From the NCBI GenBank assembly GCA_913055685.1, contig CAJXKC010000001.1, positions 682,001-746,000 on the forward strand: a stretch of 64,000 nucleotides of DNA. The letters run 5' to 3'. The notes below the pieces were generated by a model. It was not told where the DNA came from. It did no database searches and was given only the letters and a program-made list of their open reading frames with translations. The stretch comes from an uncultured Flavobacteriales bacterium (lineage in GTDB: Bacteria; Bacteroidota; Bacteroidia; Flavobacteriales; Schleiferiaceae). The position numbers were made by a program, and so were the translations under genes. Positions 1 through 64,000 of the stretch are shown piece after piece; within the stretch, counting starts at the first letter, position 1, and each line of letters opens with the position of its first letter.

Positions 1-141
1 AAGCAAGGCAGGATGAGATGGAATGGCCAAAATCAGCAAGGCGAATTGTGTGAAAGCGGTATATACACAGCCGTTCTTAAGTACATTGAGTCAGGGGGCT
101 ATGAAGGCCAGGCAGCTTGCACCTTAACTTTAATACGATAA
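1..141 (+). CDS. 3' end of a T9SS type-B sorted protein (gliding-motility C-terminal domain)
   Basis: Frame 1 is open from the first base to a TAA at 139-141 and gives 46 residues. The text (WNGQNQQGELCESGIYTAVL, then KYIESGG, ending TLTLIR) has the pattern of the gliding-motility-associated C-terminal (CHU_C, type-B T9SS sorting) domain: a W-[DN]-G followed by a short polar stretch, a GxYxxxLKY strand and a final TLIR-like strand. Family knowledge says such domains end large secreted or surface adhesins exported by the type IX system. Only the tail is present, so the mature protein cannot be identified. It ends 3 bases before the next ATG, so it may share a transcript with the exonuclease gene. 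Confidence 0.7.
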   Translation, partial: KQGRMRWNGQNQQGELCESGIYTAVLKYIESGGYEGQAACTLTLIR

Positions 142-144
142 AAG

Positions 145-852
145 ATGAAATTGAATTACCTACAACAAATCCTTTTTTTGGACATCGAAACGGTGAGCTC
201 GAAGGCTCATTTTGAAGAGCTAAATGAGGAGTGGCAAGCTTTATGGGCGGATAAAACTCGCTTTCAAAGGACCGAGGATGAGAGTCCGTCTGAGTTTTAC
301 CCCAAACGCGCTGGGATTCTCGCCGAGTTTGGAAAAATCGTTTGTGTCTCTTGCGGTTTTTTCACCAATCAAGGTGGAATCTGGGAGTTTAGGGTTAAAA
401 GTTTTTCATCGGAAGATGAGGTAGAGCTACTCTTAAATTTCGCAAATCTTTTGGAGCGCATGCCTAATTATAGATTGTGTGCCCATAATGGTAAAGAGTT
501 CGATTTTCCATACCTCAGTCGGAGAATGATTATCAATGAAATTAAATTGCCTGGTCAACTAAATAATGCGGGCAAGAAGCCTTGGGAAGTGCCACACTTA
601 GACACTATGGAGTTATGGAAGTTCGGCGACTTTAAAAATTATACCAGCCTTAAACTTTTGGCCGCCAGCTTTGGAATCCCCAGCCCCAAGGATGATATCG
701 ATGGCAGTATGGTTGGCTCGGTTTATTGGGAAGAAAATGACTTAGACCGAATTCGCATTTACTGCGAGAAAGACGTGGTCACTCTGGCTAAAGTATTTCT
801 TAAGATTAGTCAGACTGAAGTTCCACCTGATTTCGAAATCATACAGTCCTAA
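145..852 (+). CDS. Predicted 3'-5' exonuclease, PolB-like RNase H fold
   Basis: A 235-residue soluble protein of the predicted PolB-like exonuclease family, widespread in Bacteroidota. The DEDD-type metal-binding acidic residues can be seen: D13 and E15 in the first motif (FLDIET), D120 in the second (AHNGKEFDF) and D210 in the third (YCEKDVV). The length fits a single RNase H-like domain with no polymerase attached. The role is presumably trimming of DNA or RNA 3' ends; the substrate is unknown. The start at 145 is the first in-frame ATG after the upstream stop codon. It lies just downstream of the partial T9SS gene with no terminator between them. Confidence 0.85.
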   Translation: MKLNYLQQILFLDIETVSSKAHFEELNEEWQALWADKTRFQRTEDESPSEFYPKRAGILAEFGKIVCVSCGFFTNQGGIWEFRVKSFSSEDEVELLLNFANLLERMPNYRLCAHNGKEFDFPYLSRRMIINEIKLPGQLNNAGKKPWEVPHLDTMELWKFGDFKNYTSLKLLAASFGIPSPKDDIDGSMVGSVYWEENDLDRIRIYCEKDVVTLAKVFLKISQTEVPPDFEIIQS

Positions 853-1033
853 TTTAGGGGCTTTGTTTTTTTTGCCAAATACACTGAGCTTCACTGAGAA
901 CTAGTTAAGCCCAGAAATAGTGGTGAATTGAAAGGGATAACCTGGAGGGTAATCGCAGTATTTCCCCTAAATGCTTGTTTAGTTAGTTTACCAATCAGGA
1001 AAGGGTTGTTAAAGTTTATACAGGCTAGAAATG

Positions 1034-1041
1034 TATCTTTG
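1034..1041 (+). promoter_or_regulatory. Candidate -7 element TATCTTTG before the ABC gene
   Basis: TATCTTTG matches the Bacteroidota -7 consensus TAnnTTTG. No good -33 TTG lies at the usual 19-21 bp distance, and the ATG follows after only 5 bases, so transcription from here would be nearly leaderless. Weak prediction. Confidence 0.25.
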
Positions 1042-1046
1042 ATTCG

Positions 1047-2714
1047 ATGAGCGCTACCCCCTTATTGGAAATTAATGAGCTATGGATAAAGGCCGGTGAC
1101 CAGGCCTTGGTAAAGGGCTTAAACCTTAGCCTTGAAGCCGGTAAAACTTTAGCAATTGTTGGTGAATCGGGGTCGGGTAAGTCTTTAAGTAGCTTGGCGC
1201 TGATGGGTCTCTTGCCCGCTGGTTTAGACCTGGAGGCAGAAATTAATTTTAAAGGTTCATCGCTTCTGGGTTTAGAAGAAAAGGAATGGTCTCAAATAAG
1301 AGGTGCGCAAATCGCGATGGTTTTCCAAGAGCCCATGTCTGCACTTAATCCTTCTATGACCTGTGGTAAGCAAGTAGCAGAAATGCTGGCCTTGCATCGC
1401 GATTGGTCGGCTAAGAAAATTAAAGAGGAGGTTTTAGGTCTGTTCCGAAAAGTAGAATTGCCCAGGGTAGAACAGATCTATGATTCATATCCGCATCAAT
1501 TAAGTGGCGGCCAAAAGCAAAGGGTTATGATTGCCATGGCGGTAGCTTGTAAGCCCAGCTTGCTCATTGCCGATGAACCTACCACTGCACTTGATGTCTC
1601 GGTGCAGGCCGAAATTCTTAAGCTTTTAGCCGAATTGCAAAAGGAATTTAAGATGGCCATGATCTTTATTTCGCATGATTTAGCCTTGGTGCGCGATATA
1701 GCCGATGAGGTATTGGTAATGTACCAAGGAGAGCTAAAAGAATATGGGCCTAGTGAGCAAGTCTTTAATCGGCCGAAGGATCCTTACACTAAGGGTTTAA
1801 TTGCCTGCAGGCCTCAAGCCGATAAACCTTTTCGCCGCCTACCCTTGGTAAAAGATTTTTTAGCGCAGAAAGCACCAGAATTGGAAGTACTTTCTCGTGC
1901 TAAACGCATAGAAAAGGCCGAGCATTATTTAAAGCAAACCCCGCTTTTTGAAGTAAAAGATCTCTCCAAAATTTACCGACAGAAGAAAGGGATATTGGGG
2001 AAAACCGAGCAAGTTATTGGCTTGAAGGATTTCAATTTAAAAATTTTCCCCGGCGAAAGCCTTGGCTTGGTGGGAGAGTCGGGCTCGGGTAAGAGTACTT
2101 TTGGTCGACTACTAGTGGGTTTGGAAAAGGCGGTACAGGGCGAAATTTTCTACCAGGGAAAAGATATTGCTCATGCGAATAGTACTATGTGGAGAAATTT
2201 GCATCGAGATATTCAAATTATCTTTCAAGATCCCTTCGCCAGTTTAAATCCGCGCATTCGAATCGGTGAGGCGGTAACCGAAGTCTTGCAACAGCGTCGC
2301 AAGCAAAGCAAGGCCCAGGCTAAACAAGAAGCCCAAGAACTTTTAGAAAAGGTAGGCTTAGAGGCCGAGTTTTATAGTCGTTATCCCCATGAGTTTAGTG
2401 GTGGACAGCGGCAAAGAATTGGCATTGCGCGAGCCCTCGCTTTAAACCCCAGTTTTATTGTTTGTGATGAATCGGTAAGCGCCCTGGACGTTTCGGTACA
2501 GGCCCAAATTTTAAATCTGCTCAACGATTTAAAAGAAGAGTTTGGCTTTACCTACCTCTTTATTTCCCACGATTTGCAAGTGGTAAACTATTTCTGCGAC
2601 CGGGTAGTAGTGATGCAGAAAGGGCAATTGGTGGCAATTGGTATTTCGGATGAGTTGTATAAATACCCACAGGAAGCCTATACGAAAATGCTGATAGAAG
2701 CCTCTCCGGATTAA
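1047..2714 (+). CDS. Dipeptide/oligopeptide-type ABC transporter, fused dual ATP-binding protein
   Basis: 555 residues with two complete ABC ATPase domains in one chain, a fused DppD-DppF (YejF/GsiA-like) arrangement. The first domain has Walker A at residues 39-46 (GESGSGKS), signature LSGGQ at 152-156 and Walker B with DEPTTALD near 176. The second has Walker A at 343-350, signature FSGGQRQR and Walker B ending CDESVSALD. Each half carries the C-terminal oligopeptide-transporter extension (motif RPKDPYTKGLI in the first). It powers uptake of peptides or a related solute through membrane partners that are not encoded nearby, so the substrate is open. It is transcribed alone and converges on the GT-C gene with a 6-base gap. 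Confidence 0.92.
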   Translation: MSATPLLEINELWIKAGDQALVKGLNLSLEAGKTLAIVGESGSGKSLSSLALMGLLPAGLDLEAEINFKGSSLLGLEEKEWSQIRGAQIAMVFQEPMSALNPSMTCGKQVAEMLALHRDWSAKKIKEEVLGLFRKVELPRVEQIYDSYPHQLSGGQKQRVMIAMAVACKPSLLIADEPTTALDVSVQAEILKLLAELQKEFKMAMIFISHDLALVRDIADEVLVMYQGELKEYGPSEQVFNRPKDPYTKGLIACRPQADKPFRRLPLVKDFLAQKAPELEVLSRAKRIEKAEHYLKQTPLFEVKDLSKIYRQKKGILGKTEQVIGLKDFNLKIFPGESLGLVGESGSGKSTFGRLLVGLEKAVQGEIFYQGKDIAHANSTMWRNLHRDIQIIFQDPFASLNPRIRIGEAVTEVLQQRRKQSKAQAKQEAQELLEKVGLEAEFYSRYPHEFSGGQRQRIGIARALALNPSFIVCDESVSALDVSVQAQILNLLNDLKEEFGFTYLFISHDLQVVNYFCDRVVVMQKGQLVAIGISDELYKYPQEAYTKMLIEASPD

Positions 2715-2720
2715 TAAAGC

Positions 2721-4052
2721 TTATTCCTCCTCCCCTCTTTTCGCGGCTTCATAATCGGGGTGATCTAAATACGATTCATAGTCTTTGATGTAATGATCAA
2801 CGAAGAACTGCTTCCAAAAGAGTTCCTTGCTCATGCTGTCGTAATGAATAATGCCGCTCTTGTATTGCTTATTCATAAAAATCGACCAAGTAGTAATGAA
2901 TGTGAGGATCACTGCGGAGGTCACTTTAATCGCTTTGCTTTGTTGAAGCAGCCATTGCAAAGTAAAGGCTAAGGCAATAGCCATAAAGGGAAGGTAATCG
3001 ATCATAGAGCGGGCACCGAAGCCGCCACCGTACCACCAGCACCACCAGGAGAAATTAACCCAGATAGCTAAGAAAAGTACCGCTAAAGCCACCACCGTTT
3101 CGCGCTGTACTTTCTTCCAAGCCCAGTAAAAGCCGGGGATACTTAACCACAGTATAGGACTGTAAACAAACCAGCCCTTTCGGTAGGAAAAGAGTCCTTT
3201 CCAAATTTCGGGATCTCCAAAAAAGAATCGTTCATCATTATAGGAATAGATTACCCAGTTTCCGGTCATATGATGCCAGTAAAAAAGTTGGGGACTGATG
3301 GCTAAAAAAATCATGGCCACCGCGATAAAGCCGTGTTGCCACCATTGTTTGGGACTGAGACTTTTATTCCAAATCAAAAGAATGAGAGGGAAGAGCAAAG
3401 CAATAACATTGGTGGGTCTAATTAGAATGAGTAGACCGCCAATCAATCCCAGTGCTATCGCTAAGCCAAGTTTGACTTGCTTTCGGTAGGCTTGAAAAAG
3501 CCATAGCATAAAGCAGATGAGGCTAAAATTGAAAGCATGACTCATCGGTTCAACGAAGGAGTAATAAGGTAGATTCGTCCCCGCGTAAATTAATACCACC
3601 GAGAGGCTAGCGATTCCTTTTGAAACATATTCACTTAGAAAAGATTTTAAAAACCATAGGCCCAATAAAGTGTAGCTCAGCACCGCCAGGAGAAGGGCAA
3701 AGGGGTAGGGGCTAGAAAAACCATTGGCTTCGTAGGTGTCGCTCATTAGAGCCACTGCATGAGCGGCAAAGAAAAAAGGACTGTAGAGAATCGCCAATCC
3801 AGAGGTCATCTTTACATACTTATTGCCCTCTGCATCGGAGCTCATGTAAAAATGCTTTTCACCCCACTCTTTAACCGGCTTTTCAAACTTAATGTCGTCG
3901 TAAATAAAAAGGGCGGGTAAGTAGGAATAATAGAGGGTCATGTCCCAGTCGATTACCCGACTATGGTTCCAGAATTTAGAAAAACTGAATACCAAGATAC
4001 AGACCGCAATGAGGAGCGGATAAAAGCTCTCTAGTTTAAAATAGCGCCGCAT
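2721..4052 (-). CDS. Multi-pass membrane protein, GT-C-like glycosyltransferase
   Basis: 443 residues with about ten hydrophobic membrane segments. The first outer loop holds an acidic motif, DWD at residues 35-37, as in GT-C fold glycosyltransferases (PMT/ArnT-like) that use lipid-linked sugars; this placement is the main reason for the call. No sugar donor or acceptor can be inferred. The C-terminal 50 residues are hydrophilic and charged. It is the last gene of the minus-strand run and follows the CoA-transferase B subunit with one spacer base. A second GT-C-like gene lies on the other side of that subunit. A general membrane protein without catalytic activity is possible. Confidence 0.6.
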   Translation of the reverse strand: MRRYFKLESFYPLLIAVCILVFSFSKFWNHSRVIDWDMTLYYSYLPALFIYDDIKFEKPVKEWGEKHFYMSSDAEGNKYVKMTSGLAILYSPFFFAAHAVALMSDTYEANGFSSPYPFALLLAVLSYTLLGLWFLKSFLSEYVSKGIASLSVVLIYAGTNLPYYSFVEPMSHAFNFSLICFMLWLFQAYRKQVKLGLAIALGLIGGLLILIRPTNVIALLFPLILLIWNKSLSPKQWWQHGFIAVAMIFLAISPQLFYWHHMTGNWVIYSYNDERFFFGDPEIWKGLFSYRKGWFVYSPILWLSIPGFYWAWKKVQRETVVALAVLFLAIWVNFSWWCWWYGGGFGARSMIDYLPFMAIALAFTLQWLLQQSKAIKVTSAVILTFITTWSIFMNKQYKSGIIHYDSMSKELFWKQFFVDHYIKDYESYLDHPDYEAAKRGEEE

Positions 4053-4053
4053 G

Positions 4054-4710
4054 CTAGCCGAGCTGCATAGTAGGAATGTCGCCTTCCACGATAAGGCGTC
4101 CTTCGGTAGCGTTTTTTACTTCATCGACACTAATACCGGGAGCTAATTCTTTAAGGTGAAAGGCATTGTTCTGGATTTCGAGCACGGCTAAGTTTGTAAC
4201 CACTTTCTTTACGCAGCCTACACCAGTTAAGGGCAGGGTACATTTTTGCAGCAGTTTAGACTCCCCTTTTTTATTGGTGTGCATCATAGCCACGATGATA
4301 TTGTCGGCCGAGGCTACAAGATCCATTGCTCCCCCCATGCCTTTTACCATTTTACCCGGGATTTTCCAATTGGCGATATCCCCATTTTGAGCCACCTCCA
4401 TGGCACCTAAAACGGTCATTTGCACATGCTGACCACGAATCATACCGAAGCTCATTGATGAGTCGAAGAAACTTGCACCGGGTAGAGAGGTAATGGTTTG
4501 CTTTCCAGCATTAATTAAGTCGGCGTCGATTTCCGCTTCGGTAGGAAAAGGTCCCATACCAAGGATGCCGTTCTCAGATTGAAATTCAACCGAAATACCT
4601 TCCGGAATGTAATTAGCCACCAAAGTAGGTATGCCAATGCCGAGGTTTACGTAGTAACCGTCTTCTAATTCCTGAGCAATACGTTGTGCGATTCCATTCT
4701 TATCGAGCAT
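4054..4710 (-). CDS. scoB: 3-oxoacid CoA-transferase subunit B
   Basis: 218 residues, the usual length for the B subunit of family I CoA-transferases. The catalytic glutamate that forms the CoA thioester intermediate is visible as E46 in the SENGILG motif, after the GIGIPTL nucleotide-binding turn. With subunit A (6465-7163) it would move CoA from succinyl-CoA to acetoacetate or a related 3-oxoacid. Unlike the usual adjacent A-B arrangement, a GT-C-like membrane gene sits between the subunits here. All genes of the run are on one strand with gaps of at most about 12 bases, so they are probably still cotranscribed. Confidence 0.93.
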
Positions 4711-4722
4711 GTCCGGTAGTAT

Positions 4723-6462
4723 TTAATTTAATTCCCAAATAGTCCAATTTCCTTTTTGCAAGCTAAAGCTTTCATTTTCTGGGTTCCAGAAAAAAATCTT
4801 TAAGTCCTGACTATCCTCGGGTAGGTCTTCCAAAACTACAAAAAGGTGCCAATCTTGCCAGTCCTTTTCGAGGCTTAAATAGGCGCGTGCCCGGTAAGCT
4901 TGCCAATATACTTGCTCGCCTAATTCATTTAAGGCCTGAACGGCGATGGCTAGTTTATGGGGTTTGTCTACCTTGATTTTTAAGTCGGCGCTTATGGCCT
5001 GATACCTTCCATCGAGGGGCCCTTCTACTAGAGGCTGACCTTCTTTGTGGTTCTCTAAAGGATCTGACTCAAAGCTTGCAATTTCTTTTTTATAGGTTCT
5101 AGGCTTACGCTGAAGTAGATATAGCCCTGCTTCATTGCTGTTTTTAACTTCATATTTCTTCAGCCAAATAGCGAGATCCTTTTCCTCGCAAAGTCGGTAG
5201 TCGAGCCAGGGACTATCACTTAGCTGAAAAACCGGTAAAGCGCCTTGCTGTTTTTGATGGAGAAAATTCCATTGTGGTGCTTGCAGGTAGCTACCGCCAA
5301 AGTTTTCGGCATTTTGCTTTTCCAGGAAATGGTAAAAGGAAGTGGGTACTTGCTCCTGACTCCAAGCAGGGAAGGAAGCGCGATTTAAAGATAAGTGACC
5401 GAAAAGGTGTAAGGGAAAAGCAAGGCTCCAGAGGCTAAAAAAGATCAGGCTTTTAAAGCCCTTTTGATAGTGCCAATCAAGCAGGGCAATGAAGGAAATA
5501 AGACCAAAAACCAGCCAATACAAAAGAGCCCTGTCAAAAGGAAATTTGAGTCCCAATAGAAGGTTTCCCAAAGGATAAAAGGCGGTAATGAGTAAAAAGG
5601 CTAAGGCCAGGCCATGAGCCAAGTTCCATTGCGAGCTCTGCCAAGGTTTAGATGCGACTAGGGCAATAAAAAACAGGGCGCCAGCGGCTAAAAATAGGTC
5701 GAGTGAAAGTTCACTTCCCAGTAGCATTGTTTTCAATGAATTAAGGCTGTCACTTAAAAATCCTTCTTCTCCCCCATAATACAATTGTTGATGCTTACGA
5801 AGCATGAAGGACCACCAAAGGGAATAGGCCAAGGGCAAGGAGCCCAGGATACTCAGACCTATTTTCTGTCCTTGACTAATTGCACTTTGCCAAACTTTGT
5901 AAAAGGATGCCAAGATCAATAGGCCAAAGAGGGGTAAGGCACTGATATTACTAGCTAAGGCCAAAAAGGAGAAAGCTACAAACCAAAGGAAAAGCCCAGG
6001 TTTAAATTGCTGGTAGAGGAGGTTTAAATACCATAATGCGCCCAACATAAAAGCTAGCAGGAGTCCGTAGCCACGCGCATAAGCAAAGAACTCAAGTGCG
6101 GCATGCACTCCAAAGAAGAGGCCTAAAGTCCACCAGCGTAGGAAGCGGCTTTGTAGGCTTCGCATCAGGCGAAAGCCAAAAAAGGCAAAGACTGGGAAAG
6201 CAAGTAAATTGGGCAGTCGGAGGGCCCATTCTTGTGGCCCAAATAGTTGAGCGGATACCCAAGCTAAAGCTGAGTTAAGGAGGTGATTATTGGCAGACCA
6301 AAAAGCAGAGCCTGGTAAAAAGCTTCCGTTTTTAATGAATAGGAAATAGCTGGTGGCCTCATCAAATACTAAGGGGGAATAAATTGCCCTTAGCAGTAGA
6401 TAGCACCAAAATATTGAGCTTAGGGAAATAAAACTAAGCCGATATAGCTTATGCTCCTTCAA
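4723..6462 (-). CDS. Large multi-pass membrane protein, GT-C-like glycosyltransferase
   Basis: 579 residues: about ten membrane helices up to roughly residue 370, then a soluble C-terminal region of about 200 residues. The first outer loop has the acidic pair D34-E35 (LVFDEATSYF), typical of ArnT/PMT-type GT-C enzymes. The C-terminal part looks like a beta-rich domain outside the membrane. The likely role is sugar transfer from a polyprenyl carrier to a protein, lipid or glycan; the acceptor is unknown. The gene is inserted between the CoA-transferase A and B genes, 2 and 12 bases from them. Sequence similarity to the other GT-C gene (2721-4052) is not obvious by eye. Confidence 0.6.
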   Translation of the reverse strand: MKEHKLYRLSFISLSSIFWCYLLLRAIYSPLVFDEATSYFLFIKNGSFLPGSAFWSANNHLLNSALAWVSAQLFGPQEWALRLPNLLAFPVFAFFGFRLMRSLQSRFLRWWTLGLFFGVHAALEFFAYARGYGLLLAFMLGALWYLNLLYQQFKPGLFLWFVAFSFLALASNISALPLFGLLILASFYKVWQSAISQGQKIGLSILGSLPLAYSLWWSFMLRKHQQLYYGGEEGFLSDSLNSLKTMLLGSELSLDLFLAAGALFFIALVASKPWQSSQWNLAHGLALAFLLITAFYPLGNLLLGLKFPFDRALLYWLVFGLISFIALLDWHYQKGFKSLIFFSLWSLAFPLHLFGHLSLNRASFPAWSQEQVPTSFYHFLEKQNAENFGGSYLQAPQWNFLHQKQQGALPVFQLSDSPWLDYRLCEEKDLAIWLKKYEVKNSNEAGLYLLQRKPRTYKKEIASFESDPLENHKEGQPLVEGPLDGRYQAISADLKIKVDKPHKLAIAVQALNELGEQVYWQAYRARAYLSLEKDWQDWHLFVVLEDLPEDSQDLKIFFWNPENESFSLQKGNWTIWELN

Positions 6463-6464
6463 GA

Positions 6465-7163
6465 TTAGGACTGACGAATCGTTCTTTGTTCGATGCGTTT
6501 CTCGTAGTTGACACCTTGGAAAATTCGCTGAACAAAGATTCCTGGTGTATGAATTTCATTTGGGTCTAATTCGCCAGCAGGAACTAACTCTTCGACCTCA
6601 GCGACGGTAATTTTCCCGGCCATGGCCATAAGTGGATTGAAGTTTCGTGCGGTTCCTTTAAAAACAAGGTTTCCGGCCTCATCACCTTTCCAAGCTTTTA
6701 CAAAAGCAAAGTCGGCTTCGAAGGCATGTTCCAATATATGAGGCTTGCCCTTAAACCAACGCACTTCCTTGCCTTCGGCCACTTCGGTACCGTAACCTGC
6801 GGGGGTGTAGAAAGCTGGAATTCCAGCTCCTGCGGCCCGACAGCGCTCCGCCAAAGTACCTTGTGGAATGAGGTCAACCTCCAGCTCTCCGCTAAGCATT
6901 TGTTTCTCGAAAAGGTCGTTTTCGCCCACATAGGAGCTAATCATTTTCTTGATTTGACGAGTTTGTAGCAAAAGCCCTAAACCAAAATCATCGACCCCCG
7001 CATTGTTGGATATGCAGGTTAAACCCTTAACGCCTAAGTTGCGGATGGCAGTAATGGAGTTTTCGGGAATACCACAAAGGCCAAAGCCCCCCAACATTAA
7101 AGTCATGTCGTCTTTTAGTCCTTCTACTGCTATTTCGGCATTGCTTACTACTTTACGGATCAT
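6465..7163 (-). CDS. scoA: 3-oxoacid CoA-transferase subunit A
   Basis: 232 residues, matching the A subunit of family I CoA-transferases. The glycine-rich coenzyme-binding segment [12 protein letters not shown] is at residues 24-35, and later conserved text such as [14 protein letters not shown] is present. It acts with subunit B in ketone-body or 3-oxoacid activation in the cytoplasm. It lies 11 bases downstream of the PBP1A gene and 2 bases upstream of the GT-C gene that separates it from its partner. Confidence 0.93.
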
Positions 7164-7174
7164 AAGGCTTTGAT

Positions 7175-9475
7175 TTAATAGTTAAACTGAGGATCTCCCG
7201 AATCGATATTGGTCGAATCCTGACCCAGGGCGGCTTTATAGCGCTCGCAATTTAATTCAATACTAAGTGGATCAATTGGTTTTTCAAAATCGGCTTGGGA
7301 AATTCCCAACTGAGGGTTGGCATAACATTTCTGCATGAACAAGGCCCAAACGGGTAGGGCAACGGTGGCACCCTGACCATAATAAGTAGCGCCAAAGTGA
7401 GCCGCGCGGTCTTCGCAGCCCGCCCAAACCCCGGTTATTAAATTGGGGACCATGCCCATAAACCAGCCGTCGGAGTTATTTTGGGTGGTTCCTGTTTTTC
7501 CAGCAATGGGGTTTTTGAAATCCCAAGGGAAGCCCGTTACCACATCATTAATATACTTCCCATAGGAGGCACGCAAACGAACCCCCGTACCACTGGTAGT
7601 TACCCCTTTCAATAAATCAGTAACTACATAGGCGTCTTGCTCACTCATTACTTCATTGGTGCGCGGGGCAAATTCTTGCAGGATAACCCCATTGCGATCT
7701 TCGATACGGGTCACAAAAATTGGTTCGGTATAAACCCCCTTATTGGCGAAGGTGGTGTAAGTACCTACCATATCGTAAATCGATAAGTCAACTGTTCCTA
7801 AGGCTATCGATGGCTGTGGATCTATCTCCCCTTCAACCCCCATCTCACGCAGGAGGCGAATCACCGGAACCGGTCCAATTTGTTTCATCAGATAAGTGGT
7901 AACCGTGTTCATAGAATTGGCTAGGGCCGACTTCAAGGTAAAGACGCCGCCATATTCTTTATCGGAGTTTTCGGGACACCAGTCTTTAAGGAGGTTAAAT
8001 TGCCCTTTCTCGATACAAGTCCTCACATTCGGCACTTCAAAGCAGGGGGAATAACCTTTCTGACGGATGGCTGTGGCGTAGACAAAAGGTTTAAATAAAG
8101 AGCCTGCTTGGCGCTTACCCTGTTTTACGTGGTCGTATTTAAAGTGGTCGAAATCGATGCCCCCCACCCAAGCTTTAATAAAGCCTGTTTGCGGTTCTAC
8201 CGAAAGTAAACCCGCCTGATAAAAGTGTTTATAATAGCGAATGGAGTCCATGGGGCTCATCACCGTGTCGATATCCCCTTGCCATGAAAAGATACTCATG
8301 GCCACCGGGGTATTAAAGACCTCATTGATGCTGTCCTTTGAGGCGCCTAATTTTTTAAGATAGCGGTAACGAGGAGTACGACGCTTTGCTTGCTCCAGAA
8401 TTTGATCGATTTGATCTTGATTCACGGAGTGGAAGGGGGCACTGCGACGGTTTTTCTCCATTTTAAAGAACACCCTTTGCAGATTACTAATGTGTTCGGT
8501 CACCGCTTCTTCAGCGTAAGCTTGCATGCGTGAGTCGATGGTGGTATAAATCTTTAAGCCATCGGTATAGAGGTTGTATTCGCTACCATCGGTTTTGGGG
8601 TTCTTAGCAATCCAATCCTTCATGTACATCCGCAGGTATTCCCGGAAATAGGGGGCAATTCCATGGGTGTGACCCTGGCGACGGAAGTCTAATTCAATTG
8701 GGCGTGTTTTTAGGGTGTCGAAAGCCTCCTGACTAATCATGTCATTCCGTAACATTTGTGCGTAGACCACATTACGTCGACGGATCATCCGCTCCATATT
8801 GCGTCGGGGATTGTAATAGGCTGGGTTTTTAGCCATACCTACTAAAACCGCCGCTTGCTCCAATGTTAGGCTGTCGGTTGAAGTATTAAAGTAAATCGAT
8901 GCGGCCGAACTAATACCTACGGCATTGTAGATAAAGTCGAGCTGATTGAAATACATAGCAATAATCTCTTGCTTGGTGTATTGGCGCTCTAACTGCACTG
9001 CGATTACCCATTCTTTGAATTTTTGGGGGATACGTTCCCAAATATTATCGGCGGTATTGGTAAATAGCTGCTTGGCTAGCTGCTGGGTAATAGTACTACC
9101 TCCACCTGCAGCTCCAAGGCGCACAATTGCCCGGGCTAGCGCTTCAAAGTCAATGCCCGAATGCTCGTAAAACCGCTCGTCTTCGGTAGCCACTAGGGCA
9201 TTCACCAAATGAGGAGAGAGGTCTTCGTACTCTACATGGGTGCGATTATCACGGTAAAATTTTCCGAGAACCTCATTGTCGGATGAGATAATTTGAGTGG
9301 CGGTATTACTCTTGGGGTTTTCAATTTCCTCAAAGCTTGGCAAAGGGCCAAAGGCACCCACAGCAGCCAGTAAAATGATGGAAATTAAACTAATCAGGCC
9401 TAAGCTAAAGAGAATCCAAAAGGCCTTTACTAGTTTTCGAAAGTCATATTTCTTAGTGGTCTTCTTCTTCGCCAT
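7175..9475 (-). CDS. Penicillin-binding protein 1A, bifunctional transglycosylase/transpeptidase
   Basis: 766 residues from the ATG at 9475 (MAKKKTTKK). I prefer this start to the in-frame ATG 27 bases upstream because it gives the usual short basic cytoplasmic tail before one membrane anchor (about residues 20-42). The GT51 domain follows with the catalytic glutamate in [12 protein letters not shown] (near residue 98) and [14 protein letters not shown]. The transpeptidase domain has SLFKPF (SxxK), SMN (SxN) and KTGTT (KTG). It polymerises and cross-links peptidoglycan in the periplasm. The 5' end overlaps gldH by 23 bases, indicating coupled translation. Confidence 0.93.
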
Positions 9476-9944
9476 AAGTGTTCTTATAGATAGTGAGGCC
9501 AATATCTTCTATTCCTGGTAAAGGGTTTTCCCGCATAGCTTGCACAAACTCAAAGCGGTACTTCCCAGAGCGATTAAACCGCAAGGGCTCCTTTCGGTAA
9601 ACGCGTTTAAAGGTTTTTAATTCTCCAATGCCTTCGCCTAACCAGCGCCCATAGGCATCCGCCATTTTAAATTCCGCCGTATCGCTATACTCAAGGCCTT
9701 CTTCCGAGTATATTTTTCGGAAAAGGTAAAGATTCGCATAGGGATAATTATCGTTGGCTCTTATGTTAACCACAATAGGGTAGCTGCTAAGCGTGTCCTC
9801 AATGTCAACTTCAAAGCTGGCTAAACTATCCGCATGCCAAGCACCTCCGTCTACCTCGAGATAGGATTCATAATAAGGGCTTTCCTCACATGCATTAAGC
9901 AAGATTAGTACAAAGGCAAAAGCTATGTAGCGAAGCTTAATCAT
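9453..9944 (-). CDS. gldH: Gliding motility lipoprotein GldH
   Basis: 163 residues from the ATG at 9944 (MIKLRYIAF). A longer open frame upstream runs inside ricT in another frame and is not believable. The lipoprotein signal ends LLNAC with the lipidated Cys at about residue 17, and the rest is a beta-rich domain typical of GldH. GldH is one of the lipoproteins needed for flavobacterial gliding and linked to T9SS function, probably at the outer membrane facing the periplasm. The start overlaps the ricT stop by 8 bases and the end overlaps PBP1A. The ricT-gldH order is common in this phylum. Confidence 0.85.
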   Translation of the reverse strand: MIKLRYIAFAFVLILLNACEESPYYESYLEVDGGAWHADSLASFEVDIEDTLSSYPIVVNIRANDNYPYANLYLFRKIYSEEGLEYSDTAEFKMADAYGRWLGEGIGELKTFKRVYRKEPLRFNRSGKYRFEFVQAMRENPLPGIEDIGLTIYKNTYGEEEDH

Positions 9945-11274
9945 TTTGATTCCCTTTGTTTTGATCGCCATTATTGCGCGGTTTGCGGCGACGATTCCGA
10001 TTGTTATTTCGGTTGCCAGAACCCTGCTTTGCTTTAGCCTCTGGACTGTTTGTTTGACCACCACCTTGATTAGGCTTTCCGCTGCTTCGTTTAGGTTTTT
10101 GTTGACCTTTATTATTTCCGCCACCTTGGGCTTTCGCCTGAGGACGACCTTTACGTCGCTTATTACGACCGCCTTGTTTGCGTCCACCTTTATTATCAAA
10201 ACGAGTTAACTCATCTTGGCCAACTACATTTTCATAGGTCGGAATATCCACATTAGGTTTATTGGCGTCAAAGTGTTTTAGATCCTCGGGCGCTTCTCCC
10301 TTTTCGTTCATGGCCATGATTTTCTTTACATCGGCCAAGTTCACCGCCACCCATTCATTACGTTCATCGGGTAAAGAGTACCAAAGCACTTCTTTAAAGA
10401 TGTCCATTTTCTGGAAATATGCCTTTCCGGATTTGGTCTCTAAATGCTTATTGGTATCGGGGAAATTCTTTAAAGCGTCTAAGTAGGAGTCAAGCTCATA
10501 GTTTAAACAGCATTTCAACTTACCGCATTGTCCCGCTAATTTGGTGGGGTTTAAAGACAATTGTTGGTATCGCGCCGCCGAAGTGTTTACCGATCGGAAA
10601 TCGGTGAGCCAAGTGCTGCAGCATAATTCGCGACCACAAGAGCCAATGCCTCCAATTTTCCCTGCCTCCTGACGAGTTCCAATTTGGCGCATTTCTACCC
10701 GGATCCTGAACTCGGAGGCCAAAACTTTAATTAGCTCGCGGAAGTCTACCCGCTCGTCGGCGATATAATAGAAAGTAGCCTTGGCATTATCGCCCTGGAA
10801 TTCTACATCGCTAAGCTTCATGTTTAAGTTAAGCTCCTTAACGATTTCTCGGGTTCTAATTAAAGTAGACGCTTCACGATCTTGCGCTTCTTTCCACAAG
10901 TCAATGTCACGTTGATTAGCCTTTCGGTATAATTTGCGCACGTCGGGCGATTCAGGTTTTAGCCTGCGTTTATTCATTTGCAGGCGTACCAATTCACCCG
11001 TTAGTGAAACGGCTCCTATATCATGACCTGGGTTGCCCTCAACAGCAACCACATCACCCATATAGACCTTAAGGTCATTAACATTCTTATAATATTCCTT
11101 GCGGCCGTTTTTAAAACGGACTTCAATACAATCAAAGGGCAATACATTTCCTGGGAGCTCCATATCGCTCAACCAGTCGAACACCGTGTGCTTTTCGCAT
11201 CCTTTTACCCCGCAAGAACCATTATTGCGACAACCTTTGGGTATCCCAGAGGTGCTACAACTTCCACATCCCAT
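9937..11274 (-). CDS. ricT: PSP1-domain protein, RicT/YaaT homologue
   Basis: 445 residues. The N-terminus is rich in cysteine (MGCGSCSTSGIPKGCRNNG and on to C26), and the PSP1 core holds the conserved cysteine groups CGRELCCSTWL and CGKLKCCLNYE. From about residue 360 to the end there is a low-complexity basic tail rich in Gly, Asn, Gln, Lys and Arg, probably flexible and nucleic-acid binding. In Bacillus the family acts with RicA and RicF in a Fe-S-containing complex that affects RNA processing; whether this holds in Bacteroidota is unknown. First gene of the ricT-gldH-PBP1A run. Confidence 0.85.
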   Translation of the reverse strand: MGCGSCSTSGIPKGCRNNGSCGVKGCEKHTVFDWLSDMELPGNVLPFDCIEVRFKNGRKEYYKNVNDLKVYMGDVVAVEGNPGHDIGAVSLTGELVRLQMNKRRLKPESPDVRKLYRKANQRDIDLWKEAQDREASTLIRTREIVKELNLNMKLSDVEFQGDNAKATFYYIADERVDFRELIKVLASEFRIRVEMRQIGTRQEAGKIGGIGSCGRELCCSTWLTDFRSVNTSAARYQQLSLNPTKLAGQCGKLKCCLNYELDSYLDALKNFPDTNKHLETKSGKAYFQKMDIFKEVLWYSLPDERNEWVAVNLADVKKIMAMNEKGEAPEDLKHFDANKPNVDIPTYENVVGQDELTRFDNKGGRKQGGRNKRRKGRPQAKAQGGGNNKGQQKPKRSSGKPNQGGGQTNSPEAKAKQGSGNRNNNRNRRRKPRNNGDQNKGNQND

Positions 11275-11313
11275 CTAAAATCTTTTTTGGTTCATTCTTT
11301 ATGCGAATCCTCG

Positions 11314-11321
11314 CAAAGATA
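11314..11321 (-). promoter_or_regulatory. Candidate -7 element for ricT (TATCTTTG on minus strand)
   Basis: CAAAGATA on the plus strand reads TATCTTTG on the minus strand, matching TAnnTTTG and lying 40 bases upstream of the ricT ATG. No clear -33 TTG is found at 19-21 bp, so this is tentative. It lies in the short divergent space between ricT and the porZ-like gene. Confidence 0.35.
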
Positions 11322-11404
11322 CCATTTCACATTTTGCATTTTTCAGGGCCTTGCCATCATTTTTGGCTACTTTTAACGTTTCAATTCATCCAGGATATAA
11401 AAGC

Positions 11405-13717
11405 ATGATAAAAAGCATCTGGATTGGCTTACTCTGCCTCCCTTTTATAGTAAAAGCTCAAGTCTCCAATAACCTTGGCGTTTGGGTGGATCATTTACCC
11501 TATGCCAAGTCGGTAGATATTCACGAAAGTAATGGGGTAGCCTTTGTTGCCACCGAGCAGGGAATGTATCGCTATGAGTTAATAGATCGAAGTATTCATA
11601 GGGTTTCCAAGGTAAATGGATTAAGTGATGTGGGATTGAGTTGCTTGGCCTATAGCGAGCGCTACGACTTATACTTAATTGGCTATCTGAATGGCAATAT
11701 GGACATTTATGAGCAAGGTGAAGTTAGCAGTTTCCCAGATCTCCGCTTGTCATCTAATTACAGCGGTTTAAAATCAATAAACCACATCCATGTATTAGAC
11801 TCTGTAGCCTATATCGCCACTAATTTTGGAATCTTGGCTTACGATATTGCGGCAGGCTTTGTGCGAGAGACCTACATCATTGGTGAAAATGGCAATACCC
11901 TCGCCGTATATCAAGTGGAAAATGATGAGGATACCCTTTATGCAGCAACTCCTAATGGACTGTACAGGGCACCTCTAAATAGCGCTAAGTTCTTCTTTGA
12001 AAATTGGAAACGTGATCCAGCCATGAGCCGTGAGATCGACAAACTGGCCTATTTCGATGGAAAACTATTTGTGAATCGTAATATTCCTCCTAACGGCGAC
12101 TCCATTTATTACCGTGATGCGAGCGGTACTTGGCAACACTTTAGTGCTAATGAAGTAGCCGATAACCGCGATTTGCGCGAGTCCAGAGGAACATTAGTAG
12201 TAGTCAACAATTTTAGCGCAAGAGCTTATGATAGCAATTTTCAGTTTGTAAAGAACTGGAATAGCACAACGGTTGGCGACACTGCATTTAATCCGGTAGC
12301 GGCGGTAATGGGTTCTAATCCAAATAATTTTTGGATTGCCGATGCCGAAAATGGAATCTTCCATGTATTCCAGATTTTCCCCTTTTCGGTGGTTCCCAAT
12401 AGTCCTCGAACCAAGAACAACCTTCGTTTGCAGCAGCAGGAAGGTTTAATTTGGGTGGCTCCAGGTGGTTTGGATGCAGTAGGTACTCCTCAGTTTAATG
12501 GAGAGGGTTTCTTTCGCTTAAATGGTTTGGACTGGACCAATTTTAACCGAGAGGCATTCGGAAATTATAATGACATCATCGACATCTTGCCTCATTCTAC
12601 CGAGGCTAACCGAATCTATGCTTCTTCTTATGGTTCGGGGATTTTGGAATTGGAAGTTAGCGAAGATCAGGTGAGCCTTATCCGTATCATAAATGAAGCC
12701 AGCACGGGTGGGGCCTTGCCCTCTATCCAGGCCAGTGGCGCACATCGAAATGCAGATATGGAGATGGATGCTGATGGAAATATCTGGTTTAGTAATGCTC
12801 TTACCGATCGCCCCTTAGGCGTTATAAGGCCAGATGGAAGCGTGCAGAGTTACTCGCTTGGAGCTAGCGGTAGCGGTGCCAATGTGCTTAAGATAATGGT
12901 AACTACTACGGGGCAAATTTGGTTGCAAGAGCGCAATAATGGCGTTTTTGTAGTGCGACTGGAAAATGGGGAGCCCGCTGAAATTGCCAAGCTTGGTTCT
13001 TCCGAAGGAAACGGAAACTTACCTTCTGCCACGGTGCTTTCCTTTGCCGAGGATCAAGACGGTGAAATTTGGATTGGTACGAATGAAGGCTTAGCGGTTC
13101 TGTTTTCTCCGGAGAATATTTTCGAAGCAAATCGCAGTTATGATGCCTCTATTATTGTAATCGACGAAGACGGCGACGGCAATGGAGAAAGAGTACTTGG
13201 CTCGGAGTCTATAACCGATATTGAAGTAGATGGCAGTAATAAAAAGTGGTTCGCCACAAGCAATTCAGGTGCTTTCTATACCAATGAAAACGGACGAGTA
13301 CAGCTCTTGCGTTTTTCCAGTGAAAATAGTCCCTTACCCAGTAATAATCTCTTAGATATTGAGATCGACGATATCACTGGTATGGTTTATTTTGGGAGCG
13401 ATGAAGGCATCGTTTCTTATCAGGGTCAGGCTACCGCTGGTGAAGAAAGTATGAGCGATGTTTTTGCTTATCCCAATCCCGTTCCTCCCGAATATGGCGG
13501 TCCAATTTTAATACGCGGTTTGGTTACCAATGCTCAAGTAAAAATTACTGATCTAGAGGGAAATATCGTTTTCGAAACTGTTGCTGAAGGTGGTCAGGCA
13601 ATCTGGTCGGGCAATAACTTCGACGGACAAAGAGTTCGATCCGGTATTTACCTAGCCCTTATCACCGATGACTTAGGGCTAAACACCGAGGTGACAAAGA
13701 TTATGATTCTCAACTAA
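11405..13717 (+). CDS. porZ: T9SS-associated beta-propeller protein, PorZ-like
   Basis: 770 residues from the ATG at 11405, which begins a clean signal peptide (MIKSIWIGLLCLPFIVKA, cleavage before QV). The 18 residues upstream in the open frame lack such a signal. The body is made of two-component-regulator-type propeller blades, with repeats of the kind IWIGTNEGLAV, KWFATSNSGAF and VYFGSDEGIVS, followed from about residue 680 by a C-terminal sorting-like domain (YPNPVPPEYGG to TKIMILN). This architecture and the neighbouring recO are those of PorZ, a surface component of the T9SS attachment complex that delivers A-LPS in Porphyromonas. Assignment to PorZ rather than another propeller T9SS protein rests on architecture and neighbourhood. 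Confidence 0.75.
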   Translation: MIKSIWIGLLCLPFIVKAQVSNNLGVWVDHLPYAKSVDIHESNGVAFVATEQGMYRYELIDRSIHRVSKVNGLSDVGLSCLAYSERYDLYLIGYLNGNMDIYEQGEVSSFPDLRLSSNYSGLKSINHIHVLDSVAYIATNFGILAYDIAAGFVRETYIIGENGNTLAVYQVENDEDTLYAATPNGLYRAPLNSAKFFFENWKRDPAMSREIDKLAYFDGKLFVNRNIPPNGDSIYYRDASGTWQHFSANEVADNRDLRESRGTLVVVNNFSARAYDSNFQFVKNWNSTTVGDTAFNPVAAVMGSNPNNFWIADAENGIFHVFQIFPFSVVPNSPRTKNNLRLQQQEGLIWVAPGGLDAVGTPQFNGEGFFRLNGLDWTNFNREAFGNYNDIIDILPHSTEANRIYASSYGSGILELEVSEDQVSLIRIINEASTGGALPSIQASGAHRNADMEMDADGNIWFSNALTDRPLGVIRPDGSVQSYSLGASGSGANVLKIMVTTTGQIWLQERNNGVFVVRLENGEPAEIAKLGSSEGNGNLPSATVLSFAEDQDGEIWIGTNEGLAVLFSPENIFEANRSYDASIIVIDEDGDGNGERVLGSESITDIEVDGSNKKWFATSNSGAFYTNENGRVQLLRFSSENSPLPSNNLLDIEIDDITGMVYFGSDEGIVSYQGQATAGEESMSDVFAYPNPVPPEYGGPILIRGLVTNAQVKITDLEGNIVFETVAEGGQAIWSGNNFDGQRVRSGIYLALITDDLGLNTEVTKIMILN

Positions 13718-14439
13718 TGCTGAAAAAAGGGCAGGCCTTGGTATTGCGCACTACTCCTTACGGGGATAAACGGGTGATCATCAATGTTTATAGTCCACAA
13801 GAAGGCGCTCTGGGATTAATCGCTAGCCTTTCTAAAAAGTCAGATAAGGGTCTTAAACCAGCACACTTTCAAGCTTTACAGGCATTGGAACTTGTATATC
13901 AAGAACAGTCGAAGGGAGATTTAAAAGCTTTGCGCGAGGCGCGTATACTTTATTCTTACCAAGACTTGTTTTTCGATCCAGTTAAATCATGCCTTAGCTT
14001 ATTTATAGCAGAGTTTTTACAGAAAGTCTTACGAGAGGAAGAGGCTAATTCGAGCTTGTTTGACTTCATTTTTCAAGCTATGCGTTCTCTGGATAAAGCG
14101 CAGCTTGGCCTGGCCAATTTCCATTTACTTTTTCTAATGGAGCTTAGCCGTTACTTTGGGATTCAACCTCATTTGGAGGGAGAGGGAAATTATATGGATT
14201 TACTTCATGGGGAATTACTAGAGGAGGCCCCTCATCACCCTTATTTCATTAGTGGTGAAGAATTAGCGCTATGGCGAAATCTATATCAACACGATTGGCA
14301 AGAATGGCCTAGCTTTGATTTCAAAGGAGCGCAATTGAGAAGACAAGCCTTGGATAATATGGTACAGTATTATCGCCTCCAATTGCATGATTTTGGCCCC
14401 TTAAAGTCCATCAATGTGTTACGAGAGGTGCTGACTTAA
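13717..14439 (+). CDS. recO: DNA repair protein RecO
   Basis: 240 residues with the N-terminal OB-fold typical of RecO (KGQALVLRTTPYGDKRVIINVYS) and the helical C-terminal region. The cysteine zinc-finger residues of many RecO proteins are absent, as is usual in Bacteroidota. RecO helps load RecA on SSB-coated single-stranded DNA in the RecFOR pathway. The ATG overlaps the last base of the porZ-like gene (TAATG), so translation is coupled. The TAA shares a 4-base TTAA with the convergent DUF4837 gene. Confidence 0.9.
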   Translation: MLKKGQALVLRTTPYGDKRVIINVYSPQEGALGLIASLSKKSDKGLKPAHFQALQALELVYQEQSKGDLKALREARILYSYQDLFFDPVKSCLSLFIAEFLQKVLREEEANSSLFDFIFQAMRSLDKAQLGLANFHLLFLMELSRYFGIQPHLEGEGNYMDLLHGELLEEAPHHPYFISGEELALWRNLYQHDWQEWPSFDFKGAQLRRQALDNMVQYYRLQLHDFGPLKSINVLREVLT

Positions 14440-15452
14440 TCTAAGTCGAGTGTGCGTATTAAGCTTTCTAGTTCGAACAAACTTTTACGCTTCTTCTTAT
14501 CAGGCGCAAGCATAAAGGTGTCGATGTAAATGAGGCGCCCATTTTTTTCATCATAAATCGTGAAGCTCACAAAGGGCCCTCCCATCAAATCCCCGACAGT
14601 ACGCCATAAACCTCTTGTTTCTAAAGCGAAGCGTCCTTGGAATTCGGTGGCATTAATTTGAGGTTTAATCAGATCCTCGACCACCATATAGCTCCCTTCT
14701 CGAGAACCAGGAACATAAAGTTTAGTGAGGCTATCACGAAGTGGAATAATGTTGTTTCCAATTATAGCCTCGTCTTCTGGGAGTTCACCTACGTAAATAA
14801 TAATCCCATTATCACTACGAGTGGTGCTTTTCCAATATACCACCAGGTCCTCTTCTGCTACACTGATGGTAAAATCACGAGGGATGTCTAGTTTTAAATT
14901 GTGTTTTTCAAAAAACTCAGGGTACTCCTTTAAGCTTAAAGGCTTTAATTTTTTGGTCAGCCGCTCCGCTTCGCGATTGGCAATTAAATCTTCCAAAGCA
15001 GAATTATTCTTAAGAATCATTTTCCGCAGGGCCAATTCATCTTCCGCTTGAAAGAAGGCAACTAATTGTCCGCGCGCCCAAAGGTCTTTTTGAACCTGGT
15101 AATAAGCGCTATCGTCCACTGCTAAGCTTACTACATATCGGGTGCGTTGAAGAAGTTCACTAAACTCACGAGGATTAACTTGCCGCACGGTGTAGAGTGG
15201 TTCTGGCTGAGGTAAGCCATAGGTCATGGCGGTAAAATGACTTTGGAAGGCGCGGCCTGCGGTACCATTCCAAACCTTGTCTTCGGCGACCACCAGAATG
15301 TCTAAAATTCCCCCGTTGGCCGAAGGCAAAGTAGTATTCTGAAAAAGGCGTTCTACTGCCGATTTTCCTTCCCCATCTCCTGATGACTGGCAAGCGCTGA
15401 AAGAAAAAAGACTTATCGTTAATGCCAAGAAGCGGGAAAGGATAGATTTCAT
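14436..15452 (-). CDS. DUF4837-family lipoprotein
   Basis: 338 residues with a lipoprotein signal ending FSACQ (Cys at about 20). The sequence after it (SANGGILDILVVAEDKVWNG) matches the start of the DUF4837 family common in Bacteroidota; no biochemical function is established. It starts at the last base of the preceding transglycosylase gene (one-base overlap), suggesting a cell-envelope operon with it and gatA/tatA upstream. Its stop codon overlaps that of recO. Confidence 0.8.
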   Translation of the reverse strand: MKSILSRFLALTISLFSFSACQSSGDGEGKSAVERLFQNTTLPSANGGILDILVVAEDKVWNGTAGRAFQSHFTAMTYGLPQPEPLYTVRQVNPREFSELLQRTRYVVSLAVDDSAYYQVQKDLWARGQLVAFFQAEDELALRKMILKNNSALEDLIANREAERLTKKLKPLSLKEYPEFFEKHNLKLDIPRDFTISVAEEDLVVYWKSTTRSDNGIIIYVGELPEDEAIIGNNIIPLRDSLTKLYVPGSREGSYMVVEDLIKPQINATEFQGRFALETRGLWRTVGDLMGGPFVSFTIYDEKNGRLIYIDTFMLAPDKKKRKSLFELESLIRTLDLD

Positions 15453-16993
15453 TAGCCTTCGGGGTAAATTTTTAAGGTCATACCCGGTTTTAAGCTACGC
15501 GCATTGCGAATGCCATTCCAGGACATGATGTTCTGAGCGCTCACTCCAGGGTATTTTTTTGCAATACTGTAAAAAGTCTCACCATTGCGTACTCTGTAGG
15601 TTTCATACTCTCCTTTAGGGGTACTCACTTTTGCCGCAGCTGGTTTGCTTGAGCTACTTTTAGTGCTTGATGAGGCCACAGTAGTCTTAGGTAAACGTCG
15701 GGGATAAATGGTTAGTCTTTGGCCCACCCGAATAGTATTTCCGCGTAAGCCGTTCCAGCGGCGAATGCTCGAGACGCTCACTCCATATTTTTCGGCGATT
15801 GTTCCCAAGACCTCACCCCTGCGAACTTTATGTCTTAGCCGATCATTCATTTTAACCAAAGCAGGGGCAGCTTTTTTATTCTGCGCAAAGTGGGTTTCGG
15901 CAATTTTGTAGATGGAGTCTTCATTGGCGATGAAAAGGCCAATCTTATCCGAAGGTAAAATCAAATGGTATTGCTTACCCGAAATTTTGGGAATAACCTT
16001 ATAGCGGTAGGCAGGGTTTAAAAACTCCAATTCCTCTTCGGTCATATCAATAAGCTCAGAAAGCTGCTCAAAGCTCACCTTTTCCTTAACCACCACCGTG
16101 TCGGTGCTAAAGTAGGATGGTTTAACCTCTGAAGGGAAAATAAGGTGATCTTCATGGAAGTTCATGATGTAATTTACGGCGATGAATGCGGGAACATAAC
16201 CGGCTGTTTCACGCGGTAAAAAGGGGCGAATGGCCCAGTAATTTGTCTGACCACCAGAGCGTCGAATTGCTTTGTTCACATTTCCTGGACCAGAGTTATA
16301 AGCGGCCAGGGCCAAGTTCCAATCACCGAAAATGTCGTAGAGCTTGGTAAGGTATTTACAAGCAGCTTCGGTACTTTTTATGGGGTCGTTTCTTTCGTCG
16401 ATATAGCTATTTACCGTTAAGCCATTGAGCTTTCCAGTTGAATACATAAACTGCCAGAGTCCCGCTGCGCCTACCCAAGAGCGAGCTTTTGGGTTTAAAG
16501 CAGATTCCACTACCGCTAAGTATTTCAGCTCGAGGGGCATATTGTATTTATCCAAAGCCTGCTCAAACATGGGAAAATAGTAATGAGCCAATCCTAACAT
16601 GCGACTCACTTGCTCGCGGCGCTTTTTGGAGTAAAGGTCGATGAAAGACCGCACTACCGGATTGTAATCTAGGTCCATGGGACTTAAAGCATTCAGGTCG
16701 GCAATACGCGCCTCATAAATACTGTCGTGAAGGTCCGGAATTAAATTGCTGTTTAAAACGGTGCTGTCGTTTTGATTCTCAAAGCTCACTAGACTGCTGT
16801 CCTGAAAGAAATTGGTGAACAATAAGCTATCGAGGCGAGCTGCCAAAGGGTAATCCTGAAGGTCAATTTCTTCCAGGCTTAGCGCTTTTGGTTTGGGGAT
16901 AGTATCGGTATCACCTTTTTGCGGACCGGTGGCTAAAACTGCCCCTGGTAGAATTAATGATGTAACCGTTGTTAGTAATAGCCTACGTTTCAT
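15452..16993 (-). CDS. MltD-like membrane-bound lytic murein transglycosylase with LysM domains
   Basis: 513 residues with an N-terminal signal (ending near residue 21), a lysozyme-like SLT domain and C-terminal LysM repeats. The catalytic glutamate is E163 in VVESALNPKARS, followed by GAAGLWQFM and AAYNSGPGNV, all SLT hallmarks. Two clear LysM motifs are at about residues 388-435 (HKVRRGEVLGTIAEKYGVS) and 462-513, with a more divergent one near 315-350. A Ser/Lys/Ala-rich linker separates the two clear repeats. The enzyme cleaves peptidoglycan glycan strands in the periplasm. The order tatA, gatA, this gene, DUF4837 is a recurrent Bacteroidota arrangement. Confidence 0.9.
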   Translation of the reverse strand: MKRRLLLTTVTSLILPGAVLATGPQKGDTDTIPKPKALSLEEIDLQDYPLAARLDSLLFTNFFQDSSLVSFENQNDSTVLNSNLIPDLHDSIYEARIADLNALSPMDLDYNPVVRSFIDLYSKKRREQVSRMLGLAHYYFPMFEQALDKYNMPLELKYLAVVESALNPKARSWVGAAGLWQFMYSTGKLNGLTVNSYIDERNDPIKSTEAACKYLTKLYDIFGDWNLALAAYNSGPGNVNKAIRRSGGQTNYWAIRPFLPRETAGYVPAFIAVNYIMNFHEDHLIFPSEVKPSYFSTDTVVVKEKVSFEQLSELIDMTEEELEFLNPAYRYKVIPKISGKQYHLILPSDKIGLFIANEDSIYKIAETHFAQNKKAAPALVKMNDRLRHKVRRGEVLGTIAEKYGVSVSSIRRWNGLRGNTIRVGQRLTIYPRRLPKTTVASSSTKSSSSKPAAAKVSTPKGEYETYRVRNGETFYSIAKKYPGVSAQNIMSWNGIRNARSLKPGMTLKIYPEG

Positions 16994-17076
16994 GAATACT
17001 GAAGAATAATTGCCAATGGCAAAAGGTACGCAAAAATTACATACCCTATTTGAATTACGAACGAGATTTTTAACGC

Positions 17077-18495
17077 TTAATTGTGAACTAATGTTTGCGC
17101 AAAGGCCAAGAGCTCAGCTTCTTTGAAGCGTTGTGCGGTAAATTGCATGCCTAGGGGTAAGCCATTTTCGTGTTTGGCTAAGGGAAGGCTAATGGATGGG
17201 CAGCCCGTAATATTCGCATGTACGGTGAAGATATCTTCGAGGTACATTTGAGTGGGGTCACTTTCAACCTGATCGATGCGGAAGGCCGTGTGCGGAGTGG
17301 TTGGGGAAAAGATTAAATCGAAATCCTCAAATATTTCATTGGTTTTATCCTGCACTAGGCGGCGCGCTTTTTGAGCTTTGCCGTAGTAGGCATCGTAGTA
17401 GCCGCTGCTTAATACGAAAGTTCCTAAAAGGATTCGGCGTTTTACTTCGGGCCCAAAGCCTTCGGTACGTGAAAGCTTATAAGTGCTCTCTAAATCGTGG
17501 GCATTCTCACTACGGTAGCCAAAGTGAATACCGTCGTAGCGTGCTAAATTACTAGAAGCTTCGGCCGTGGTAAGGATGTAATATACGGGAACCATGGTGT
17601 CTAAGAAAGGGAAGTCAATTCCCTTAACCTCATGGCCCTGCTCTTCGAGTTCCTTAATGATACGCTCACTTTCTTCACGCACTTTGGGGTCTAATTTCTC
17701 ACTTTCCAAAGCGTCTTTGAAGTAGGCGATTCGCAATTTCTTGGGCAATTCTGCCTCACTTGCTTTTTTTACTTCTTGCTTGCTAAGTGTGTTGTCGAAA
17801 TTATCAGGGCCCGCCATTACTTCATAGAGGGTGCTGATGTCTTCTGCACTGCGGGCAAAAGGACCAATCTGATCAAAGCTAGAAGCGAAGGCAATAAGTC
17901 CGTGTCGAGAAATTCTTCCGTAGGTCGGCTTAAAGCCGTAAATACCAGTAAAACTGGCCGGTTGGCGAATTGAGCCACCGGTGTCGCTGCCCAGTGAAGC
18001 AAGACATAGTCCGGCCGAAACTGCCGCAGCAGACCCACCAGATGAGCCACCTGCTACCCGGTCCTTATCTAATGGATTCTTTACCGCTCCGTATTTGCTG
18101 AAGCGATTGGAAGACCCCATTGCAAATTCATCACAGTTTAGACGGCCAATTATTATGGCGTCTTCCTCCAACAAGCGTTCAACAACTGTTGCCGAAAAGA
18201 GCGATTGAAAGCCATCTAAAATTTTGGAGGCCGCGCTAACGGGATGATCCTTATAAACGATGTTATCCTTGATTCCGATTACCATGCCCGCTAATTTCCC
18301 CGCCGTACCGTGCTTTATTTTAGCGTCGATAACGGTGGCCCGAGCCCTAGCATCGTGGGCATAGACATCCACAAAAGCATTAAGATCCTGATTCTCGTCT
18401 ATTCGCTTCAGGTAATCCTCAACTAATGATACACAATTGATAGAGCCGGCATTTAGGTCGGCCTGAATGTCGCTGAGCTTATGGTAATCCTTCAA
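17077..18495 (-). CDS. gatA: Asp-tRNA(Asn)/Glu-tRNA(Gln) amidotransferase subunit A
   Basis: 472 residues, normal for GatA. The amidase Ser-cisSer-Lys triad is visible: K76 (VIGIKDNIV), S151 in the AGGSSGGSAAAV loop and the nucleophile S175 in DTGGSIRQPA. With GatB and GatC, encoded elsewhere, it supplies ammonia from glutamine to amidate mischarged tRNA. It is 12 bases downstream of tatA and separated by about 80 bases from the transglycosylase gene. Start at 18495 (MKDYHKLSDIQ) fits family N-termini. Confidence 0.94.
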   Translation of the reverse strand: MKDYHKLSDIQADLNAGSINCVSLVEDYLKRIDENQDLNAFVDVYAHDARARATVIDAKIKHGTAGKLAGMVIGIKDNIVYKDHPVSAASKILDGFQSLFSATVVERLLEEDAIIIGRLNCDEFAMGSSNRFSKYGAVKNPLDKDRVAGGSSGGSAAAVSAGLCLASLGSDTGGSIRQPASFTGIYGFKPTYGRISRHGLIAFASSFDQIGPFARSAEDISTLYEVMAGPDNFDNTLSKQEVKKASEAELPKKLRIAYFKDALESEKLDPKVREESERIIKELEEQGHEVKGIDFPFLDTMVPVYYILTTAEASSNLARYDGIHFGYRSENAHDLESTYKLSRTEGFGPEVKRRILLGTFVLSSGYYDAYYGKAQKARRLVQDKTNEIFEDFDLIFSPTTPHTAFRIDQVESDPTQMYLEDIFTVHANITGCPSISLPLAKHENGLPLGMQFTAQRFKEAELLAFAQTLVHN

Positions 18496-18507
18496 GGTTT
18501 TTTGATT

Positions 18508-18690
18508 TTATTCCTTTGACTTAGGTTTCTCGTCTTCGTCTTCTTTTACGGCGTCTTTAAACTCTTTGATACCGCCGCCTAGGCCGCGCATCAACTCAGG
18601 GATTTTACGTCCGCCAAAAAGCAATAGCACCAAAGCAACGATTAAAATTATTTGCCATGGACCTACGAGACCTAATAGGATTGCTGACAT
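18508..18690 (-). CDS. tatA: Twin-arginine translocase subunit TatA
   Basis: 60 residues from the ATG at 18690; an in-frame ATG 15 bases further up is less likely because it adds MQKMT before the family-type start. It has the short N-terminal membrane helix after GPWQ, the hinge [20 protein letters not shown] with an amphipathic helix, and a charged tail. TatA forms the pore of the Tat pathway for folded proteins. It precedes gatA on the same strand. Confidence 0.93.
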
Positions 18691-18718
18691 TGTCATTTTT
18701 TGCAATTTTATTGAGCCG

Positions 18719-18726
18719 CAAAGGTA
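18719..18726 (-). promoter_or_regulatory. Candidate -7 element for tatA-gatA (TACCTTTG on minus strand)
   Basis: CAAAGGTA on the plus strand is TACCTTTG on the minus strand, matching TAnnTTTG, about 30 bases upstream of the tatA ATG. A -33 TTG is not evident at the expected distance. Confidence 0.35.
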
Positions 18727-18874
18727 TTAAATTAAAGCCTCGCTCGATTTTATCGACATCATAGATTCTTAGCCAGGCTGCATAAGGGCGGGAGAACTTA
18801 GCGCCGCTGAAGCTTTGGTCTTTTATTTCCCCTTGCGCCTGCAATATCGTATCTTCGAAGCCTCAAGCCTGAAC

Positions 18875-19561
18875 ATGGAGAACATCATAGAATTGAGCCA
18901 GATTACTCGAGATTTCCCGCTCGGCAATCAGGTGGTAAAGGTGCTTAAGGGCATCGATCTGCAGATCAAGAAGAACGAATACGTGGCACTAATGGGCCCG
19001 TCGGGGAGCGGTAAGTCTACCTTAATGAACTTATTGGGTTGTCTCGATACCCCAACATCTGGATCTTATGTCCTTAATGGAAAAGACGTAAGTAGGATGA
19101 CGGATAATGACCTAGCAGAGGTCCGAAATAAGGAAATTGGTTTCGTTTTTCAGACCTTTAATCTTTTGCCCCGCAGTACGGCCTTAGAGAATGTAAGTTT
19201 ACCGCTAGTGTATGCCGGAATGAGCGCTTCGGATCGCGAAGCACGCGCCACGCAGGTATTGGACCAAGTAGCTCTTAGCGACCGTATGGATCACCGCCCC
19301 AATCAGCTTTCGGGTGGTCAGCGTCAAAGAGTAGCGGTAGCCCGGGCTTTAGTTAATCACCCTTCCATTATTTTGGCGGATGAGCCAACTGGTAATTTGG
19401 ACACCAAGACTTCGATAGAAATCATGAAACTCTTTGGTGATATTCATGCTCAAGGGAATACAGTAATTCTAGTAACTCACGAGGAAGACATTGCCCAACA
19501 TGCTAAGCGTATAATTCGCTTGCGTGATGGTCAAATAGAATCGGATGAATTAAACGCTTAA
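18875..19561 (+). CDS. ABC transporter ATP-binding protein, LolD/MacB type
   Basis: 228 residues from the ATG at 18875 ([14 protein letters not shown]), preferred over the upstream in-frame start because the extra 20 residues are not family-like. Walker A is at residues 41-49 (GPSGSGKST), the Q-loop is in [10 protein letters not shown], the signature is [15 protein letters not shown] and Walker B is [11 protein letters not shown]; the [10 protein letters not shown] text is typical of the LolD/MacB/FtsE group. It would energise lipoprotein release, macrolide-type efflux or a similar mechanotransmission process; no permease is adjacent. The stop overlaps the SDR start by one base. Confidence 0.9.
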
Positions 19562-20349
19562 TGGATTTAAACCTCTCTCAAAAACACGCGCTAGTATGCG
19601 GTAGCAGCGACGGAATTGGTAAAGCTGCGGCCGAAGAATTGGCCCGCATGGGTGCTACCGTTTGCCTATTGGCGCGAAATGAAGAAAAACTAAAGAAAGT
19701 ACTAAGTGGCTTAAGTACGGCTCACGACCAAAAGCATTATTATTTGGTAGCCGATTTTGATGATTTGGTATCATTGGAGTCGGTTCTTATTGAGGCGACT
19801 CGCAATCAAGCCCCTTTCAATATCCTAGTGAATAATACTGGGGGTCCGCCCGCGGGTCCCGCTCACAAAGCAGATTTAGAAGAATACATTAGCGCTTTCC
19901 GCCGGCATTTACTGGCCAATCAATTGATTACCAAGACCATTTTAGCGGGTATGGAAACTAGCGGTTATGGGCGTATTATCAATGTAATTAGCACATCGGT
20001 TAAAGCCCCTCTGCCCAATTTGGGCGTTAGCAATACCATTCGCGGCGCAGTAGCTAATTGGGCTAAAACCCTTTCGCGAGAATTGGGTCCTAAAGGAATA
20101 ACGGTAAACAATGTATTGCCAGGTGCTACCCAAACGGGAAGGTTGACTAGTATTATTAGCAATAAAGCGCAAAAAACGGGTCGTCCTGAATCGGAAGTGG
20201 AAGCCGAAATGTGTGCAGAAATTCCATTGGCGCGCTTTGCCCACCCATCAGAAGTGGCTAATGCAATTGCTTTCTTGGCCTCCCCAGCGGCAGCCTACAT
20301 TAGTGGCATAAACGTACCAGTAGACGGCGGAAGAACGCCAAACTTATAA
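19561..20349 (+). CDS. SDR-family oxidoreductase with a non-canonical active site
   Basis: 262 residues with a Rossmann fold: cofactor motif GSSDGIGKAAAEELARMGA near residues 14-32, NNTGGPPAGP at the NAG position, and the C-terminal PVDGGRTPNL. The usual catalytic YxxxK is absent; the region after the catalytic-type serine reads STSVKAPLPNLGVSNTIRGA, so the Tyr and Lys are replaced. A recognised SDR subgroup shares this SN-x-[IL]-R text. The next gene is an ALDH8-like dehydrogenase, and such pairs occur in kynurenine-type tryptophan degradation clusters of Bacteroidota; this pathway link is inference. The start overlaps the ATPase stop (TAATG). Confidence 0.82.
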   Translation: MDLNLSQKHALVCGSSDGIGKAAAEELARMGATVCLLARNEEKLKKVLSGLSTAHDQKHYYLVADFDDLVSLESVLIEATRNQAPFNILVNNTGGPPAGPAHKADLEEYISAFRRHLLANQLITKTILAGMETSGYGRIINVISTSVKAPLPNLGVSNTIRGAVANWAKTLSRELGPKGITVNNVLPGATQTGRLTSIISNKAQKTGRPESEVEAEMCAEIPLARFAHPSEVANAIAFLASPAAAYISGINVPVDGGRTPNL

Positions 20350-20351
20350 GC

Positions 20352-21794
20352 ATGGAAAAGATTGCAAATTATATCGGAGGGGAATTATTGGCGCCAATGG
20401 GCGGCGATTACCTCGACAATATTGAGCCTGCCACTGGTAAGGTGTATTCATTAATCCCACGTTCGGGCTCAGCGGATGTCGAACTAGCGGTAAAAGCCGC
20501 TCAAAAAGCTTTCCCAGCTTGGTCTGCCCTAAGCAATGCCGAGCGTAGTAAGCACTTAATGGCGGTGAGTAATCGCATCAGCGAAAAGCTAGATGAATTA
20601 GCTATGGCTGAAAGTAAGGATAACGGTAAACCTTTGAAACTCGCGCAATCGGTAGACATCCCTCGAGCTCGGGATAACTTTGCCTTTTTTGCAACCGCTA
20701 TCCTTCACCAAGAGGACGAATTCCATAACATGGGTGAGAAGGGCTTTAATTACACTTTGCGCCAACCTTTAGGTACGGTAGCATGTATTTCTCCCTGGAA
20801 TTTACCGCTCTATTTATTCACCTGGAAAATTGCTCCGGCCTTAGCTTCTGGGAATTGTGTTGTAGCTAAACCTTCTGAAGTAACCCCTTTTACGGCTTAT
20901 TTGCTTTCTCAAATTTGCATGGAGGTTGGTTTCCCAGCTGGAGTCTTAAACATCGTGCATGGCTTGGGTGCAGAAACAGGTCAGGCTATGGTTGAACACG
21001 ACTTGGTAAAGGCCATTTCATTTACCGGAGGTACCGTAACCGGCGCTCGTATAGCAGCATTGGCGGCACCTCGTTTCAAAAAAATGTCATTAGAGCTAGG
21101 TGGGAAAAACCCTAATATAGTTTTTGATGACTGTGATTTCGACCGAGCGGTAAAAACTAGTGTCAGAGCAGCTTTTGCTAATCAGGGTCAAATCTGTCTT
21201 TGTGGCAGCCGGATATTTGTACAGTCTGGCATTTATGAGAAGTTTAAGGAGGCCTTTGTCCAAAGGGTAAAGGGATTAAAAGTTGGACCCCCGCAAGAAT
21301 CAGATTCGCGCATGGGAGCGGTGGTTTCCAAAGCTCATATGGAGAAAATTTTAAGCTACATCCAATTAGCGAAGGAAGAAGGGGGAACTATCCTTCACGG
21401 AGGAAAGCAGGTAAAGCTTGCGGCTCCTTATGATGGAGGTTATTATTTGGAGCCTACTGTTATAGAGGGACTTAGCTTTGATTGCCGAGTAAACCAAGAA
21501 GAAGTATTCGGCCCATTAGTAACCCTAACGCCCTTCGAGACCGAAGAGGAAGTGTTAATGATGGCCAATAGCACCGAATACGGATTAGCCTGTACGGTAT
21601 TCACTCAGGATCTTAATAAAGCCCATCGCGTTGCTAAGGAAATTCACAGCGGAATAGTGTGGATTAACGATTGGTTGGTACGAGATTTGCGCACACCCTT
21701 TGGCGGTATGAAGAACAGCGGCGTGGGTCGCGAAGGGGGCTTCGAAGCCCTTAAGTTCTTTACCGAAGCAAAGAATGTGTGTTTTAACTTTTAA
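20352..21794 (+). CDS. NAD-dependent aldehyde dehydrogenase, ALDH8 / aminomuconic-semialdehyde type
   Basis: 480 residues, a full-length ALDH. The oxyanion-hole Asn is N149 (SPWNLPL), the general-base Glu E248 (LELGGKNP) and the nucleophile Cys C282 in GQICLCGSR. The second Cys and the CLCGSRIFV wording resemble ALDH8A1 and bacterial 2-aminomuconic 6-semialdehyde or hydroxymuconic semialdehyde dehydrogenases. The likely reaction is oxidation of a muconate-type semialdehyde. It is 2 bases after the SDR gene. Other kynurenine-pathway genes are not in the window, so the substrate is not proven. Confidence 0.88.
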   Translation: MEKIANYIGGELLAPMGGDYLDNIEPATGKVYSLIPRSGSADVELAVKAAQKAFPAWSALSNAERSKHLMAVSNRISEKLDELAMAESKDNGKPLKLAQSVDIPRARDNFAFFATAILHQEDEFHNMGEKGFNYTLRQPLGTVACISPWNLPLYLFTWKIAPALASGNCVVAKPSEVTPFTAYLLSQICMEVGFPAGVLNIVHGLGAETGQAMVEHDLVKAISFTGGTVTGARIAALAAPRFKKMSLELGGKNPNIVFDDCDFDRAVKTSVRAAFANQGQICLCGSRIFVQSGIYEKFKEAFVQRVKGLKVGPPQESDSRMGAVVSKAHMEKILSYIQLAKEEGGTILHGGKQVKLAAPYDGGYYLEPTVIEGLSFDCRVNQEEVFGPLVTLTPFETEEEVLMMANSTEYGLACTVFTQDLNKAHRVAKEIHSGIVWINDWLVRDLRTPFGGMKNSGVGREGGFEALKFFTEAKNVCFNF

Positions 21795-21817
21795 AGGGGG
21801 CCAAAGCCCCAAATGAG

Positions 21818-22699
21818 ATGCGACTTAAAGAAGTAGACGTAGTAGAAGATATAAGTCCGGAGGAATTCTATCAGAAATACGTTAAAACCCTCACTCCGGT
21901 TAAGCTCAAGAACTATTCGAAAGAATGGGCTGCGCGAACGAAGTGGACCTACGACTTCTTAAAGGAAAAAGCGGGTCACCACCAGGTAAAATTACATGGA
22001 GCTTGGCAAGACAATGAACCCACTCGCATCGAAATGCCGGCCGTAAAGGAGGTGCCTTTTAAGGACTACCTGGACATGCTCGAAAATGATGTGCCCTCTG
22101 ATTTGCGCATTTTCCTTTTTAACCTCTTTAAACTGGAGCCCGATTTACTAGAAGACTTTGATTACCCTCCTATTATGGATGGGTATCTGAAAGACTATCC
22201 TTATATGTTTTTTGGTGCCGCTGGCTCTGATGTTCGTTTGCATTACGATATCGACCTTTCCAATGTGTTCATTACGCAGTTTGGGGGTACCAAACGCATC
22301 ACCTTGTTTGATCAGAGTCAGACGAAATACCTCTACAAACTTCCATTTACCACCCATAGTGCGGCCGATATAGGCAATGCCGATTACGAAAAGTTTCCGG
22401 CTTTAAAATTGGCGGAGGGCTGGCAAACCGACCTTTTACCGGGTGAAACCCTGTTTATGCCTAGTGGCATTTGGCATTATATCCAATACCTCGACGGAAG
22501 CTTTTCGCTGAGTTTAAGGACCCTCAATCCTACCCGTATGGGAAAACTGCAAGGGGCATATAATGTCTTTGTGATTCGCAAGCTGGATGAGTATTTCAAT
22601 AAGTTTTATAAGAATAGCTGGAGCGATTATAAACTGAAAAAGGCCATTGAGCGCACCAATGAAATTGTAGAAGAGCGTGAAGCGGATCGCTTGCGTTAA
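21818..22699 (+). CDS. JmjC-like cupin-domain protein
   Basis: 293 residues. A cupin/JmjC Fe(II)-2-oxoglutarate dioxygenase fold is indicated by an HxD motif (H142, D144 in RLHYDIDLSNVF) and a distal His (H220 in MPSGIWHYIQY), with a lysine-containing strand (GGTKRITLF) between them. Relatives hydroxylate proteins, tRNA bases or small molecules; the target is unknown. It lies 23 bases after the dehydrogenase and probably ends that operon, since a terminator follows. Confidence 0.8.
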   Translation: MRLKEVDVVEDISPEEFYQKYVKTLTPVKLKNYSKEWAARTKWTYDFLKEKAGHHQVKLHGAWQDNEPTRIEMPAVKEVPFKDYLDMLENDVPSDLRIFLFNLFKLEPDLLEDFDYPPIMDGYLKDYPYMFFGAAGSDVRLHYDIDLSNVFITQFGGTKRITLFDQSQTKYLYKLPFTTHSAADIGNADYEKFPALKLAEGWQTDLLPGETLFMPSGIWHYIQYLDGSFSLSLRTLNPTRMGKLQGAYNVFVIRKLDEYFNKFYKNSWSDYKLKKAIERTNEIVEEREADRLR

Positions 22700-22725
22700 A
22701 GGTCTTATTACAAAGTAATTATACA

Positions 22726-22757
22726 AGGGGTAGTCCAAAAGGCTGCCCCTTTTTTTA
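22726..22757 (+). terminator. Rho-independent terminator after the cupin gene
   Basis: AGGGGTAG (22726-22733), a 9-base loop, then CTGCCCCT (22743-22750) leading into a T-run to 22757. The 8-bp stem has one G-T wobble. Confidence 0.85.
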
Positions 22758-22777
22758 TCTTAGTTGAAAATTAGGCT

Positions 22778-23497
22778 TTGCAAAGAATTCCCTCTATTCA
22801 TAAGTACTGTAATCGCTGGTGCGAGCGCTGTCCCTTTCAAGGGCGCTGTGCATTTTACATAGCTAAGCAGGACGACTCGCAAGAAATAGATTGGAGTGAA
22901 GGCCTCGAAGAGCGCCTTTCTGAGGAAGCGCCACATCCCTTTCAAAGCCTCGATTTAAATCAGGCGGAAGCCTTACAAAAAAGAATGGAGGCCAGGGAAA
23001 AAGCGGGGCCCTTTGATATTCAAAAATCACCACTGACGCTTTTTTTCAATAAATGGCATAAGAAGTACCAGGCGGCCCTTATTGAATTCACTAAGAGTGC
23101 ATGGGCCCAAAAGCTTGCCAAGCAAGCCTTTTTAAAGGACTTGGACGACTTAATCCTCGATAATTCTTTGCAGGTAATGCGTCATTATTCGTATTTTATT
23201 GGCCCTAAGATTACCCGTGCTCTGGGCGGTAAGCACGATGAATTGAATATGGCGAGTTCCATTCAAAGCGATTGGAACGGTAGTGCCAAAGTAGCCTGCT
23301 TAGCGCTCAAGCATTTGCGTTTGGCTTTTGAGGACTTACTAGAGAAAGAGGTGCTTAATCATGATGAATTGATAGACTTACTGGGTGATACCAATCGCCT
23401 AATTAAACTGTTGTACTTCGAATTTCCAGAATTGGATTTATTTGTTCGTCCCGGTTTTGATGCCATGGACGATAAGCGCTTAAGAGGAAGTTTTTAA
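22778..23497 (+). CDS. Conserved hypothetical protein with N-terminal cysteine cluster
   Basis: 239 residues, apparently starting at a TTG (22778): the frame has a stop at 22772-22774, and the first internal ATG would remove the conserved-looking N-terminus. That N-terminus (IHKYCNRWCERCPFQGRC) has four cysteines in a C-x3-C-x2-C-x6-C arrangement that could bind zinc or an Fe-S cluster. The rest is helical and polar with no signal peptide. Function unknown; I recall similar proteins in other Bacteroidota but cannot name a family. The stop codon overlaps that of the convergent gene inside a palindrome. Confidence 0.75.
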   Translation: MQRIPSIHKYCNRWCERCPFQGRCAFYIAKQDDSQEIDWSEGLEERLSEEAPHPFQSLDLNQAEALQKRMEAREKAGPFDIQKSPLTLFFNKWHKKYQAALIEFTKSAWAQKLAKQAFLKDLDDLILDNSLQVMRHYSYFIGPKITRALGGKHDELNMASSIQSDWNGSAKVACLALKHLRLAFEDLLEKEVLNHDELIDLLGDTNRLIKLLYFEFPELDLFVRPGFDAMDDKRLRGSF

Positions 23498-23511
23498 CTT
23501 AAAAACTTCCT
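23485..23511. terminator. Perfect 27-bp palindrome spanning two convergent stop codons
   Basis: AGGAAGTTTTTAA, one C, then TTAAAAACTTCCT: 13-bp arms that match perfectly. The plus-strand TAA (23495-23497) and minus-strand TAA (23496-23494) both lie in the centre. It can act as a terminator hairpin for both transcripts, though GC content in the stem is modest. Confidence 0.6.
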
Positions 23512-24114
23512 TTCGTCTACTTCCTTGATAGATTGAAGTGGAATGCCTTTGCGAGTTTCTATCTTATTGCTGGCTAGATATACTAGCCGTTCAATTTCGC
23601 CTTGATAATAAATTATATAATCAAGCTCAGTAAAGGATCGCTCCTTACCTCGGCTAAGACTGAAGTCAGACTTCCCATTTATGCGATAACGAATCGCTTC
23701 ACCTCGTCTTAAGTCCGCTATTTTATGATTGGACCTTTTGGGTATACCAATGTTCATAGAATGATCGTCGTAATTAAGGTGAATGGAAAAGCCCTTTTCT
23801 GAGCGCTTAATATAGAATATTTCGTAAGCCTGCGGAGCGGTTAATTGTTGGAAGGAGTGAAGTTCGCCTACTTCCTGAGTTGTAGGCTCCTGTGCTTTTA
23901 ATTTTGGCTCTTCCTGTAATATAATTAGCTCTTTGTTTTCAAGGCTAATATTAGTCCGCGCCATAGCGTTTAAATAAAGAGTCCCTTCTTTCCAATAACC
24001 GGCTTTAGAAAAAAACTCATTCTCCCAAACCGCAAACTGTGAACGACTACTAGGATTGTAATTAGCTTTGGTAAACCTTCGAACAGACTTATATACCTGG
24101 ATAAAACTTGACAA
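23494..24114 (-). CDS. Hypothetical protein
   Basis: 206 residues, no signal peptide or membrane segment, rich in Lys/Glu and beta-type stretches. No family recognised. The N-terminal half mentions no known motif; the C-terminal half (ELDYIIYYQGEIERLVYLAS) looks like a beta sheet. It follows the next hypothetical gene on the same strand by 27 bases. Base composition is visibly more AT-rich than the metabolic genes on either side, possibly an accessory gene. Confidence 0.6.
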   Translation of the reverse strand: MSSFIQVYKSVRRFTKANYNPSSRSQFAVWENEFFSKAGYWKEGTLYLNAMARTNISLENKELIILQEEPKLKAQEPTTQEVGELHSFQQLTAPQAYEIFYIKRSEKGFSIHLNYDDHSMNIGIPKRSNHKIADLRRGEAIRYRINGKSDFSLSRGKERSFTELDYIIYYQGEIERLVYLASNKIETRKGIPLQSIKEVDERKFLS

Positions 24115-24141
24115 TTTTGAAGGGTCTTTATTAAAGTCCTT

Positions 24142-24798
24142 TTAAATCCCTCCAGAAAGGATTATTTCATAGTTATGCTTGGGCGAATTAATAATAATCT
24201 CCTTTTCTCGGCGTCCTTCTAAACTTATCCTAGGAATACTTTTGAAAAAGCTTTCTTCAAGCACCTCTGCTTTATCTCTTTCTTCTGCTTCGCAGGCGGG
24301 ATATATTACCTTTAACTTAAGCATTCCCAGCTTGCTGTCGTACTCAATCTTTTCATCTAGTTCGCAAGCATTGAAAAAACTGGATTCAAAACGGATTAAA
24401 TAGAGATTATCTCCTTGAAGCCTATATTCATCTTTAATGTTCCAACTTCCACTAGTTTCCTTTCCTCTTGCTTCTAATTTTAAAATGCCGTTTTGAATAA
24501 ACACCTGGGTATTTGGATCACCGAACATACCAGACATTATTGATCCATAAATAGCCTGTTTAGAGCTTAACCATTTTTGCCATACTCCCTTCTTATTCTG
24601 ATAAATAATAATTTCACCAGGGACACCGTCCTCTTCGTTGGTGTGATAAATCACCGCCAACTCTTGTTTTGCGTCATTATCTAAATCCCCCTTTGCGCTA
24701 CTTAAAATTTTATAGCCATTTGGAATAGGTATACTTTGTGCCGAAAGGATGATAGAGCCTAATAAGAGAAATGAAAGTAGACTGAAGTTCTTGAACAT
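24142..24798 (-). CDS. Hypothetical secreted protein
   Basis: 218 residues with a signal peptide (FSLLSFLLLGSIILSAQS). The first part of the mature chain (GDLDNDAKQELAVIY) resembles an FG-GAP/VCBS-type D-x-D-x-D calcium-like repeat as used in integrin-like propellers, but only one copy is seen. Function unknown. Gene context: followed by another AT-rich hypothetical gene, preceded by a DUF2200 gene about 90 bases away. Confidence 0.6.
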   Translation of the reverse strand: MFKNFSLLSFLLLGSIILSAQSIPIPNGYKILSSAKGDLDNDAKQELAVIYHTNEEDGVPGEIIIYQNKKGVWQKWLSSKQAIYGSIMSGMFGDPNTQVFIQNGILKLEARGKETSGSWNIKDEYRLQGDNLYLIRFESSFFNACELDEKIEYDSKLGMLKLKVIYPACEAEERDKAEVLEESFFKSIPRISLEGRREKEIIINSPKHNYEIILSGGI

Positions 24799-24888
24799 CG
24801 TTTAAATCATTAATGCTAAACCTATGGCCTAATTTACAAAGCCTAGAGAAAATATGGAATAGGTCTATTTAGGATATGAAAACTTGGC

Positions 24889-25254
24889 TTAGCTCGTCCT
24901 AAGAATCTTCTCCATCTTCTTCCCTTTAGCTAACTCATCCACAAGTTTATCCAAGTAACGAACTTGCTGGGTAAGGGGATACTCTATCTCCTCCACGCGG
25001 TAGCCGCAGATGACGCCGGTAATTAATTTAGCATTGGGATTGAGCTGAGCCTTGGCGAAGAACTCTTCGAAACTTGCCTTAGCGGCGACGAGTTTTTCCA
25101 AATCTGCCTCTGTATAAGCCGTTAGCCATTCAATCACCTCTAATAACTCGGCTTTGGTCCTTCCCTTTTTTTCCACTTTCGTGATGTAGTGCGGGTAAAC
25201 CGAGGCAAAGCTCATCTTGGCAATACGGTCGTTCTGAGCGGCAGTAACTTTCAT
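24889..25254 (-). CDS. DUF2200-family protein
   Basis: 121 residues from the ATG at 25254 ([16 protein letters not shown]), chosen because the family starts with a short lead into a conserved [24 protein letters not shown] text, which is seen here. The small soluble protein family is widespread and uncharacterised. It stands alone between hypothetical genes. Confidence 0.8.
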
Positions 25255-25301
25255 AATTAGCAAAACTTAGATACTCTAAGGTAAGGATTTATAAAAGGCT
25301 A

Positions 25302-25985
25302 TTACTCTTTTGCCCTTTGCAGACTTTTTACCCAGAGTGCCCCGCGTATTGGGTCCTCTAATTTTTCCAGAATAAATCCGCCCATCGCCACTGAGGTAGA
25401 GCCGCCAGCAACATTGCTCCGAATATCGCGGTATACCCAGAGGTAATTGACCCCAGCGTTTAAGGAGATCTCCTTTTCAATGCCACCTACTTCAATTCGA
25501 ATAAATTGCGCATCAGGCTTGAGCCTTATACTGGTGATCGCTTGATCCTTTAAGCTGATCTCTTTTCCACTTACCTTCAAATTGCATTTGAATGCCTTCC
25601 CTAATGGACTACCCAATTCATCTCGGAAAATGTGCAGTTTAGCCTCGGTAGGAAAGTGCTTTTTTTCCACTAATTCCGCAGGCTCAATTTGATATAACTT
25701 ACCTCGCATGGAAATTCCTCGGTTACGGAAGCTTTCTACCCAGATTGCATTAGCCTGATTTTCGAGGGCCATAGCTTCAGCCTGACTTTTTATGGATGAC
25801 CAGGGTAGTCCATCGAATACTTTAAAGTCGCCTACCAAAACTCGACTAGGATACAAATTGGTGTCTAAAATGAACGCTGCTTTTAGATAGTTTTTCGGCT
25901 CAATTCCTGCTTCTAAATTAGAAACCTTGTAGCTCCGGCAGGCTATTATGAGAGGAATAAAAAGTAGTAGGTAATATCTATTCAT
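25302..25985 (-). CDS. Hypothetical lipoprotein
   Basis: 227 residues from the ATG at 25985 (MNRYYLLLFIPLIIACRSYKV), which gives a good lipoprotein signal with Cys at 17; the upstream in-frame start lies inside the previous gene. The mature part looks beta-rich; no family recognised. The start overlaps the end of the upstream membrane-protein gene by 8 bases, so the two are probably translated together. Confidence 0.65.
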   Translation of the reverse strand: MNRYYLLLFIPLIIACRSYKVSNLEAGIEPKNYLKAAFILDTNLYPSRVLVGDFKVFDGLPWSSIKSQAEAMALENQANAIWVESFRNRGISMRGKLYQIEPAELVEKKHFPTEAKLHIFRDELGSPLGKAFKCNLKVSGKEISLKDQAITSIRLKPDAQFIRIEVGGIEKEISLNAGVNYLWVYRDIRSNVAGGSTSVAMGGFILEKLEDPIRGALWVKSLQRAKE

Positions 25986-26508
25986 GGCGATGGAGGCTTC
26001 CATTTTCGTCAGAGTTATTTTGAAGAAAGAAACGAGCAATTCGCGAGTAATTGGTCATTAACAAATAGCCCACAAGAAGACTGATGCCCGAAATCATCCA
26101 TCCCAGATAATCTATCTCGGTGTACTCTAAGCGCATCTGGCTAAGCTTAAATAGATGTATGCTGCGGCTGATGAAGTCTGGGAAGTAATTTATAAAGCTA
26201 AGACCCCCTATAATGAAAGTTCCCAGCTTCAAGATATGCGAGCTTTCTAGCTGGCCTAGTTCAATGCGATCCTCCTCAAAGCCCTTTTCCAAGCGCAAGA
26301 GTGACACAATTTTGGGAGCATAGAAGACCAGGAGAACGAACAAGGCTATTACCAGTAGAGAAGCCAAGATAATGATGACAATACTTAAAAAATCTCCGTA
26401 CATCATTGCGGTGCTTAAGCTTGCAAGTAGTCCGGATGAAAGCGCTGCCAAAATGGAAGACAATCCAAAGATTTTAAGCAGCAGAATAAAGAGGTCTTTT
26501 TTAGTCAT
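25978..26508 (-). CDS. Hypothetical membrane protein
   Basis: 176 residues with four likely membrane segments (about 8-30, 40-68, 93-112, 132-152). A charged stretch around residues 72-92 (RLEKGFEEDRIELGQLESS) lies between helices 2 and 3. No family recognised. It is 10 bases downstream of the small lipoprotein gene and overlaps the next lipoprotein gene, forming a compact envelope gene set. Confidence 0.6.
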   Translation of the reverse strand: MTKKDLFILLLKIFGLSSILAALSSGLLASLSTAMMYGDFLSIVIIILASLLVIALFVLLVFYAPKIVSLLRLEKGFEEDRIELGQLESSHILKLGTFIIGGLSFINYFPDFISRSIHLFKLSQMRLEYTEIDYLGWMISGISLLVGYLLMTNYSRIARFFLQNNSDENGSLHRHE

Positions 26509-26518
26509 GGTTTTGATT

Positions 26519-26905
26519 TTATCTCACGAAAAAGCTGGTATCCCGAAGCGCCCGATTTCCATCTTCGTCTACGCAAAGTATCTCGATAAGATGCTCTCCT
26601 AACATCCTTTGGCCCAAAGGGGTATCTATTTCAAAAGCAATCTTTTTGGATTGGCCACTAAGAGAAAAGGTGTTTTCGTAATAAAGCGTGTCGCCCGGCT
26701 TTTGCAAGCGAATTTCGGTGTACAGCAAGCCATTATTATCGCTTACTAAAACTTCTACCGGAATGGGCATCTGCTGACTTAGGGTATCACTGGGTGAAAC
26801 TATCGAGATCTCAGGTAGGATACTACGACTTTCGTCGGAAGTACTGCCACAAGCGCCAAGCAAGAATAAAAATACTAAGGTGCCAAAGAGTTTAATCTTC
26901 ATCAT
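26519..26905 (-). CDS. Small lipoprotein with an Ig-like domain
   Basis: 128 residues with a lipoprotein signal ending LLGACGS (Cys at about 19) and a single beta-sandwich, with text PEISIVSPSDTLSQQMPIPV followed by VSDNNGLLYTEIRLQ as in Bacterial Ig or cadherin-like folds. Function unknown. Its start overlaps the end of rmuC by 14 bases. Confidence 0.65.
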   Translation of the reverse strand: MMKIKLFGTLVFLFLLGACGSTSDESRSILPEISIVSPSDTLSQQMPIPVEVLVSDNNGLLYTEIRLQKPGDTLYYENTFSLSGQSKKIAFEIDTPLGQRMLGEHLIEILCVDEDGNRALRDTSFFVR

Positions 26906-28217
26906 CTGAATGGTCTAAGAGCTTAGAGTCTAATTGTTTGTCATTTTTAGATTTCGCCCCCAGATCTTGCAATCTTTCGGCTCTTCCAATTAAGTTACCG
27001 CGACCCGACTTAAGTTTGTTGAAGGCCAGATCATAGGCTTTCTGACTCTGGTCGATGCGTTCACCTATTTTTTGAAGGTCTTTGGTGAAGTCAATAAACT
27101 TATCGAGCATTCCTCCGGCTTGCCTAGCAATTTCATCCGCATTTTTATTCTGGGCATCCTGCCTCCAGATATAGCCAATGGTGCGCAAGGTGGCCAATAG
27201 AGTAGAAGTACTTACCAAAACAATATTCTTGCGCAGGGCTTTTTCAAATAATTGTCCGTCTTCACGGAAGGCTAAATTTAAGGCGGGTTCATTGGCCAGG
27301 AACAACAAAACGTAATCTGGACTATTCGCGCCTTTCAAATCGGGATAATTTTTCGCGCTTAACTGATCAATGTGACTTGATAAACTGGCTAAATGCGCCT
27401 TTAACTGTAAGGCTTTTTCGCTCTCATCCTCGGCCTCCACATAACGTGCGTAAGCGGTGAGTGAAACCTTAGAGTCTAAGATGAGGTGCTTCCCATCGGG
27501 TAGCTTAATTAAATAATCGGGCCTTTGGTTTTTACCGTCTTCGGTTTTAAAATTCTCTTCCTTGCTGTAGTGTAAGTCTTTTTCTAGGCCAGCGGCATTT
27601 AGAATTTTCTCTAATTGCATTTCGCCCCAGTTACCCTGAGTTTTACTCTCTCCGCGCAGCGCTTTAGTTAAGCTTCGAGCTTCGTCGCCCAGGCTCTTAT
27701 TAAGTTCCTTAAGGTTTTTCAATTGCTCAATGAGGGTGGCATTGCGACGCTCGTCGGCGGTATTGCTGTCTTCAACTTTGGATTGAAATTCTTTAATTTT
27801 TTCGGACAGAGGCTTTAAAAGACCTTCAATGTTTTCTTTATTCTGAAGGGTAAATTTTTGGGACTTTTCTTCTAGAATCCCTTGAGCTAGATTTTTAAAC
27901 TCTTCGCTGAAGCGTTTTTGCAATTCGGCCAGGTCCTTTTCTTGATGGGCCAATTTATCGCGTTCGGCCTGCAGCTGACTTTCCAGCTGACTTTGTAGGC
28001 GAATGGACTCTTTTTCCTTCGATTGTAGTTCCTCAACTTTTACTAGAAGTTCTTGCACTTTTGCCTGACTATCACGCTGTTTTTCTTCCGCCACCGCTAA
28101 GGCCGTTTCCAGACCTTTGAGCTCTTCTACATTCTGAGCTTGAGGTCGGTCTTTTAGCACTAGCCAGGCGAGTCCAAAACCAATTATAAAGGCTAAGATT
28201 ATTGCGAAGTATAACAT
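26892..28217 (-). CDS. rmuC: DNA recombination protein RmuC
   Basis: 441 residues: an N-terminal membrane anchor (residues 2-20), a long coiled coil (about 30-170) and the RmuC nuclease-like domain (about 185-390) with the conserved text QGNWGEMQLEKILNAAGL and RPDYLIKLPDGKHLILDSKVSL. RmuC limits inversions at short inverted repeats in E. coli, and its C-terminal domain belongs to the restriction-endonuclease-like fold. The ATG overlaps the marC stop by one base. Confidence 0.92.
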   Translation of the reverse strand: MLYFAIILAFIIGFGLAWLVLKDRPQAQNVEELKGLETALAVAEEKQRDSQAKVQELLVKVEELQSKEKESIRLQSQLESQLQAERDKLAHQEKDLAELQKRFSEEFKNLAQGILEEKSQKFTLQNKENIEGLLKPLSEKIKEFQSKVEDSNTADERRNATLIEQLKNLKELNKSLGDEARSLTKALRGESKTQGNWGEMQLEKILNAAGLEKDLHYSKEENFKTEDGKNQRPDYLIKLPDGKHLILDSKVSLTAYARYVEAEDESEKALQLKAHLASLSSHIDQLSAKNYPDLKGANSPDYVLLFLANEPALNLAFREDGQLFEKALRKNIVLVSTSTLLATLRTIGYIWRQDAQNKNADEIARQAGGMLDKFIDFTKDLQKIGERIDQSQKAYDLAFNKLKSGRGNLIGRAERLQDLGAKSKNDKQLDSKLLDHSDDED

Positions 28218-28861
28218 TAGGCCGCGAAGTTTTCATAGAGTCCAAAGACTCCGTTTAAGAACATTTGAGCCGCTAAAGACCCAACCACTAGTCCCATAAT
28301 ACGGTTAAAAACCTTTAGTCCATTATCGCCAAGGGCTTTCTTGATGTAGGGCATGCGTCGTAAGATTAGCAGGGCAGCTAGGGAACAGACTAATATGGCC
28401 ACAATACCGCTAACATAGTCCTGCCATTTACTGGCGGCAATACTTAGGTTAATTAAAGTGGTCGCTAATCCAGCTCCCATGGTTACTGGAATAGCCAAAG
28501 GAACAATGCTAATGTCTTCACGCTCCATTGCTGCTTCTTGCTCCTTGGCACTGTGGTTTGTTTTTTTACCGTGACCCTGAACCATATTTAAGCCCATAAT
28601 AAAGAGGATTGTACCCCCAAAAATGCGCAGACCATGGGGCGAAATACCAAAGAATTCAAAAATGTAATTACCCACCAGAAAGGTAATTAGCATCGCAATA
28701 AAAGCCGCTCTGCTGGTTTTGGTGGCAATTTGAGCGATCTCCTTTTTAGAGGTGTCTTGATCCAATAAGCCCATCATAATTACCCCTACCGATAAGGGGT
28801 TCATAATCGTGAAGATGGAAATTGAATCGCCTAGTATTTGCCGTAAAAGGTCTAAGATCAT
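28217..28861 (-). CDS. MarC-family integral membrane protein
   Basis: 214 residues with six membrane helices, the standard size for the MarC/UPF0056 family. Typical text is TIMNPLSVGVIMMGL near the start and AIPVTMGAGLATTLI in the second half. A His/Lys-rich cytoplasmic loop (residues 98-117) separates the halves. Function is unproven despite early links with multiple antibiotic resistance. First gene of the marC-rmuC run. Confidence 0.88.
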   Translation of the reverse strand: MILDLLRQILGDSISIFTIMNPLSVGVIMMGLLDQDTSKKEIAQIATKTSRAAFIAMLITFLVGNYIFEFFGISPHGLRIFGGTILFIMGLNMVQGHGKKTNHSAKEQEAAMEREDISIVPLAIPVTMGAGLATTLINLSIAASKWQDYVSGIVAILVCSLAALLILRRMPYIKKALGDNGLKVFNRIMGLVVGSLAAQMFLNGVFGLYENFAA

Positions 28862-28957
28862 TAGTAGAATTTAGGGGCCAAAAATGCTAATTTCCGTAAA
28901 GATAGGAATCCCTTTTGAGCCGTTTTTAGATTCCTTAGCATTCCTTATTTTTAGGCC

Positions 28958-29821
28958 ATGGAATTTCCTAATCTTATTCATGCCGCTATCCCTTTTTTCG
29001 TGGGCTTTGTGCTTTTAGAAGTGCTTTTAACCGCTTGGCGGCGCATACCTACTTATCAGGCAAAAGATGCTTTGTCCAGCATTGGTATGGGATTGGGAAA
29101 TGTGGCAGTGGGCTTGGTGAGCAAAGGACTTATTTTTGGGGCCTACAGCTTGGTTTATCAATACCGCTTATTCGACTTGGAATTCTCATGGTGGTACTGG
29201 CTCCTTTTGTTTTTAGGTGACGATTTCAGCTATTATTGGTTTCACCGCAGTGCTCATTCCGTGCGTTACTTTTGGGCTAGCCACGTCGTTCATCACAGTT
29301 CTCAGAATTACAATTTAGCTACCGCATTACGCCAGACCTGGACTGGAGGCATTACCGGATCCTTCCTATTTTATCTTTGGCTGCCATTGTTAGGCTTTCA
29401 CCCCTTAGCCATCCTTTTTATGCACAGTATAAGTTTGTTATATCAATTCTGGATCCACACCGAGTTAATTAATCGGATGCCTGCTTGGTTCGAGTTTATT
29501 TTTAATACCCCCAGTCACCATCGCGTGCACCACAGTAGCGATGTTAAGTACCTCGACCGGAATCACGCCGGTATTTTAATTATTTGGGACCGCATGTTCG
29601 GGACCTTTGTGCAAGAAGAGGAACACCCGAATTACGGTTTAACCAAGAATATTACTAGCTTTAACCCACTATATATCGCTACCCATGAGTGGCTTGATAT
29701 ATTCAAGGATATCCGAAAAAACCCGCGCTACACCTGGCAATACCTATTTGGTCCGCCCGGTTGGAGTCACGATGGCTCCCGTAAAACCAGTGCCCAACTT
29801 AGGGCCGAAGCAAAACAGTGA
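28958..29821 (+). CDS. Sterol desaturase / fatty acid hydroxylase family membrane enzyme
   Basis: 287 residues with four or five membrane segments and the di-iron histidine clusters of the family: HRSAH at 96-100, HVVHH at 109-113 and HRVHH near 190-195. Such enzymes hydroxylate or desaturate lipids in the membrane; likely substrates in Bacteroidota include ornithine lipids, carotenoids or fatty acids, and the sequence does not decide. Its TGA overlaps the GTG start of the protease gene by 4 bases, so the two are translationally coupled. Confidence 0.87.
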   Translation: MEFPNLIHAAIPFFVGFVLLEVLLTAWRRIPTYQAKDALSSIGMGLGNVAVGLVSKGLIFGAYSLVYQYRLFDLEFSWWYWLLLFLGDDFSYYWFHRSAHSVRYFWASHVVHHSSQNYNLATALRQTWTGGITGSFLFYLWLPLLGFHPLAILFMHSISLLYQFWIHTELINRMPAWFEFIFNTPSHHRVHHSSDVKYLDRNHAGILIIWDRMFGTFVQEEEHPNYGLTKNITSFNPLYIATHEWLDIFKDIRKNPRYTWQYLFGPPGWSHDGSRKTSAQLRAEAKQ

Positions 29822-30768
29822 AGCGCTTTATACTTTTATTTTTAATCCTTTTTAGCTCATTCGCTTCCGCGGATGATGGGCTTTATTTTGGCCGCTATAA
29901 TAAGCGCTTAATGATGCAAAGGCCCGTGCCTCACGGTGAGTTTAACCGTCTGGTTTTACCAATGAAGAACATTGGCAATCTTATTATCGTAGAGGCCGTG
30001 GTGGATGGTATTCGAGGCAATTTCATCTTTGATACGGGCGCCCCTTATTTAGTTTTAAATCAGACTTATTTCCGGGACTATGAGGAGGTTCCGGATATGA
30101 TGGCAACCGATGTAAACGGTAATCAATTAAACCAAAAGGTTACTCGCGTAAACAAGCTAAAGATGCTTGGGATGTATTACGATAATGTCGAAGCCGACGT
30201 GAGCGATCTCTCCGTAATCGAGAACCGACTGGGGGTGCAGATTTTGGGTTTGTTAGGAGTAAACCTTTTTATGCGGATGGAAATTGAGATAGATTTTAAG
30301 GGAGAGCAAATTATTATTTACCGCGTGGACCGGAGCGGTAGGCGCCTAGATCAACCCTATGAGCCCAAGATCAACGAATACAGGATTCCATTCGAATTAA
30401 GCAATAATGCAATATTGGTCAAGGCCAAGATCAACGATCAAGCCCTTACATTTTGCATTGATTCAGGTGCCGAAGCGATTTTATTGAATAATGATTTACC
30501 GGCGCCAGCCTACCAGGATATCCGAATAATTCGTCGCAGCACTCTTTTAGGGGCGGGGAACTCACGCTCGGAGGTACTTTTAGGGGCCATTCGGTGCATT
30601 GATATCGGCATGAGCTTAAGTAATCGGCAGGTGCTTATTGCCGACCTTGAAGCCATAGGCCAGGCTTATGGAAAACACATCGAAGGGTTTATCGGCTATG
30701 ACCTGCTCAAAGAGGGTAGTTTATGTATTAATTTTAAGACGCAGGAGCTAATTTTAAATGTCTATTAA
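29818..30768 (+). CDS. Secreted two-lobed aspartic protease (retropepsin-like)
   Basis: 316 residues starting at a GTG (29818) that overlaps the previous TGA. A signal peptide (MKRFILLFLILFSSFASA) precedes two copies of a retropepsin-type active site: D72-T73-G74 (FIFDTGAPYL) and D215-S216-G217 (FCIDSGAEAIL). Each is followed by a hydrophobic-GLLGVNLF or FIGYDLL element characteristic of aspartic proteases. A single chain with two half-sites could fold as a bilobal pepsin-like enzyme, or each half could dimerise. It probably works in the periplasm. It overlaps the CBM48-repeat gene by 11 bases. Confidence 0.8.
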   Translation: MKRFILLFLILFSSFASADDGLYFGRYNKRLMMQRPVPHGEFNRLVLPMKNIGNLIIVEAVVDGIRGNFIFDTGAPYLVLNQTYFRDYEEVPDMMATDVNGNQLNQKVTRVNKLKMLGMYYDNVEADVSDLSVIENRLGVQILGLLGVNLFMRMEIEIDFKGEQIIIYRVDRSGRRLDQPYEPKINEYRIPFELSNNAILVKAKINDQALTFCIDSGAEAILLNNDLPAPAYQDIRIIRRSTLLGAGNSRSEVLLGAIRCIDIGMSLSNRQVLIADLEAIGQAYGKHIEGFIGYDLLKEGSLCINFKTQELILNVY

Positions 30769-32194
30769 AGCTTTTTATAAGGGGCTAATGGTCCTATTCT
30801 TTGGTCTTCTCGCGCTTGCGCTGAAAGGGCAGAAACAGGGTGGCATCGATTACCAAATTGTGGGAGTCGACCTCTATTGTTATGTCGACCGAGATTTGTC
30901 TCAAACAACCATCGATAGCCTATTGGGGACTTGTGATATTAAACCCGAGGCTTTGGCGCTTTATCATGAGAAACAAATTAGCTCAGCTAGTCACTGGCAA
31001 GTGGTTGAGGTCAATGAGCAACAAATTATTCTACGCAAACCTTTAAAGGGATTAGAAGGAAAGCCGAAGGAGCAAAAAACTTTAATGGAAGTACTGGGCC
31101 TTGGACCCAAGTCCTTTGTCGATGACTACCGTTTTGGGTATAATGTTTTTTCGAAACCGGCGGTCTGGGAGCTGGACAATAGTAAAACCCGCTTTTTCCT
31201 AAAGGTAGAGGGAGCTAAACCCGAATCGATATATCTCAGTGGTACCTTTAATCAGTGGTCAACTAGTGCTTGTCCGATGACGGCCTGTGACTCGGGTTAT
31301 TACGCTGATATCAACCTAGGTGAAGGAGCACATTATTACAAATACATTGTGAATGGTCATTGGTTAATGGACCCCCGCAATAGGCTTAAAGCCAATGATT
31401 GGGAAGGGAATGAGAACTCTGTTTACTTCAAGGAAAACTACAGTTTCTTCTTACCCGGCTATAAAAAGGCCCAAAAAGTGCACTTAGCCGGATCATTTAG
31501 CAATTGGGAGCCAGATAATCAAGGCTTTATAAAGGTGAAAGGGGGTTGGGAGCGCCCTTGCTACCTTGAAGAGGGAACCCATGCCTATAAGTTTATTGTG
31601 GACGGAGAATGGATTACCGACCCTACGAACCCTGTCATCCGTAAAGATGAAGAGGGCAACGAAAATTCATTCATGGCCATCGGGGATACTTTTTATTTCT
31701 ACTTGCCAGGTTATAAAAATGCCGCAGCTCCGGTGGTTGCCGGTAGTTTTAATGATTGGAATCCGATTGAGCTAAAGATGACCAAAACCGACAGTGGTTG
31801 GATCTTGCCCTATGTTTTAGCACCCGGCAACTATGAGTATAAATTTGTTCTCGAATACGGTCATAAGTGGATTATTGACCCTAATAATCCGCATACCAAT
31901 GGGGAAGGGAATACCAAGAATTCGGTCTTATCCCTAAACCCAAATAAGCACTTCTTTTATCCTCATAAAAAGGGATTAGAAAGGGTATGCCTTTCGGGTG
32001 ATTTTAATGCCTGGCCAGAGAATGGTTATACTCTGGAGAAGCAGGCTGATGGCTGGCATATTGATGTACATCTGCCGCAGGGTAAAACGCGCTATAAATT
32101 TATTCTTAATGAAGATTGGGTTCGGGATCCTAATAATCCCCTCTTTGAACCCAATGAATACGATGATTACAATTCGGTGATCTGGATGAAATAA
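30758..32194 (+). CDS. Secreted protein with four tandem CBM48/AMPK-type glycogen-binding-like domains
   Basis: 478 residues with a signal-like N-terminus (hydrophobic to about residue 24). An N-terminal region of about 140 residues of unknown fold is followed by four repeats starting near residues 142, 228, 310 and 397. Each has the isoamylase-N/AMPK-CBM core: [LV]xG[ST]F[NS]xW, a middle W or G-W strand, YKFI[VL] and D[PN]xNP. Such domains bind alpha-glucans or mediate protein contacts. No catalytic domain is present. The gene overlaps and probably works with the aspartic protease; it might be a scaffold or sugar sensor. Confidence 0.75.
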   Translation: MSIKAFYKGLMVLFFGLLALALKGQKQGGIDYQIVGVDLYCYVDRDLSQTTIDSLLGTCDIKPEALALYHEKQISSASHWQVVEVNEQQIILRKPLKGLEGKPKEQKTLMEVLGLGPKSFVDDYRFGYNVFSKPAVWELDNSKTRFFLKVEGAKPESIYLSGTFNQWSTSACPMTACDSGYYADINLGEGAHYYKYIVNGHWLMDPRNRLKANDWEGNENSVYFKENYSFFLPGYKKAQKVHLAGSFSNWEPDNQGFIKVKGGWERPCYLEEGTHAYKFIVDGEWITDPTNPVIRKDEEGNENSFMAIGDTFYFYLPGYKNAAAPVVAGSFNDWNPIELKMTKTDSGWILPYVLAPGNYEYKFVLEYGHKWIIDPNNPHTNGEGNTKNSVLSLNPNKHFFYPHKKGLERVCLSGDFNAWPENGYTLEKQADGWHIDVHLPQGKTRYKFILNEDWVRDPNNPLFEPNEYDDYNSVIWMK

Positions 32195-32198
32195 GTAA

Positions 32199-32234
32199 GG
32201 CCCAGAACAACATTTGTAATTGTTATCCTGGGCC
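32199..32234. terminator. Inverted repeat between convergent genes, possible terminator
   Basis: GGCCCAG (32199-32205) pairs with CTGGGCC (32228-32234), with extra pairing ACAA/TTGT inside. No long T-run follows at once, so termination strength is uncertain. Confidence 0.5.
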
Positions 32235-32262
32235 CAATTATGGCTTATTCTGATTTTTTAGC

Positions 32263-33564
32263 CTAATGAACTCTGGCTTTCACCTCGTAACCATTAATGA
32301 GGATGGTGAATTGCTTATCCGACTTTTCGACGCTATTCATGGTAGCCGAATAATTACTGCCACTTTCCATTATATGAGCTTTTACCAAGTGCTCTGGATA
32401 AGAGAGCTTTCCGTACTGCATTGTTGCATTTAGTTGAAACGCACGCCCATCTAGGTCGATGTCGATTTTAAGGTATTTGCCATCAATTTTAATATCGCCA
32501 GATTCTTCTCCAAGACCACCGATATCTACATTACATTCGTAACCCATAAGGGAGTAGGAGCGGCCTAATTTTTCTATTCTATACTGGCAATACTTGCTTT
32601 GGCCGGCATCGAGGGCAAGAGCTTCTTTCACCATCATTTTATCTTCATAGGCCTGCCCAATTTTGATGCGTTTTACCTTGTCAATTTCATAGCGAGAATA
32701 CTTAGTTTCTCCAAGTTGAAGTTCCTCTAATTCCTTCAAGTAAACCTTGGTTTCATAATTACTCATGTTTATTCTGCGCGCTTTGTCGCTCTCCAATCGA
32801 CTGTATTTGAATTTCCCCTGGAGTTCTCCTAAGTCCTTAATCCGATATTCGCTTTCGTAAGCCTCACTGTTCAATCGCGCAATTTTCTTCACTTTAAGAT
32901 TAGAGTATTTTGCATTGAGTTGCAGCCTTTGCCAGTCTTCACCCATAAGGTCATTTTCATAGGCATTAATCCGAGCGTCCTGAATGCGATTGATTTGAGC
33001 TTCACCATACTTTAGGTCCATTTCTGCAGTGAAGATTTCATCCGCTTTAAGTTTCCCTGAATATTGCTCTAATCGCAAAGATTCAATTCTGCCTACGAGC
33101 TCCAGTTGACGGTAAGAATGTCGTAAGTTGAGTCTTGCCTTGCTTGGAATCTTAATGGTATACCGTATTTCGACCTCATCGGGAGAGAAGGTCCAGTTGA
33201 AGAAAGCAAACTCCTCCCAGCCAATCTTAACTTTAGAGGGCAGGCTACGATAGGTGTCTATGCTAATAGCTTGCTTATCCCCCTTAACACCTTTCTTCAC
33301 ATTGGCTTCATACTCTTCCAAGAACTCCTTTATTTTAGGGTGCTCTTCTTTGCCACGATAAGAGAAATTAGCTTCGATATAGACCTTGTCTTGGTCCCAA
33401 ACAATAATCTCGGTTTTAGTATTCTTGGCATTAATATCTAGCTCTACATTTCGGGCAGCTGGCATTTCTACTACGGCTACCTTATCCACTAAATACTGTA
33501 CATCCTTCGCCCTGGCATTTATTACAAAGGCCAGCCCCAAAAGACTATAAATTAAAGTTCTCAT
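32263..33564 (-). CDS. Secreted beta-helix-like protein of an ECF sigma operon
   Basis: 433 residues with a signal peptide (first 18 residues, ending INARA). The central part is built from repeats of about 30-45 residues with text such as YEtKVYLKELEELQLGETKYSR and KFKYSRLESDKARRI, suggesting a regular beta solenoid as in DUF4097-type adhesin-like proteins. The gene overlaps the anti-sigma gene by 20 bases and is the third gene of a sigma / anti-sigma / secreted protein set, a common Bacteroidota arrangement. Function unknown. Confidence 0.65.
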   Translation of the reverse strand: MRTLIYSLLGLAFVINARAKDVQYLVDKVAVVEMPAARNVELDINAKNTKTEIIVWDQDKVYIEANFSYRGKEEHPKIKEFLEEYEANVKKGVKGDKQAISIDTYRSLPSKVKIGWEEFAFFNWTFSPDEVEIRYTIKIPSKARLNLRHSYRQLELVGRIESLRLEQYSGKLKADEIFTAEMDLKYGEAQINRIQDARINAYENDLMGEDWQRLQLNAKYSNLKVKKIARLNSEAYESEYRIKDLGELQGKFKYSRLESDKARRINMSNYETKVYLKELEELQLGETKYSRYEIDKVKRIKIGQAYEDKMMVKEALALDAGQSKYCQYRIEKLGRSYSLMGYECNVDIGGLGEESGDIKIDGKYLKIDIDLDGRAFQLNATMQYGKLSYPEHLVKAHIMESGSNYSATMNSVEKSDKQFTILINGYEVKARVH

Positions 33565-34060
33565 TTCTACTAAGTTTTTGATTTCGTTCTATTTCCATTT
33601 GTAGCTTTCGGATGAGGCGCAAACGTTTTTCGTAATAATCAATTAAGACCTTTAGCAGCTCTTCCCTTGGTACGGGAGCAGCAACATCTTGGCGGTAATG
33701 TTGGTTGATGCTTTCTAGCTCTTGAAGCTCGTCAAAGACCCATTGGTACTCTGGGTCATCTCGGTAACGATCCAAGGGGATCATCGCCTCAATTTGAGCA
33801 AGGTTTTGCTGGTAATCTTTTTCAAGACTAATGAAGCTATTCGGCAGTTGAGCAGGCTCTAAAGATGGACTAGGTTCTGGCCATTGCCACCAAGCAAAGC
33901 TGGCAATTAAAATTGCCGCTGCGGCACTGTACCAAGCTAGTCGGGTTCTTTTTCCCTCTTGCTTTGCGAGCTGGGGCTCGATTTGTGTCCACAGCCCTGC
34001 GGGCACCGCCTCTTGGTCGAAGTCATCTCGATGCCTATCGATGAGTTGTTTAAGCTTCAT
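33545..34060 (-). CDS. Putative anti-sigma factor, single-pass membrane protein
   Basis: 171 residues. A short cytoplasmic N-terminal region (about 40 residues, starting MKLKQLIDRHRDDFD) is followed by one membrane helix (about residues 43-60) and a periplasmic region rich in Leu/Glu/Arg, with a coiled tail. This topology, and overlap by 11 bases with the sigma factor gene, argue for an anti-sigma factor that holds the sigma factor at the membrane. Direct motif evidence such as a zinc-binding HxxxCxxC is missing. Confidence 0.7.
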   Translation of the reverse strand: MKLKQLIDRHRDDFDQEAVPAGLWTQIEPQLAKQEGKRTRLAWYSAAAAILIASFAWWQWPEPSPSLEPAQLPNSFISLEKDYQQNLAQIEAMIPLDRYRDDPEYQWVFDELQELESINQHYRQDVAAPVPREELLKVLIDYYEKRLRLIRKLQMEIERNQKLSRNENFNL

Positions 34061-34583
34061 AATGCTGATTTAATTTTTCACGCAATAAACGCTTGGCATA
34101 GTGCAGCTGACTTTTAGAAGTCGATACACTTATTTGCATTTCGGAAGCAATTTCTTGATGGCTGTATTCCTCGAGAAAATACAGTTCAAAAATGAGCTTA
34201 CAGCCTGCAGGCAGAGTTCCTAGAGCGGTTTGCAGCTCGTGAAAACCTATATCTGGCCAGTTTTCTTCCTGCTCACTTAGATCTTCTGCAATCTCTTCAA
34301 GTTCAAGCCAGGGTGCAGTCCGTTTTTGCTTCCGAATTTCTTGAAGACCAAGGTTTATCGCAATTCGTTTGAGCCAAGCACCAAAGGCGGCCGCCTCTTT
34401 AAGCTCCGAAATTTGATTAAAGCCTTTTATGAAACTCTCTTGCAAAAGGTCCTGAGCCTCTTCAGGCCTAAAGCCTAAGCGCAAAATGCTGTTGTAAATA
34501 GCCTTTGCATACAATTGATATAATTGTTGCGCGGCCATTTGATTTCCTTTTCGGAATTGCTTTACGAGCGTTTCAGTCTTCAA
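34050..34583 (-). CDS. ECF-type RNA polymerase sigma factor
   Basis: 177 residues with region 2 (YAKAIYNSILRLGFRPEEAQ, DLLQESFIKGFNQI) and region 4 (LPAGCKLIFELYFLEEYSHQ followed by a helix-turn-helix with SVSTSKSQLHYAKRLLREKL). No extra domains. It would direct RNA polymerase to envelope-stress or surface-function promoters, probably including its own operon, under control of the adjacent anti-sigma protein. There is no evidence that it controls the nearby PUL. Confidence 0.9.
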   Translation of the reverse strand: MKTETLVKQFRKGNQMAAQQLYQLYAKAIYNSILRLGFRPEEAQDLLQESFIKGFNQISELKEAAAFGAWLKRIAINLGLQEIRKQKRTAPWLELEEIAEDLSEQEENWPDIGFHELQTALGTLPAGCKLIFELYFLEEYSHQEIASEMQISVSTSKSQLHYAKRLLREKLNQHYEA

Positions 34584-34712
34584 GTTTTCCTTGTTCTACA
34601 CCCTTAGGATACCGGGATGGTATAAAGGTTGGAAAAAATGAGCGTTTATTTTTAGATCTGGCTAGAAGGCCGGCAATTGAAAGATAAATCAATTGGAGTG
34701 AGGGGAAATAAA

Positions 34713-34747
34713 AAAGCCCCCCGTCTGCTGGAGACAGACAGGGGGCT
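34713..34747 (-). terminator. Strong terminator downstream of the T9SS glycan-binding gene
   Basis: On the minus strand an AAAGCCCCC-type arm pairs with GGGGGCTTT, extended by GTCTG/CAGAC around a short loop, and runs into a T-rich tail (A-rich on the plus strand at 34708-34715). It ends the transcript of the gene at 34774-36429. Confidence 0.85.
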
Positions 34748-34773
34748 TTCACCAAATGTAACCTACTAAAGAA

Positions 34774-36429
34774 CTATCGGTTCAATACCATCTTTTGGCG
34801 GTAAACTTTGGCGTCTTCTTCGATAAGAACAAGGTAAACCCCATTCTCGAAGTTGCGTAAGTCAACCTCCGTTTGGTTGGCGTTGATCCGACTTTGGAAC
34901 ATTAATCTTCCGTTCATGTCAACCACTTTAACATTGGCATCGCTGAAGTTTCCTTCGATACGGAATAAACCATTGTTAGGGTTAGGAACAATATTGAAGG
35001 CTAGCTCATTGTTTTCAATTAAGCTAACGTTAGCAACGAATTCGATATCGTCGATATAGTAAGTCTTTTCACCAGCAGTAGATCCAGCCGTTCCGAAGTT
35101 CGGGAAGAATACTACTTTGCTGTAAGTCTGGTTTAGATCCAATGCAGGAGTACCAGCAGCGTGATTACTAAAGTCGAAAGTTAAAGTCTCCCAAGCACCA
35201 GCCTGAGTAGTAGTTGCAGAAGTTTCAACAGAGATAGTGTTGTCATTTGCATCTTCAACTTTCAATAACATAGTAGCACCGGCATCTGGAGACCATACGC
35301 GCACTGACATCTGAGTGTGAGTAGCGGTAAAAGGAATAGCATTAGCTAAACCAGCGTCACCAATAACGGTACCGGCCCAAGTTTGAGCACTAGCTAGCTT
35401 AGTCATACCCAATACCATATTGGTAGGATCGGTTGGATCTACCTGAATAGAGTCGGTGTTGTCACCGAAGCTAACGGTATTGTAATCGGTATTTGCATCC
35501 TCGAAAGTGATCGGTAAATCGATCTGATTCATTGGAATACCGAACATGATGTTGTCGAAGTAATAAGTCTTCGCACCGGCGGTTGCGCCATCTACACCGA
35601 AGTTAGGGAATACAACTACTTGGTTGTAGTCAGCGGCAGTGTCTAAGGCTGGAGTACCAGCGGCATTGTTGGCGAAGTCGAAAGTTAATAACTCCCATCC
35701 TCCAGCAACGGTAGTAGTGTCTACAGTTTCTACTGATACACTAGTGTTACCAGCAACTTCTAATTTTACGCGGATTTCCGCTCCAGCGTCTGGAGACCAA
35801 ACCATCATAGACATAACGGTTTCGGTAGCTGTAAATGGTACTGGTGCAGCCATACCACCGAAGCCAACAACCGCACCCGCCCAAGTCTGAGCATTAGCAG
35901 GCTTGTCGTGTTGCCATACCATATTATTGGGATCGGTAGGATCAACAACGATAGTGTCACTTAATTCGCCAAAAGGAAGCGTAGCGTAGTTTACGGTAGT
36001 GCTTTCGAAGTCGATAGGTAGAGCAGGGGCAGCAGGAATGCTAGCACAGTCTACACAGTAATTCCAACATACTACTGGTAATACAGTATTACCGGCATAA
36101 GTTAAATAACGGTTAGTGAAACCGCCGTTAGTAACGGTACAAGGCTCGCCACCAGCGAAGTTCTCTTGATCGGTCCAACCATCAACAGTAAACTTGTACT
36201 CAATGGTGTCATTGGCAGGTAAAGGAAGGGCTACTTCCCAAACGCCGTCCATGTCTGGGTCGGCCATAGGATTACAGGCACCACACCAGCCATTAAATGT
36301 TCCGTTCACATTTACGGTGGTAAAAGAACCACTGTAAAGGTTCATATCTACTTTAAAGGTTACAGTGTCCATTTGGGCCTGTAAACCGAAGGCAGACAAT
36401 AAAAAAGCAAAAAGAATAGTCTTGTTCAT
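34774..36429 (-). CDS. T9SS-secreted multi-domain glycan-binding protein
   Basis: 551 residues. Signal peptide (ending FGLQA), then a CBM48/CBM20-like beta domain (about 20-105; VNVNGTFNGWCG and YKFTVDGW), then two homologous modules of about 160 residues (138-300 and 303-465), and a T9SS type-A sorting domain from about 470 (NIVPNPNNGLF to YRQKMVLNR). The two modules share text such as QTWAG, VWSPDAGA, LTFDF and VVVFPNFG with each other and with the C-terminus of the PUL glycan-binding lipoprotein (53914-55284). That shared module and its position divergent from the PUL regulator suggest a surface role in beta-glucan capture. No catalytic residues seen. Confidence 0.75.
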   Translation of the reverse strand: MNKTILFAFLLSAFGLQAQMDTVTFKVDMNLYSGSFTTVNVNGTFNGWCGACNPMADPDMDGVWEVALPLPANDTIEYKFTVDGWTDQENFAGGEPCTVTNGGFTNRYLTYAGNTVLPVVCWNYCVDCASIPAAPALPIDFESTTVNYATLPFGELSDTIVVDPTDPNNMVWQHDKPANAQTWAGAVVGFGGMAAPVPFTATETVMSMMVWSPDAGAEIRVKLEVAGNTSVSVETVDTTTVAGGWELLTFDFANNAAGTPALDTAADYNQVVVFPNFGVDGATAGAKTYYFDNIMFGIPMNQIDLPITFEDANTDYNTVSFGDNTDSIQVDPTDPTNMVLGMTKLASAQTWAGTVIGDAGLANAIPFTATHTQMSVRVWSPDAGATMLLKVEDANDNTISVETSATTTQAGAWETLTFDFSNHAAGTPALDLNQTYSKVVFFPNFGTAGSTAGEKTYYIDDIEFVANVSLIENNELAFNIVPNPNNGLFRIEGNFSDANVKVVDMNGRLMFQSRINANQTEVDLRNFENGVYLVLIEEDAKVYRQKMVLNR

Positions 36430-36458
36430 TGTAAGTTAATTTGTTACGAAGATATGAC

Positions 36459-36599
36459 TTTTGGTCAAAAAAACAATAAGTAAGTAAAAAACTAGACTAT
36501 TAATATGTTAAATCCTTGTAAATAAATGAATTGTAAAGAATACACTTATAGTAGATGCTACTAATAGAAATTTAGTATCTTTGGAATCCCAGACCAAAA
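36459..36599. promoter_or_regulatory. Divergent control region with TTTTGGTC / GACCAAAA half-sites
   Basis: The AT-rich space between the T9SS gene and the regulator gene holds TTTTGGTC at 36459-36466 (within GACTTTTGGTC) and its reverse complement GACCAAAA at 36592-36599, just before the regulator ATG. TTTTGGT/ACCAAAA arms also form the inverted repeat at the susC promoter. A candidate -7 element TATCTTTG is at 36576-36583. These could be operators for the neighbouring Nudix-like regulator; this is inference from motif sharing. Confidence 0.35.
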
Positions 36600-36601
36600 A
36601 A

Positions 36602-37357
36602 ATGGCAGAAATCAAGGAAAAAGAGCCTGTGCTCGAGCAAAAATCACAGTTCGCGGTACCTTATTATGCAATTTCCTACGACAAGTTTTTTCAATTTGGC
36701 TTGTCTGTGGATTGCGTGGTTTTCGGTTATCACGAAAAACGCTTAAAGGTACTCCTTATTAAAAGGGGAGCAGAGCCGTACCTCGGCTCTTGGGCCTTGC
36801 CAGGTGATTTGGTTTATCCTAATGAAAATATTGAAGTCGCTGCTAAGCGCATATTAAAAGACCTTACCGGTATTAGCGAGCTTTTTATGGAGCAAACCAA
36901 GGTATACGGTAAGGTGGATCGTCACCCTGCGGGTCGAGTAATTACTACGGCTTATTATTCTTTAATTGATATTGCCAAGCATGACCCTCACGCTTCAGCT
37001 TGGGCTGAAGGGGTGTACTGGGTAGATTTAGAAGAGGTGCCGGGACTGGCCTTTGATCATGATGAAATCTTGGAAGATGCCCTGCAGACTTTGCGTCAGC
37101 GTGTGCGTCATCAGCCAGTTGGATTTGAGCTTTTGCCGCAAAAGTTCGCTCTAGCCGATTTACAGGCGCTTTACGAAGCCTTATTAAATGAGGTCTATGA
37201 TAAAGCCAATTTCCGCAAGCGCATCTTAGCGATGAACTTATTGATAAATCTCAAGGAAAGTCAGAAGGATGTTCCTCACCGTCCGGCGCGACTCTATTCT
37301 TTCGATAAGAAGCGTTACGATGAATTAATTGCGAAAGGTTTCTCTTTCGAATTGTAA
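36602..37357 (+). CDS. NrtR/AraR-type transcriptional regulator with degenerate Nudix domain
   Basis: 251 residues from the ATG at 36602 (MAEIKEKEPVL); the in-frame TTG upstream overlaps the promoter-like TATCTTTG and is unlikely. The N-terminal Nudix-like domain has a Nudix-box position (GDLVYPNENIEVAAKRIL) in which the catalytic REUxEE glutamates are replaced (KRILKD), so it should bind but not hydrolyse a ligand. The C-terminal winged-helix domain (about 170-251) ends in the family text LYSFDKKRYDEL. In Bacteroidota such proteins regulate sugar catabolism. It heads the beta-glucan operon, 15 bases before the symporter gene, and is the only obvious local regulator of the PUL. Confidence 0.85.
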   Translation: MAEIKEKEPVLEQKSQFAVPYYAISYDKFFQFGLSVDCVVFGYHEKRLKVLLIKRGAEPYLGSWALPGDLVYPNENIEVAAKRILKDLTGISELFMEQTKVYGKVDRHPAGRVITTAYYSLIDIAKHDPHASAWAEGVYWVDLEEVPGLAFDHDEILEDALQTLRQRVRHQPVGFELLPQKFALADLQALYEALLNEVYDKANFRKRILAMNLLINLKESQKDVPHRPARLYSFDKKRYDELIAKGFSFEL

Positions 37358-37372
37358 TTCTCAGCGAGCCGT

Positions 37373-38995
37373 ATGGAGCAAAATTCTCTTCACTCGATAG
37401 ATTACTATATCCTCGCGGCTTATTTCATTTTAATATTCGGAATCTTTATTGTCTTGTACTTGCGCGACCGAAAGCGGGGTCTAGACAATGATAGTTCTGC
37501 TTATTTTTTAGGTGGTCGAAACTTACCTTGGTTTATCGTGGGCGCTTCGCTCTTTGCCTCCAACATTGGTTCCGAACATTTGGTAGGTTTGGCGGGAGCT
37601 GGTGCAGCAGGAGATTTCCCGGTAGCACAATTTGAATTGCTCGCTTCTTTTATGCTCCTTTTATTGGCCTGGGTATTTGTGCCAATTTATCTGCGCACCG
37701 GCATATTTACCATGCCACAGTTTTTGGAAAAACGCTTCGATAATTGGTCGCGTACTTACCTTACTTGGCTTTCAATCATTGGCTATGTGCTAACCAAAAT
37801 AGCGCTCACCATTATGGCTGGGGGGATCATTTTTACCGCTTTGCTGGGGATTGACTTTTGGCTTGGCGCAACAATAGTGGTTGTTGCTACCGGTATTTAT
37901 ACGCTGTTCGGTGGCTTGAAGGCGGTGGTTTACACCGATATGGTGCAAATGTTTATCCTCTTAGGTTCTTCCATTGCCATAACTTTTATTGGGCTAAATC
38001 ATTTGGGCGGCTGGGAGACTTTGGTGCAAAGAGCAGAGCCAGGATATCTAAGTTTATGGCGCGGTTTTGATCATCCCGATTTCCCCTGGACCGGTATTTT
38101 ATTTGGAGCCCCTATTTTAGGAATATGGTATTGGTGTACCGATCAATTTATTGTGCAGCGCGTGCTAGCGGCTCGAAATTTAGATCAGGCCCGCAAGGGT
38201 AGCATATTCGCGGCGGCCTTAAAAATCCTTCCTTTATTCTTATTCGTAATACCCGGCTTAATCGCCTACGAGCTGTCAAAGGGCCCGGATGCCTTGATTA
38301 GCTTTCCAATGGAAAACGGCAAACCGCTTTACGATGCGGCTTTACCTTTAATAACAATGCAACTTTTACCTGCAGGTTTAAGGGGTTTAGTGGTAGCAGG
38401 TTTGCTAGCCGCTTTAATGAGCTCCTTGAGTTCGGTATTTAATTCTTGCTCTACCCTAATAACCGTTGATGTGTATCAACGGTATTTCCCAGAGGCAAGC
38501 GAAAAGAAATTGGTGGCGGTAGGGCGCTGGTCTACCGCTGGTCTGGTAGTATTGGGAGTTGCCTGGATTCCCATGTTGCAATTCCTGGAAGGGGGGCTTT
38601 TCCAAAAACTGCAAAGTCTGCAGTCCTATATTTCTCCGCCAATAGCGGCCGTATTCTTATTGGGAATATTCTGGAAACGACTCAATGCTAAAGGGGCTAA
38701 GTATGCATTAATTAGCGGTGCGGTCTTAGGCGCAGCTCGATTAATCCTAGAGCTAACCAAGGAAAATTGGTCAGGTTTTTTATTATGGTTTGCCGAAATT
38801 AATTTCTTGCATTTCGCTTTGCTCTTGTTCCTTATTTCTTCGGGTGTTTTAATAAGCGTAAGTTATGCAAGTGAGGCGCAGCCTAATGGAATCAAGGCCA
38901 AAGACCCATCCGGCGAAAAGCCGAGTCTTCTAAATATTATAAACAGTGTAATCGTAGTTGTTTTAGTTCTGCTTCTTTGGTGGTACTTCTCATAA
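37373..38995 (+). CDS. Sodium/solute symporter (SSS/SGLT-type sugar transporter)
   Basis: 540 residues with about 14 membrane helices. SSS-family text is clear: YFLGGRNLPWFIVGASLFAS, NIGSEHLVGLAGAGAAG, then FGGLKAVVYTDMVQM and a helix ending CTDQFIVQRVLAAR. This subgroup is SGLT-like and takes up monosaccharides with sodium. In this operon it probably imports glucose from the periplasm after oligosaccharide cleavage. The next gene is a second sugar transporter, 10 bases away. Confidence 0.9.
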   Translation: MEQNSLHSIDYYILAAYFILIFGIFIVLYLRDRKRGLDNDSSAYFLGGRNLPWFIVGASLFASNIGSEHLVGLAGAGAAGDFPVAQFELLASFMLLLLAWVFVPIYLRTGIFTMPQFLEKRFDNWSRTYLTWLSIIGYVLTKIALTIMAGGIIFTALLGIDFWLGATIVVVATGIYTLFGGLKAVVYTDMVQMFILLGSSIAITFIGLNHLGGWETLVQRAEPGYLSLWRGFDHPDFPWTGILFGAPILGIWYWCTDQFIVQRVLAARNLDQARKGSIFAAALKILPLFLFVIPGLIAYELSKGPDALISFPMENGKPLYDAALPLITMQLLPAGLRGLVVAGLLAALMSSLSSVFNSCSTLITVDVYQRYFPEASEKKLVAVGRWSTAGLVVLGVAWIPMLQFLEGGLFQKLQSLQSYISPPIAAVFLLGIFWKRLNAKGAKYALISGAVLGAARLILELTKENWSGFLLWFAEINFLHFALLLFLISSGVLISVSYASEAQPNGIKAKDPSGEKPSLLNIINSVIVVVLVLLLWWYFS

Positions 38996-39005
38996 ACCTT
39001 TTAAT

Positions 39006-40559
39006 ATGGAACATAAAAGAGCGATAATGACCATTGCCCTAATTGTAGCCCTCGGTGGTCTACTTATGGGTTTTGATGCCTCAGTAATTTCTGGGGTTCT
39101 TAAGTTTATAGAACCAGAATTTGGCCTTACTAAATTGGAATTAGGCTGGTCGGTGGCTTCCCTTACCTTAACCTCTACCTTGGCCATGATGATTGCGGGC
39201 CCAATTAGTGATCGCTATGGTCGTAGAGCGGTTTTACGATGGGCAGCAATTCTTTATGCGCTATCGGCGATTGGTTCAGCTTTAGCCACCTCCTTCCTTA
39301 CTTTGGTTATCGCTCGTATGATCGGTGGCTTTGGGGTAGGAGCCTCACTAATCCTTGCCCCCATGTATATTGCTGAAATTTCTCCTAAGGAACTACGCGG
39401 TCGATTGGTATCCTTTAATCAGTTGAATATTGTAATCGGTATTTCCTTGGCCTTCTTTACCAATTATGCCATTCTGCAGTTTGCGAAGACCGATGCCTCA
39501 TGGGTGCAAAGTTTGGGTATAGATAAATACCAATGGCGCTGGATGCTGGGTCTGGAAACCCTTCCCGCGATACTATACTTCTTAGGATTATTCTTTGTAC
39601 CTCGCAGTCCGCGTTGGTTATTGATGAAGGAAGAAGTAGAGGAGGCGCGTGAAATTTTGGCTCGCTTTAATGGTCCTGACAAAGCCCGAAACGAAGTAGA
39701 GCGTATTAACCAAAGCATTAATGAAGACTCCGAAAAACCAAAAGGTAGCATCGGGGAGCTCTTTAAACCTGCTCTAAAATTGGTGGTCACCATCGGAGTG
39801 GTCGTGGCTGTATTACAGCAAATAACGGGCATCAACTCGGTGTTCTTTTATGCACCGATGATTTTTGAACAAAGCGGTCTAGGCACTGATGCTGCCTTTA
39901 TGCAGGCAATATTGGTGGGACTAGTAAACTTGGGCTTTACCATTTTAGCCATCCTTTTTATCGATCGCTTTGGTCGCAAGCCTTTGCTTACCTATGGGGT
40001 GGCCGGAATTGTGCTTTCAATGTTCGTGCTGGCCTATGGCTTTAATTCGGCCACCTATCGTTTGGATGCAGATGATATGACTGCCTTTGAAACTTCAATT
40101 ACTGAATTAGCCACCTTGGAAGGTCAGTCCTTCGATTCGGAAGCGAGCTTCCAAGAGGCGGTGGAAGGAATAAGTAGTCCCGAAATATATATCAAGCAAA
40201 AGGAGGACCTTATAAAATCAAGTATCCAATTAAATACTTTCCTAATCCTGGCTGCAATTCTCGCTTTTGTGGCCTCATTTGCTATTTCTATTGGACCGGT
40301 AATGTGGGTGCTCTTTTCAGAACTCTTTCCGAACCGCATTCGCGGTATTGCCATTTCTTTTGTTGGCCTAATAAACTCGGCGGTGAGTTTTATCGTACAA
40401 TGGGTATTCCCCTGGGAGCTTGAAGTATTGGGCAGTGCTACCACCTTCTTGATATATGGATTATTTGCCCTAGCGGGATTGATATTTATTATTCGTGTAA
40501 TTCCGGAAACCAAAGGGGTGTCCTTGGAAGAACTTGAGAAAAAACTGGTAAAATCGTAA
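39006..40559 (+). CDS. MFS sugar porter
   Basis: 517 residues, 12 membrane helices, all sugar-porter signatures: GFDASVISGVLKF in helix 1, DRYGRR, PRSPRWLL, QQITGINSVFFYAP in helix 7, DRFGRKPLL, FSELFPNRIRG and PETKGVSLEELE. An extended loop of about 60 residues (rich in Thr, Glu, Ser) lies between helices 9 and 10. It likely imports glucose or another hexose by proton symport or uniport. Cotranscribed with the symporter and the GH16 gene. Confidence 0.92.
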   Translation: MEHKRAIMTIALIVALGGLLMGFDASVISGVLKFIEPEFGLTKLELGWSVASLTLTSTLAMMIAGPISDRYGRRAVLRWAAILYALSAIGSALATSFLTLVIARMIGGFGVGASLILAPMYIAEISPKELRGRLVSFNQLNIVIGISLAFFTNYAILQFAKTDASWVQSLGIDKYQWRWMLGLETLPAILYFLGLFFVPRSPRWLLMKEEVEEAREILARFNGPDKARNEVERINQSINEDSEKPKGSIGELFKPALKLVVTIGVVVAVLQQITGINSVFFYAPMIFEQSGLGTDAAFMQAILVGLVNLGFTILAILFIDRFGRKPLLTYGVAGIVLSMFVLAYGFNSATYRLDADDMTAFETSITELATLEGQSFDSEASFQEAVEGISSPEIYIKQKEDLIKSSIQLNTFLILAAILAFVASFAISIGPVMWVLFSELFPNRIRGIAISFVGLINSAVSFIVQWVFPWELEVLGSATTFLIYGLFALAGLIFIIRVIPETKGVSLEELEKKLVKS

Positions 40560-40561
40560 GG

Positions 40562-41788
40562 ATGAAAAAGTATATTTTAGGCTTGGCAGGCTTAGCTCTG
40601 ATGGCTTGCCAAAGTCCAGCGGAATCAAAACCAGAGTCTAATGAACCTGCTCAATCAAAATTAGTGCTAAGCGCTGCAGATATTGGTGTAGAGGGGGATT
40701 CAGTTTTACAACTTGCCGCTGGTGGACACCACGACTTTACCATAAAGGTTCCCGCTGTTGGTCGTTATAAAATAAGTTTTGACGCGGCAGGAACGGATAG
40801 CACTAGCTTTTGGCTCGAAGATTATGTTACTAATACTGATGGACGCCAGTACAATATTACGGGTAGTTTAAAGCCCGGTGATTGGTCGACTTTAAGCTCG
40901 GTGGACGGTTCTCCACTAGATACGGGCTCCCATCCGGTTCGAATCCATGCCGATGGTGGTGCCCTAGAGCTTAAATCCATTAGTCTAGAAATGATGCAGC
41001 CGCGCAGGGCTAGTCCACTAACTCACCTTCAAAACATGGAAGGTGAAAACTGGGAATTGGTTTGGAGCGATGAGTTTGATGGCGAGGGTTTGCCCGATAC
41101 CAGCAAGTGGTCCTACAACGTAGGTAACTGGGGTTGGGGTAATAATGAGCCGCAATATTATACCGATGCTAGGTTGAAGAATGCACGTCAAGAAAATGGG
41201 AATCTAATTATTGAGGCGCATCAAAATGATATGGGTCAGCCTTGGACCTCTGCCCGCCTTACTACTCAGGGTAAGCATGCTTTCAAATACGGGAAGATCG
41301 AATTTAGAGCCAAGGTTCCGCCTGGCCGAGGTACCTGGGCGGCAGGATGGCTACTGGGCGAAGCTTATCGCGATGAAATTTCCTGGCCTTATTGTGGGGA
41401 AATCGATGTTTTAGAATGTGTGGGTTATGAGATAAACGATACAACTGGAAAGGGTAAGAATCACTCCACTTGCCATACACGCGCCTATTACTTTAAGCAA
41501 GGAAACCAAATCGGGGCCGAGATAGAAGTGGATAGCATGTTTCAAGACTTTCACACCTATACTATCGAATGGCATCCAAAGCGAATTGATGCTTTCGTAG
41601 ATGGAGCGTACTTTTTCACCTACGATAAGACCGCTAATGAATGGGAGTGGCCCTTCGACAAGCCACAGAATATTATTGTAAACCTTGCCGTTGGAGGCGG
41701 TTGGGGAGGTGCTAAAGGAATTGACAGCACCTGGCAATCGCATCAATACATTCTCGATTACGTTCGGGTATATCAAAAAGCAGATTAA
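40562..41788 (+). CDS. GH16 beta-glucanase (laminarinase-type) lipoprotein with N-terminal CBM6-like domain
   Basis: 408 residues. Lipoprotein signal with Cys at 16 (LALMAC), a beta-sandwich of CBM6-like type (about 33-145), then a GH16 domain (about 162-405). The catalytic ExDxxE is E280, D282, E285 (GEIDVLEC); substrate-side tryptophans appear in WSDEFDGEG and GWGNNEPQYY, as in GH16_3 laminarinases. It hydrolyses internal beta-1,3 (or mixed 1,3-1,4) bonds. The lipid anchor places it in the outer membrane or periplasm; the residues after Cys (QSPAES) lack a strong surface-export signal. Confidence 0.92.
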   Translation: MKKYILGLAGLALMACQSPAESKPESNEPAQSKLVLSAADIGVEGDSVLQLAAGGHHDFTIKVPAVGRYKISFDAAGTDSTSFWLEDYVTNTDGRQYNITGSLKPGDWSTLSSVDGSPLDTGSHPVRIHADGGALELKSISLEMMQPRRASPLTHLQNMEGENWELVWSDEFDGEGLPDTSKWSYNVGNWGWGNNEPQYYTDARLKNARQENGNLIIEAHQNDMGQPWTSARLTTQGKHAFKYGKIEFRAKVPPGRGTWAAGWLLGEAYRDEISWPYCGEIDVLECVGYEINDTTGKGKNHSTCHTRAYYFKQGNQIGAEIEVDSMFQDFHTYTIEWHPKRIDAFVDGAYFFTYDKTANEWEWPFDKPQNIIVNLAVGGGWGGAKGIDSTWQSHQYILDYVRVYQKAD

Positions 41789-43255
41789 ATGAAAGGGGGG
41801 CTTCGTCTATTTCCAATACTGGTCTTACTGGCCTGCACCAAATCTACTCCTCTGGAGCTGGAAGTTTGGCGCAGCACGGCCTCTGGTGAGCGCCTGAAGG
41901 CTGTGGATACCCAATCCGAACAAAGAGGGCAGGCCTGGCATATTTACCCCGATTCAACTTATCAAGAGCTGCAAGGTTTTGGGGGTGCTTTTACGGAGTC
42001 TTCGGCGCATCTCTGGACTAAGTTAAAGCCGGAATTGCAGCAAGAACTTATTGCCGCCTATTTTGCCGATACCGCCGCGGCCTACAATATGGGCCGTACG
42101 CATATTAACTCTTGCGATTTTTCGCTTAACTCTTACCATTATTTGGCCGAAGGCGATACCAGTCTCAATAGCTTTAGCCTAGCGGAAGACGAAGAGGATA
42201 TTATCCCAATGATTAAGGCGGCCCAAGCCCTGGAGCCCGATTTAAAATTAATCGCTTCTCCTTGGACGGCTCCCCCTTTTATGAAGGATAATCAGGCTTG
42301 GTTTGGGGGAAAGCTAAAAACGGAGTTCTACGGTTTATGGGCCGATTATTTTGTGAAATACCATCAGGCTTTAAGCCAATATGAAATTGAACCTTGGGCC
42401 TACACAGTAGAGAATGAACCGCTGGGGAATGATGCGAATTGGGAAAGCATGCATTACACGCCCCAAGAAATGGCGGCCTTTGTAAAGGAGCATCTAGGCC
42501 CTAAATTTAAAGCAGCGGGTATTGATAGTCGAATCTTGCTTTACGATCAAAACCGCGGAGAAGAATTAGAGGAATGGGTTAATGTATTATTGAGAGATTC
42601 GGCATTATTACCGATGGTTTATGGAACAGCAGTGCATTGGTACACCAGTACTTATGATTGGTTCCCGGCAAGTCTAGAGCACACCCATAATTTAGCTCCG
42701 GGCAAAGCCATCGTACAAACCGAGGGCTGTGTAGATGCCGAGGTTCCTCATTGGCAAGATGATGCTTGGTATTGGTCTAAGGAAGCAACCGATTGGGGTT
42801 ACGATTGGGCTAAAGAGGAGGATAAGTACTTACATCCCAAATATGTTCCGGTATACCGCTATGCGAGAGATATTATCGGCTCGCTTAACTCCTGGGTCGA
42901 AGGCTGGGTAGATTGGAATATGTTACTTGACCCTGGCGGTGGACCTAATCATGCTAGCAATTGGTGCGTGGCTCCGGTATTAGCGGATACCCTTAAACAG
43001 GAATTGTATTATACCCCTTTATACGATGTGATGCGCCATTTTAGCGCTTACATTCCTGCTGGTTCTAAGCGCATTGGACACGGTACTTTGCCAGAAAACT
43101 GTATGGCCCTCACGGTCTTGCGTCCTGATTCTAAAATTGTTGCGGTAATTTTGAATACCGGCGAAACGGAACAGGTGCTAGAGATTAATTGTAATGATAA
43201 AGCAAGAAGCCTTCAATTGCCGGCGGCTTCCTTGCAAACCCTAATTCTGAAATAA
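41789..43255 (+). CDS. GH30 beta-glucanase lipoprotein, probable beta-1,6-glucanase or glucosidase
   Basis: 488 residues with a lipoprotein signal (Cys at 16, LVLLAC) and a GH30 TIM barrel plus beta-sandwich. The acid/base is E210 (YTVENEP), the nucleophile E312 (IVQTEG), and the conserved GFGGAFTES text is at residues 63-71. In laminarin PULs GH30 enzymes remove beta-1,6 side branches, which fits the operon. Reading starts at the base after the GH16 stop. Confidence 0.9.
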   Translation: MKGGLRLFPILVLLACTKSTPLELEVWRSTASGERLKAVDTQSEQRGQAWHIYPDSTYQELQGFGGAFTESSAHLWTKLKPELQQELIAAYFADTAAAYNMGRTHINSCDFSLNSYHYLAEGDTSLNSFSLAEDEEDIIPMIKAAQALEPDLKLIASPWTAPPFMKDNQAWFGGKLKTEFYGLWADYFVKYHQALSQYEIEPWAYTVENEPLGNDANWESMHYTPQEMAAFVKEHLGPKFKAAGIDSRILLYDQNRGEELEEWVNVLLRDSALLPMVYGTAVHWYTSTYDWFPASLEHTHNLAPGKAIVQTEGCVDAEVPHWQDDAWYWSKEATDWGYDWAKEEDKYLHPKYVPVYRYARDIIGSLNSWVEGWVDWNMLLDPGGGPNHASNWCVAPVLADTLKQELYYTPLYDVMRHFSAYIPAGSKRIGHGTLPENCMALTVLRPDSKIVAVILNTGETEQVLEINCNDKARSLQLPAASLQTLILK

Positions 43256-43261
43256 AGCGAG

Positions 43262-46200
43262 ATGAGCAAAGCTATTTACTTAGCTAATCAAGAGTATAGG
43301 TCTAATTCCCAAGAAATCGAAGGTAGCTTCCTGACTTTGGATGGGGATCGGTTTTACCGCATCCAAAATTACAGCGAGATGCCTCCCTTTTTTATGTCCT
43401 TAGTGAGCCCTTCCGATCATTGGCTTTTTATTGCCAGCAATGGTGGCTTAAGCGCAGGGAGAGTTAATGCAGAATCTTCGCTTTTCCCTTATTATACGGA
43501 TGATAAACTCATCGATGCGGCAGAATTTACCGGCTCCAAAACTTTAGTAAAGGTAGAGCGAGATGGTGCATACAAGCTTTGGGAGCCTTTTTCGGCCTTT
43601 GGAGAGGGACTCTATCAAGTTGAGCGAAACTTGTATAAAAATACCTTGGGAAACCGCCTTCGCTTCGAAGAGCTTAATCTAGATCTTCAGTTGCGTTTCG
43701 CTTATGAATGGTCTTTTTCCGACGAGTACGGAATACTGCGTAAAGCCTGGATGGAGAATTTAGATTCGAAAAGCCAGCATATTGAGCTTTTAGACGGTAT
43801 ACAGAATATTTTACCCGCAGGTTTGGGCTCGGCCTTGCAAAATAACCGCAGTACCCTAGTAGATGCCTATAAAAAGAATGAATTAGTAGAAGCGGAGCAC
43901 TTGGCCATTTACAGTTTAAGTGCTCGTATTATTGACCGGGCAGAGCCAAGCGAAGCCTTGGTGGCCAATACCATATGGTCTACGGGCTTAAAGCCTAAAG
44001 CAATCCTTCTATCCAATACGCAATTAAAAGATTTTAGACGAGGAACAGAGCTTAAAACGGAAAGGCTCTCCAAGGGACAGAAAGGGGCTTATTTTTTAAA
44101 TGCCGACTTGAAGCTTGGGTCTAAGCAAACTGAGGACTGGATGATGGTCGCGGAGGTAAATCAATCCACGGCAGATGTGCTTAACCTTCAGTCATTCCTA
44201 GCTTCAAATGATAGCCTTGGCTTATTTCAAAAGTTGGAAGCAGCTAGAGCTGAAGACCAAGAAAAGCTGCGTGCCATTGTAGCCAAAGGAGACGGTTTAC
44301 AATGCTCTCAACTAGAAATGGTGAGCACCCGCCATTATGGCAATGTCCTCTTTAATGTTATGCGGGGCGGACTCTTCGAATCGGCCTACACTATTAACCG
44401 CAATGATTTTGTTGCTTATTTAAATCAGGTTAGTCTTAATACTGCCCGCCGTTTTGATGCTGAAGTACGTGCATGGCCCGAAATGATGGACTATCAAGAT
44501 TTCATGCAGCGGGTGTCTCGACTTATGGATAGCGACCTCGAAAGGGTGGCTTTGGAATACTTACCGCTTTCTTTTAGTCGACGTCATGGAGACCCTAGTC
44601 GGCCTTGGAACGTCTTTAATATCTACACCCGCGATGCCAAAGGCCGCCGCTTGGTATCTTATGAGGGCAATTGGCGCGATATCTTCCAGAACTGGGAAGC
44701 CTTGGCTTATTCTTACCCGGCCTTTATTCAGGGTATGATTACCAAGTTTTTAGATGCTTCTACCGTAGATGCCTATAACCCTTACCGTATTTCTAAAGAG
44801 GGAATAGACTGGGAGGTAATCGAAGAAAATGACCCATGGTCTTACATTGGTTATTGGGGGGATCACCAAATAATTTACCTCCAGAAGCTTTTAGAACATT
44901 GGGAAAAGCACCAGCCAAAAGCAATGTTGGCACAGTGGAATAGACCAATTTATACCTATGCCAACGTACCTTACCGCATTCGGGATTATGCGTCCATACT
45001 AAAGGATCCTAAAGACACAATAGATTTTGATCATAAGATTGACGCCGAATCGCGTAGCCAGATTTCGAAACTAGGTAGTGATGCAAAAATGATCTGGAAC
45101 GAAGGGGCTCTGCTTAAAGCAAACTTAGCCGAAAAGCTATTGCTCACCGCGGCCACCAAACTCTACAACCTAGTACCAGACGGTGGCATCTGGATGAATA
45201 CCCAGAGACCAGAATGGAATGATGCCAATAATGCTTTGGTGGGCAATGGTCTAAGTATGGTTACCCTTTATTACTTACGACGTTATTTAAGCTTCCTAAA
45301 GGATCAGCTTAGTGAGGTTCCTTTGGAGCTCAATACGGCATTAGCCGATTTAATCTCGGCCATTTATACCAATATGAAGCTTTATGAAGGAGCCCGAGAT
45401 AAAGGCTTTAGCCCAGAGGAACGTTTTCAGTTTGTGGGCGCGCTTGGGAAAGCAGGTGAGACCTATCGCCAGCAGGCTTATGCAAAGAATTTGGGAGAGC
45501 GCCAGATACTTGATTCTAAAACCATCGATGAATTCCTGGAAATTAGCCTTGCCTATTTAGATGCTAGTATTGCTTCTAATAAAAGGGAAGATGGCCTTTA
45601 CCACGCCTATAACCTCTTGCAGATTTCTGGCGAGCAAATGCGAATTCGCTATCTCTATGAAATGCTGGAAGGCCAAGTGGCCATCCTAAGTGCGGGGTAT
45701 TTAAAGGCTGAAGAAGCCTTAGAGCTCACGAATAGATTGAAAGACAGCGCTCTTTATCGGGAAGATCAGTACAGCTACATGCTCTACCCTAACCGCGATT
45801 TAGCGCCTTTTATAAGCAAGAATACCATCGATTCGGAATTCGCCAAAAGCTCTCAATTACTGAAGGGCTTGGTAAGTCGAAATGACCATAAGCTAGTCGA
45901 AAAAGATGAGGCCGGGAATTATCACTTTGCTCCTGGAATTAGCAATGCCAAGGATGTGGAAGTGCAGCTGGAGCGATTGGCCAAAGGTCGCTTGGCGTCT
46001 GAGGTTGAAGCCGAAGGTGCTGCCCTTTTGGAGGAGTTTGAACGTATTTTCGACCATCAATCCTTTACCGGTCGCTCAGGAACCTTCTATGCCTATGAGG
46101 GCTTGGGATCCATTTATTGGCACATGGTATCCAAATTACTGCTGGCGGTGCAGGAGAATCTGCAATTGGCAAAACAGTCCGGTAGTGCCGCTGAGGTAAT

Positions 46201-46717
46201 TGGAGCCCTAACCGACCATTACTACTCCATTCGCGCGGGTATTGGCTTAAACAAGGGACCCGAATTGTACGGGGCCTTTCCTTTTGATCCCTATTCGCAT
46301 ACTCCTTGGGGAGCGGGGGTTCAACAGCCAGGGATGACCGGGCAGGTGAAAGAGGATGTTCTAAACCGCTGGGCCGAATTGGGAATAGGAATAGAACAAG
46401 GTCAGATTGTCTTAAACCCCTTCTTCTTCGACCCACAAGAACTATTGAAAGAGGGCGTAAAATTCGCCTATTTCGATCATCAGGCGCAAGCCCAAGAAAC
46501 CAAAGTAGAAGCGGGTGAACTGGCCTTTACCTATTGTGGATTACTGTTGCGTTTCCGCCAAAGTGCCAAGGCCTCCTTGTCGCTGTGGGCTGGAGGGGTA
46601 AATGTAGGCACATGGCCTGACTTAAGACTGCCCAAAATGGAAAGTCAGGATATTATTAACCGCAGTCATAAATACACCGAATTGTTACTCGAATACCCCT
46701 TTAAACAGGCGGAATGA
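43262..46717 (+). CDS. Large cytoplasmic glycoside phosphorylase-like protein (GH94/GH149/GH161-like)
   Basis: 1151 residues without signal peptide or membrane segment. The central part looks like an (alpha/alpha)6 barrel: EWNDANNAL at 651-659 resembles the general-acid region DWND of GH94-type phosphorylases, and a late GMTGQVKEDVLNRWAELGIGI segment recalls their phosphate-side region. The N-terminal 340 residues are beta-rich. Highly conserved-looking text includes RHGDPSRPWN (441-450) and YEGNWRDIFQNWEAL (467-481). Length and lack of a signal fit beta-1,3-glucan phosphorylases (GH149 and GH161 are about this size). In this operon it would split imported oligosaccharides to glucose 1-phosphate. 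The family is inferred, not proven; a cytoplasmic hydrolase is the alternative. Confidence 0.55.
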   Translation: MSKAIYLANQEYRSNSQEIEGSFLTLDGDRFYRIQNYSEMPPFFMSLVSPSDHWLFIASNGGLSAGRVNAESSLFPYYTDDKLIDAAEFTGSKTLVKVERDGAYKLWEPFSAFGEGLYQVERNLYKNTLGNRLRFEELNLDLQLRFAYEWSFSDEYGILRKAWMENLDSKSQHIELLDGIQNILPAGLGSALQNNRSTLVDAYKKNELVEAEHLAIYSLSARIIDRAEPSEALVANTIWSTGLKPKAILLSNTQLKDFRRGTELKTERLSKGQKGAYFLNADLKLGSKQTEDWMMVAEVNQSTADVLNLQSFLASNDSLGLFQKLEAARAEDQEKLRAIVAKGDGLQCSQLEMVSTRHYGNVLFNVMRGGLFESAYTINRNDFVAYLNQVSLNTARRFDAEVRAWPEMMDYQDFMQRVSRLMDSDLERVALEYLPLSFSRRHGDPSRPWNVFNIYTRDAKGRRLVSYEGNWRDIFQNWEALAYSYPAFIQGMITKFLDASTVDAYNPYRISKEGIDWEVIEENDPWSYIGYWGDHQIIYLQKLLEHWEKHQPKAMLAQWNRPIYTYANVPYRIRDYASILKDPKDTIDFDHKIDAESRSQISKLGSDAKMIWNEGALLKANLAEKLLLTAATKLYNLVPDGGIWMNTQRPEWNDANNALVGNGLSMVTLYYLRRYLSFLKDQLSEVPLELNTALADLISAIYTNMKLYEGARDKGFSPEERFQFVGALGKAGETYRQQAYAKNLGERQILDSKTIDEFLEISLAYLDASIASNKREDGLYHAYNLLQISGEQMRIRYLYEMLEGQVAILSAGYLKAEEALELTNRLKDSALYREDQYSYMLYPNRDLAPFISKNTIDSEFAKSSQLLKGLVSRNDHKLVEKDEAGNYHFAPGISNAKDVEVQLERLAKGRLASEVEAEGAALLEEFERIFDHQSFTGRSGTFYAYEGLGSIYWHMVSKLLLAVQENLQLAKQSGSAAEVIGALTDHYYSIRAGIGLNKGPELYGAFPFDPYSHTPWGAGVQQPGMTGQVKEDVLNRWAELGIGIEQGQIVLNPFFFDPQELLKEGVKFAYFDHQAQAQETKVEAGELAFTYCGLLLRFRQSAKASLSLWAGGVNVGTWPDLRLPKMESQDIINRSHKYTELLLEYPFKQAE

Positions 46718-46738
46718 ATCACTAAAAAAAAAATTAAA

Positions 46739-49700
46739 ATGACAAGGACCCTAGCTTTAAAAGCACTGTTTCTTGGCTGTTTGTTATCGCTAGGGAACCT
46801 TGGTTTCGCGCAGGTGGTGCAAGTAGGACAAGGATCGTATACCACCAATTTCCCGGGCGTAGATGCTGCCGGTAGAAATGGATTTCCCTCAGGAACTCCT
46901 TATGTAGTTGGTGCAGCAAGTACCAAGGCCGTGCCAACCAATGAGTGGTGGTCGCATAAGGTGAAGAATGCCCAATCTTCCAATCTTTTTAACTACCCTT
47001 TTACTTTAGAAACCAAAAGCAATGGATTAGTTGCAACCTACGTCCCTTGGGGACCTATCGATGCCTTTGATCCCGTAGAAATTGGAGTCTCGGGTTTAAA
47101 TGCGACCGCTACTAATGTATCGGATCACGACGACTGGACTGTAACCCTTGATTGGCAGAGCGGGACTCATCATTTTTCGGCTAAGAGCGGTGTGGGAATG
47201 CCCTTCCTCTATTTTGAAAAGGATAGCGCTAGTGTGGCGCGCGTGGTCGTAAACCAAGGAACGGTAACCGATTCGGGTTCCTTTTTGATCGTTAAAGGAG
47301 TGAATTACGGTGCCGATTTTGCGGTCTACGGTCCCAGTGGCTCGACTTGGACCAAAACCGGGAATACCTATACCTCTACGCTTAATGGTAAAAATTACTG
47401 GTCGATGGCCTTTTTGCCTTTAGGTGGAAATGCCGATAATTTGGCGGCTTCTTTTAAGCAATATGCTTTTGTTTTTCCCAAACTATGTCGGGCCAACTGG
47501 ACTTTCAACGAACAGACTTCGGTGGTGCGCACCACCTTCACTATCCAAACGGAGGTTAAGGAAGGTAGCGACACCCTTTTTCTGCAGGGCTTGTTGCCCC
47601 ATCATTGGTCGAAATTGGCTTCGGGCAGTAGCTTAAATACTAATCACCAATACCCGACCGTACGTGGCGATTTAAAGTTAATGGCGGCCAATTCTTTTGC
47701 GGTTGAAAATACCTTTTACGGCATATTACCCACTTTACCGGATGTAAATTGCCGCAGCTTGAGCTATAACCCGGCTGACTTAAAAGAAAAAATCGATCTG
47801 CTTAAAGGTGATCAATTGGCCTCATGGACGGACTCCTATAATGAAGGGCAATCCATGAACCGCTTAATCCAAACGGCGCGCATTGCGGACGAAATAGGAG
47901 ATACCAGTGCCCTCAATGCGATCCTAAAAACGGTGAAAGAGCGTTTGGAAGATTGGCTTACTTACAATGCGGGTGAAGTGGCTTTTCTGTTTTATTACAA
48001 TAATGATTGGGACGCCTTAATTGGATATCCTGCAGGACACGGACAAGATGTAAACATCAACGATCACCATTTTCACTGGGGTTACTTTATTCACGCGGCT
48101 GCCTTTCTAGAGCAGTATCAGTCCGGTTGGGCAAGTGCCTATGGCCCCATGATTAATATGCTAGTTCGCGATGCAGCTAGTAGTAATCGCCATGATCCGC
48201 TTTTCCCTTATTTGCGCAATTTTAGTCCCTATGCGGGCCACTGCTGGGCCAATGGTTTTGCGAGCTTCCCACAGGGGAATGATCAAGAATCTACCTCTGA
48301 GAGTATGCAGTTTAATTCGGCGCTCATTCACTGGGGGGCGGTTACTGGAAATGATTCCATCCGCGATTTAGGCATTTACCTTTATACAACCGAGCAATCG
48401 GCTATTGAGGAGTATTGGTTTGATATGTACAATCGGAACTTTGGGGCCAATCAGCAATACGGATTAGTCTCACGGGTATGGGGAAATAGTTATGATAATG
48501 GCACCTTTTGGACCGCTGATATTGCGGCTTCCTACGGCATAGAGTTGTATCCTATTCACGGAGGTTCCATGTATCTCGGCCATAACCTGGCCTATGCAAG
48601 CCAGATCTGGAGTGAAATAGAACAACATACGGGCATTTTAAGTAATGCCCCTAATGTAAATCTTTGGCACGATGTGATGTGGCAATATTTAGCCTTCACG
48701 GATCCAGACAAAGCCTTAAACCTTTACGACTCCTATCCCAATCGTAATTTGAAATTTGGAGTCTCAGACGCGCAGACCTATCATTGGTTACATAGTATGA
48801 AAGTTTTAGGTGCCCCTGATGCCACCATTACCGCCGATCATCCACTAGCCGTGGCCTTTCAGGGTCAGGGTTCCCCGGTCTACGTGGCTCAGAATTATGG
48901 AAGTCAGGCTATTAATGTAAGCTTCTCCGATGGTTATGTGCTTAACGTTCCGGCGGGTAGTCTACAAAGTAGTTTAGACGCTGGTTTAGGCGGTGAGCTT
49001 AATACTCTATTCGACCAGGCCTTTACAGGAGGATCGGCCCAGCTTAGTTTTACAGTACAGCAAGGGAACCCATCCATGGTAGTCTTGTATCAGGATGAAG
49101 ATAGCATCGACTTTAAGACGGCTGGCCCCTACGATTTCCTAGTCGATAGCCTAGCGGCGGGCGTACATAACTTCCATGTGCGGATGTACGATTCAGTGAA
49201 TTGTGCGATCTCCAATATTGTAAGCGTAAGGGTAGGCGAGCAACTGCCTTACCACGGCTATCCGGCGGTATTGCCCGGTAGCATTTTTGCCGGAGAATAC
49301 GATTATTTCGAAGGCGGAGTAGCGCAAGGCATTGCTTACAAAGACTTAGACATGGCCAACAATGGCAATTTCCGCAGCAATGAATGGGTAGATGCCACGA
49401 GTCATCCGAGCGAAGGAAATGTAGTAGGCTGGCTGGGAGCTGGCGAATGGCTAGAGTATACCGTAGATGTGCAAACGGCTGGAGTATACGACCTTAGTAT
49501 TCGCTACGCATCGGGAAACCAAGCGGGAGGCGGACCCTTAAGCTTAGAGTCTGACGGACAATTAATCAAAGACAATATCACCTTTGGATATACAGGAGAT
49601 TGGAATACCTGGTCGAGCAAAGCGGTAAGCAATGTGCCTTTAAAATCGGGAGAGCAAATATTGAGGATCTATGTGCAATCGGGCGAAGTGAATTTTGGGG

Positions 49701-50857
49701 AGATAAGTTTCAGCTACCAAAACCCGCTACCTTATAGTCAGCCTATTGCCGATGCCGGACCAACTCAGGTAATAGTATTACCTGCTAATCAGACCACTCT
49801 TGATGCTAGTGGTAGCATGGACCCTGCTGGTGGCAGCTTAAGTTATCAATGGACCCAAGTTTATGGACCAAGCCTGGCCACTCCTGCTGCTCCTAGCGCT
49901 ATAAGTACTGGCATTAGTGGCTTACAAAAGGGAGTGTATAAATACCGCCTAATGGTCGATAATGGCAATTATCAGGATATTGATGAGCTCTTTGTGGTGG
50001 TTGGTAACGATTCCAATGTTGCGCCAACGGCTAGCATTCTTTTCCCCCAAAACAATAGTGTTTATTACGAAGGGGAGAGTATTGATATTAGTGCCACTGC
50101 TAGCGACTTAAACGACAGCATAAGCAAAGTGGATTTTTACCTTAATGGTAACTTTTACCAGAGCTTAAATGCTAGACCTTATGAGGTAAATTGGACCACC
50201 GCTTTAGGTCCAGCGCAATGGCAGGTGCTGGCTTACGATTATCTAGGGGATTCCACTTGGTCGGCGCCGGTCGATTTACAAATTGATCCCGCTCCATCTT
50301 GCGAGGGAACGAGTCATAATGGTGATTTCTCTTGGCGCTTTTCGGATGACGATAATAATCCAACCCTAACCTTTATCCCAAGCCAGACGGGCGTAGGGGT
50401 ACCCACTTGTATTTTATACTATGGCACCGATCCTAATTTATTGCCCGGATACCCGGTAACGCCAAATGTGCCCTTTCAGCTAAATGCCCAGAAAGGCGAC
50501 CTAATCTACTTTTATTACACCTATTCCTTCCCCGGGGCCGGTGAACGTAACAACGCGGCGAATAAGGATACTTATGTTGTGGGTACCTGTGTAAATCAGG
50601 TTGGTTTGGACGAAAGTGATTTAGCTAGTCTGGCCCTTTATCCTAATCCTAGTCAGGGTAAGATTCGAATTAGCCGATCGCAAAGAAGCAGCGCTAATTG
50701 GCAATTGTATTCCATCAGCGCCAAGCTATTAAAGAACGGTAAGCTGGAAGAGAAAGAGGAAAACCTTGATTTCAGTGCTTTTAAAGAAGGACTTTATTTC
50801 TTGGTGATTCAAGCAGGGGGCCAGCAGAAGACCTTTAAGATTATTTTAAAACCCTAA
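46739..50857 (+). CDS. T9SS-secreted GH81 endo-beta-1,3-glucanase, multimodular
   Basis: 1372 residues. Signal peptide (ending LGFA, about residue 24), GH81 domain (about 35-790) with NINDHHFHWGYF near 436-447 and the acidic GNDQESTSESM near 512-522, both hallmarks of GH81. Then a CBM6-like domain (about 845-1003), a PKD-like domain (1008-1090), an Ig-like domain (1095-1185), another beta domain with YYTYSFPG text, and a T9SS type-A sorting domain (about 1285-1372; LYPNPSQGKIRI). It should cut long beta-1,3-glucan at the cell surface or in the medium. It is the only T9SS-sorted enzyme of the operon; the others are lipoproteins. Confidence 0.9.
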   Translation: MTRTLALKALFLGCLLSLGNLGFAQVVQVGQGSYTTNFPGVDAAGRNGFPSGTPYVVGAASTKAVPTNEWWSHKVKNAQSSNLFNYPFTLETKSNGLVATYVPWGPIDAFDPVEIGVSGLNATATNVSDHDDWTVTLDWQSGTHHFSAKSGVGMPFLYFEKDSASVARVVVNQGTVTDSGSFLIVKGVNYGADFAVYGPSGSTWTKTGNTYTSTLNGKNYWSMAFLPLGGNADNLAASFKQYAFVFPKLCRANWTFNEQTSVVRTTFTIQTEVKEGSDTLFLQGLLPHHWSKLASGSSLNTNHQYPTVRGDLKLMAANSFAVENTFYGILPTLPDVNCRSLSYNPADLKEKIDLLKGDQLASWTDSYNEGQSMNRLIQTARIADEIGDTSALNAILKTVKERLEDWLTYNAGEVAFLFYYNNDWDALIGYPAGHGQDVNINDHHFHWGYFIHAAAFLEQYQSGWASAYGPMINMLVRDAASSNRHDPLFPYLRNFSPYAGHCWANGFASFPQGNDQESTSESMQFNSALIHWGAVTGNDSIRDLGIYLYTTEQSAIEEYWFDMYNRNFGANQQYGLVSRVWGNSYDNGTFWTADIAASYGIELYPIHGGSMYLGHNLAYASQIWSEIEQHTGILSNAPNVNLWHDVMWQYLAFTDPDKALNLYDSYPNRNLKFGVSDAQTYHWLHSMKVLGAPDATITADHPLAVAFQGQGSPVYVAQNYGSQAINVSFSDGYVLNVPAGSLQSSLDAGLGGELNTLFDQAFTGGSAQLSFTVQQGNPSMVVLYQDEDSIDFKTAGPYDFLVDSLAAGVHNFHVRMYDSVNCAISNIVSVRVGEQLPYHGYPAVLPGSIFAGEYDYFEGGVAQGIAYKDLDMANNGNFRSNEWVDATSHPSEGNVVGWLGAGEWLEYTVDVQTAGVYDLSIRYASGNQAGGGPLSLESDGQLIKDNITFGYTGDWNTWSSKAVSNVPLKSGEQILRIYVQSGEVNFGEISFSYQNPLPYSQPIADAGPTQVIVLPANQTTLDASGSMDPAGGSLSYQWTQVYGPSLATPAAPSAISTGISGLQKGVYKYRLMVDNGNYQDIDELFVVVGNDSNVAPTASILFPQNNSVYYEGESIDISATASDLNDSISKVDFYLNGNFYQSLNARPYEVNWTTALGPAQWQVLAYDYLGDSTWSAPVDLQIDPAPSCEGTSHNGDFSWRFSDDDNNPTLTFIPSQTGVGVPTCILYYGTDPNLLPGYPVTPNVPFQLNAQKGDLIYFYYTYSFPGAGERNNAANKDTYVVGTCVNQVGLDESDLASLALYPNPSQGKIRISRSQRSSANWQLYSISAKLLKNGKLEEKEENLDFSAFKEGLYFLVIQAGGQQKTFKIILKP

Positions 50858-50859
50858 TT

Positions 50860-52620
50860 ATGAATTTCAGGACGATACTTTCTCTAAGTATAGGAGCTAT
50901 CGTTTTAAGCGCTTGTTCTGCTCCAAAAAATAAGAGCGCGGAAGAGATCCTAGGCAATCCAGATTATAAAGCGATTGCCTACGGAGGATACCGAAATCAG
51001 GATCGTTCGCAAGCTCCTACGGTAAAGGATATCAAGGAAGATTTACAAATTTTAGAGGCGCTGGGTATTCGCATCCTGCGCACTTATCACGCGCGTTTGT
51101 ATGACCATACGCCCAATTTATTGAGGGCTATCCGTGAAATGAAGGAAGTAGATCCCAATTTTGAGATGTACGTGATGCTGGGCGCTTGGATGCAATGTGA
51201 GGACGCGTGGACCGATAATCCCATGCATGAAAAAGGCGATAGCGCCGAAAATGCGGCGGAAATTGCTCAGGCCATTAAGCTTGCCCAGCAATACCCAGAT
51301 ATTGTAAAGGTGATTGCGGTGGGCAATGAGTCGATGGTGCATTGGGCGGCCAGCTATTATGTGCACCCCAGAATAATTTTAAAGGAGGTTAATTATTTAC
51401 AATCGCTCAAGGCGGATGGCAAATTAGCGGCTGATTTATGGATTAGCAGCTCCGATAATTTTGCTTCTTGGGGTGGGGGCGACGCCGCCTATCATCTGCC
51501 AGCATTAGACTCGCTTATTGCGGCGGTAGATTATTTAAGTGTGCATTCTTATCCCTTTCACGATACCCATTACAATCCGGATTGGTGGTGGATACCCGAG
51601 GGCGAGGAGCAGCTGGCAAAACAGGCAAAAATTGATTCGGCGGTGGCTCGCGGGATAGCTCGGGTGGAGACTCAGGTGAATGCTGTTAAAGAGTATGTGG
51701 CATCCTTGGGTTTAAAGAAGCCTTTGCATATTGGTGAAACCGGTTGGGCGAGTGCCGATAATGTCTTGTATGGAGTAAAGGGTTCTGCCGCCGCCGATGA
51801 ATACAAGCAGATGATCTATCATCAATGGATTCGTGAATATTGTGCGCAAGAAGGAATGGCTTGCTTTTATTTTGAAGCTTTTGATGAGCCTTGGAAGGAT
51901 GGGGATAATCCGGGAGGGAGTGAGAATCACTTCGGACTGATATCAGTGGATGGTTTAGTGAAAGCCCCGCTTTGGTCGGCATTTGACCAGGGAGTACTGG
52001 ATGGACTAAAAAGGGGCGGCAAACCATTACGAAAAAGCCTTGAGGGCAGTGCGGAAAAGCTATTTGCCCTATCAGCTTTACCACCGAAGCAAGCCGATCA
52101 ACCTGCTTTACGTCTTAACTCAAGCGAAAAGGGTACTTCCCTTTTTGTTTGGTCTAATGAGAAGGATAAAGCCTCTTTTCCGGTGCAGCAGTATTTAAGC
52201 ATGAGTCCCTGGGAAGGAAGCTGCCAAATGGAGATTAATGATAATGGCCACTTAGAACTTGCCGCAGGTGCGGGAGATTGGTGGGGCGCCTCTTTAAACC
52301 TAAAAGAACCAGTAGACTTTAGTCCTTTTGCTGAGTCCTATCTTCACATTAAAGTGAAAGGCAGTCCCGAAACTACCTTTGAAATTGGATGGCAGTCGGG
52401 TCTATACGAAGACGGTACCCAGCAAAATGCCAGTTGGGCTATTGGTGCGGGAACCGAGTATCCGCTTAAGGCCGATGAATATCAAAGCTTTCGCATTCCG
52501 GTATCCACTTTTAAGGGGAAAGTAAATCTTGCTGATGTGCGCGCTCCTTTTTATGTGCGTGGCTTGCGCAATATAAAGGGAGCTGAGTTTTCGCTGGCTC
52601 GGATGTTTTTTAGCCTATAA
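50860..52620 (+). CDS. GH17-like beta-1,3-glucanase lipoprotein with C-terminal carbohydrate-binding-like domain
   Basis: 586 residues. Lipoprotein signal with Cys at 19 (VLSAC). TIM barrel of GH17 type with the acid/base E157 (AVGNES) and nucleophile E293 (HIGETGWAS). From about residue 400 a beta-sandwich with SLNLKEPVDFSPFAESYLHI text resembles CBM-type domains that bind the same glucan. It would cleave beta-1,3-glucan oligosaccharides or act as a transglycosidase. Last gene of the plus operon, 2 bases after the GH81 stop, ending at a hairpin. Confidence 0.87.
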   Translation: MNFRTILSLSIGAIVLSACSAPKNKSAEEILGNPDYKAIAYGGYRNQDRSQAPTVKDIKEDLQILEALGIRILRTYHARLYDHTPNLLRAIREMKEVDPNFEMYVMLGAWMQCEDAWTDNPMHEKGDSAENAAEIAQAIKLAQQYPDIVKVIAVGNESMVHWAASYYVHPRIILKEVNYLQSLKADGKLAADLWISSSDNFASWGGGDAAYHLPALDSLIAAVDYLSVHSYPFHDTHYNPDWWWIPEGEEQLAKQAKIDSAVARGIARVETQVNAVKEYVASLGLKKPLHIGETGWASADNVLYGVKGSAAADEYKQMIYHQWIREYCAQEGMACFYFEAFDEPWKDGDNPGGSENHFGLISVDGLVKAPLWSAFDQGVLDGLKRGGKPLRKSLEGSAEKLFALSALPPKQADQPALRLNSSEKGTSLFVWSNEKDKASFPVQQYLSMSPWEGSCQMEINDNGHLELAAGAGDWWGASLNLKEPVDFSPFAESYLHIKVKGSPETTFEIGWQSGLYEDGTQQNASWAIGAGTEYPLKADEYQSFRIPVSTFKGKVNLADVRAPFYVRGLRNIKGAEFSLARMFFSL

Positions 52621-52626
52621 GGATTC

Positions 52627-52665
52627 ATAAAAAAAGCGAAGTTGGTCTGCACCACTTCGCTTAAA
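52627..52665. terminator. Bidirectional hairpin between the two convergent PUL operons
   Basis: AAGCGAAGT and ACTTCGCTT form a 9-bp stem (extended by GGT/ACC after a bulge). A run of A on the left side gives a good T-tail for the minus-strand transcript; the plus-strand tail is weaker. Confidence 0.8.
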
Positions 52666-52699
52666 AGGTTTGGATTGTTTTGGGACTCTTGGTCCTGGC

Positions 52700-53842
52700 C
52701 TATTGGAATACCCGCACGTAGTCTACCGCCATTTGCTGGGGGAAAACGGTGCTGCTATTGGGTGGTCCAGGCCAATTACCTCCTACGGCAATATTGAAAA
52801 TAAAGAAGAAGTTTTCTCTAAACTCGCTAAGGTTAGGATTGGTAATGTCTAATTGATGGTATTGCACATCATCGAAATACCATTTAATACTATTTTGATC
52901 CCAAATAATGGAATACACGTGGAAATCCTCAGATAGGTTTCTACCCGATGGGTTGGTCTTGTGGGTTCCAAACTGGGCATGGTTTAAGGCATTATTTGCA
53001 CCTGGATCTTGCCAGTGCGCAGTTCCATGAGTAACCTTGTCACCCCGGTTGGTTCCGGTGCCTCCTACCATTTCCATAATATCTATTTCGCCGCAGGCAG
53101 GCCAGCTTACGCTATTGATATTGTCGCCTAACATCCAAAGAGCCGGCCATAGACCCTGACCTTCGGGCATGGCGGCACGGATATCGATGCGGCCGTATTT
53201 AAAGCTTTTTATACCCTGAGTTTTAACTCGCGATGAAGTATAGTTACGACCCCCAAAAATTTCATTTTTAGCGGTAATGATCAGGTATCCGTCACGGACC
53301 TCCGCATTTTCTTCGCGATAGTACTGTAGTTCATTATTACCCCAGCCATTGTTCCCCACGCCAATATCGTAGACCCAATCACTGGACAAACTCGTACCAT
53401 CAAATTCATCGTTCCAAACTAAGGTGTAGCCAGGGTAGCTAAGAGGAGTCGTGTAGCCCGTAGTAGGAATTCCTCCACCGGAGCCACCGCCACCGCTACT
53501 GCTCACCGTTACCGTAACCGAGTCGGTTCTTTCGGTATAGTATTCATAGCTAGCATAGGCCCGTGAAATAATGGCATAGGTGCCACTTTCGCTAAAGGTG
53601 TAGCTCGCCTCTCCATCATTGCTCTCGTAGCTTACGGTTTCGTCCTTGTCTACAAAGGAAACGCGGTAGAAGTTGGCATCGAAGGCACTCAGGCTAACGG
53701 TAACCAAGCCTTCTGTTTGAGTAGATACTTCGATATCAGCTACCAAGCTGGTGGGACGAACCACGCGGGAGAATCCATCATCTTCGGAGCCACAGGAAAG
53801 TAGTCCGGTCATCATCATAAGAGCAAAGAGTCTTTTCAGCAT
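52700..53842 (-). CDS. GH16 beta-glucanase lipoprotein with N-terminal PKD/Ig-like domain
   Basis: 380 residues. Lipoprotein signal with Cys at 17 (LLSCGSEDDG). The acidic residues just after the Cys resemble the surface-export signal of Bacteroidota lipoproteins, so it may face outward. An Ig/PKD-like domain (about 30-115), a Gly/Ser linker (SSSGGGGSGGG) and a GH16 domain (about 130-380) follow, with catalytic E252, D254, E257 (GEIDIMEM). It probably hydrolyses beta-1,3-glucan at the surface. It is the last gene of the susCD transcript but lies behind a terminator. Confidence 0.92.
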   Translation of the reverse strand: MLKRLFALMMMTGLLSCGSEDDGFSRVVRPTSLVADIEVSTQTEGLVTVSLSAFDANFYRVSFVDKDETVSYESNDGEASYTFSESGTYAIISRAYASYEYYTERTDSVTVTVSSSGGGGSGGGIPTTGYTTPLSYPGYTLVWNDEFDGTSLSSDWVYDIGVGNNGWGNNELQYYREENAEVRDGYLIITAKNEIFGGRNYTSSRVKTQGIKSFKYGRIDIRAAMPEGQGLWPALWMLGDNINSVSWPACGEIDIMEMVGGTGTNRGDKVTHGTAHWQDPGANNALNHAQFGTHKTNPSGRNLSEDFHVYSIIWDQNSIKWYFDDVQYHQLDITNPNLSEFRENFFFIFNIAVGGNWPGPPNSSTVFPQQMAVDYVRVFQ

Positions 53843-53860
53843 ATTCGGTTCTTTTTAAAG

Positions 53861-53892
53861 GAAAAAAAAGGGAAGACCAGAGCCTTCCCTTC
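53861..53892 (-). terminator. Terminator between the glycan-binding gene and GH16
   Basis: On the minus strand AAGGGAAG, an 8-base loop, CTTCCCTT, then a run of eight Ts. It is a well-formed intrinsic terminator located 22 bases after the glycan-binding gene stop and about 20 bases before the GH16 ATG. It should reduce GH16 expression relative to susCD, unless GH16 has its own promoter. Confidence 0.85.
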
Positions 53893-53913
53893 AAAGTTAA
53901 CCAAAATGGTTTT

Positions 53914-55284
53914 TTATTCCTGTTTAATGTCGTCTACGTAGAATGACTGCGCAACCGAAGTGTTCCAGCCTGGGAAGATCACCACGCGATCTACACCTGC
54001 AGGGGCTGCACTAAAGTCGAAAGTCAGTTCCTGCCAAGTATTAGCAGTAGTTACGTGCATGTCTACTTCAACATTATTGTTGGTATTTGCTTGCTCTTCT
54101 AATTTTACTTTGAACACACCAGTATCGGGAGCCCAAACTTTTAGCTTAATGTTGTTTAAGCTTGAGAAGTCTAAAGGAGCATCTAAGTCAACGAATAGTC
54201 CAGCCCAAGTTTCATTACCGTGGGTAGTCTCTAATACTTTAGAGCTGGTGTTAATACCAGATTGATCTGGATTGGTAACGTAAGAGTAAGAGCTGTTTCC
54301 GAAAGTGGTCCAGGTAGGCTCAACTGACTCAAAGTCCATGGGTAGGCTCCAAGTTTGGCCACCACCGCCACCGCCAGGGTTGCTGTTATAACCTTCAGGT
54401 ACTAAACGAACATACCAGTTTAAACCTGGGTTTGATGCTTTTGTATCGGTAAACATCAAGGTTAATTCATTCTCCTCAATATTTACGATGGTGTAGGTAC
54501 GGGTACCTGCCCAGTAACCGATCATCGCATTTCCGCTAATAGTAAGGGTAGTGTCGGCACCTTCGGTAAGGGTCCAAGTTTCGCCTAATTGATCAGGGAA
54601 AGCAGCAATATAGTCTGCAACTGGAGAAGCAGTAGTATCATCAAAGGGGGCATCACCAGCGTGCGCAGAGTTAACGTATACGCCACCACCAGTTACTTGA
54701 TCGAAGCCAAAGCCTTGTAGTCTGAAGGTGTAACGGTCGTTGTACATATCAGCTCCAGCTTTTTCATTGGCATTAGCCGCATACCATTCAGGGAAGCGAC
54801 CGGCAGCACCGATTGGATCGGGACCAACACCGAAGTGACCATCACTTGCAGAGTCTACCGCCCAGGTTTTGTAACCAGGACCACTAGCACCACCAGTTAA
54901 AAGATCGAACAATGGATTGTTTACCAAGGAAGGATCATCCTGTGCAATGGTAATTTCTTGCGAACTACTGGCGCTACCACCCGAGTTTTGCACGGTTAGG
55001 GTAACGGTGTAAGTTCCAGCAAAAGGATAAGTAGCTTGTACTACCGAACCTTGCGCAGTTGAGCCATTACCAAAGTCCCAGCTAGCGTCTAAGCTAGAGT
55101 TAGCGGCAGTGAATTCGATTACGTTATCACTTTGTGCCGTTGCGGTATAGGTAAAGGCGGCATCGGCCTGTGAAGGTGGCTCACCTAAGCTAGGTTCGTC
55201 GTCCTTTTTACAAGCGCTGAAAATGAGTAAAGCACTTAAAGCTAGCGCGCTACTCCATCTAATGTTCCAAGATTTAGATTTCAT
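53914..55284 (-). CDS. Surface glycan-binding lipoprotein with PKD domain (SusE/F-positioned)
   Basis: 456 residues from the ATG at 55284 (MKSKSWNIR); an ATG 12 bases upstream is also possible. Lipoprotein signal with Cys at 25, followed by KKDDEP, which fits the lysine-acidic surface-export signal. Then a PKD domain (about 40-115; WDFGNGSTAQGS and YPFAGTYTVTLTV), a central beta domain of about 180 residues, a Gly-rich linker (PGGGGGG) and a C-terminal module with ETWAGLFVDL, VWAPDTG, LTFDF and YVDDI that recurs twice in the T9SS protein at 34774. It should bind the beta-glucan and hand it to SusCD. Confidence 0.82.
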   Translation of the reverse strand: MKSKSWNIRWSSALALSALLIFSACKKDDEPSLGEPPSQADAAFTYTATAQSDNVIEFTAANSSLDASWDFGNGSTAQGSVVQATYPFAGTYTVTLTVQNSGGSASSSQEITIAQDDPSLVNNPLFDLLTGGASGPGYKTWAVDSASDGHFGVGPDPIGAAGRFPEWYAANANEKAGADMYNDRYTFRLQGFGFDQVTGGGVYVNSAHAGDAPFDDTTASPVADYIAAFPDQLGETWTLTEGADTTLTISGNAMIGYWAGTRTYTIVNIEENELTLMFTDTKASNPGLNWYVRLVPEGYNSNPGGGGGGQTWSLPMDFESVEPTWTTFGNSSYSYVTNPDQSGINTSSKVLETTHGNETWAGLFVDLDAPLDFSSLNNIKLKVWAPDTGVFKVKLEEQANTNNNVEVDMHVTTANTWQELTFDFSAAPAGVDRVVIFPGWNTSVAQSFYVDDIKQE

Positions 55285-55311
55285 TGTATTTAGCATTGAT
55301 TGAATAAAAAA

Positions 55312-56781
55312 TTAATAATTAGGGTTCTGACTCCAATTTCCACCCGCCAAGTCGATCTCTACTTGCGGGATGGGGAAAATTTCGTGTTTCCCTGGAGTGA
55401 AGTTATTGATTTCATTTACGGCATTTCCAGAACGAACCAAGTCAAAGAAACGCAAACCTTCGCCTGCGAACTCTCTTCTTCTTTCGTCGAAAATATCTTG
55501 AATAAGCTGGGCGCCGCTGCTCGCTAAGGCAGGCATGCCTACCCTTGCTCTTACTTGGTTTAAGTAATTGAGGGCGGTGGGCTCATTGCTAGTATTGGCG
55601 TGGGCCTCGGCAGCCATCAATAATACATCTGCATAACGAATTACCTTGAAGTTTAGCGGACTCGTTAAATCGTCATCGGGTAAACCCAATTCGATTTGAC
55701 GCTTGATGTATTTGTTGTTGTAAAAGCCCGTATGGCCACCCGCACCAACTAAATAAGTGATTGAACCCGGATCGGGCTGAAGATTAATAAAGGAATCCAA
55801 ATTAAGCACGCTTAAATCGCGGCGTGGATCATTTACATCAAAGAAATTGTATAGGTCTGCGGTAGGAAGGTTATAGCTGTTTCCATCCGCATATTTAGGG
55901 CCATTGTACTGACGAATACCGTGGAAACCTGCGGCTGCATTACCCTCAAGACAGATAAAACATTCGTAGCTACCGCCTTCGAGGCTAGAGTACTCGATGT
56001 CGAATACCGTCTCCGAATTATTTTCATTGGCAGCGTACCAAAGATCTTCGAAGTCATTTACCAAGCTGTAATTTCCTTCAGTTATAATGCGGTCTAAGGT
56101 CGTGGCAGCTTGATTGTATTTCTTTTGGTAGATATAGGCCTTACCTAGCAATCCTAGGGCAGCGCCTTTGTCGGCACGGCCTTTAACGGAGGCATTCCAA
56201 TCTAAATTGCTAATCGCATATTGCAGATCGCTTTCGATTTGATTGTACACATCCGCGGCAGAGGCACGTTCAATCTGAGTTACTTCTTCGGCACCCAAAC
56301 GCTTGTCTACAATTAGGGGCATACCGCCAAAGTATTTCACCAATTGGAAATAGTAATAAGCGCGAAGGAATCTTGTTTCGGCCAAGATTTGCTCTTTACC
56401 GTCAAAATTGGTTTTGTCTTTATACTCCATGATGAAGTTACAACGAGCGATTCCCGCGTAATTCCAGCGTAGGATATTGCGAAGCTCGTCGTTCACCGCA
56501 TCGTGATTCATATTATCGATTTCATGCAGGCCTTCGGTGTCGTTTACGGACTCGCCACCGGCAATGGAGTTATCGGAAGCGATTTCGCCAATCCACAGGT
56601 CTAAGAAGTTACCCTGCAGTAAATCGTAGGCACCCGTAAGGGCCATTTCGTAATCACTTTTAGAGTTGAAGTAGTTTTCAGCATCTATAGCGTATGCTGG
56701 TTCAACATCTAAGTATTTCTCACAGCTCGTTACTGGAAGTAAAAAGATGGCTATCGCGATGTATTTGATATAACTTTTCAT
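55312..56781 (-). CDS. susD: SusD/RagB-family nutrient-binding outer membrane lipoprotein
   Basis: 489 residues with a lipoprotein signal (Cys at 20, LLPVTSCEKYLD) and the SusD TPR-like fold. Conserved text includes RAYYYFQLVKYFGGMPL, ALGLLGKAYIYQKKYNQAA, IRYADVLLMAAEAH and the C-terminal FDERRREFAGEGLRFFDLVR. It forms the lid over the SusC barrel and binds oligosaccharides at the cell surface. It follows susC by 6 bases and precedes the glycan-binding lipoprotein. Confidence 0.95.
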   Translation of the reverse strand: MKSYIKYIAIAIFLLPVTSCEKYLDVEPAYAIDAENYFNSKSDYEMALTGAYDLLQGNFLDLWIGEIASDNSIAGGESVNDTEGLHEIDNMNHDAVNDELRNILRWNYAGIARCNFIMEYKDKTNFDGKEQILAETRFLRAYYYFQLVKYFGGMPLIVDKRLGAEEVTQIERASAADVYNQIESDLQYAISNLDWNASVKGRADKGAALGLLGKAYIYQKKYNQAATTLDRIITEGNYSLVNDFEDLWYAANENNSETVFDIEYSSLEGGSYECFICLEGNAAAGFHGIRQYNGPKYADGNSYNLPTADLYNFFDVNDPRRDLSVLNLDSFINLQPDPGSITYLVGAGGHTGFYNNKYIKRQIELGLPDDDLTSPLNFKVIRYADVLLMAAEAHANTSNEPTALNYLNQVRARVGMPALASSGAQLIQDIFDERRREFAGEGLRFFDLVRSGNAVNEINNFTPGKHEIFPIPQVEIDLAGGNWSQNPNY

Positions 56782-56787
56782 GTTGAC

Positions 56788-59700
56788 CTAGAATTTTAAG
56801 TTGAAACCTCCCATAATCACTCGTGCCTGTGGGTAGAACCCGTAGTCTACACCCGCAGATAGTGGACCACCAAAGTTTCCAATATCGGGGTCGTAGCCCT
56901 GATAATTGGTTAAGGTAAACAAGTTGTTGGCACTAACATATAAACGCATCGACTCAACCCGAGCTTTACCTAACCATGATTTTGGTAAGGTATAACCCAA
57001 TTGAAGGTTACGAATACGTAGGAAAGATCCATCCTCTACATAATAGTCAGAGAAAATGGTATTACGTGTAACACCGGTAGTTACCCGTGGAATATCATTG
57101 GTGGAACCGGGTCCGGTCCAACGATCGATTACATAGTTTAATTGGTTTGCATAGGGCTGATTACGCTCGTAGTTACGGATAATCTCCTGTCCTAATGCAG
57201 CGTATAAGTTACCAGAAAGGTCCCAGTTTTTATAAGCCACTCGGAAATTAAAACCGATGGTTAGGTCAGGGATCGGTGAACCTAGTTTCACTTTATCGGA
57301 GTCGTCGTTAAAGTTGATTACGCCATCACCATTTTGATCTACAAATTTTAAGTCACCCGGACGAGCACCAGCCTGAGTAACGGGTGAGTTGTCGATTTCC
57401 GACTGCGTTTGGAATACCCCATCGGTTTCGTAACCGATATAATATCCAATCGGTTGACCCGCTTCAAAACGAGTGGCGATAACACCACCAACGCCAAATG
57501 CGGCACCAGGGATAAAGTCAACCCCGTCTGGAACGCGCACTACTTCATTAACCAAAGTGGTCACGTTCATATTGGCGTTAAATACCCAGTCGTTCGCCGG
57601 ATTGCTGTTGTAACCTAATTCGAATTCCATCCCGCGGTTAGAAACATCCCCTGCATTCACAAATGGCGGGAATCCACCCGCACCATAAGTACCTAGCAAA
57701 CCAGAAACATCGGGCTGGAATAAGAGGTCATTGGTATTCTTTACGAAGTAGTTAAAAGTGAAGTTGAAGTCCTTTAAGAAGTTTAAGTCAAGACCCACAT
57801 TAAACTGATGGGTAGTTTCCCATTTTAAGTCAGGGTTCGAAGCCCGACCAATGGCCACACCTTGCGCAAGAATGTCGTTAAAGACATACACACCCTCACC
57901 ATTTAATAGAGCGCGGTAGGCAAAGTTTGGAATTTGGTCGTTACCAGAAATACCGTAACTCATACGCATTTTACCAAAGTCGATGAAGTCGAGGTTTAAA
58001 CCTTCCCAAAAGACCTCGTCGGAGAATACCCAAGCACCCGAGAAGGCCGGGAAAATACCCCAGCGATTATTGGGTCCAAAGCGCGAAGAACCATCACGAC
58101 GCACAATGGCCGAGAAGATATAGCGATTACGCAAGCTGTATTCGGCCCGCATGAATCCAGATAATAAGCGCTCCTCAAATTCAAAAGACCCTGTCTGATT
58201 TAAGAAGCCGCCCTCCGCTTGGTTGGCAGAAATATCGGCGAAATCGATAGAGTTGTTGGGGATGTTAAAGGCGGTACCGCTTAAGGCCGAACCTTTACGG
58301 GTAAATACCGACACCCCCACGGTGCTCTTTACTTTATGAATATCCTTGAAAGTATGCTCGTAGTTTACGAAACCTTCGTAGCTGAGGTCAATGTAAGAAG
58401 CACGTTGCTCATACACCGAAGCACCGCGGTCTAGGAATACACTATCTGCAATTTGTACTTGAGGAGCATCTAGGTTGGCATTAGCGGCCGTGTTCTGCGC
58501 TTTACCCGGGCCGTACCAGGCCAGTGGCGAAAATACTTTATCGTCTACCAGGGCCAAGTTGAAATTAAAGCGATTGGTAAAGCTAAAGTCTTTGTTAATG
58601 GTCCAAACCAACTCTTCCTTACCCACTAGTTTATTAACCTTAGATAGGTTGTGGGTGTTTTCCATTTGCGCCAAGGGGTTAATGATATCATTAACTAAAG
58701 GCAAATAGCTGTAGCCCCCGTCTTCGTAACGCAGCGGCTCGGTTGGGTAGGCATTAATAGTATTGTAAAGAACCGATCCGATACCGTTTTCAGGTAAGGT
58801 ACGTCGAGCTTCGTTGGTATAGAGTAATACGCTATTAACACGCAAGTTCTTATCGAGGTCAAAGGATAGGTTTAAGCGCGCATTGTAACGCGTAAAGTTG
58901 GACTTATCTAAACCAACAATTCCATCTTGAGTATAGTAAGAACCCCCGATGGAATAGCGTGTAGTTTGGCTTCCGCCATTAATGCTCATATTATAAGACT
59001 GCATTGGAGCGGATGAGAAAACCGCGTCCTGCCAATCCGTTCCCTCTCCTAAACTGGTATTGGCGAATGGCGCAGTTTGCCCTCCGTTCGTAAATGCATT
59101 ATTCTTTATTACCGCATATTCCGTTGCGTTTAGCAAGGGCAAACGGCGGGCAGTATTTTGCATGCCGTAAAATCCGCTAAACTCAAATTGCGGCGCTGTA
59201 TTTAATTTACCTTTCTTGGTTTCGATGATAATTACCCCGTTAGCAGCTCGTACCCCATAAATACCAGCAGTACCATCTTTTAATACGTTCACCGAAGCAA
59301 TATCGTCGGGGTTAAGAGCATTTAAACCCTCAGAGTCGTAAACGATACCATCCACCAGGATTAAGGGGTCATTATCGCCAAAGGTGGAAAGACCGCGAAT
59401 ACGAATGCTGCTCGCACCCCCAGGCGACCCTGAGTTCGTGTTAATGGTAACCCCAGAAACGGCTCCTTGCAGGGCAGCGTCTAAACGAGGAACATTTAAC
59501 TTTTTAAGCTCAGCTCCCTCTACCTTGGCTGCGGCACCGGTAAGTTCTTTCTTGGTGGACGAACCGTAACCAACTACCACAATTTCACCCAATAATGCGG
59601 CTTCTTCTTCCATGGTAACATCCAGGGCCCCACCCTTTTCTACCGTTCTTTTCTGGGTTTTAAAGCCTACAAAGGAGAATACCAGGACCTGACCCTTTTC

Positions 59701-59904
59701 CGCCTTAATGAGGTAATTACCATCCATATCGGTCATGGTTCCATTGCTAGTACCCTCAACCTTAATGTTTACCCCAGGGATGGACATGCCATTTGCTTCG
59801 CTAACTTTTCCGGTAATGGTGAGACTTTGCGCTACCATTTGGAAGCCAAAGAGTACCATAAAGGCCGAAAGTAAGAAGCGACTTGAGCGTAAATACACTT
59901 TCAT
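56788..59904 (-). CDS. susC: SusC/RagA-family TonB-dependent oligosaccharide importer
   Basis: 1038 residues. Signal peptide (ending FQMVAQ), a carboxypeptidase-regulatory-like domain (about 28-100; GKVSEANGMSIPGVNIKVEG), the TonB plug (about 110-230; SIRIRGLSTFGDNDPLILVD and GIYGVRAANGVI) and a beta barrel ending in LKF. With SusD it takes up glucan oligosaccharides using the proton-motive force through TonB-ExbBD. First gene of the minus-strand PUL operon; the ATG lies inside a repeat of the CATTTGGTTCT element seen upstream. There is no sign of an N-terminal STN domain for sigma-factor signalling, so control likely comes from the cytoplasmic regulator. Confidence 0.96.
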   Translation of the reverse strand: MKVYLRSSRFLLSAFMVLFGFQMVAQSLTITGKVSEANGMSIPGVNIKVEGTSNGTMTDMDGNYLIKAEKGQVLVFSFVGFKTQKRTVEKGGALDVTMEEEAALLGEIVVVGYGSSTKKELTGAAAKVEGAELKKLNVPRLDAALQGAVSGVTINTNSGSPGGASSIRIRGLSTFGDNDPLILVDGIVYDSEGLNALNPDDIASVNVLKDGTAGIYGVRAANGVIIIETKKGKLNTAPQFEFSGFYGMQNTARRLPLLNATEYAVIKNNAFTNGGQTAPFANTSLGEGTDWQDAVFSSAPMQSYNMSINGGSQTTRYSIGGSYYTQDGIVGLDKSNFTRYNARLNLSFDLDKNLRVNSVLLYTNEARRTLPENGIGSVLYNTINAYPTEPLRYEDGGYSYLPLVNDIINPLAQMENTHNLSKVNKLVGKEELVWTINKDFSFTNRFNFNLALVDDKVFSPLAWYGPGKAQNTAANANLDAPQVQIADSVFLDRGASVYEQRASYIDLSYEGFVNYEHTFKDIHKVKSTVGVSVFTRKGSALSGTAFNIPNNSIDFADISANQAEGGFLNQTGSFEFEERLLSGFMRAEYSLRNRYIFSAIVRRDGSSRFGPNNRWGIFPAFSGAWVFSDEVFWEGLNLDFIDFGKMRMSYGISGNDQIPNFAYRALLNGEGVYVFNDILAQGVAIGRASNPDLKWETTHQFNVGLDLNFLKDFNFTFNYFVKNTNDLLFQPDVSGLLGTYGAGGFPPFVNAGDVSNRGMEFELGYNSNPANDWVFNANMNVTTLVNEVVRVPDGVDFIPGAAFGVGGVIATRFEAGQPIGYYIGYETDGVFQTQSEIDNSPVTQAGARPGDLKFVDQNGDGVINFNDDSDKVKLGSPIPDLTIGFNFRVAYKNWDLSGNLYAALGQEIIRNYERNQPYANQLNYVIDRWTGPGSTNDIPRVTTGVTRNTIFSDYYVEDGSFLRIRNLQLGYTLPKSWLGKARVESMRLYVSANNLFTLTNYQGYDPDIGNFGGPLSAGVDYGFYPQARVIMGGFNLKF

Positions 59905-59995
59905 TTGGTTCTGTTAATTAGTTGATAATCAGTTTCATTTGGTTCTTAAAGCTAAAAAGAAATGTGCTAATTACATTTTTAGCAAGAACCAAATG
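59902..59995. repeat. Three copies of CATTTGGTTCT around the susC start
   Basis: CATTTGGTTCT at 59902-59912 (including the susC ATG), CATTTGGTTCTT at 59936-59947, and its perfect 12-base inverted copy AAGAACCAAATG at 59984-59995. The last two form arms 36 bases apart. The inverted copy overlaps the -7 box. In the mRNA the first two copies lie in the leader and start region, so they could act in DNA binding or in RNA pairing. Confidence 0.6.
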
Positions 59996-60023
59996 TAAAC
60001 CTTTTGGTGATATGAACCAAAAG
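59990..60023 (-). promoter_or_regulatory. susC operon promoter with overlapping inverted-repeat operator
   Basis: On the minus strand TTTG (60021-60018), a 20-base spacer and TACATTTG (59997-59990) match the Bacteroidota TTTG-N19-21-TAnnTTTG promoter. An inverted repeat, CTTTTGGT (60001-60008), 7 bases, ACCAAAAG (60016-60023), covers the -33 box and most of the spacer, as a repressor or ligand-controlled operator would. The transcription start would fall near 59983, giving a leader of about 80 bases. Confidence 0.75.
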
Positions 60024-60124
60024 CTAAGGCGGAGAAAAATGATGCGAAGCGGTAATCAGGGGCTTAGTCACACTTTAAATACTGAGCTAATGGTGAAAAT
60101 AACCATTAGTTGTTTATGGTGCTA

Positions 60125-60376
60125 GAAGCAGCGAGTGGCTGGCTAAGGGCCCTTTCCAAGAATTTATGGACGTCGAGCGGTTTTAGGCCTAAGCATTCTC
60201 TGAGGGAAAAAGGAGGCTTTAGGCTTGGCCCATTTGGTCTTAGGGCTTTGGGACAGAGAGGTGCAGCGGATTAGAGGGGCTGCTTTCAGGCAGGGCGTCT
60301 TCCTTTAAGCTGCCTAGCGGGGATCTTTAGGTAAAAGGAGAAAGAGGGATTGAGGTCAAGCTAAGGGGGCTATGGT
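60125..60376. other. G-rich gene-free stretch before the 22-bp array
   Basis: No convincing reading frame. Strong excess of G over C on the plus strand and repeated short words such as GCCTAGCGGGGA (60313 and again at 60483), AAGGGCCCTTTCC and AGGTC. It may be an older, decayed part of the same repeat family. Confidence 0.5.
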
Positions 60377-60441
60377 CCTGGGAAAAGGTCCCTTTCCGCC
60401 TGACTATTCGGCACGGCCCTGCCCCCTTTTCCTCCTGGTGG

Positions 60442-60925
60442 CATAGGGTCAAGGTGAGGGCCTTTAGGGGGGAAAGTCGAGTGCCTAGCGGGGAAAGGTG
60501 CCAGGCTTAGTGCTATAAAGGGGGCCTCATCTTGGGGCAAGGTCTAAGTCATCATGGGGCAAAGGGCTGCTGCGCTTGGGCCAAGGTCAGAGGGGCTTAG
60601 ACCTAATTAGCGGGTCCTATGGGAAATGGTCTAAAGGCTAATAGGAAATGGTCGGCATGCGCATGGGGAAAGCCCCAGTCGGACATGGGGAAAGGTCGGG
60701 ATGGTCATGGGGAATCCCCTAGTCGGTCATGGGGAAAGGTCTAGGCCATCATGGGGAAAGCCCCTCCGAGTCATGGGGAAAGCTGCAAAGGGTCATGGGC
60801 CAAAGCCCAAATGCTAAAAGGGGATGGTATACCAGCAAGGGGGCCAAAGGGGGAGCGCCAATGGGGTTTCCTCCCCAGGGTCATGGGAGAAAGTCAGGCC
60901 CCTCATTGGGGAAAAGCCATCAACT
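60442..60925 (+). repeat. Degenerate 22-bp periodic array, about 22 units
   Basis: The core CATGGGGAAAG recurs exactly at 60662, 60684, 60728, 60750 and 60772, and with small changes at 60706, 60794, 60882 and 60904: all steps are multiples of 22. Near-register units extend back to 60442 (60487, 60531, 60553, 60575, 60618, 60640) and forward through 60816, 60838 and 60860. The consensus first part is CATGGGGAAAGGTC; the remaining 8 bases vary. Several units can form small hairpins GGGGAAAGCCCC. 22 bp is about two helical turns. It is non-coding: 22 is not a multiple of 3. A weaker match at 60377 (CCTGGGAAAAGGTC) is also in register. Confidence 0.85.
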
Positions 60926-61048
60926 AACTGTATGAAATAGGCAAGCTAAAGGTATGAGCTCCATTTGGAGAGAAGCGGCCTAGCGAATGGGGAAGGGAGA
61001 AAATAGGCATGTTTTTTTGGCGCGCTAGGGCTTGTGGCTAGGGGCCTA

Positions 61049-61096
61049 CTGTCGGTTTTCGACAGTTTGCTGGTAGTGGCTGTCGATTTTCGACAG
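61049..61096. promoter_or_regulatory. Twin palindromes CTGTCG-N5-CGACAG upstream of the 264-residue protein
   Basis: CTGTCGGTTTTCGACAG at 61049-61065 and CTGTCGATTTTCGACAG at 61080-61096, identical except for one loop base, 31 bp apart (about three turns). Same-face spacing is typical of paired operators for a dimeric DNA-binding protein. They lie about 65 bases upstream of the next ATG. Confidence 0.65.
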
Positions 61097-61159
61097 CGCT
61101 CTTTGGGGCGAGAAGGGCAGCTTTGTAGGGTATTTATTTATTAACTAAAAATTATCGTT

Positions 61160-61954
61160 ATGAGTAAATTTGAGCGAAACCGTTATTATATGTTGGTAGC
61201 GGTAGAAAAGGTAAGCGAGACTTACCGCAGCAAATGGGAAGAGTTTCCCGACTTCCAAGGCCCGATGGGTCAATTAAGTGCTTACCTAAGGCAATTTGAG
61301 TCCTTGCGTAAAGAGAAAGCGGAGCTAAAAGTAAGCTTGGTGGCTTCCCGCGATTCGCAATGGGTGATCTTAGGCGAGAAATTGCATCAATTGGCAGGCT
61401 TTTTATATGCTCAGGCTAAGGCCGAAGGCAATAAGGATGCCATGGAATTGCTGAAGGTGAACCGGACCAGTTTGGAAACTCAAAGTTTTGAGAGCACCAT
61501 TCTTTTAGCTAAGCGGATTTTAGGTTTGGCCGAGGGGATGGTAAATCGCGATAGTAGCGATCTGCAAAAATCCTTGTTTAAGGAAGCCAAGGCCTTGTAC
61601 CAGATTTTTGAGAACAATGGCATGCGTCCGCGTGAGCGTCAGATCCGCAGTGGCCAGGTAACTAATATGCTGGCTGATCTGTACCGGGAGATTGCCATTT
61701 TCTTGAAAGAGGAGCTAGATCCTTTAATGCGTTATTTCAAGCAGAAGGAAGCCGAGTTCTACTCTGCTTATCAGCGTGCGCGCATTATTCCGAAGTTAAA
61801 TGGTCAGCGTCCATTATCGAGCCAAGACGAGGGAGCCGAGAATGGAGCTTTCGCCGCAATGTCCTCTCAAGACGCTAATGGGGCCTATGGTATGAAAGAT
61901 CCGCCAGGTAGCAGCGCTAATGATCCTAATTCGGGACAGGATGAAGCGGCTTAG
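61160..61954 (+). CDS. Unrecognised helical protein next to the 22-bp array
   Basis: 264 residues, no signal peptide or membrane helix. Residues 1-210 are predicted by eye to be mostly helical with charged and heptad-like stretches (QFESLRKEKAELKVSLVA; EIAIFLKEELDPLMRYFKQK). Residues 212-264 are low-complexity, rich in Ser, Gly, Ala, Asp and Asn, with two SSQDxxA repeats. No family recognised. It stands alone between the twin palindromes and a strong terminator, so it is a single-gene transcript, with an HTH-like gene after it. Whether it is connected with the array is unknown. Confidence 0.7.
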   Translation: MSKFERNRYYMLVAVEKVSETYRSKWEEFPDFQGPMGQLSAYLRQFESLRKEKAELKVSLVASRDSQWVILGEKLHQLAGFLYAQAKAEGNKDAMELLKVNRTSLETQSFESTILLAKRILGLAEGMVNRDSSDLQKSLFKEAKALYQIFENNGMRPRERQIRSGQVTNMLADLYREIAIFLKEELDPLMRYFKQKEAEFYSAYQRARIIPKLNGQRPLSSQDEGAENGAFAAMSSQDANGAYGMKDPPGSSANDPNSGQDEAA

Positions 61955-61964
61955 GTCGCGCCAG

Positions 61965-61990
61965 AGGGGGGCTTCGGTCCCCCTTTTTTT
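61965..61990 (+). terminator. Strong rho-independent terminator with UUCG loop
   Basis: AGGGGGG-CTTCGG-TCCCCCT followed by seven Ts, located 11 bases after the stop of the preceding gene. Stem of 6-8 bp closing a cUUCGg tetraloop. Confidence 0.92.
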
Positions 61991-62063
61991 GTATCTTAAT
62001 AGTAGCCTTTTTTAAAAACCTATACTGTAAAAGGTTGATTAACAAAACCTAATTGCGCTTGTC

Positions 62064-62942
62064 ATGTCTACTTTTCGCTTCCCCCAGGTATCATTTTTAC
62101 GCTTGGTGGCCAAGGCTTTGCCCGAAGGCTATTCCCTGCACCATTATTTGATGGATCAGTTTGAGATCTCCGAATCGGCTGCTTTCAAGCGCATTCGCGG
62201 GGCAGCGGAATTAAAAAGTCATGAGATCGCCCATTTGGTGGCCGCCTATCCCACCTGTTTGGAGAAACTCTTGGCCCAGAGCGAGGATTTGGATCATTAT
62301 GCGATGAGTCAGACCAGTTACTTTAGCGATGAAGACGAACTGTGGACCTACCTCAAGCGGATCCACGCTCTTTTCAGTCGCGCTAAAGAGGAAGGCGCTC
62401 ATTTATACTATACCGCTTTAGATTTTCCCTTGTTTCACTTCTTGGCCGAGGCCGATATTTTGAATTATAAATATGCCTTTTGGACCAATCGGATCTTAGT
62501 GGAAGGTATTTCTCCTTTACGCGCCAATACGCTACGCTTAGCGCGTGAGATTTACGAATTGTACCGAGGCTGTGCTTCTACCGAAATTTGGTCGCCCCGC
62601 ATCGTTCAGCGCCAGTCGGAGCAGCTGCGGGCCATGGTTAAGGCCGGTCATTTAGGTGAGGCGCAAGTTTTGGCTTTGGAGCAAGCCTATGCCCGGCAGC
62701 AAGCCCAGAGTTTAAAAGACCTAAGGCGAGAAGAAAAGGAAGCCGGCATTGCCTATCGGGTATACCGCGCGCCTTACAATAACTTGAGTAATGGCGGGGT
62801 CTTACTCTTTCCCGAGGGCGAGTCGATTTACATGGGATCTTTTAGCAATGCGCAATTCTTAAGGTCGAGTAGCAAGGCGGTGGTAGATAAGTTTAGGGCC
62901 GATTTTGATGCCTTAAGGGCCCTGTCGGAGCCGATGTATTAG
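62064..62942 (+). CDS. Putative HTH-type regulator with large C-terminal domain
   Basis: 292 residues. The N-terminus looks like the XRE-related helix-turn-helix seen in a Bacteroidota regulator family: LHHYLMDQFEISESAAFKRI followed by RGAAELKSHEIAHLV, where the recognition-helix text AAFKRIRGAAEL parallels the AAYRRIRGEKPL-type motif. The rest (about 75-292) is helical, then beta-rich (YRAPYNNLSNGGVLLF), with no known domain. It is a likely DNA-binding protein and a candidate binder of the twin palindromes 1 kb upstream; this link is inference. Confidence 0.6.
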   Translation: MSTFRFPQVSFLRLVAKALPEGYSLHHYLMDQFEISESAAFKRIRGAAELKSHEIAHLVAAYPTCLEKLLAQSEDLDHYAMSQTSYFSDEDELWTYLKRIHALFSRAKEEGAHLYYTALDFPLFHFLAEADILNYKYAFWTNRILVEGISPLRANTLRLAREIYELYRGCASTEIWSPRIVQRQSEQLRAMVKAGHLGEAQVLALEQAYARQQAQSLKDLRREEKEAGIAYRVYRAPYNNLSNGGVLLFPEGESIYMGSFSNAQFLRSSSKAVVDKFRADFDALRALSEPMY

Positions 62943-63055
62943 ATGTCTGTGCTCTATAGCGCTATTGGGAATGTACGGTCCCTTAAAACCAGTTTGATTA
63001 TAGGGGAGCTTACAGATTAGTGTAAATTGCTTACAACTACTTTTTGTACGCTTTA

Positions 63056-63472
63056 TTAATTTTTTCTCCTAAGGTTTAAGGTCTCTGAATCGATAAATTT
63101 AATCAAGTATGCACCATTCCATTGATTGGTCCCCGAAATTGTAACTATCCTTTCATTTGATCCATCACTAATTTCCCATTCACCTTTTGCTGAGCTTGGC
63201 GGATTTCCAGTTCCGCATCTATTCCACCAATGTTCGATAAGAACTCCTTCCTCTTGAAAAGTGATTCCGCCGTATTTCAAGTGCATAGGAAGGTTCTGTG
63301 CTTCCTGAGATTCGTAGGATATTAAATTAATTTCATCGAGTTCTGAGAATGAGCCTGGATTGCTGGGGTCATTCACAAGCCACCTGCCAAGAAGCTTAAC
63401 ATTCTCAATGGGCTTATCAGTAGAGGAGTTTAAGAGAGTAATTAGAGCAAATATTGATACTATGGCCTTCAT
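63056..63472 (-). CDS. Hypothetical secreted protein, lipocalin-like
   Basis: 138 residues with a short signal peptide (first 18 residues, ending NSS). The mature domain has the pattern of a small lipocalin-like beta barrel: LLGRWLVNDPS near the start, GEWEISDG and a terminal SETLNLRRKN strand, as in extracytoplasmic proteins that report on ligands. Two cysteine-free turns; one Cys only. Function unknown. AT-rich relative to the upstream plus-strand genes. Confidence 0.55.
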   Translation of the reverse strand: MKAIVSIFALITLLNSSTDKPIENVKLLGRWLVNDPSNPGSFSELDEINLISYESQEAQNLPMHLKYGGITFQEEGVLIEHWWNRCGTGNPPSSAKGEWEISDGSNERIVTISGTNQWNGAYLIKFIDSETLNLRRKN

Positions 63473-63624
63473 TTTCTTTTAATTGAGCGCAAGGGTCTCG
63501 GCATGGCATTAAGGGAAATGCGAAGCGAGCTTGCATTGAATTTTGATTAATTAGGGATTTCAATATCGGGAACAAATGGGGAGGAGGCAAACCTTATTTG
63601 CTACAGGCATTGTTGCCAAGCGTT

Positions 63625-63915
63625 TTATTTGAAGATTGAATCTATTTCTTGTCTTCCGACAATCGCCATGATTTCTACAGAACCTTCATTGACTCGGTAA
63701 AAAATACTGTCGGCACCGCAAGGGCACCGCCTGTAGCCCGGCTTTATGTAATCCACGGATTCAAAGGCATCGGGATTGCTAGCTATTAGTCCAAAATGAA
63801 TAAAAAGGTTCTCAAAGTACTTGTCAGCTTGTGATTCACCGAACCTAAAGGCCCCATAATTGTGTATACGAATCAAGTCTTCTTTAGCCTGTTCGGAGAT
63901 TTTATAATCACCCAT
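63625..63915 (-). CDS. ParE/RelE-family toxin
   Basis: 96 residues with the ParE pattern: YKISEQAKEDLIRIHNYGAF at the N-terminus, a central helix pair (QADKYFENLFIHFGLIASNP), then the conserved basic strand GYRRCPCGADSIFYRVNEG and the ending VEIMAIVGRQEI. ParE toxins poison DNA gyrase. The ATG overlaps the stop of the upstream antitoxin-like frame by 8 bases. Confidence 0.85.
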   Translation of the reverse strand: MGDYKISEQAKEDLIRIHNYGAFRFGESQADKYFENLFIHFGLIASNPDAFESVDYIKPGYRRCPCGADSIFYRVNEGSVEIMAIVGRQEIDSIFK

Positions 63916-64000
63916 TTAGACCTTGTTTGGCCTGAGCAAGAATTTGCTCCTTTGAATCGGTAGTAAATCCACTTTCCTCGCTTGAATTGAGTTTCGCTCT
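63908..64000 (-). CDS. ParD-type antitoxin, C-terminal part (cut by window edge)
   Basis: An open frame enters from the window edge and ends at a TGA (63910-63908), giving 30 residues: RAKLNSSEESGFTTDSKEQI and on to AKQGLNG. This matches the toxin-wrapping tail of ParD antitoxins (RAAL-xxxEESGF pattern). The overlap with the toxin start and order antitoxin-then-toxin are standard. The DNA-binding N-terminus lies beyond the window. Confidence 0.7.
   Translation of the reverse strand, partial: RAKLNSSEESGFTTDSKEQILAQAKQGLNG

Follow-up and report, generated by a model that had tools for sequence, protein, structure and literature searches.

Genes and Features of the Locus

The window analyzed here is a stretch of 64,000 nucleotides from the genome of an uncultured member of the Flavobacteriales. 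An intergenic gap extends from the start of a SusC-like gene at 59904, with a divergent SusC/SusD operon on that side, to the 264-aa ORF at 61160, designated gene A, which is followed by gene B (Table 1). The gap had been described as gene-free, which was borne out as it contains short mechanically called ORFs only.

Table 1. Features of the array-associated locus and related solo arrays.
Feature	Position	Strand	Identified by
Tandem array, 25 degenerate 22-bp units	60363..60911	+	TRF, repeat families, autocorrelation, profile chain
Palindrome 1, CTGTCGGTTTTCGACAG, candidate operator	61049..61065	.	
Palindrome 2, CTGTCGATTTTCGACAG, 31 bp from palindrome 1	61080..61096	.	
Gene A, encoding an unclassified all-helical protein of 264 aa; family associated with arrays	61160..61954	+	
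Gene B, 292-aa protein with N-terminal XRE-like HTH, candidate regulator	62064..62942	+	
Solo arrays sharing their unit with the A-linked array of that genome, no A nearby	L013:8010-8640; L276:5550-6160; L277:5950-6600		

The tandem array in the gap is real. Its unit profile has the consensus AAGGTCCAGGTGCTCATGGGGA and is conserved best in a core at 60648–60801. Tandem Repeats Finder (TRF) returned arrays with periods of 22/44 at 60644–60808, and an iterative unit profile showed a spacing of exactly 22 bp in 23 of 24 steps and of 21 bp in the remaining step. Autocorrelation over 60618–60930 gave its highest peak at lag 22 (z 9.8 relative to dinucleotide-shuffled sequence; mean of shuffled maxima 2.6), followed by peaks at lags 44, 88, 110, and 66. 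The strict 22-bp lattice claimed in the initial annotation therefore was reproduced by tandem-repeat and autocorrelation analyses with a peak well above shuffled sequences. Looser units had been traced back to ~60442, but profile units begin at 60363 and the true left edge of the lattice thus is ~80 bp further out. A division of each unit into a conserved and a variable half persisted as a trend only (11 columns with 67% of the information in the window array, p 0.08), and GGGG-AAAG-CCCC mini-hairpins were present, but in few units rather than in many. No other region of the 64-kb window resembled the array by TRF or in a genome search with the array, and Rfam covariance models scanned over 59900–62060 produced nothing near any gathering score.

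Protein A Forms an Unclassified, Sporadically Distributed Family

Protein A matched no Pfam, NCBIfam, PHROG, or PADLOC family, and scans of 18 and of 40 members recovered no Rep family; neither a known toxin nor Nop was detected in the Pfam scans. AlphaFold2 predicted an elongated bundle that is helical throughout, with core pLDDT values mostly above 90. Comparisons with Foldseek and VIA recovered common helical arrangements only, the best VIA Z-score being 10.4 over 95 residues, with 8.4 for an S23-type four-helix bundle. No Nop, Rep, or ParR fold was among the matches listed, and neither a convincing structural relative nor a convincing DNA-binding fold emerged from these two comparisons. 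The A proteins have net charges of +8 to −20 and are not basic, and a C-terminal Ig-like domain (CarboxypepD_reg or fn3-like) is common among the members.

Homologs were collected with profiles built stepwise. The host genome possesses two additional copies of A, one preceded by a clear 21-bp array of different sequence and the other by a degenerate 21–22-bp array. Further homologs were found in a second genus of the host family and throughout the phylum, including Ignavibacteria such as Stygiobacter. Of 395 genomes of the class, 51 carry the gene, often in multiple copies; it was absent from all six congeners searched, and its distribution accordingly is sporadic. Carriage of A by plasmids, phages, or viral contigs was rejected as no homolog was found among 72,556 plasmids (PLSDB), 50,697 phages, and IMG/VR. 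Very weak matches in three genomes (G550, G428, and G748; 300–420 aa, E ~1e-6) bear strong arrays, which provides independent support for their homology. Numerous A genes are positioned within ~1.2 kb of contig ends (C8, C32, C56, and C79 in G224; C283 and C285 in G345), which suggests that the arrays break short-read assemblies and are under-counted.

Arrays Recur Upstream of A Genes

A single periodicity score was used throughout, with an array defined by a score of at least 12, a cut-off that was fixed before the blind set was scored. In the discovery set, usable upstream DNA was available for 48 A genes and 38 of these were preceded by an array; the best period nearly always was 21 (20–22). 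Shuffled maxima in this set were ~9, save for one N-containing locus, and scores downstream of A were mostly at background. The blind set of 60 further A loci yielded arrays at 41, with 21 the best of 21 candidate periods in 39 of these and with shuffled maxima of 8.0 compared to the cut-off of 12; loci from one genome or genus are not fully independent in either count. The arrays always were 5′ of A, usually within a few hundred bp. No array was detected within 1.1–1.2 kb of 10 of the 48 discovery and 19 of the 60 blind A genes. Certain of the array-less genes in the discovery set are at a contig end or have an array beyond gene B. GC-rich coding DNA can reach scores of 12–16 through 3-bp periodicity and single loci in this range therefore are weaker evidence, but most arrays scored 17–68. 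The 586 kb of surrounding DNA that served as a control contained two or three other 20–22-bp arrays, one of which is a solo array (see below), so that arrays at A are enriched more than a hundredfold. Other repeats in the A loci have many different periods. Two further repeats were noted near A genes, namely 22-bp GTGAAAGGTGAAACGTAGAGAC-type units between A and the next gene (L128:4450-4720), which are not upstream of an A gene, and a genuine CRISPR array with the repeat GTTTCAATCCACGCGCCCGCGCGGGGCGCGAC just 3′ of an A gene (L126:1-1160).

The expectation that homologs of the 264-residue protein would be accompanied by the same array was strongly upheld by both sets. The array is not limited to the host genome, but in the six congeners searched the A gene itself is missing. 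Overall, there is scarcely any doubt that the A/array module exists as described. It is a previously unclassified module that is spread across the Bacteroidota, and no description of such a module was found in the open-access literature.

Spacing is Conserved but Unit Sequence is Free

The arrays comprise ~8–46 units. Mean spacing was 21.00 in most arrays, whereas those of the host family averaged 21.0–21.5 and the window array 21.96; among 36 non-redundant arrays of the blind set, 480 of 497 steps were exactly 21. The period was 21 in nearly all of ~75 arrays. The unit consensus is unrelated between families, and thus it is spacing and not sequence that is conserved. Units resembled each other on the same strand among related A proteins, in the most similar arrays, and in a few cross-family pairs, exemplified by GAAAA....TTGACATTGAC-like units in G478 and G643. 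The arrays did not track A similarity past ~25%, and the idea that A and its array covary outside close relatives was rejected. In the pair G224 and G345, the array core showed no differences in 189 bp and no indels were observed in the 2.6 kb compared, whereas the A genes differ at 11% of third codon positions. Identity of the core alongside this divergence suggests that the core is under constraint in these two genomes.

Conserved positions are grouped in contiguous blocks within units, and nearly all 21 columns are conserved in three arrays (G748, G854, and G633a). Arrays were most homogeneous centrally and decayed toward the edges, and several displayed a doublet structure of 42–44 bp. That unit length is fixed and unit sequence is not suggests that a protein acts as a ruler along the DNA. 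The initial annotation had proposed that a two-turn period would place protein sites on one face of the helix. The phylum-wide 21-bp period, shared by units of unrelated sequence, fits this proposal best, but a 10.5-bp modulation of conservation (nominal p 0.002 and 8e-5), which would be a more direct sign that one face is recognized, diminished to z 1.7 against smooth surrogates, reflecting mostly the smoothness of neighboring positions. As the modulation was mostly lost in this control, it is not relied on here.

Other readings of the array fared less well. Transcription into a multi-hairpin RNA, which had been raised as an alternative, was rejected since the predicted RNA stability of the window array did not surpass that of dinucleotide-shuffled controls (z −0.7) and fold z-scores of 27 arrays were scattered about zero. 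Intrinsic curvature did not exceed that of column-permuted arrays (mean p 0.49). The array had been judged to be neither coding nor CRISPR, and both judgments were sustained. A coding minisatellite specifying a heptapeptide is ruled out by the absence of a 3-bp harmonic and by spacings of 22 bp in the window and 21.2–21.5 bp in the host family. The 21–22-bp units are contiguous, with no unique spacers, and no cas match was found among the neighboring proteins scanned. As a separate observation, three arrays elsewhere (L237, L162, and L277) include long open frames that read as repeats of the heptapeptides MQRVYVA, LHSFFDY, and HSEFCKN, so that annotation of these arrays as protein genes would be an easy error.

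Solo Arrays Occur at a Distance from A

When the host genome was searched with the window array, one relative was found ~790 kb away on the same contig (C1:1533964–1534622), consisting of 30 units of TGGGGAAAGGTCGGACAGGCCA with no A homolog adjoining. The G885 genome has a second array with the unit of its A-linked array at a distance of 637 kb, as does G748 at 171 kb, where the two arrays are 96% identical. Thus, a distant solo array with a matching unit was present in all three genomes checked. The solo arrays of G885 and G748 are between convergent genes with no A within ~6 kb, a setting that speaks against function as a plain promoter element and in favor of recognition in trans. Collectively, the solo arrays suggest a site that is read in trans by a binder of single specificity. 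Recent copying of the array is an alternative for the G748 pair. The G885 solo array is ~3 kb from a dnaN-like gene, and the sampled GC-skew profile of this genome was too flat for the arrays to be located with respect to the origin or terminus.

A single strong non-coding 21-bp array was present in 400 kb of G885 sampled without bias. This array, with a 21/42-bp pattern (L280:8090-8510), is directly upstream of a gene for a 206-aa protein (L280:8769-9386) with an fn3 domain, a helical portion as judged from sequence, and no detectable homology to A. The presence of an array in front of a helical protein with an FN3 domain that is not A hints that the array rule may extend beyond A to a second protein family.

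Paired Palindromes and Gene B

Two palindromes separate the array from A. Exact copies of CTGTCGNTTTTCGACAG in the host genome are limited to those at 61049 and 61080; a third site differs by two mismatches. Much of the host family similarly has two palindromes 30–32 bp apart before A, including G010, G224, and G345, in which TTCGCCAWWWTGGCGAA is confined genome-wide to A promoters. The sequence of the palindromes varies between A copies, implying that regulation is dedicated. Protein B (AF2 pLDDT 91.6) is paired with A in the host family only and, with its HTH, is perhaps the regulator that acts on A through the paired palindromes in this family. The notion that the operator is an iteron-like unit was convincing by eye, but failed when half-sites were compared: the own array ranked 6–29 of ~30, and shuffled palindromes often performed equally. 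As half-sites do not resemble units above chance, the array and the operators probably are read by different proteins or surfaces.

A row of small minus-strand ORFs begins immediately right of gene B and occupies the window from ~63000 to 64000 and L012:3000-18000. The row encodes ParE-like and MazF/PemK-like toxins, HTH antitoxins, and other proteins, is punctuated by repeated 70–150-bp intergenic elements, and ends at an integron-integrase/XerA-like recombinase gene (NF040815 E 7e-66; TIGR02249 E 2.7e-64). It includes a near-identical pair of 181-aa ORFs (L012:11357-11902 and L012:16372-16917) that denotes a recent duplication. The row looks like a chromosomal integron-type cassette array; a simple pattern search of the row revealed no attC sites.

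Discussion

The interpretation that we favor, with a probability of roughly 0.45 for the reading as a whole, is that the array constitutes a series of binding sites in duplex DNA that recur every two helical turns, mostly 21 bp and here 22 bp, and that are bound by A or by a partner dedicated to A. Either protein would recognize the units, and bound protomers would stack side by side to produce an extended nucleoprotein assembly on the array. The protein fold would set the spacing, while each A/array pair would be free to drift in sequence. With a second array of matching unit far from A, the protein is likely to act on both arrays in trans, in the role of a DNA anchor or assembly platform and not of a mere promoter element. 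Expression of A in the host family is probably governed via the pair of palindromes, with the HTH protein B as a possible reader. Duplex DNA is the probable ligand, and that A itself is the binder is tenable, if somewhat short of an even chance. The assembly might function in segregation or anchoring, or in sequestration of a partner of the C-terminal Ig-like domains; selfish maintenance is another possible function. More doubtful is the further proposition that the helical protein, often equipped with Ig-like domains, polymerizes on its own array with a fixed 21-bp lattice and links it to a distant twin array.

The alternative that survives best, yet is unlikely, is that the array is a cis-regulatory multi-operator for a transcription factor, B here and others elsewhere, that tunes or titrates A expression. 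The invariable 5′ location within, as a rule, a few hundred bp of A accords with this idea, as do the XRE-like HTH of B, its pairing with A in the host family, and the dedicated palindromes that reveal a regulator of A's own. However, the B–A pairing is limited to this family, the G885 and G748 solo arrays are between convergent genes, an entire ORF intervenes between array and A at G643b, and palindrome half-sites match units no better than chance.

Less probable again is an RNA-level system, in which transcribed units would provide an RNA antitoxin to A, a sponge for it, or the precursor of its small RNAs in the manner of type III toxin-antitoxin or guide systems. The array is 5′ of a gene with a sporadic, multi-copy distribution and the most similar arrays are alike on the same strand, but fold z-scores are about zero, unit length equals two DNA turns phylum-wide, arrays such as those of G748 and G854 have no variable spacers, and scans of A found no known toxin or Nop family.

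The two remaining explanations are improbable. A plasmid-derived replication or partition locus, left over as a remnant or copied into the chromosome and composed of iterons or a centromere plus binder, would account for 21–22-bp direct repeats and promoter inverted repeats that resemble iteron/rep and parC/parR layouts, and three loci of the host family have an integrase-like gene in the vicinity; against this, A and B lack Rep, ParA, ParM, or ParB matches, no A homolog was found in the plasmid, phage, and IMG/VR collections, and operator/array half-site similarity is not above chance. A neutral minisatellite, in which slippage or recombination creates and homogenizes functionless repeats near A, would explain mid-array homogeneity, edge decay, and variation of units between loci, but not the period of 21 in nearly all of ~75 arrays when repeats of other kinds at these loci vary widely in period, the strict conservation of the core between G224 and G345, or the >100-fold enrichment at A.

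Irrespective of mechanism, the data furnish a predictive rule, namely that about two thirds of A genes have a 21-bp array in front, and a definable protein family with dozens of loci and several complete genomes. The module possibly represents an unrecognized class of DNA-organizing or selfish element in a highly abundant bacterial phylum.

Comparison with Known Systems

TIGR arrays consist of two alternating repeats of 8–12 nt with 9-nt variable spacers (PMC12045711). The TIGR-Tas systems share with the present module an array beside a single protein gene, and 42–44-bp doublets are evident in several arrays here, but whole units repeat without spacers in G748 and G854. The Nop-domain protein that is the other hallmark of TIGR-Tas was looked for in A; Pfam scans gave no Nop, and none was among the Foldseek and VIA matches listed. 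In type III toxin-antitoxin systems such as ToxIN, which also are sporadic, tandem repeats directly precede one gene and the antitoxin repeats are structured RNAs of ~35 nt. The module has this layout and distribution in common with ToxIN, but array fold z-scores are ~zero, A is all-helical, and no match to ToxN, CptN, or TenpN was found with Pfam or PADLOC. The BrickBuilt element of Porphyromonas gingivalis comprises spacer-free 23-nt tandem repeats in intergenic DNA and is a dispersed MITE with inverted-repeat ends and 19 copies in one strain (PMC4596501). The likeness is in spacer-free, intergenic tandem repeats in the Bacteroidota; the abstract of that report describes no associated protein.

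Iteron/Rep origins such as those of R6K and pPS10 have iterons of ~22 bp upstream of a gene with an inverted-repeat promoter. The resemblance lies in equal-length direct repeats upstream of a gene with promoter inverted repeats, but neither A nor B matched a Rep family, half-sites are unlike units, and no PLSDB plasmid was found to carry A. In the plasmid centromere systems ParR/parC and SopB/sopC, tandem sites with a fixed spacing (~10–20 bp for parC and 43 bp for sopC) adjoin the gene for the binder, and site spacing is set by protein geometry. Fixed-spacing tandem sites beside a protein gene are the shared attribute. In contrast, the A arrays are chromosomal and sometimes present in many copies per genome with different units, and A is in neither the ParR nor the ParB family. 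Among the neighboring families that recur in at least two genomes, no motor NTPase was recognized. If the more doubtful proposition of a polymer of A that links twin arrays is correct, this chromosomal, phylum-wide module would constitute a protein-set DNA lattice of freely drifting sequence, comparable to eukaryotic centromere satellites and to no bacterial system described so far.
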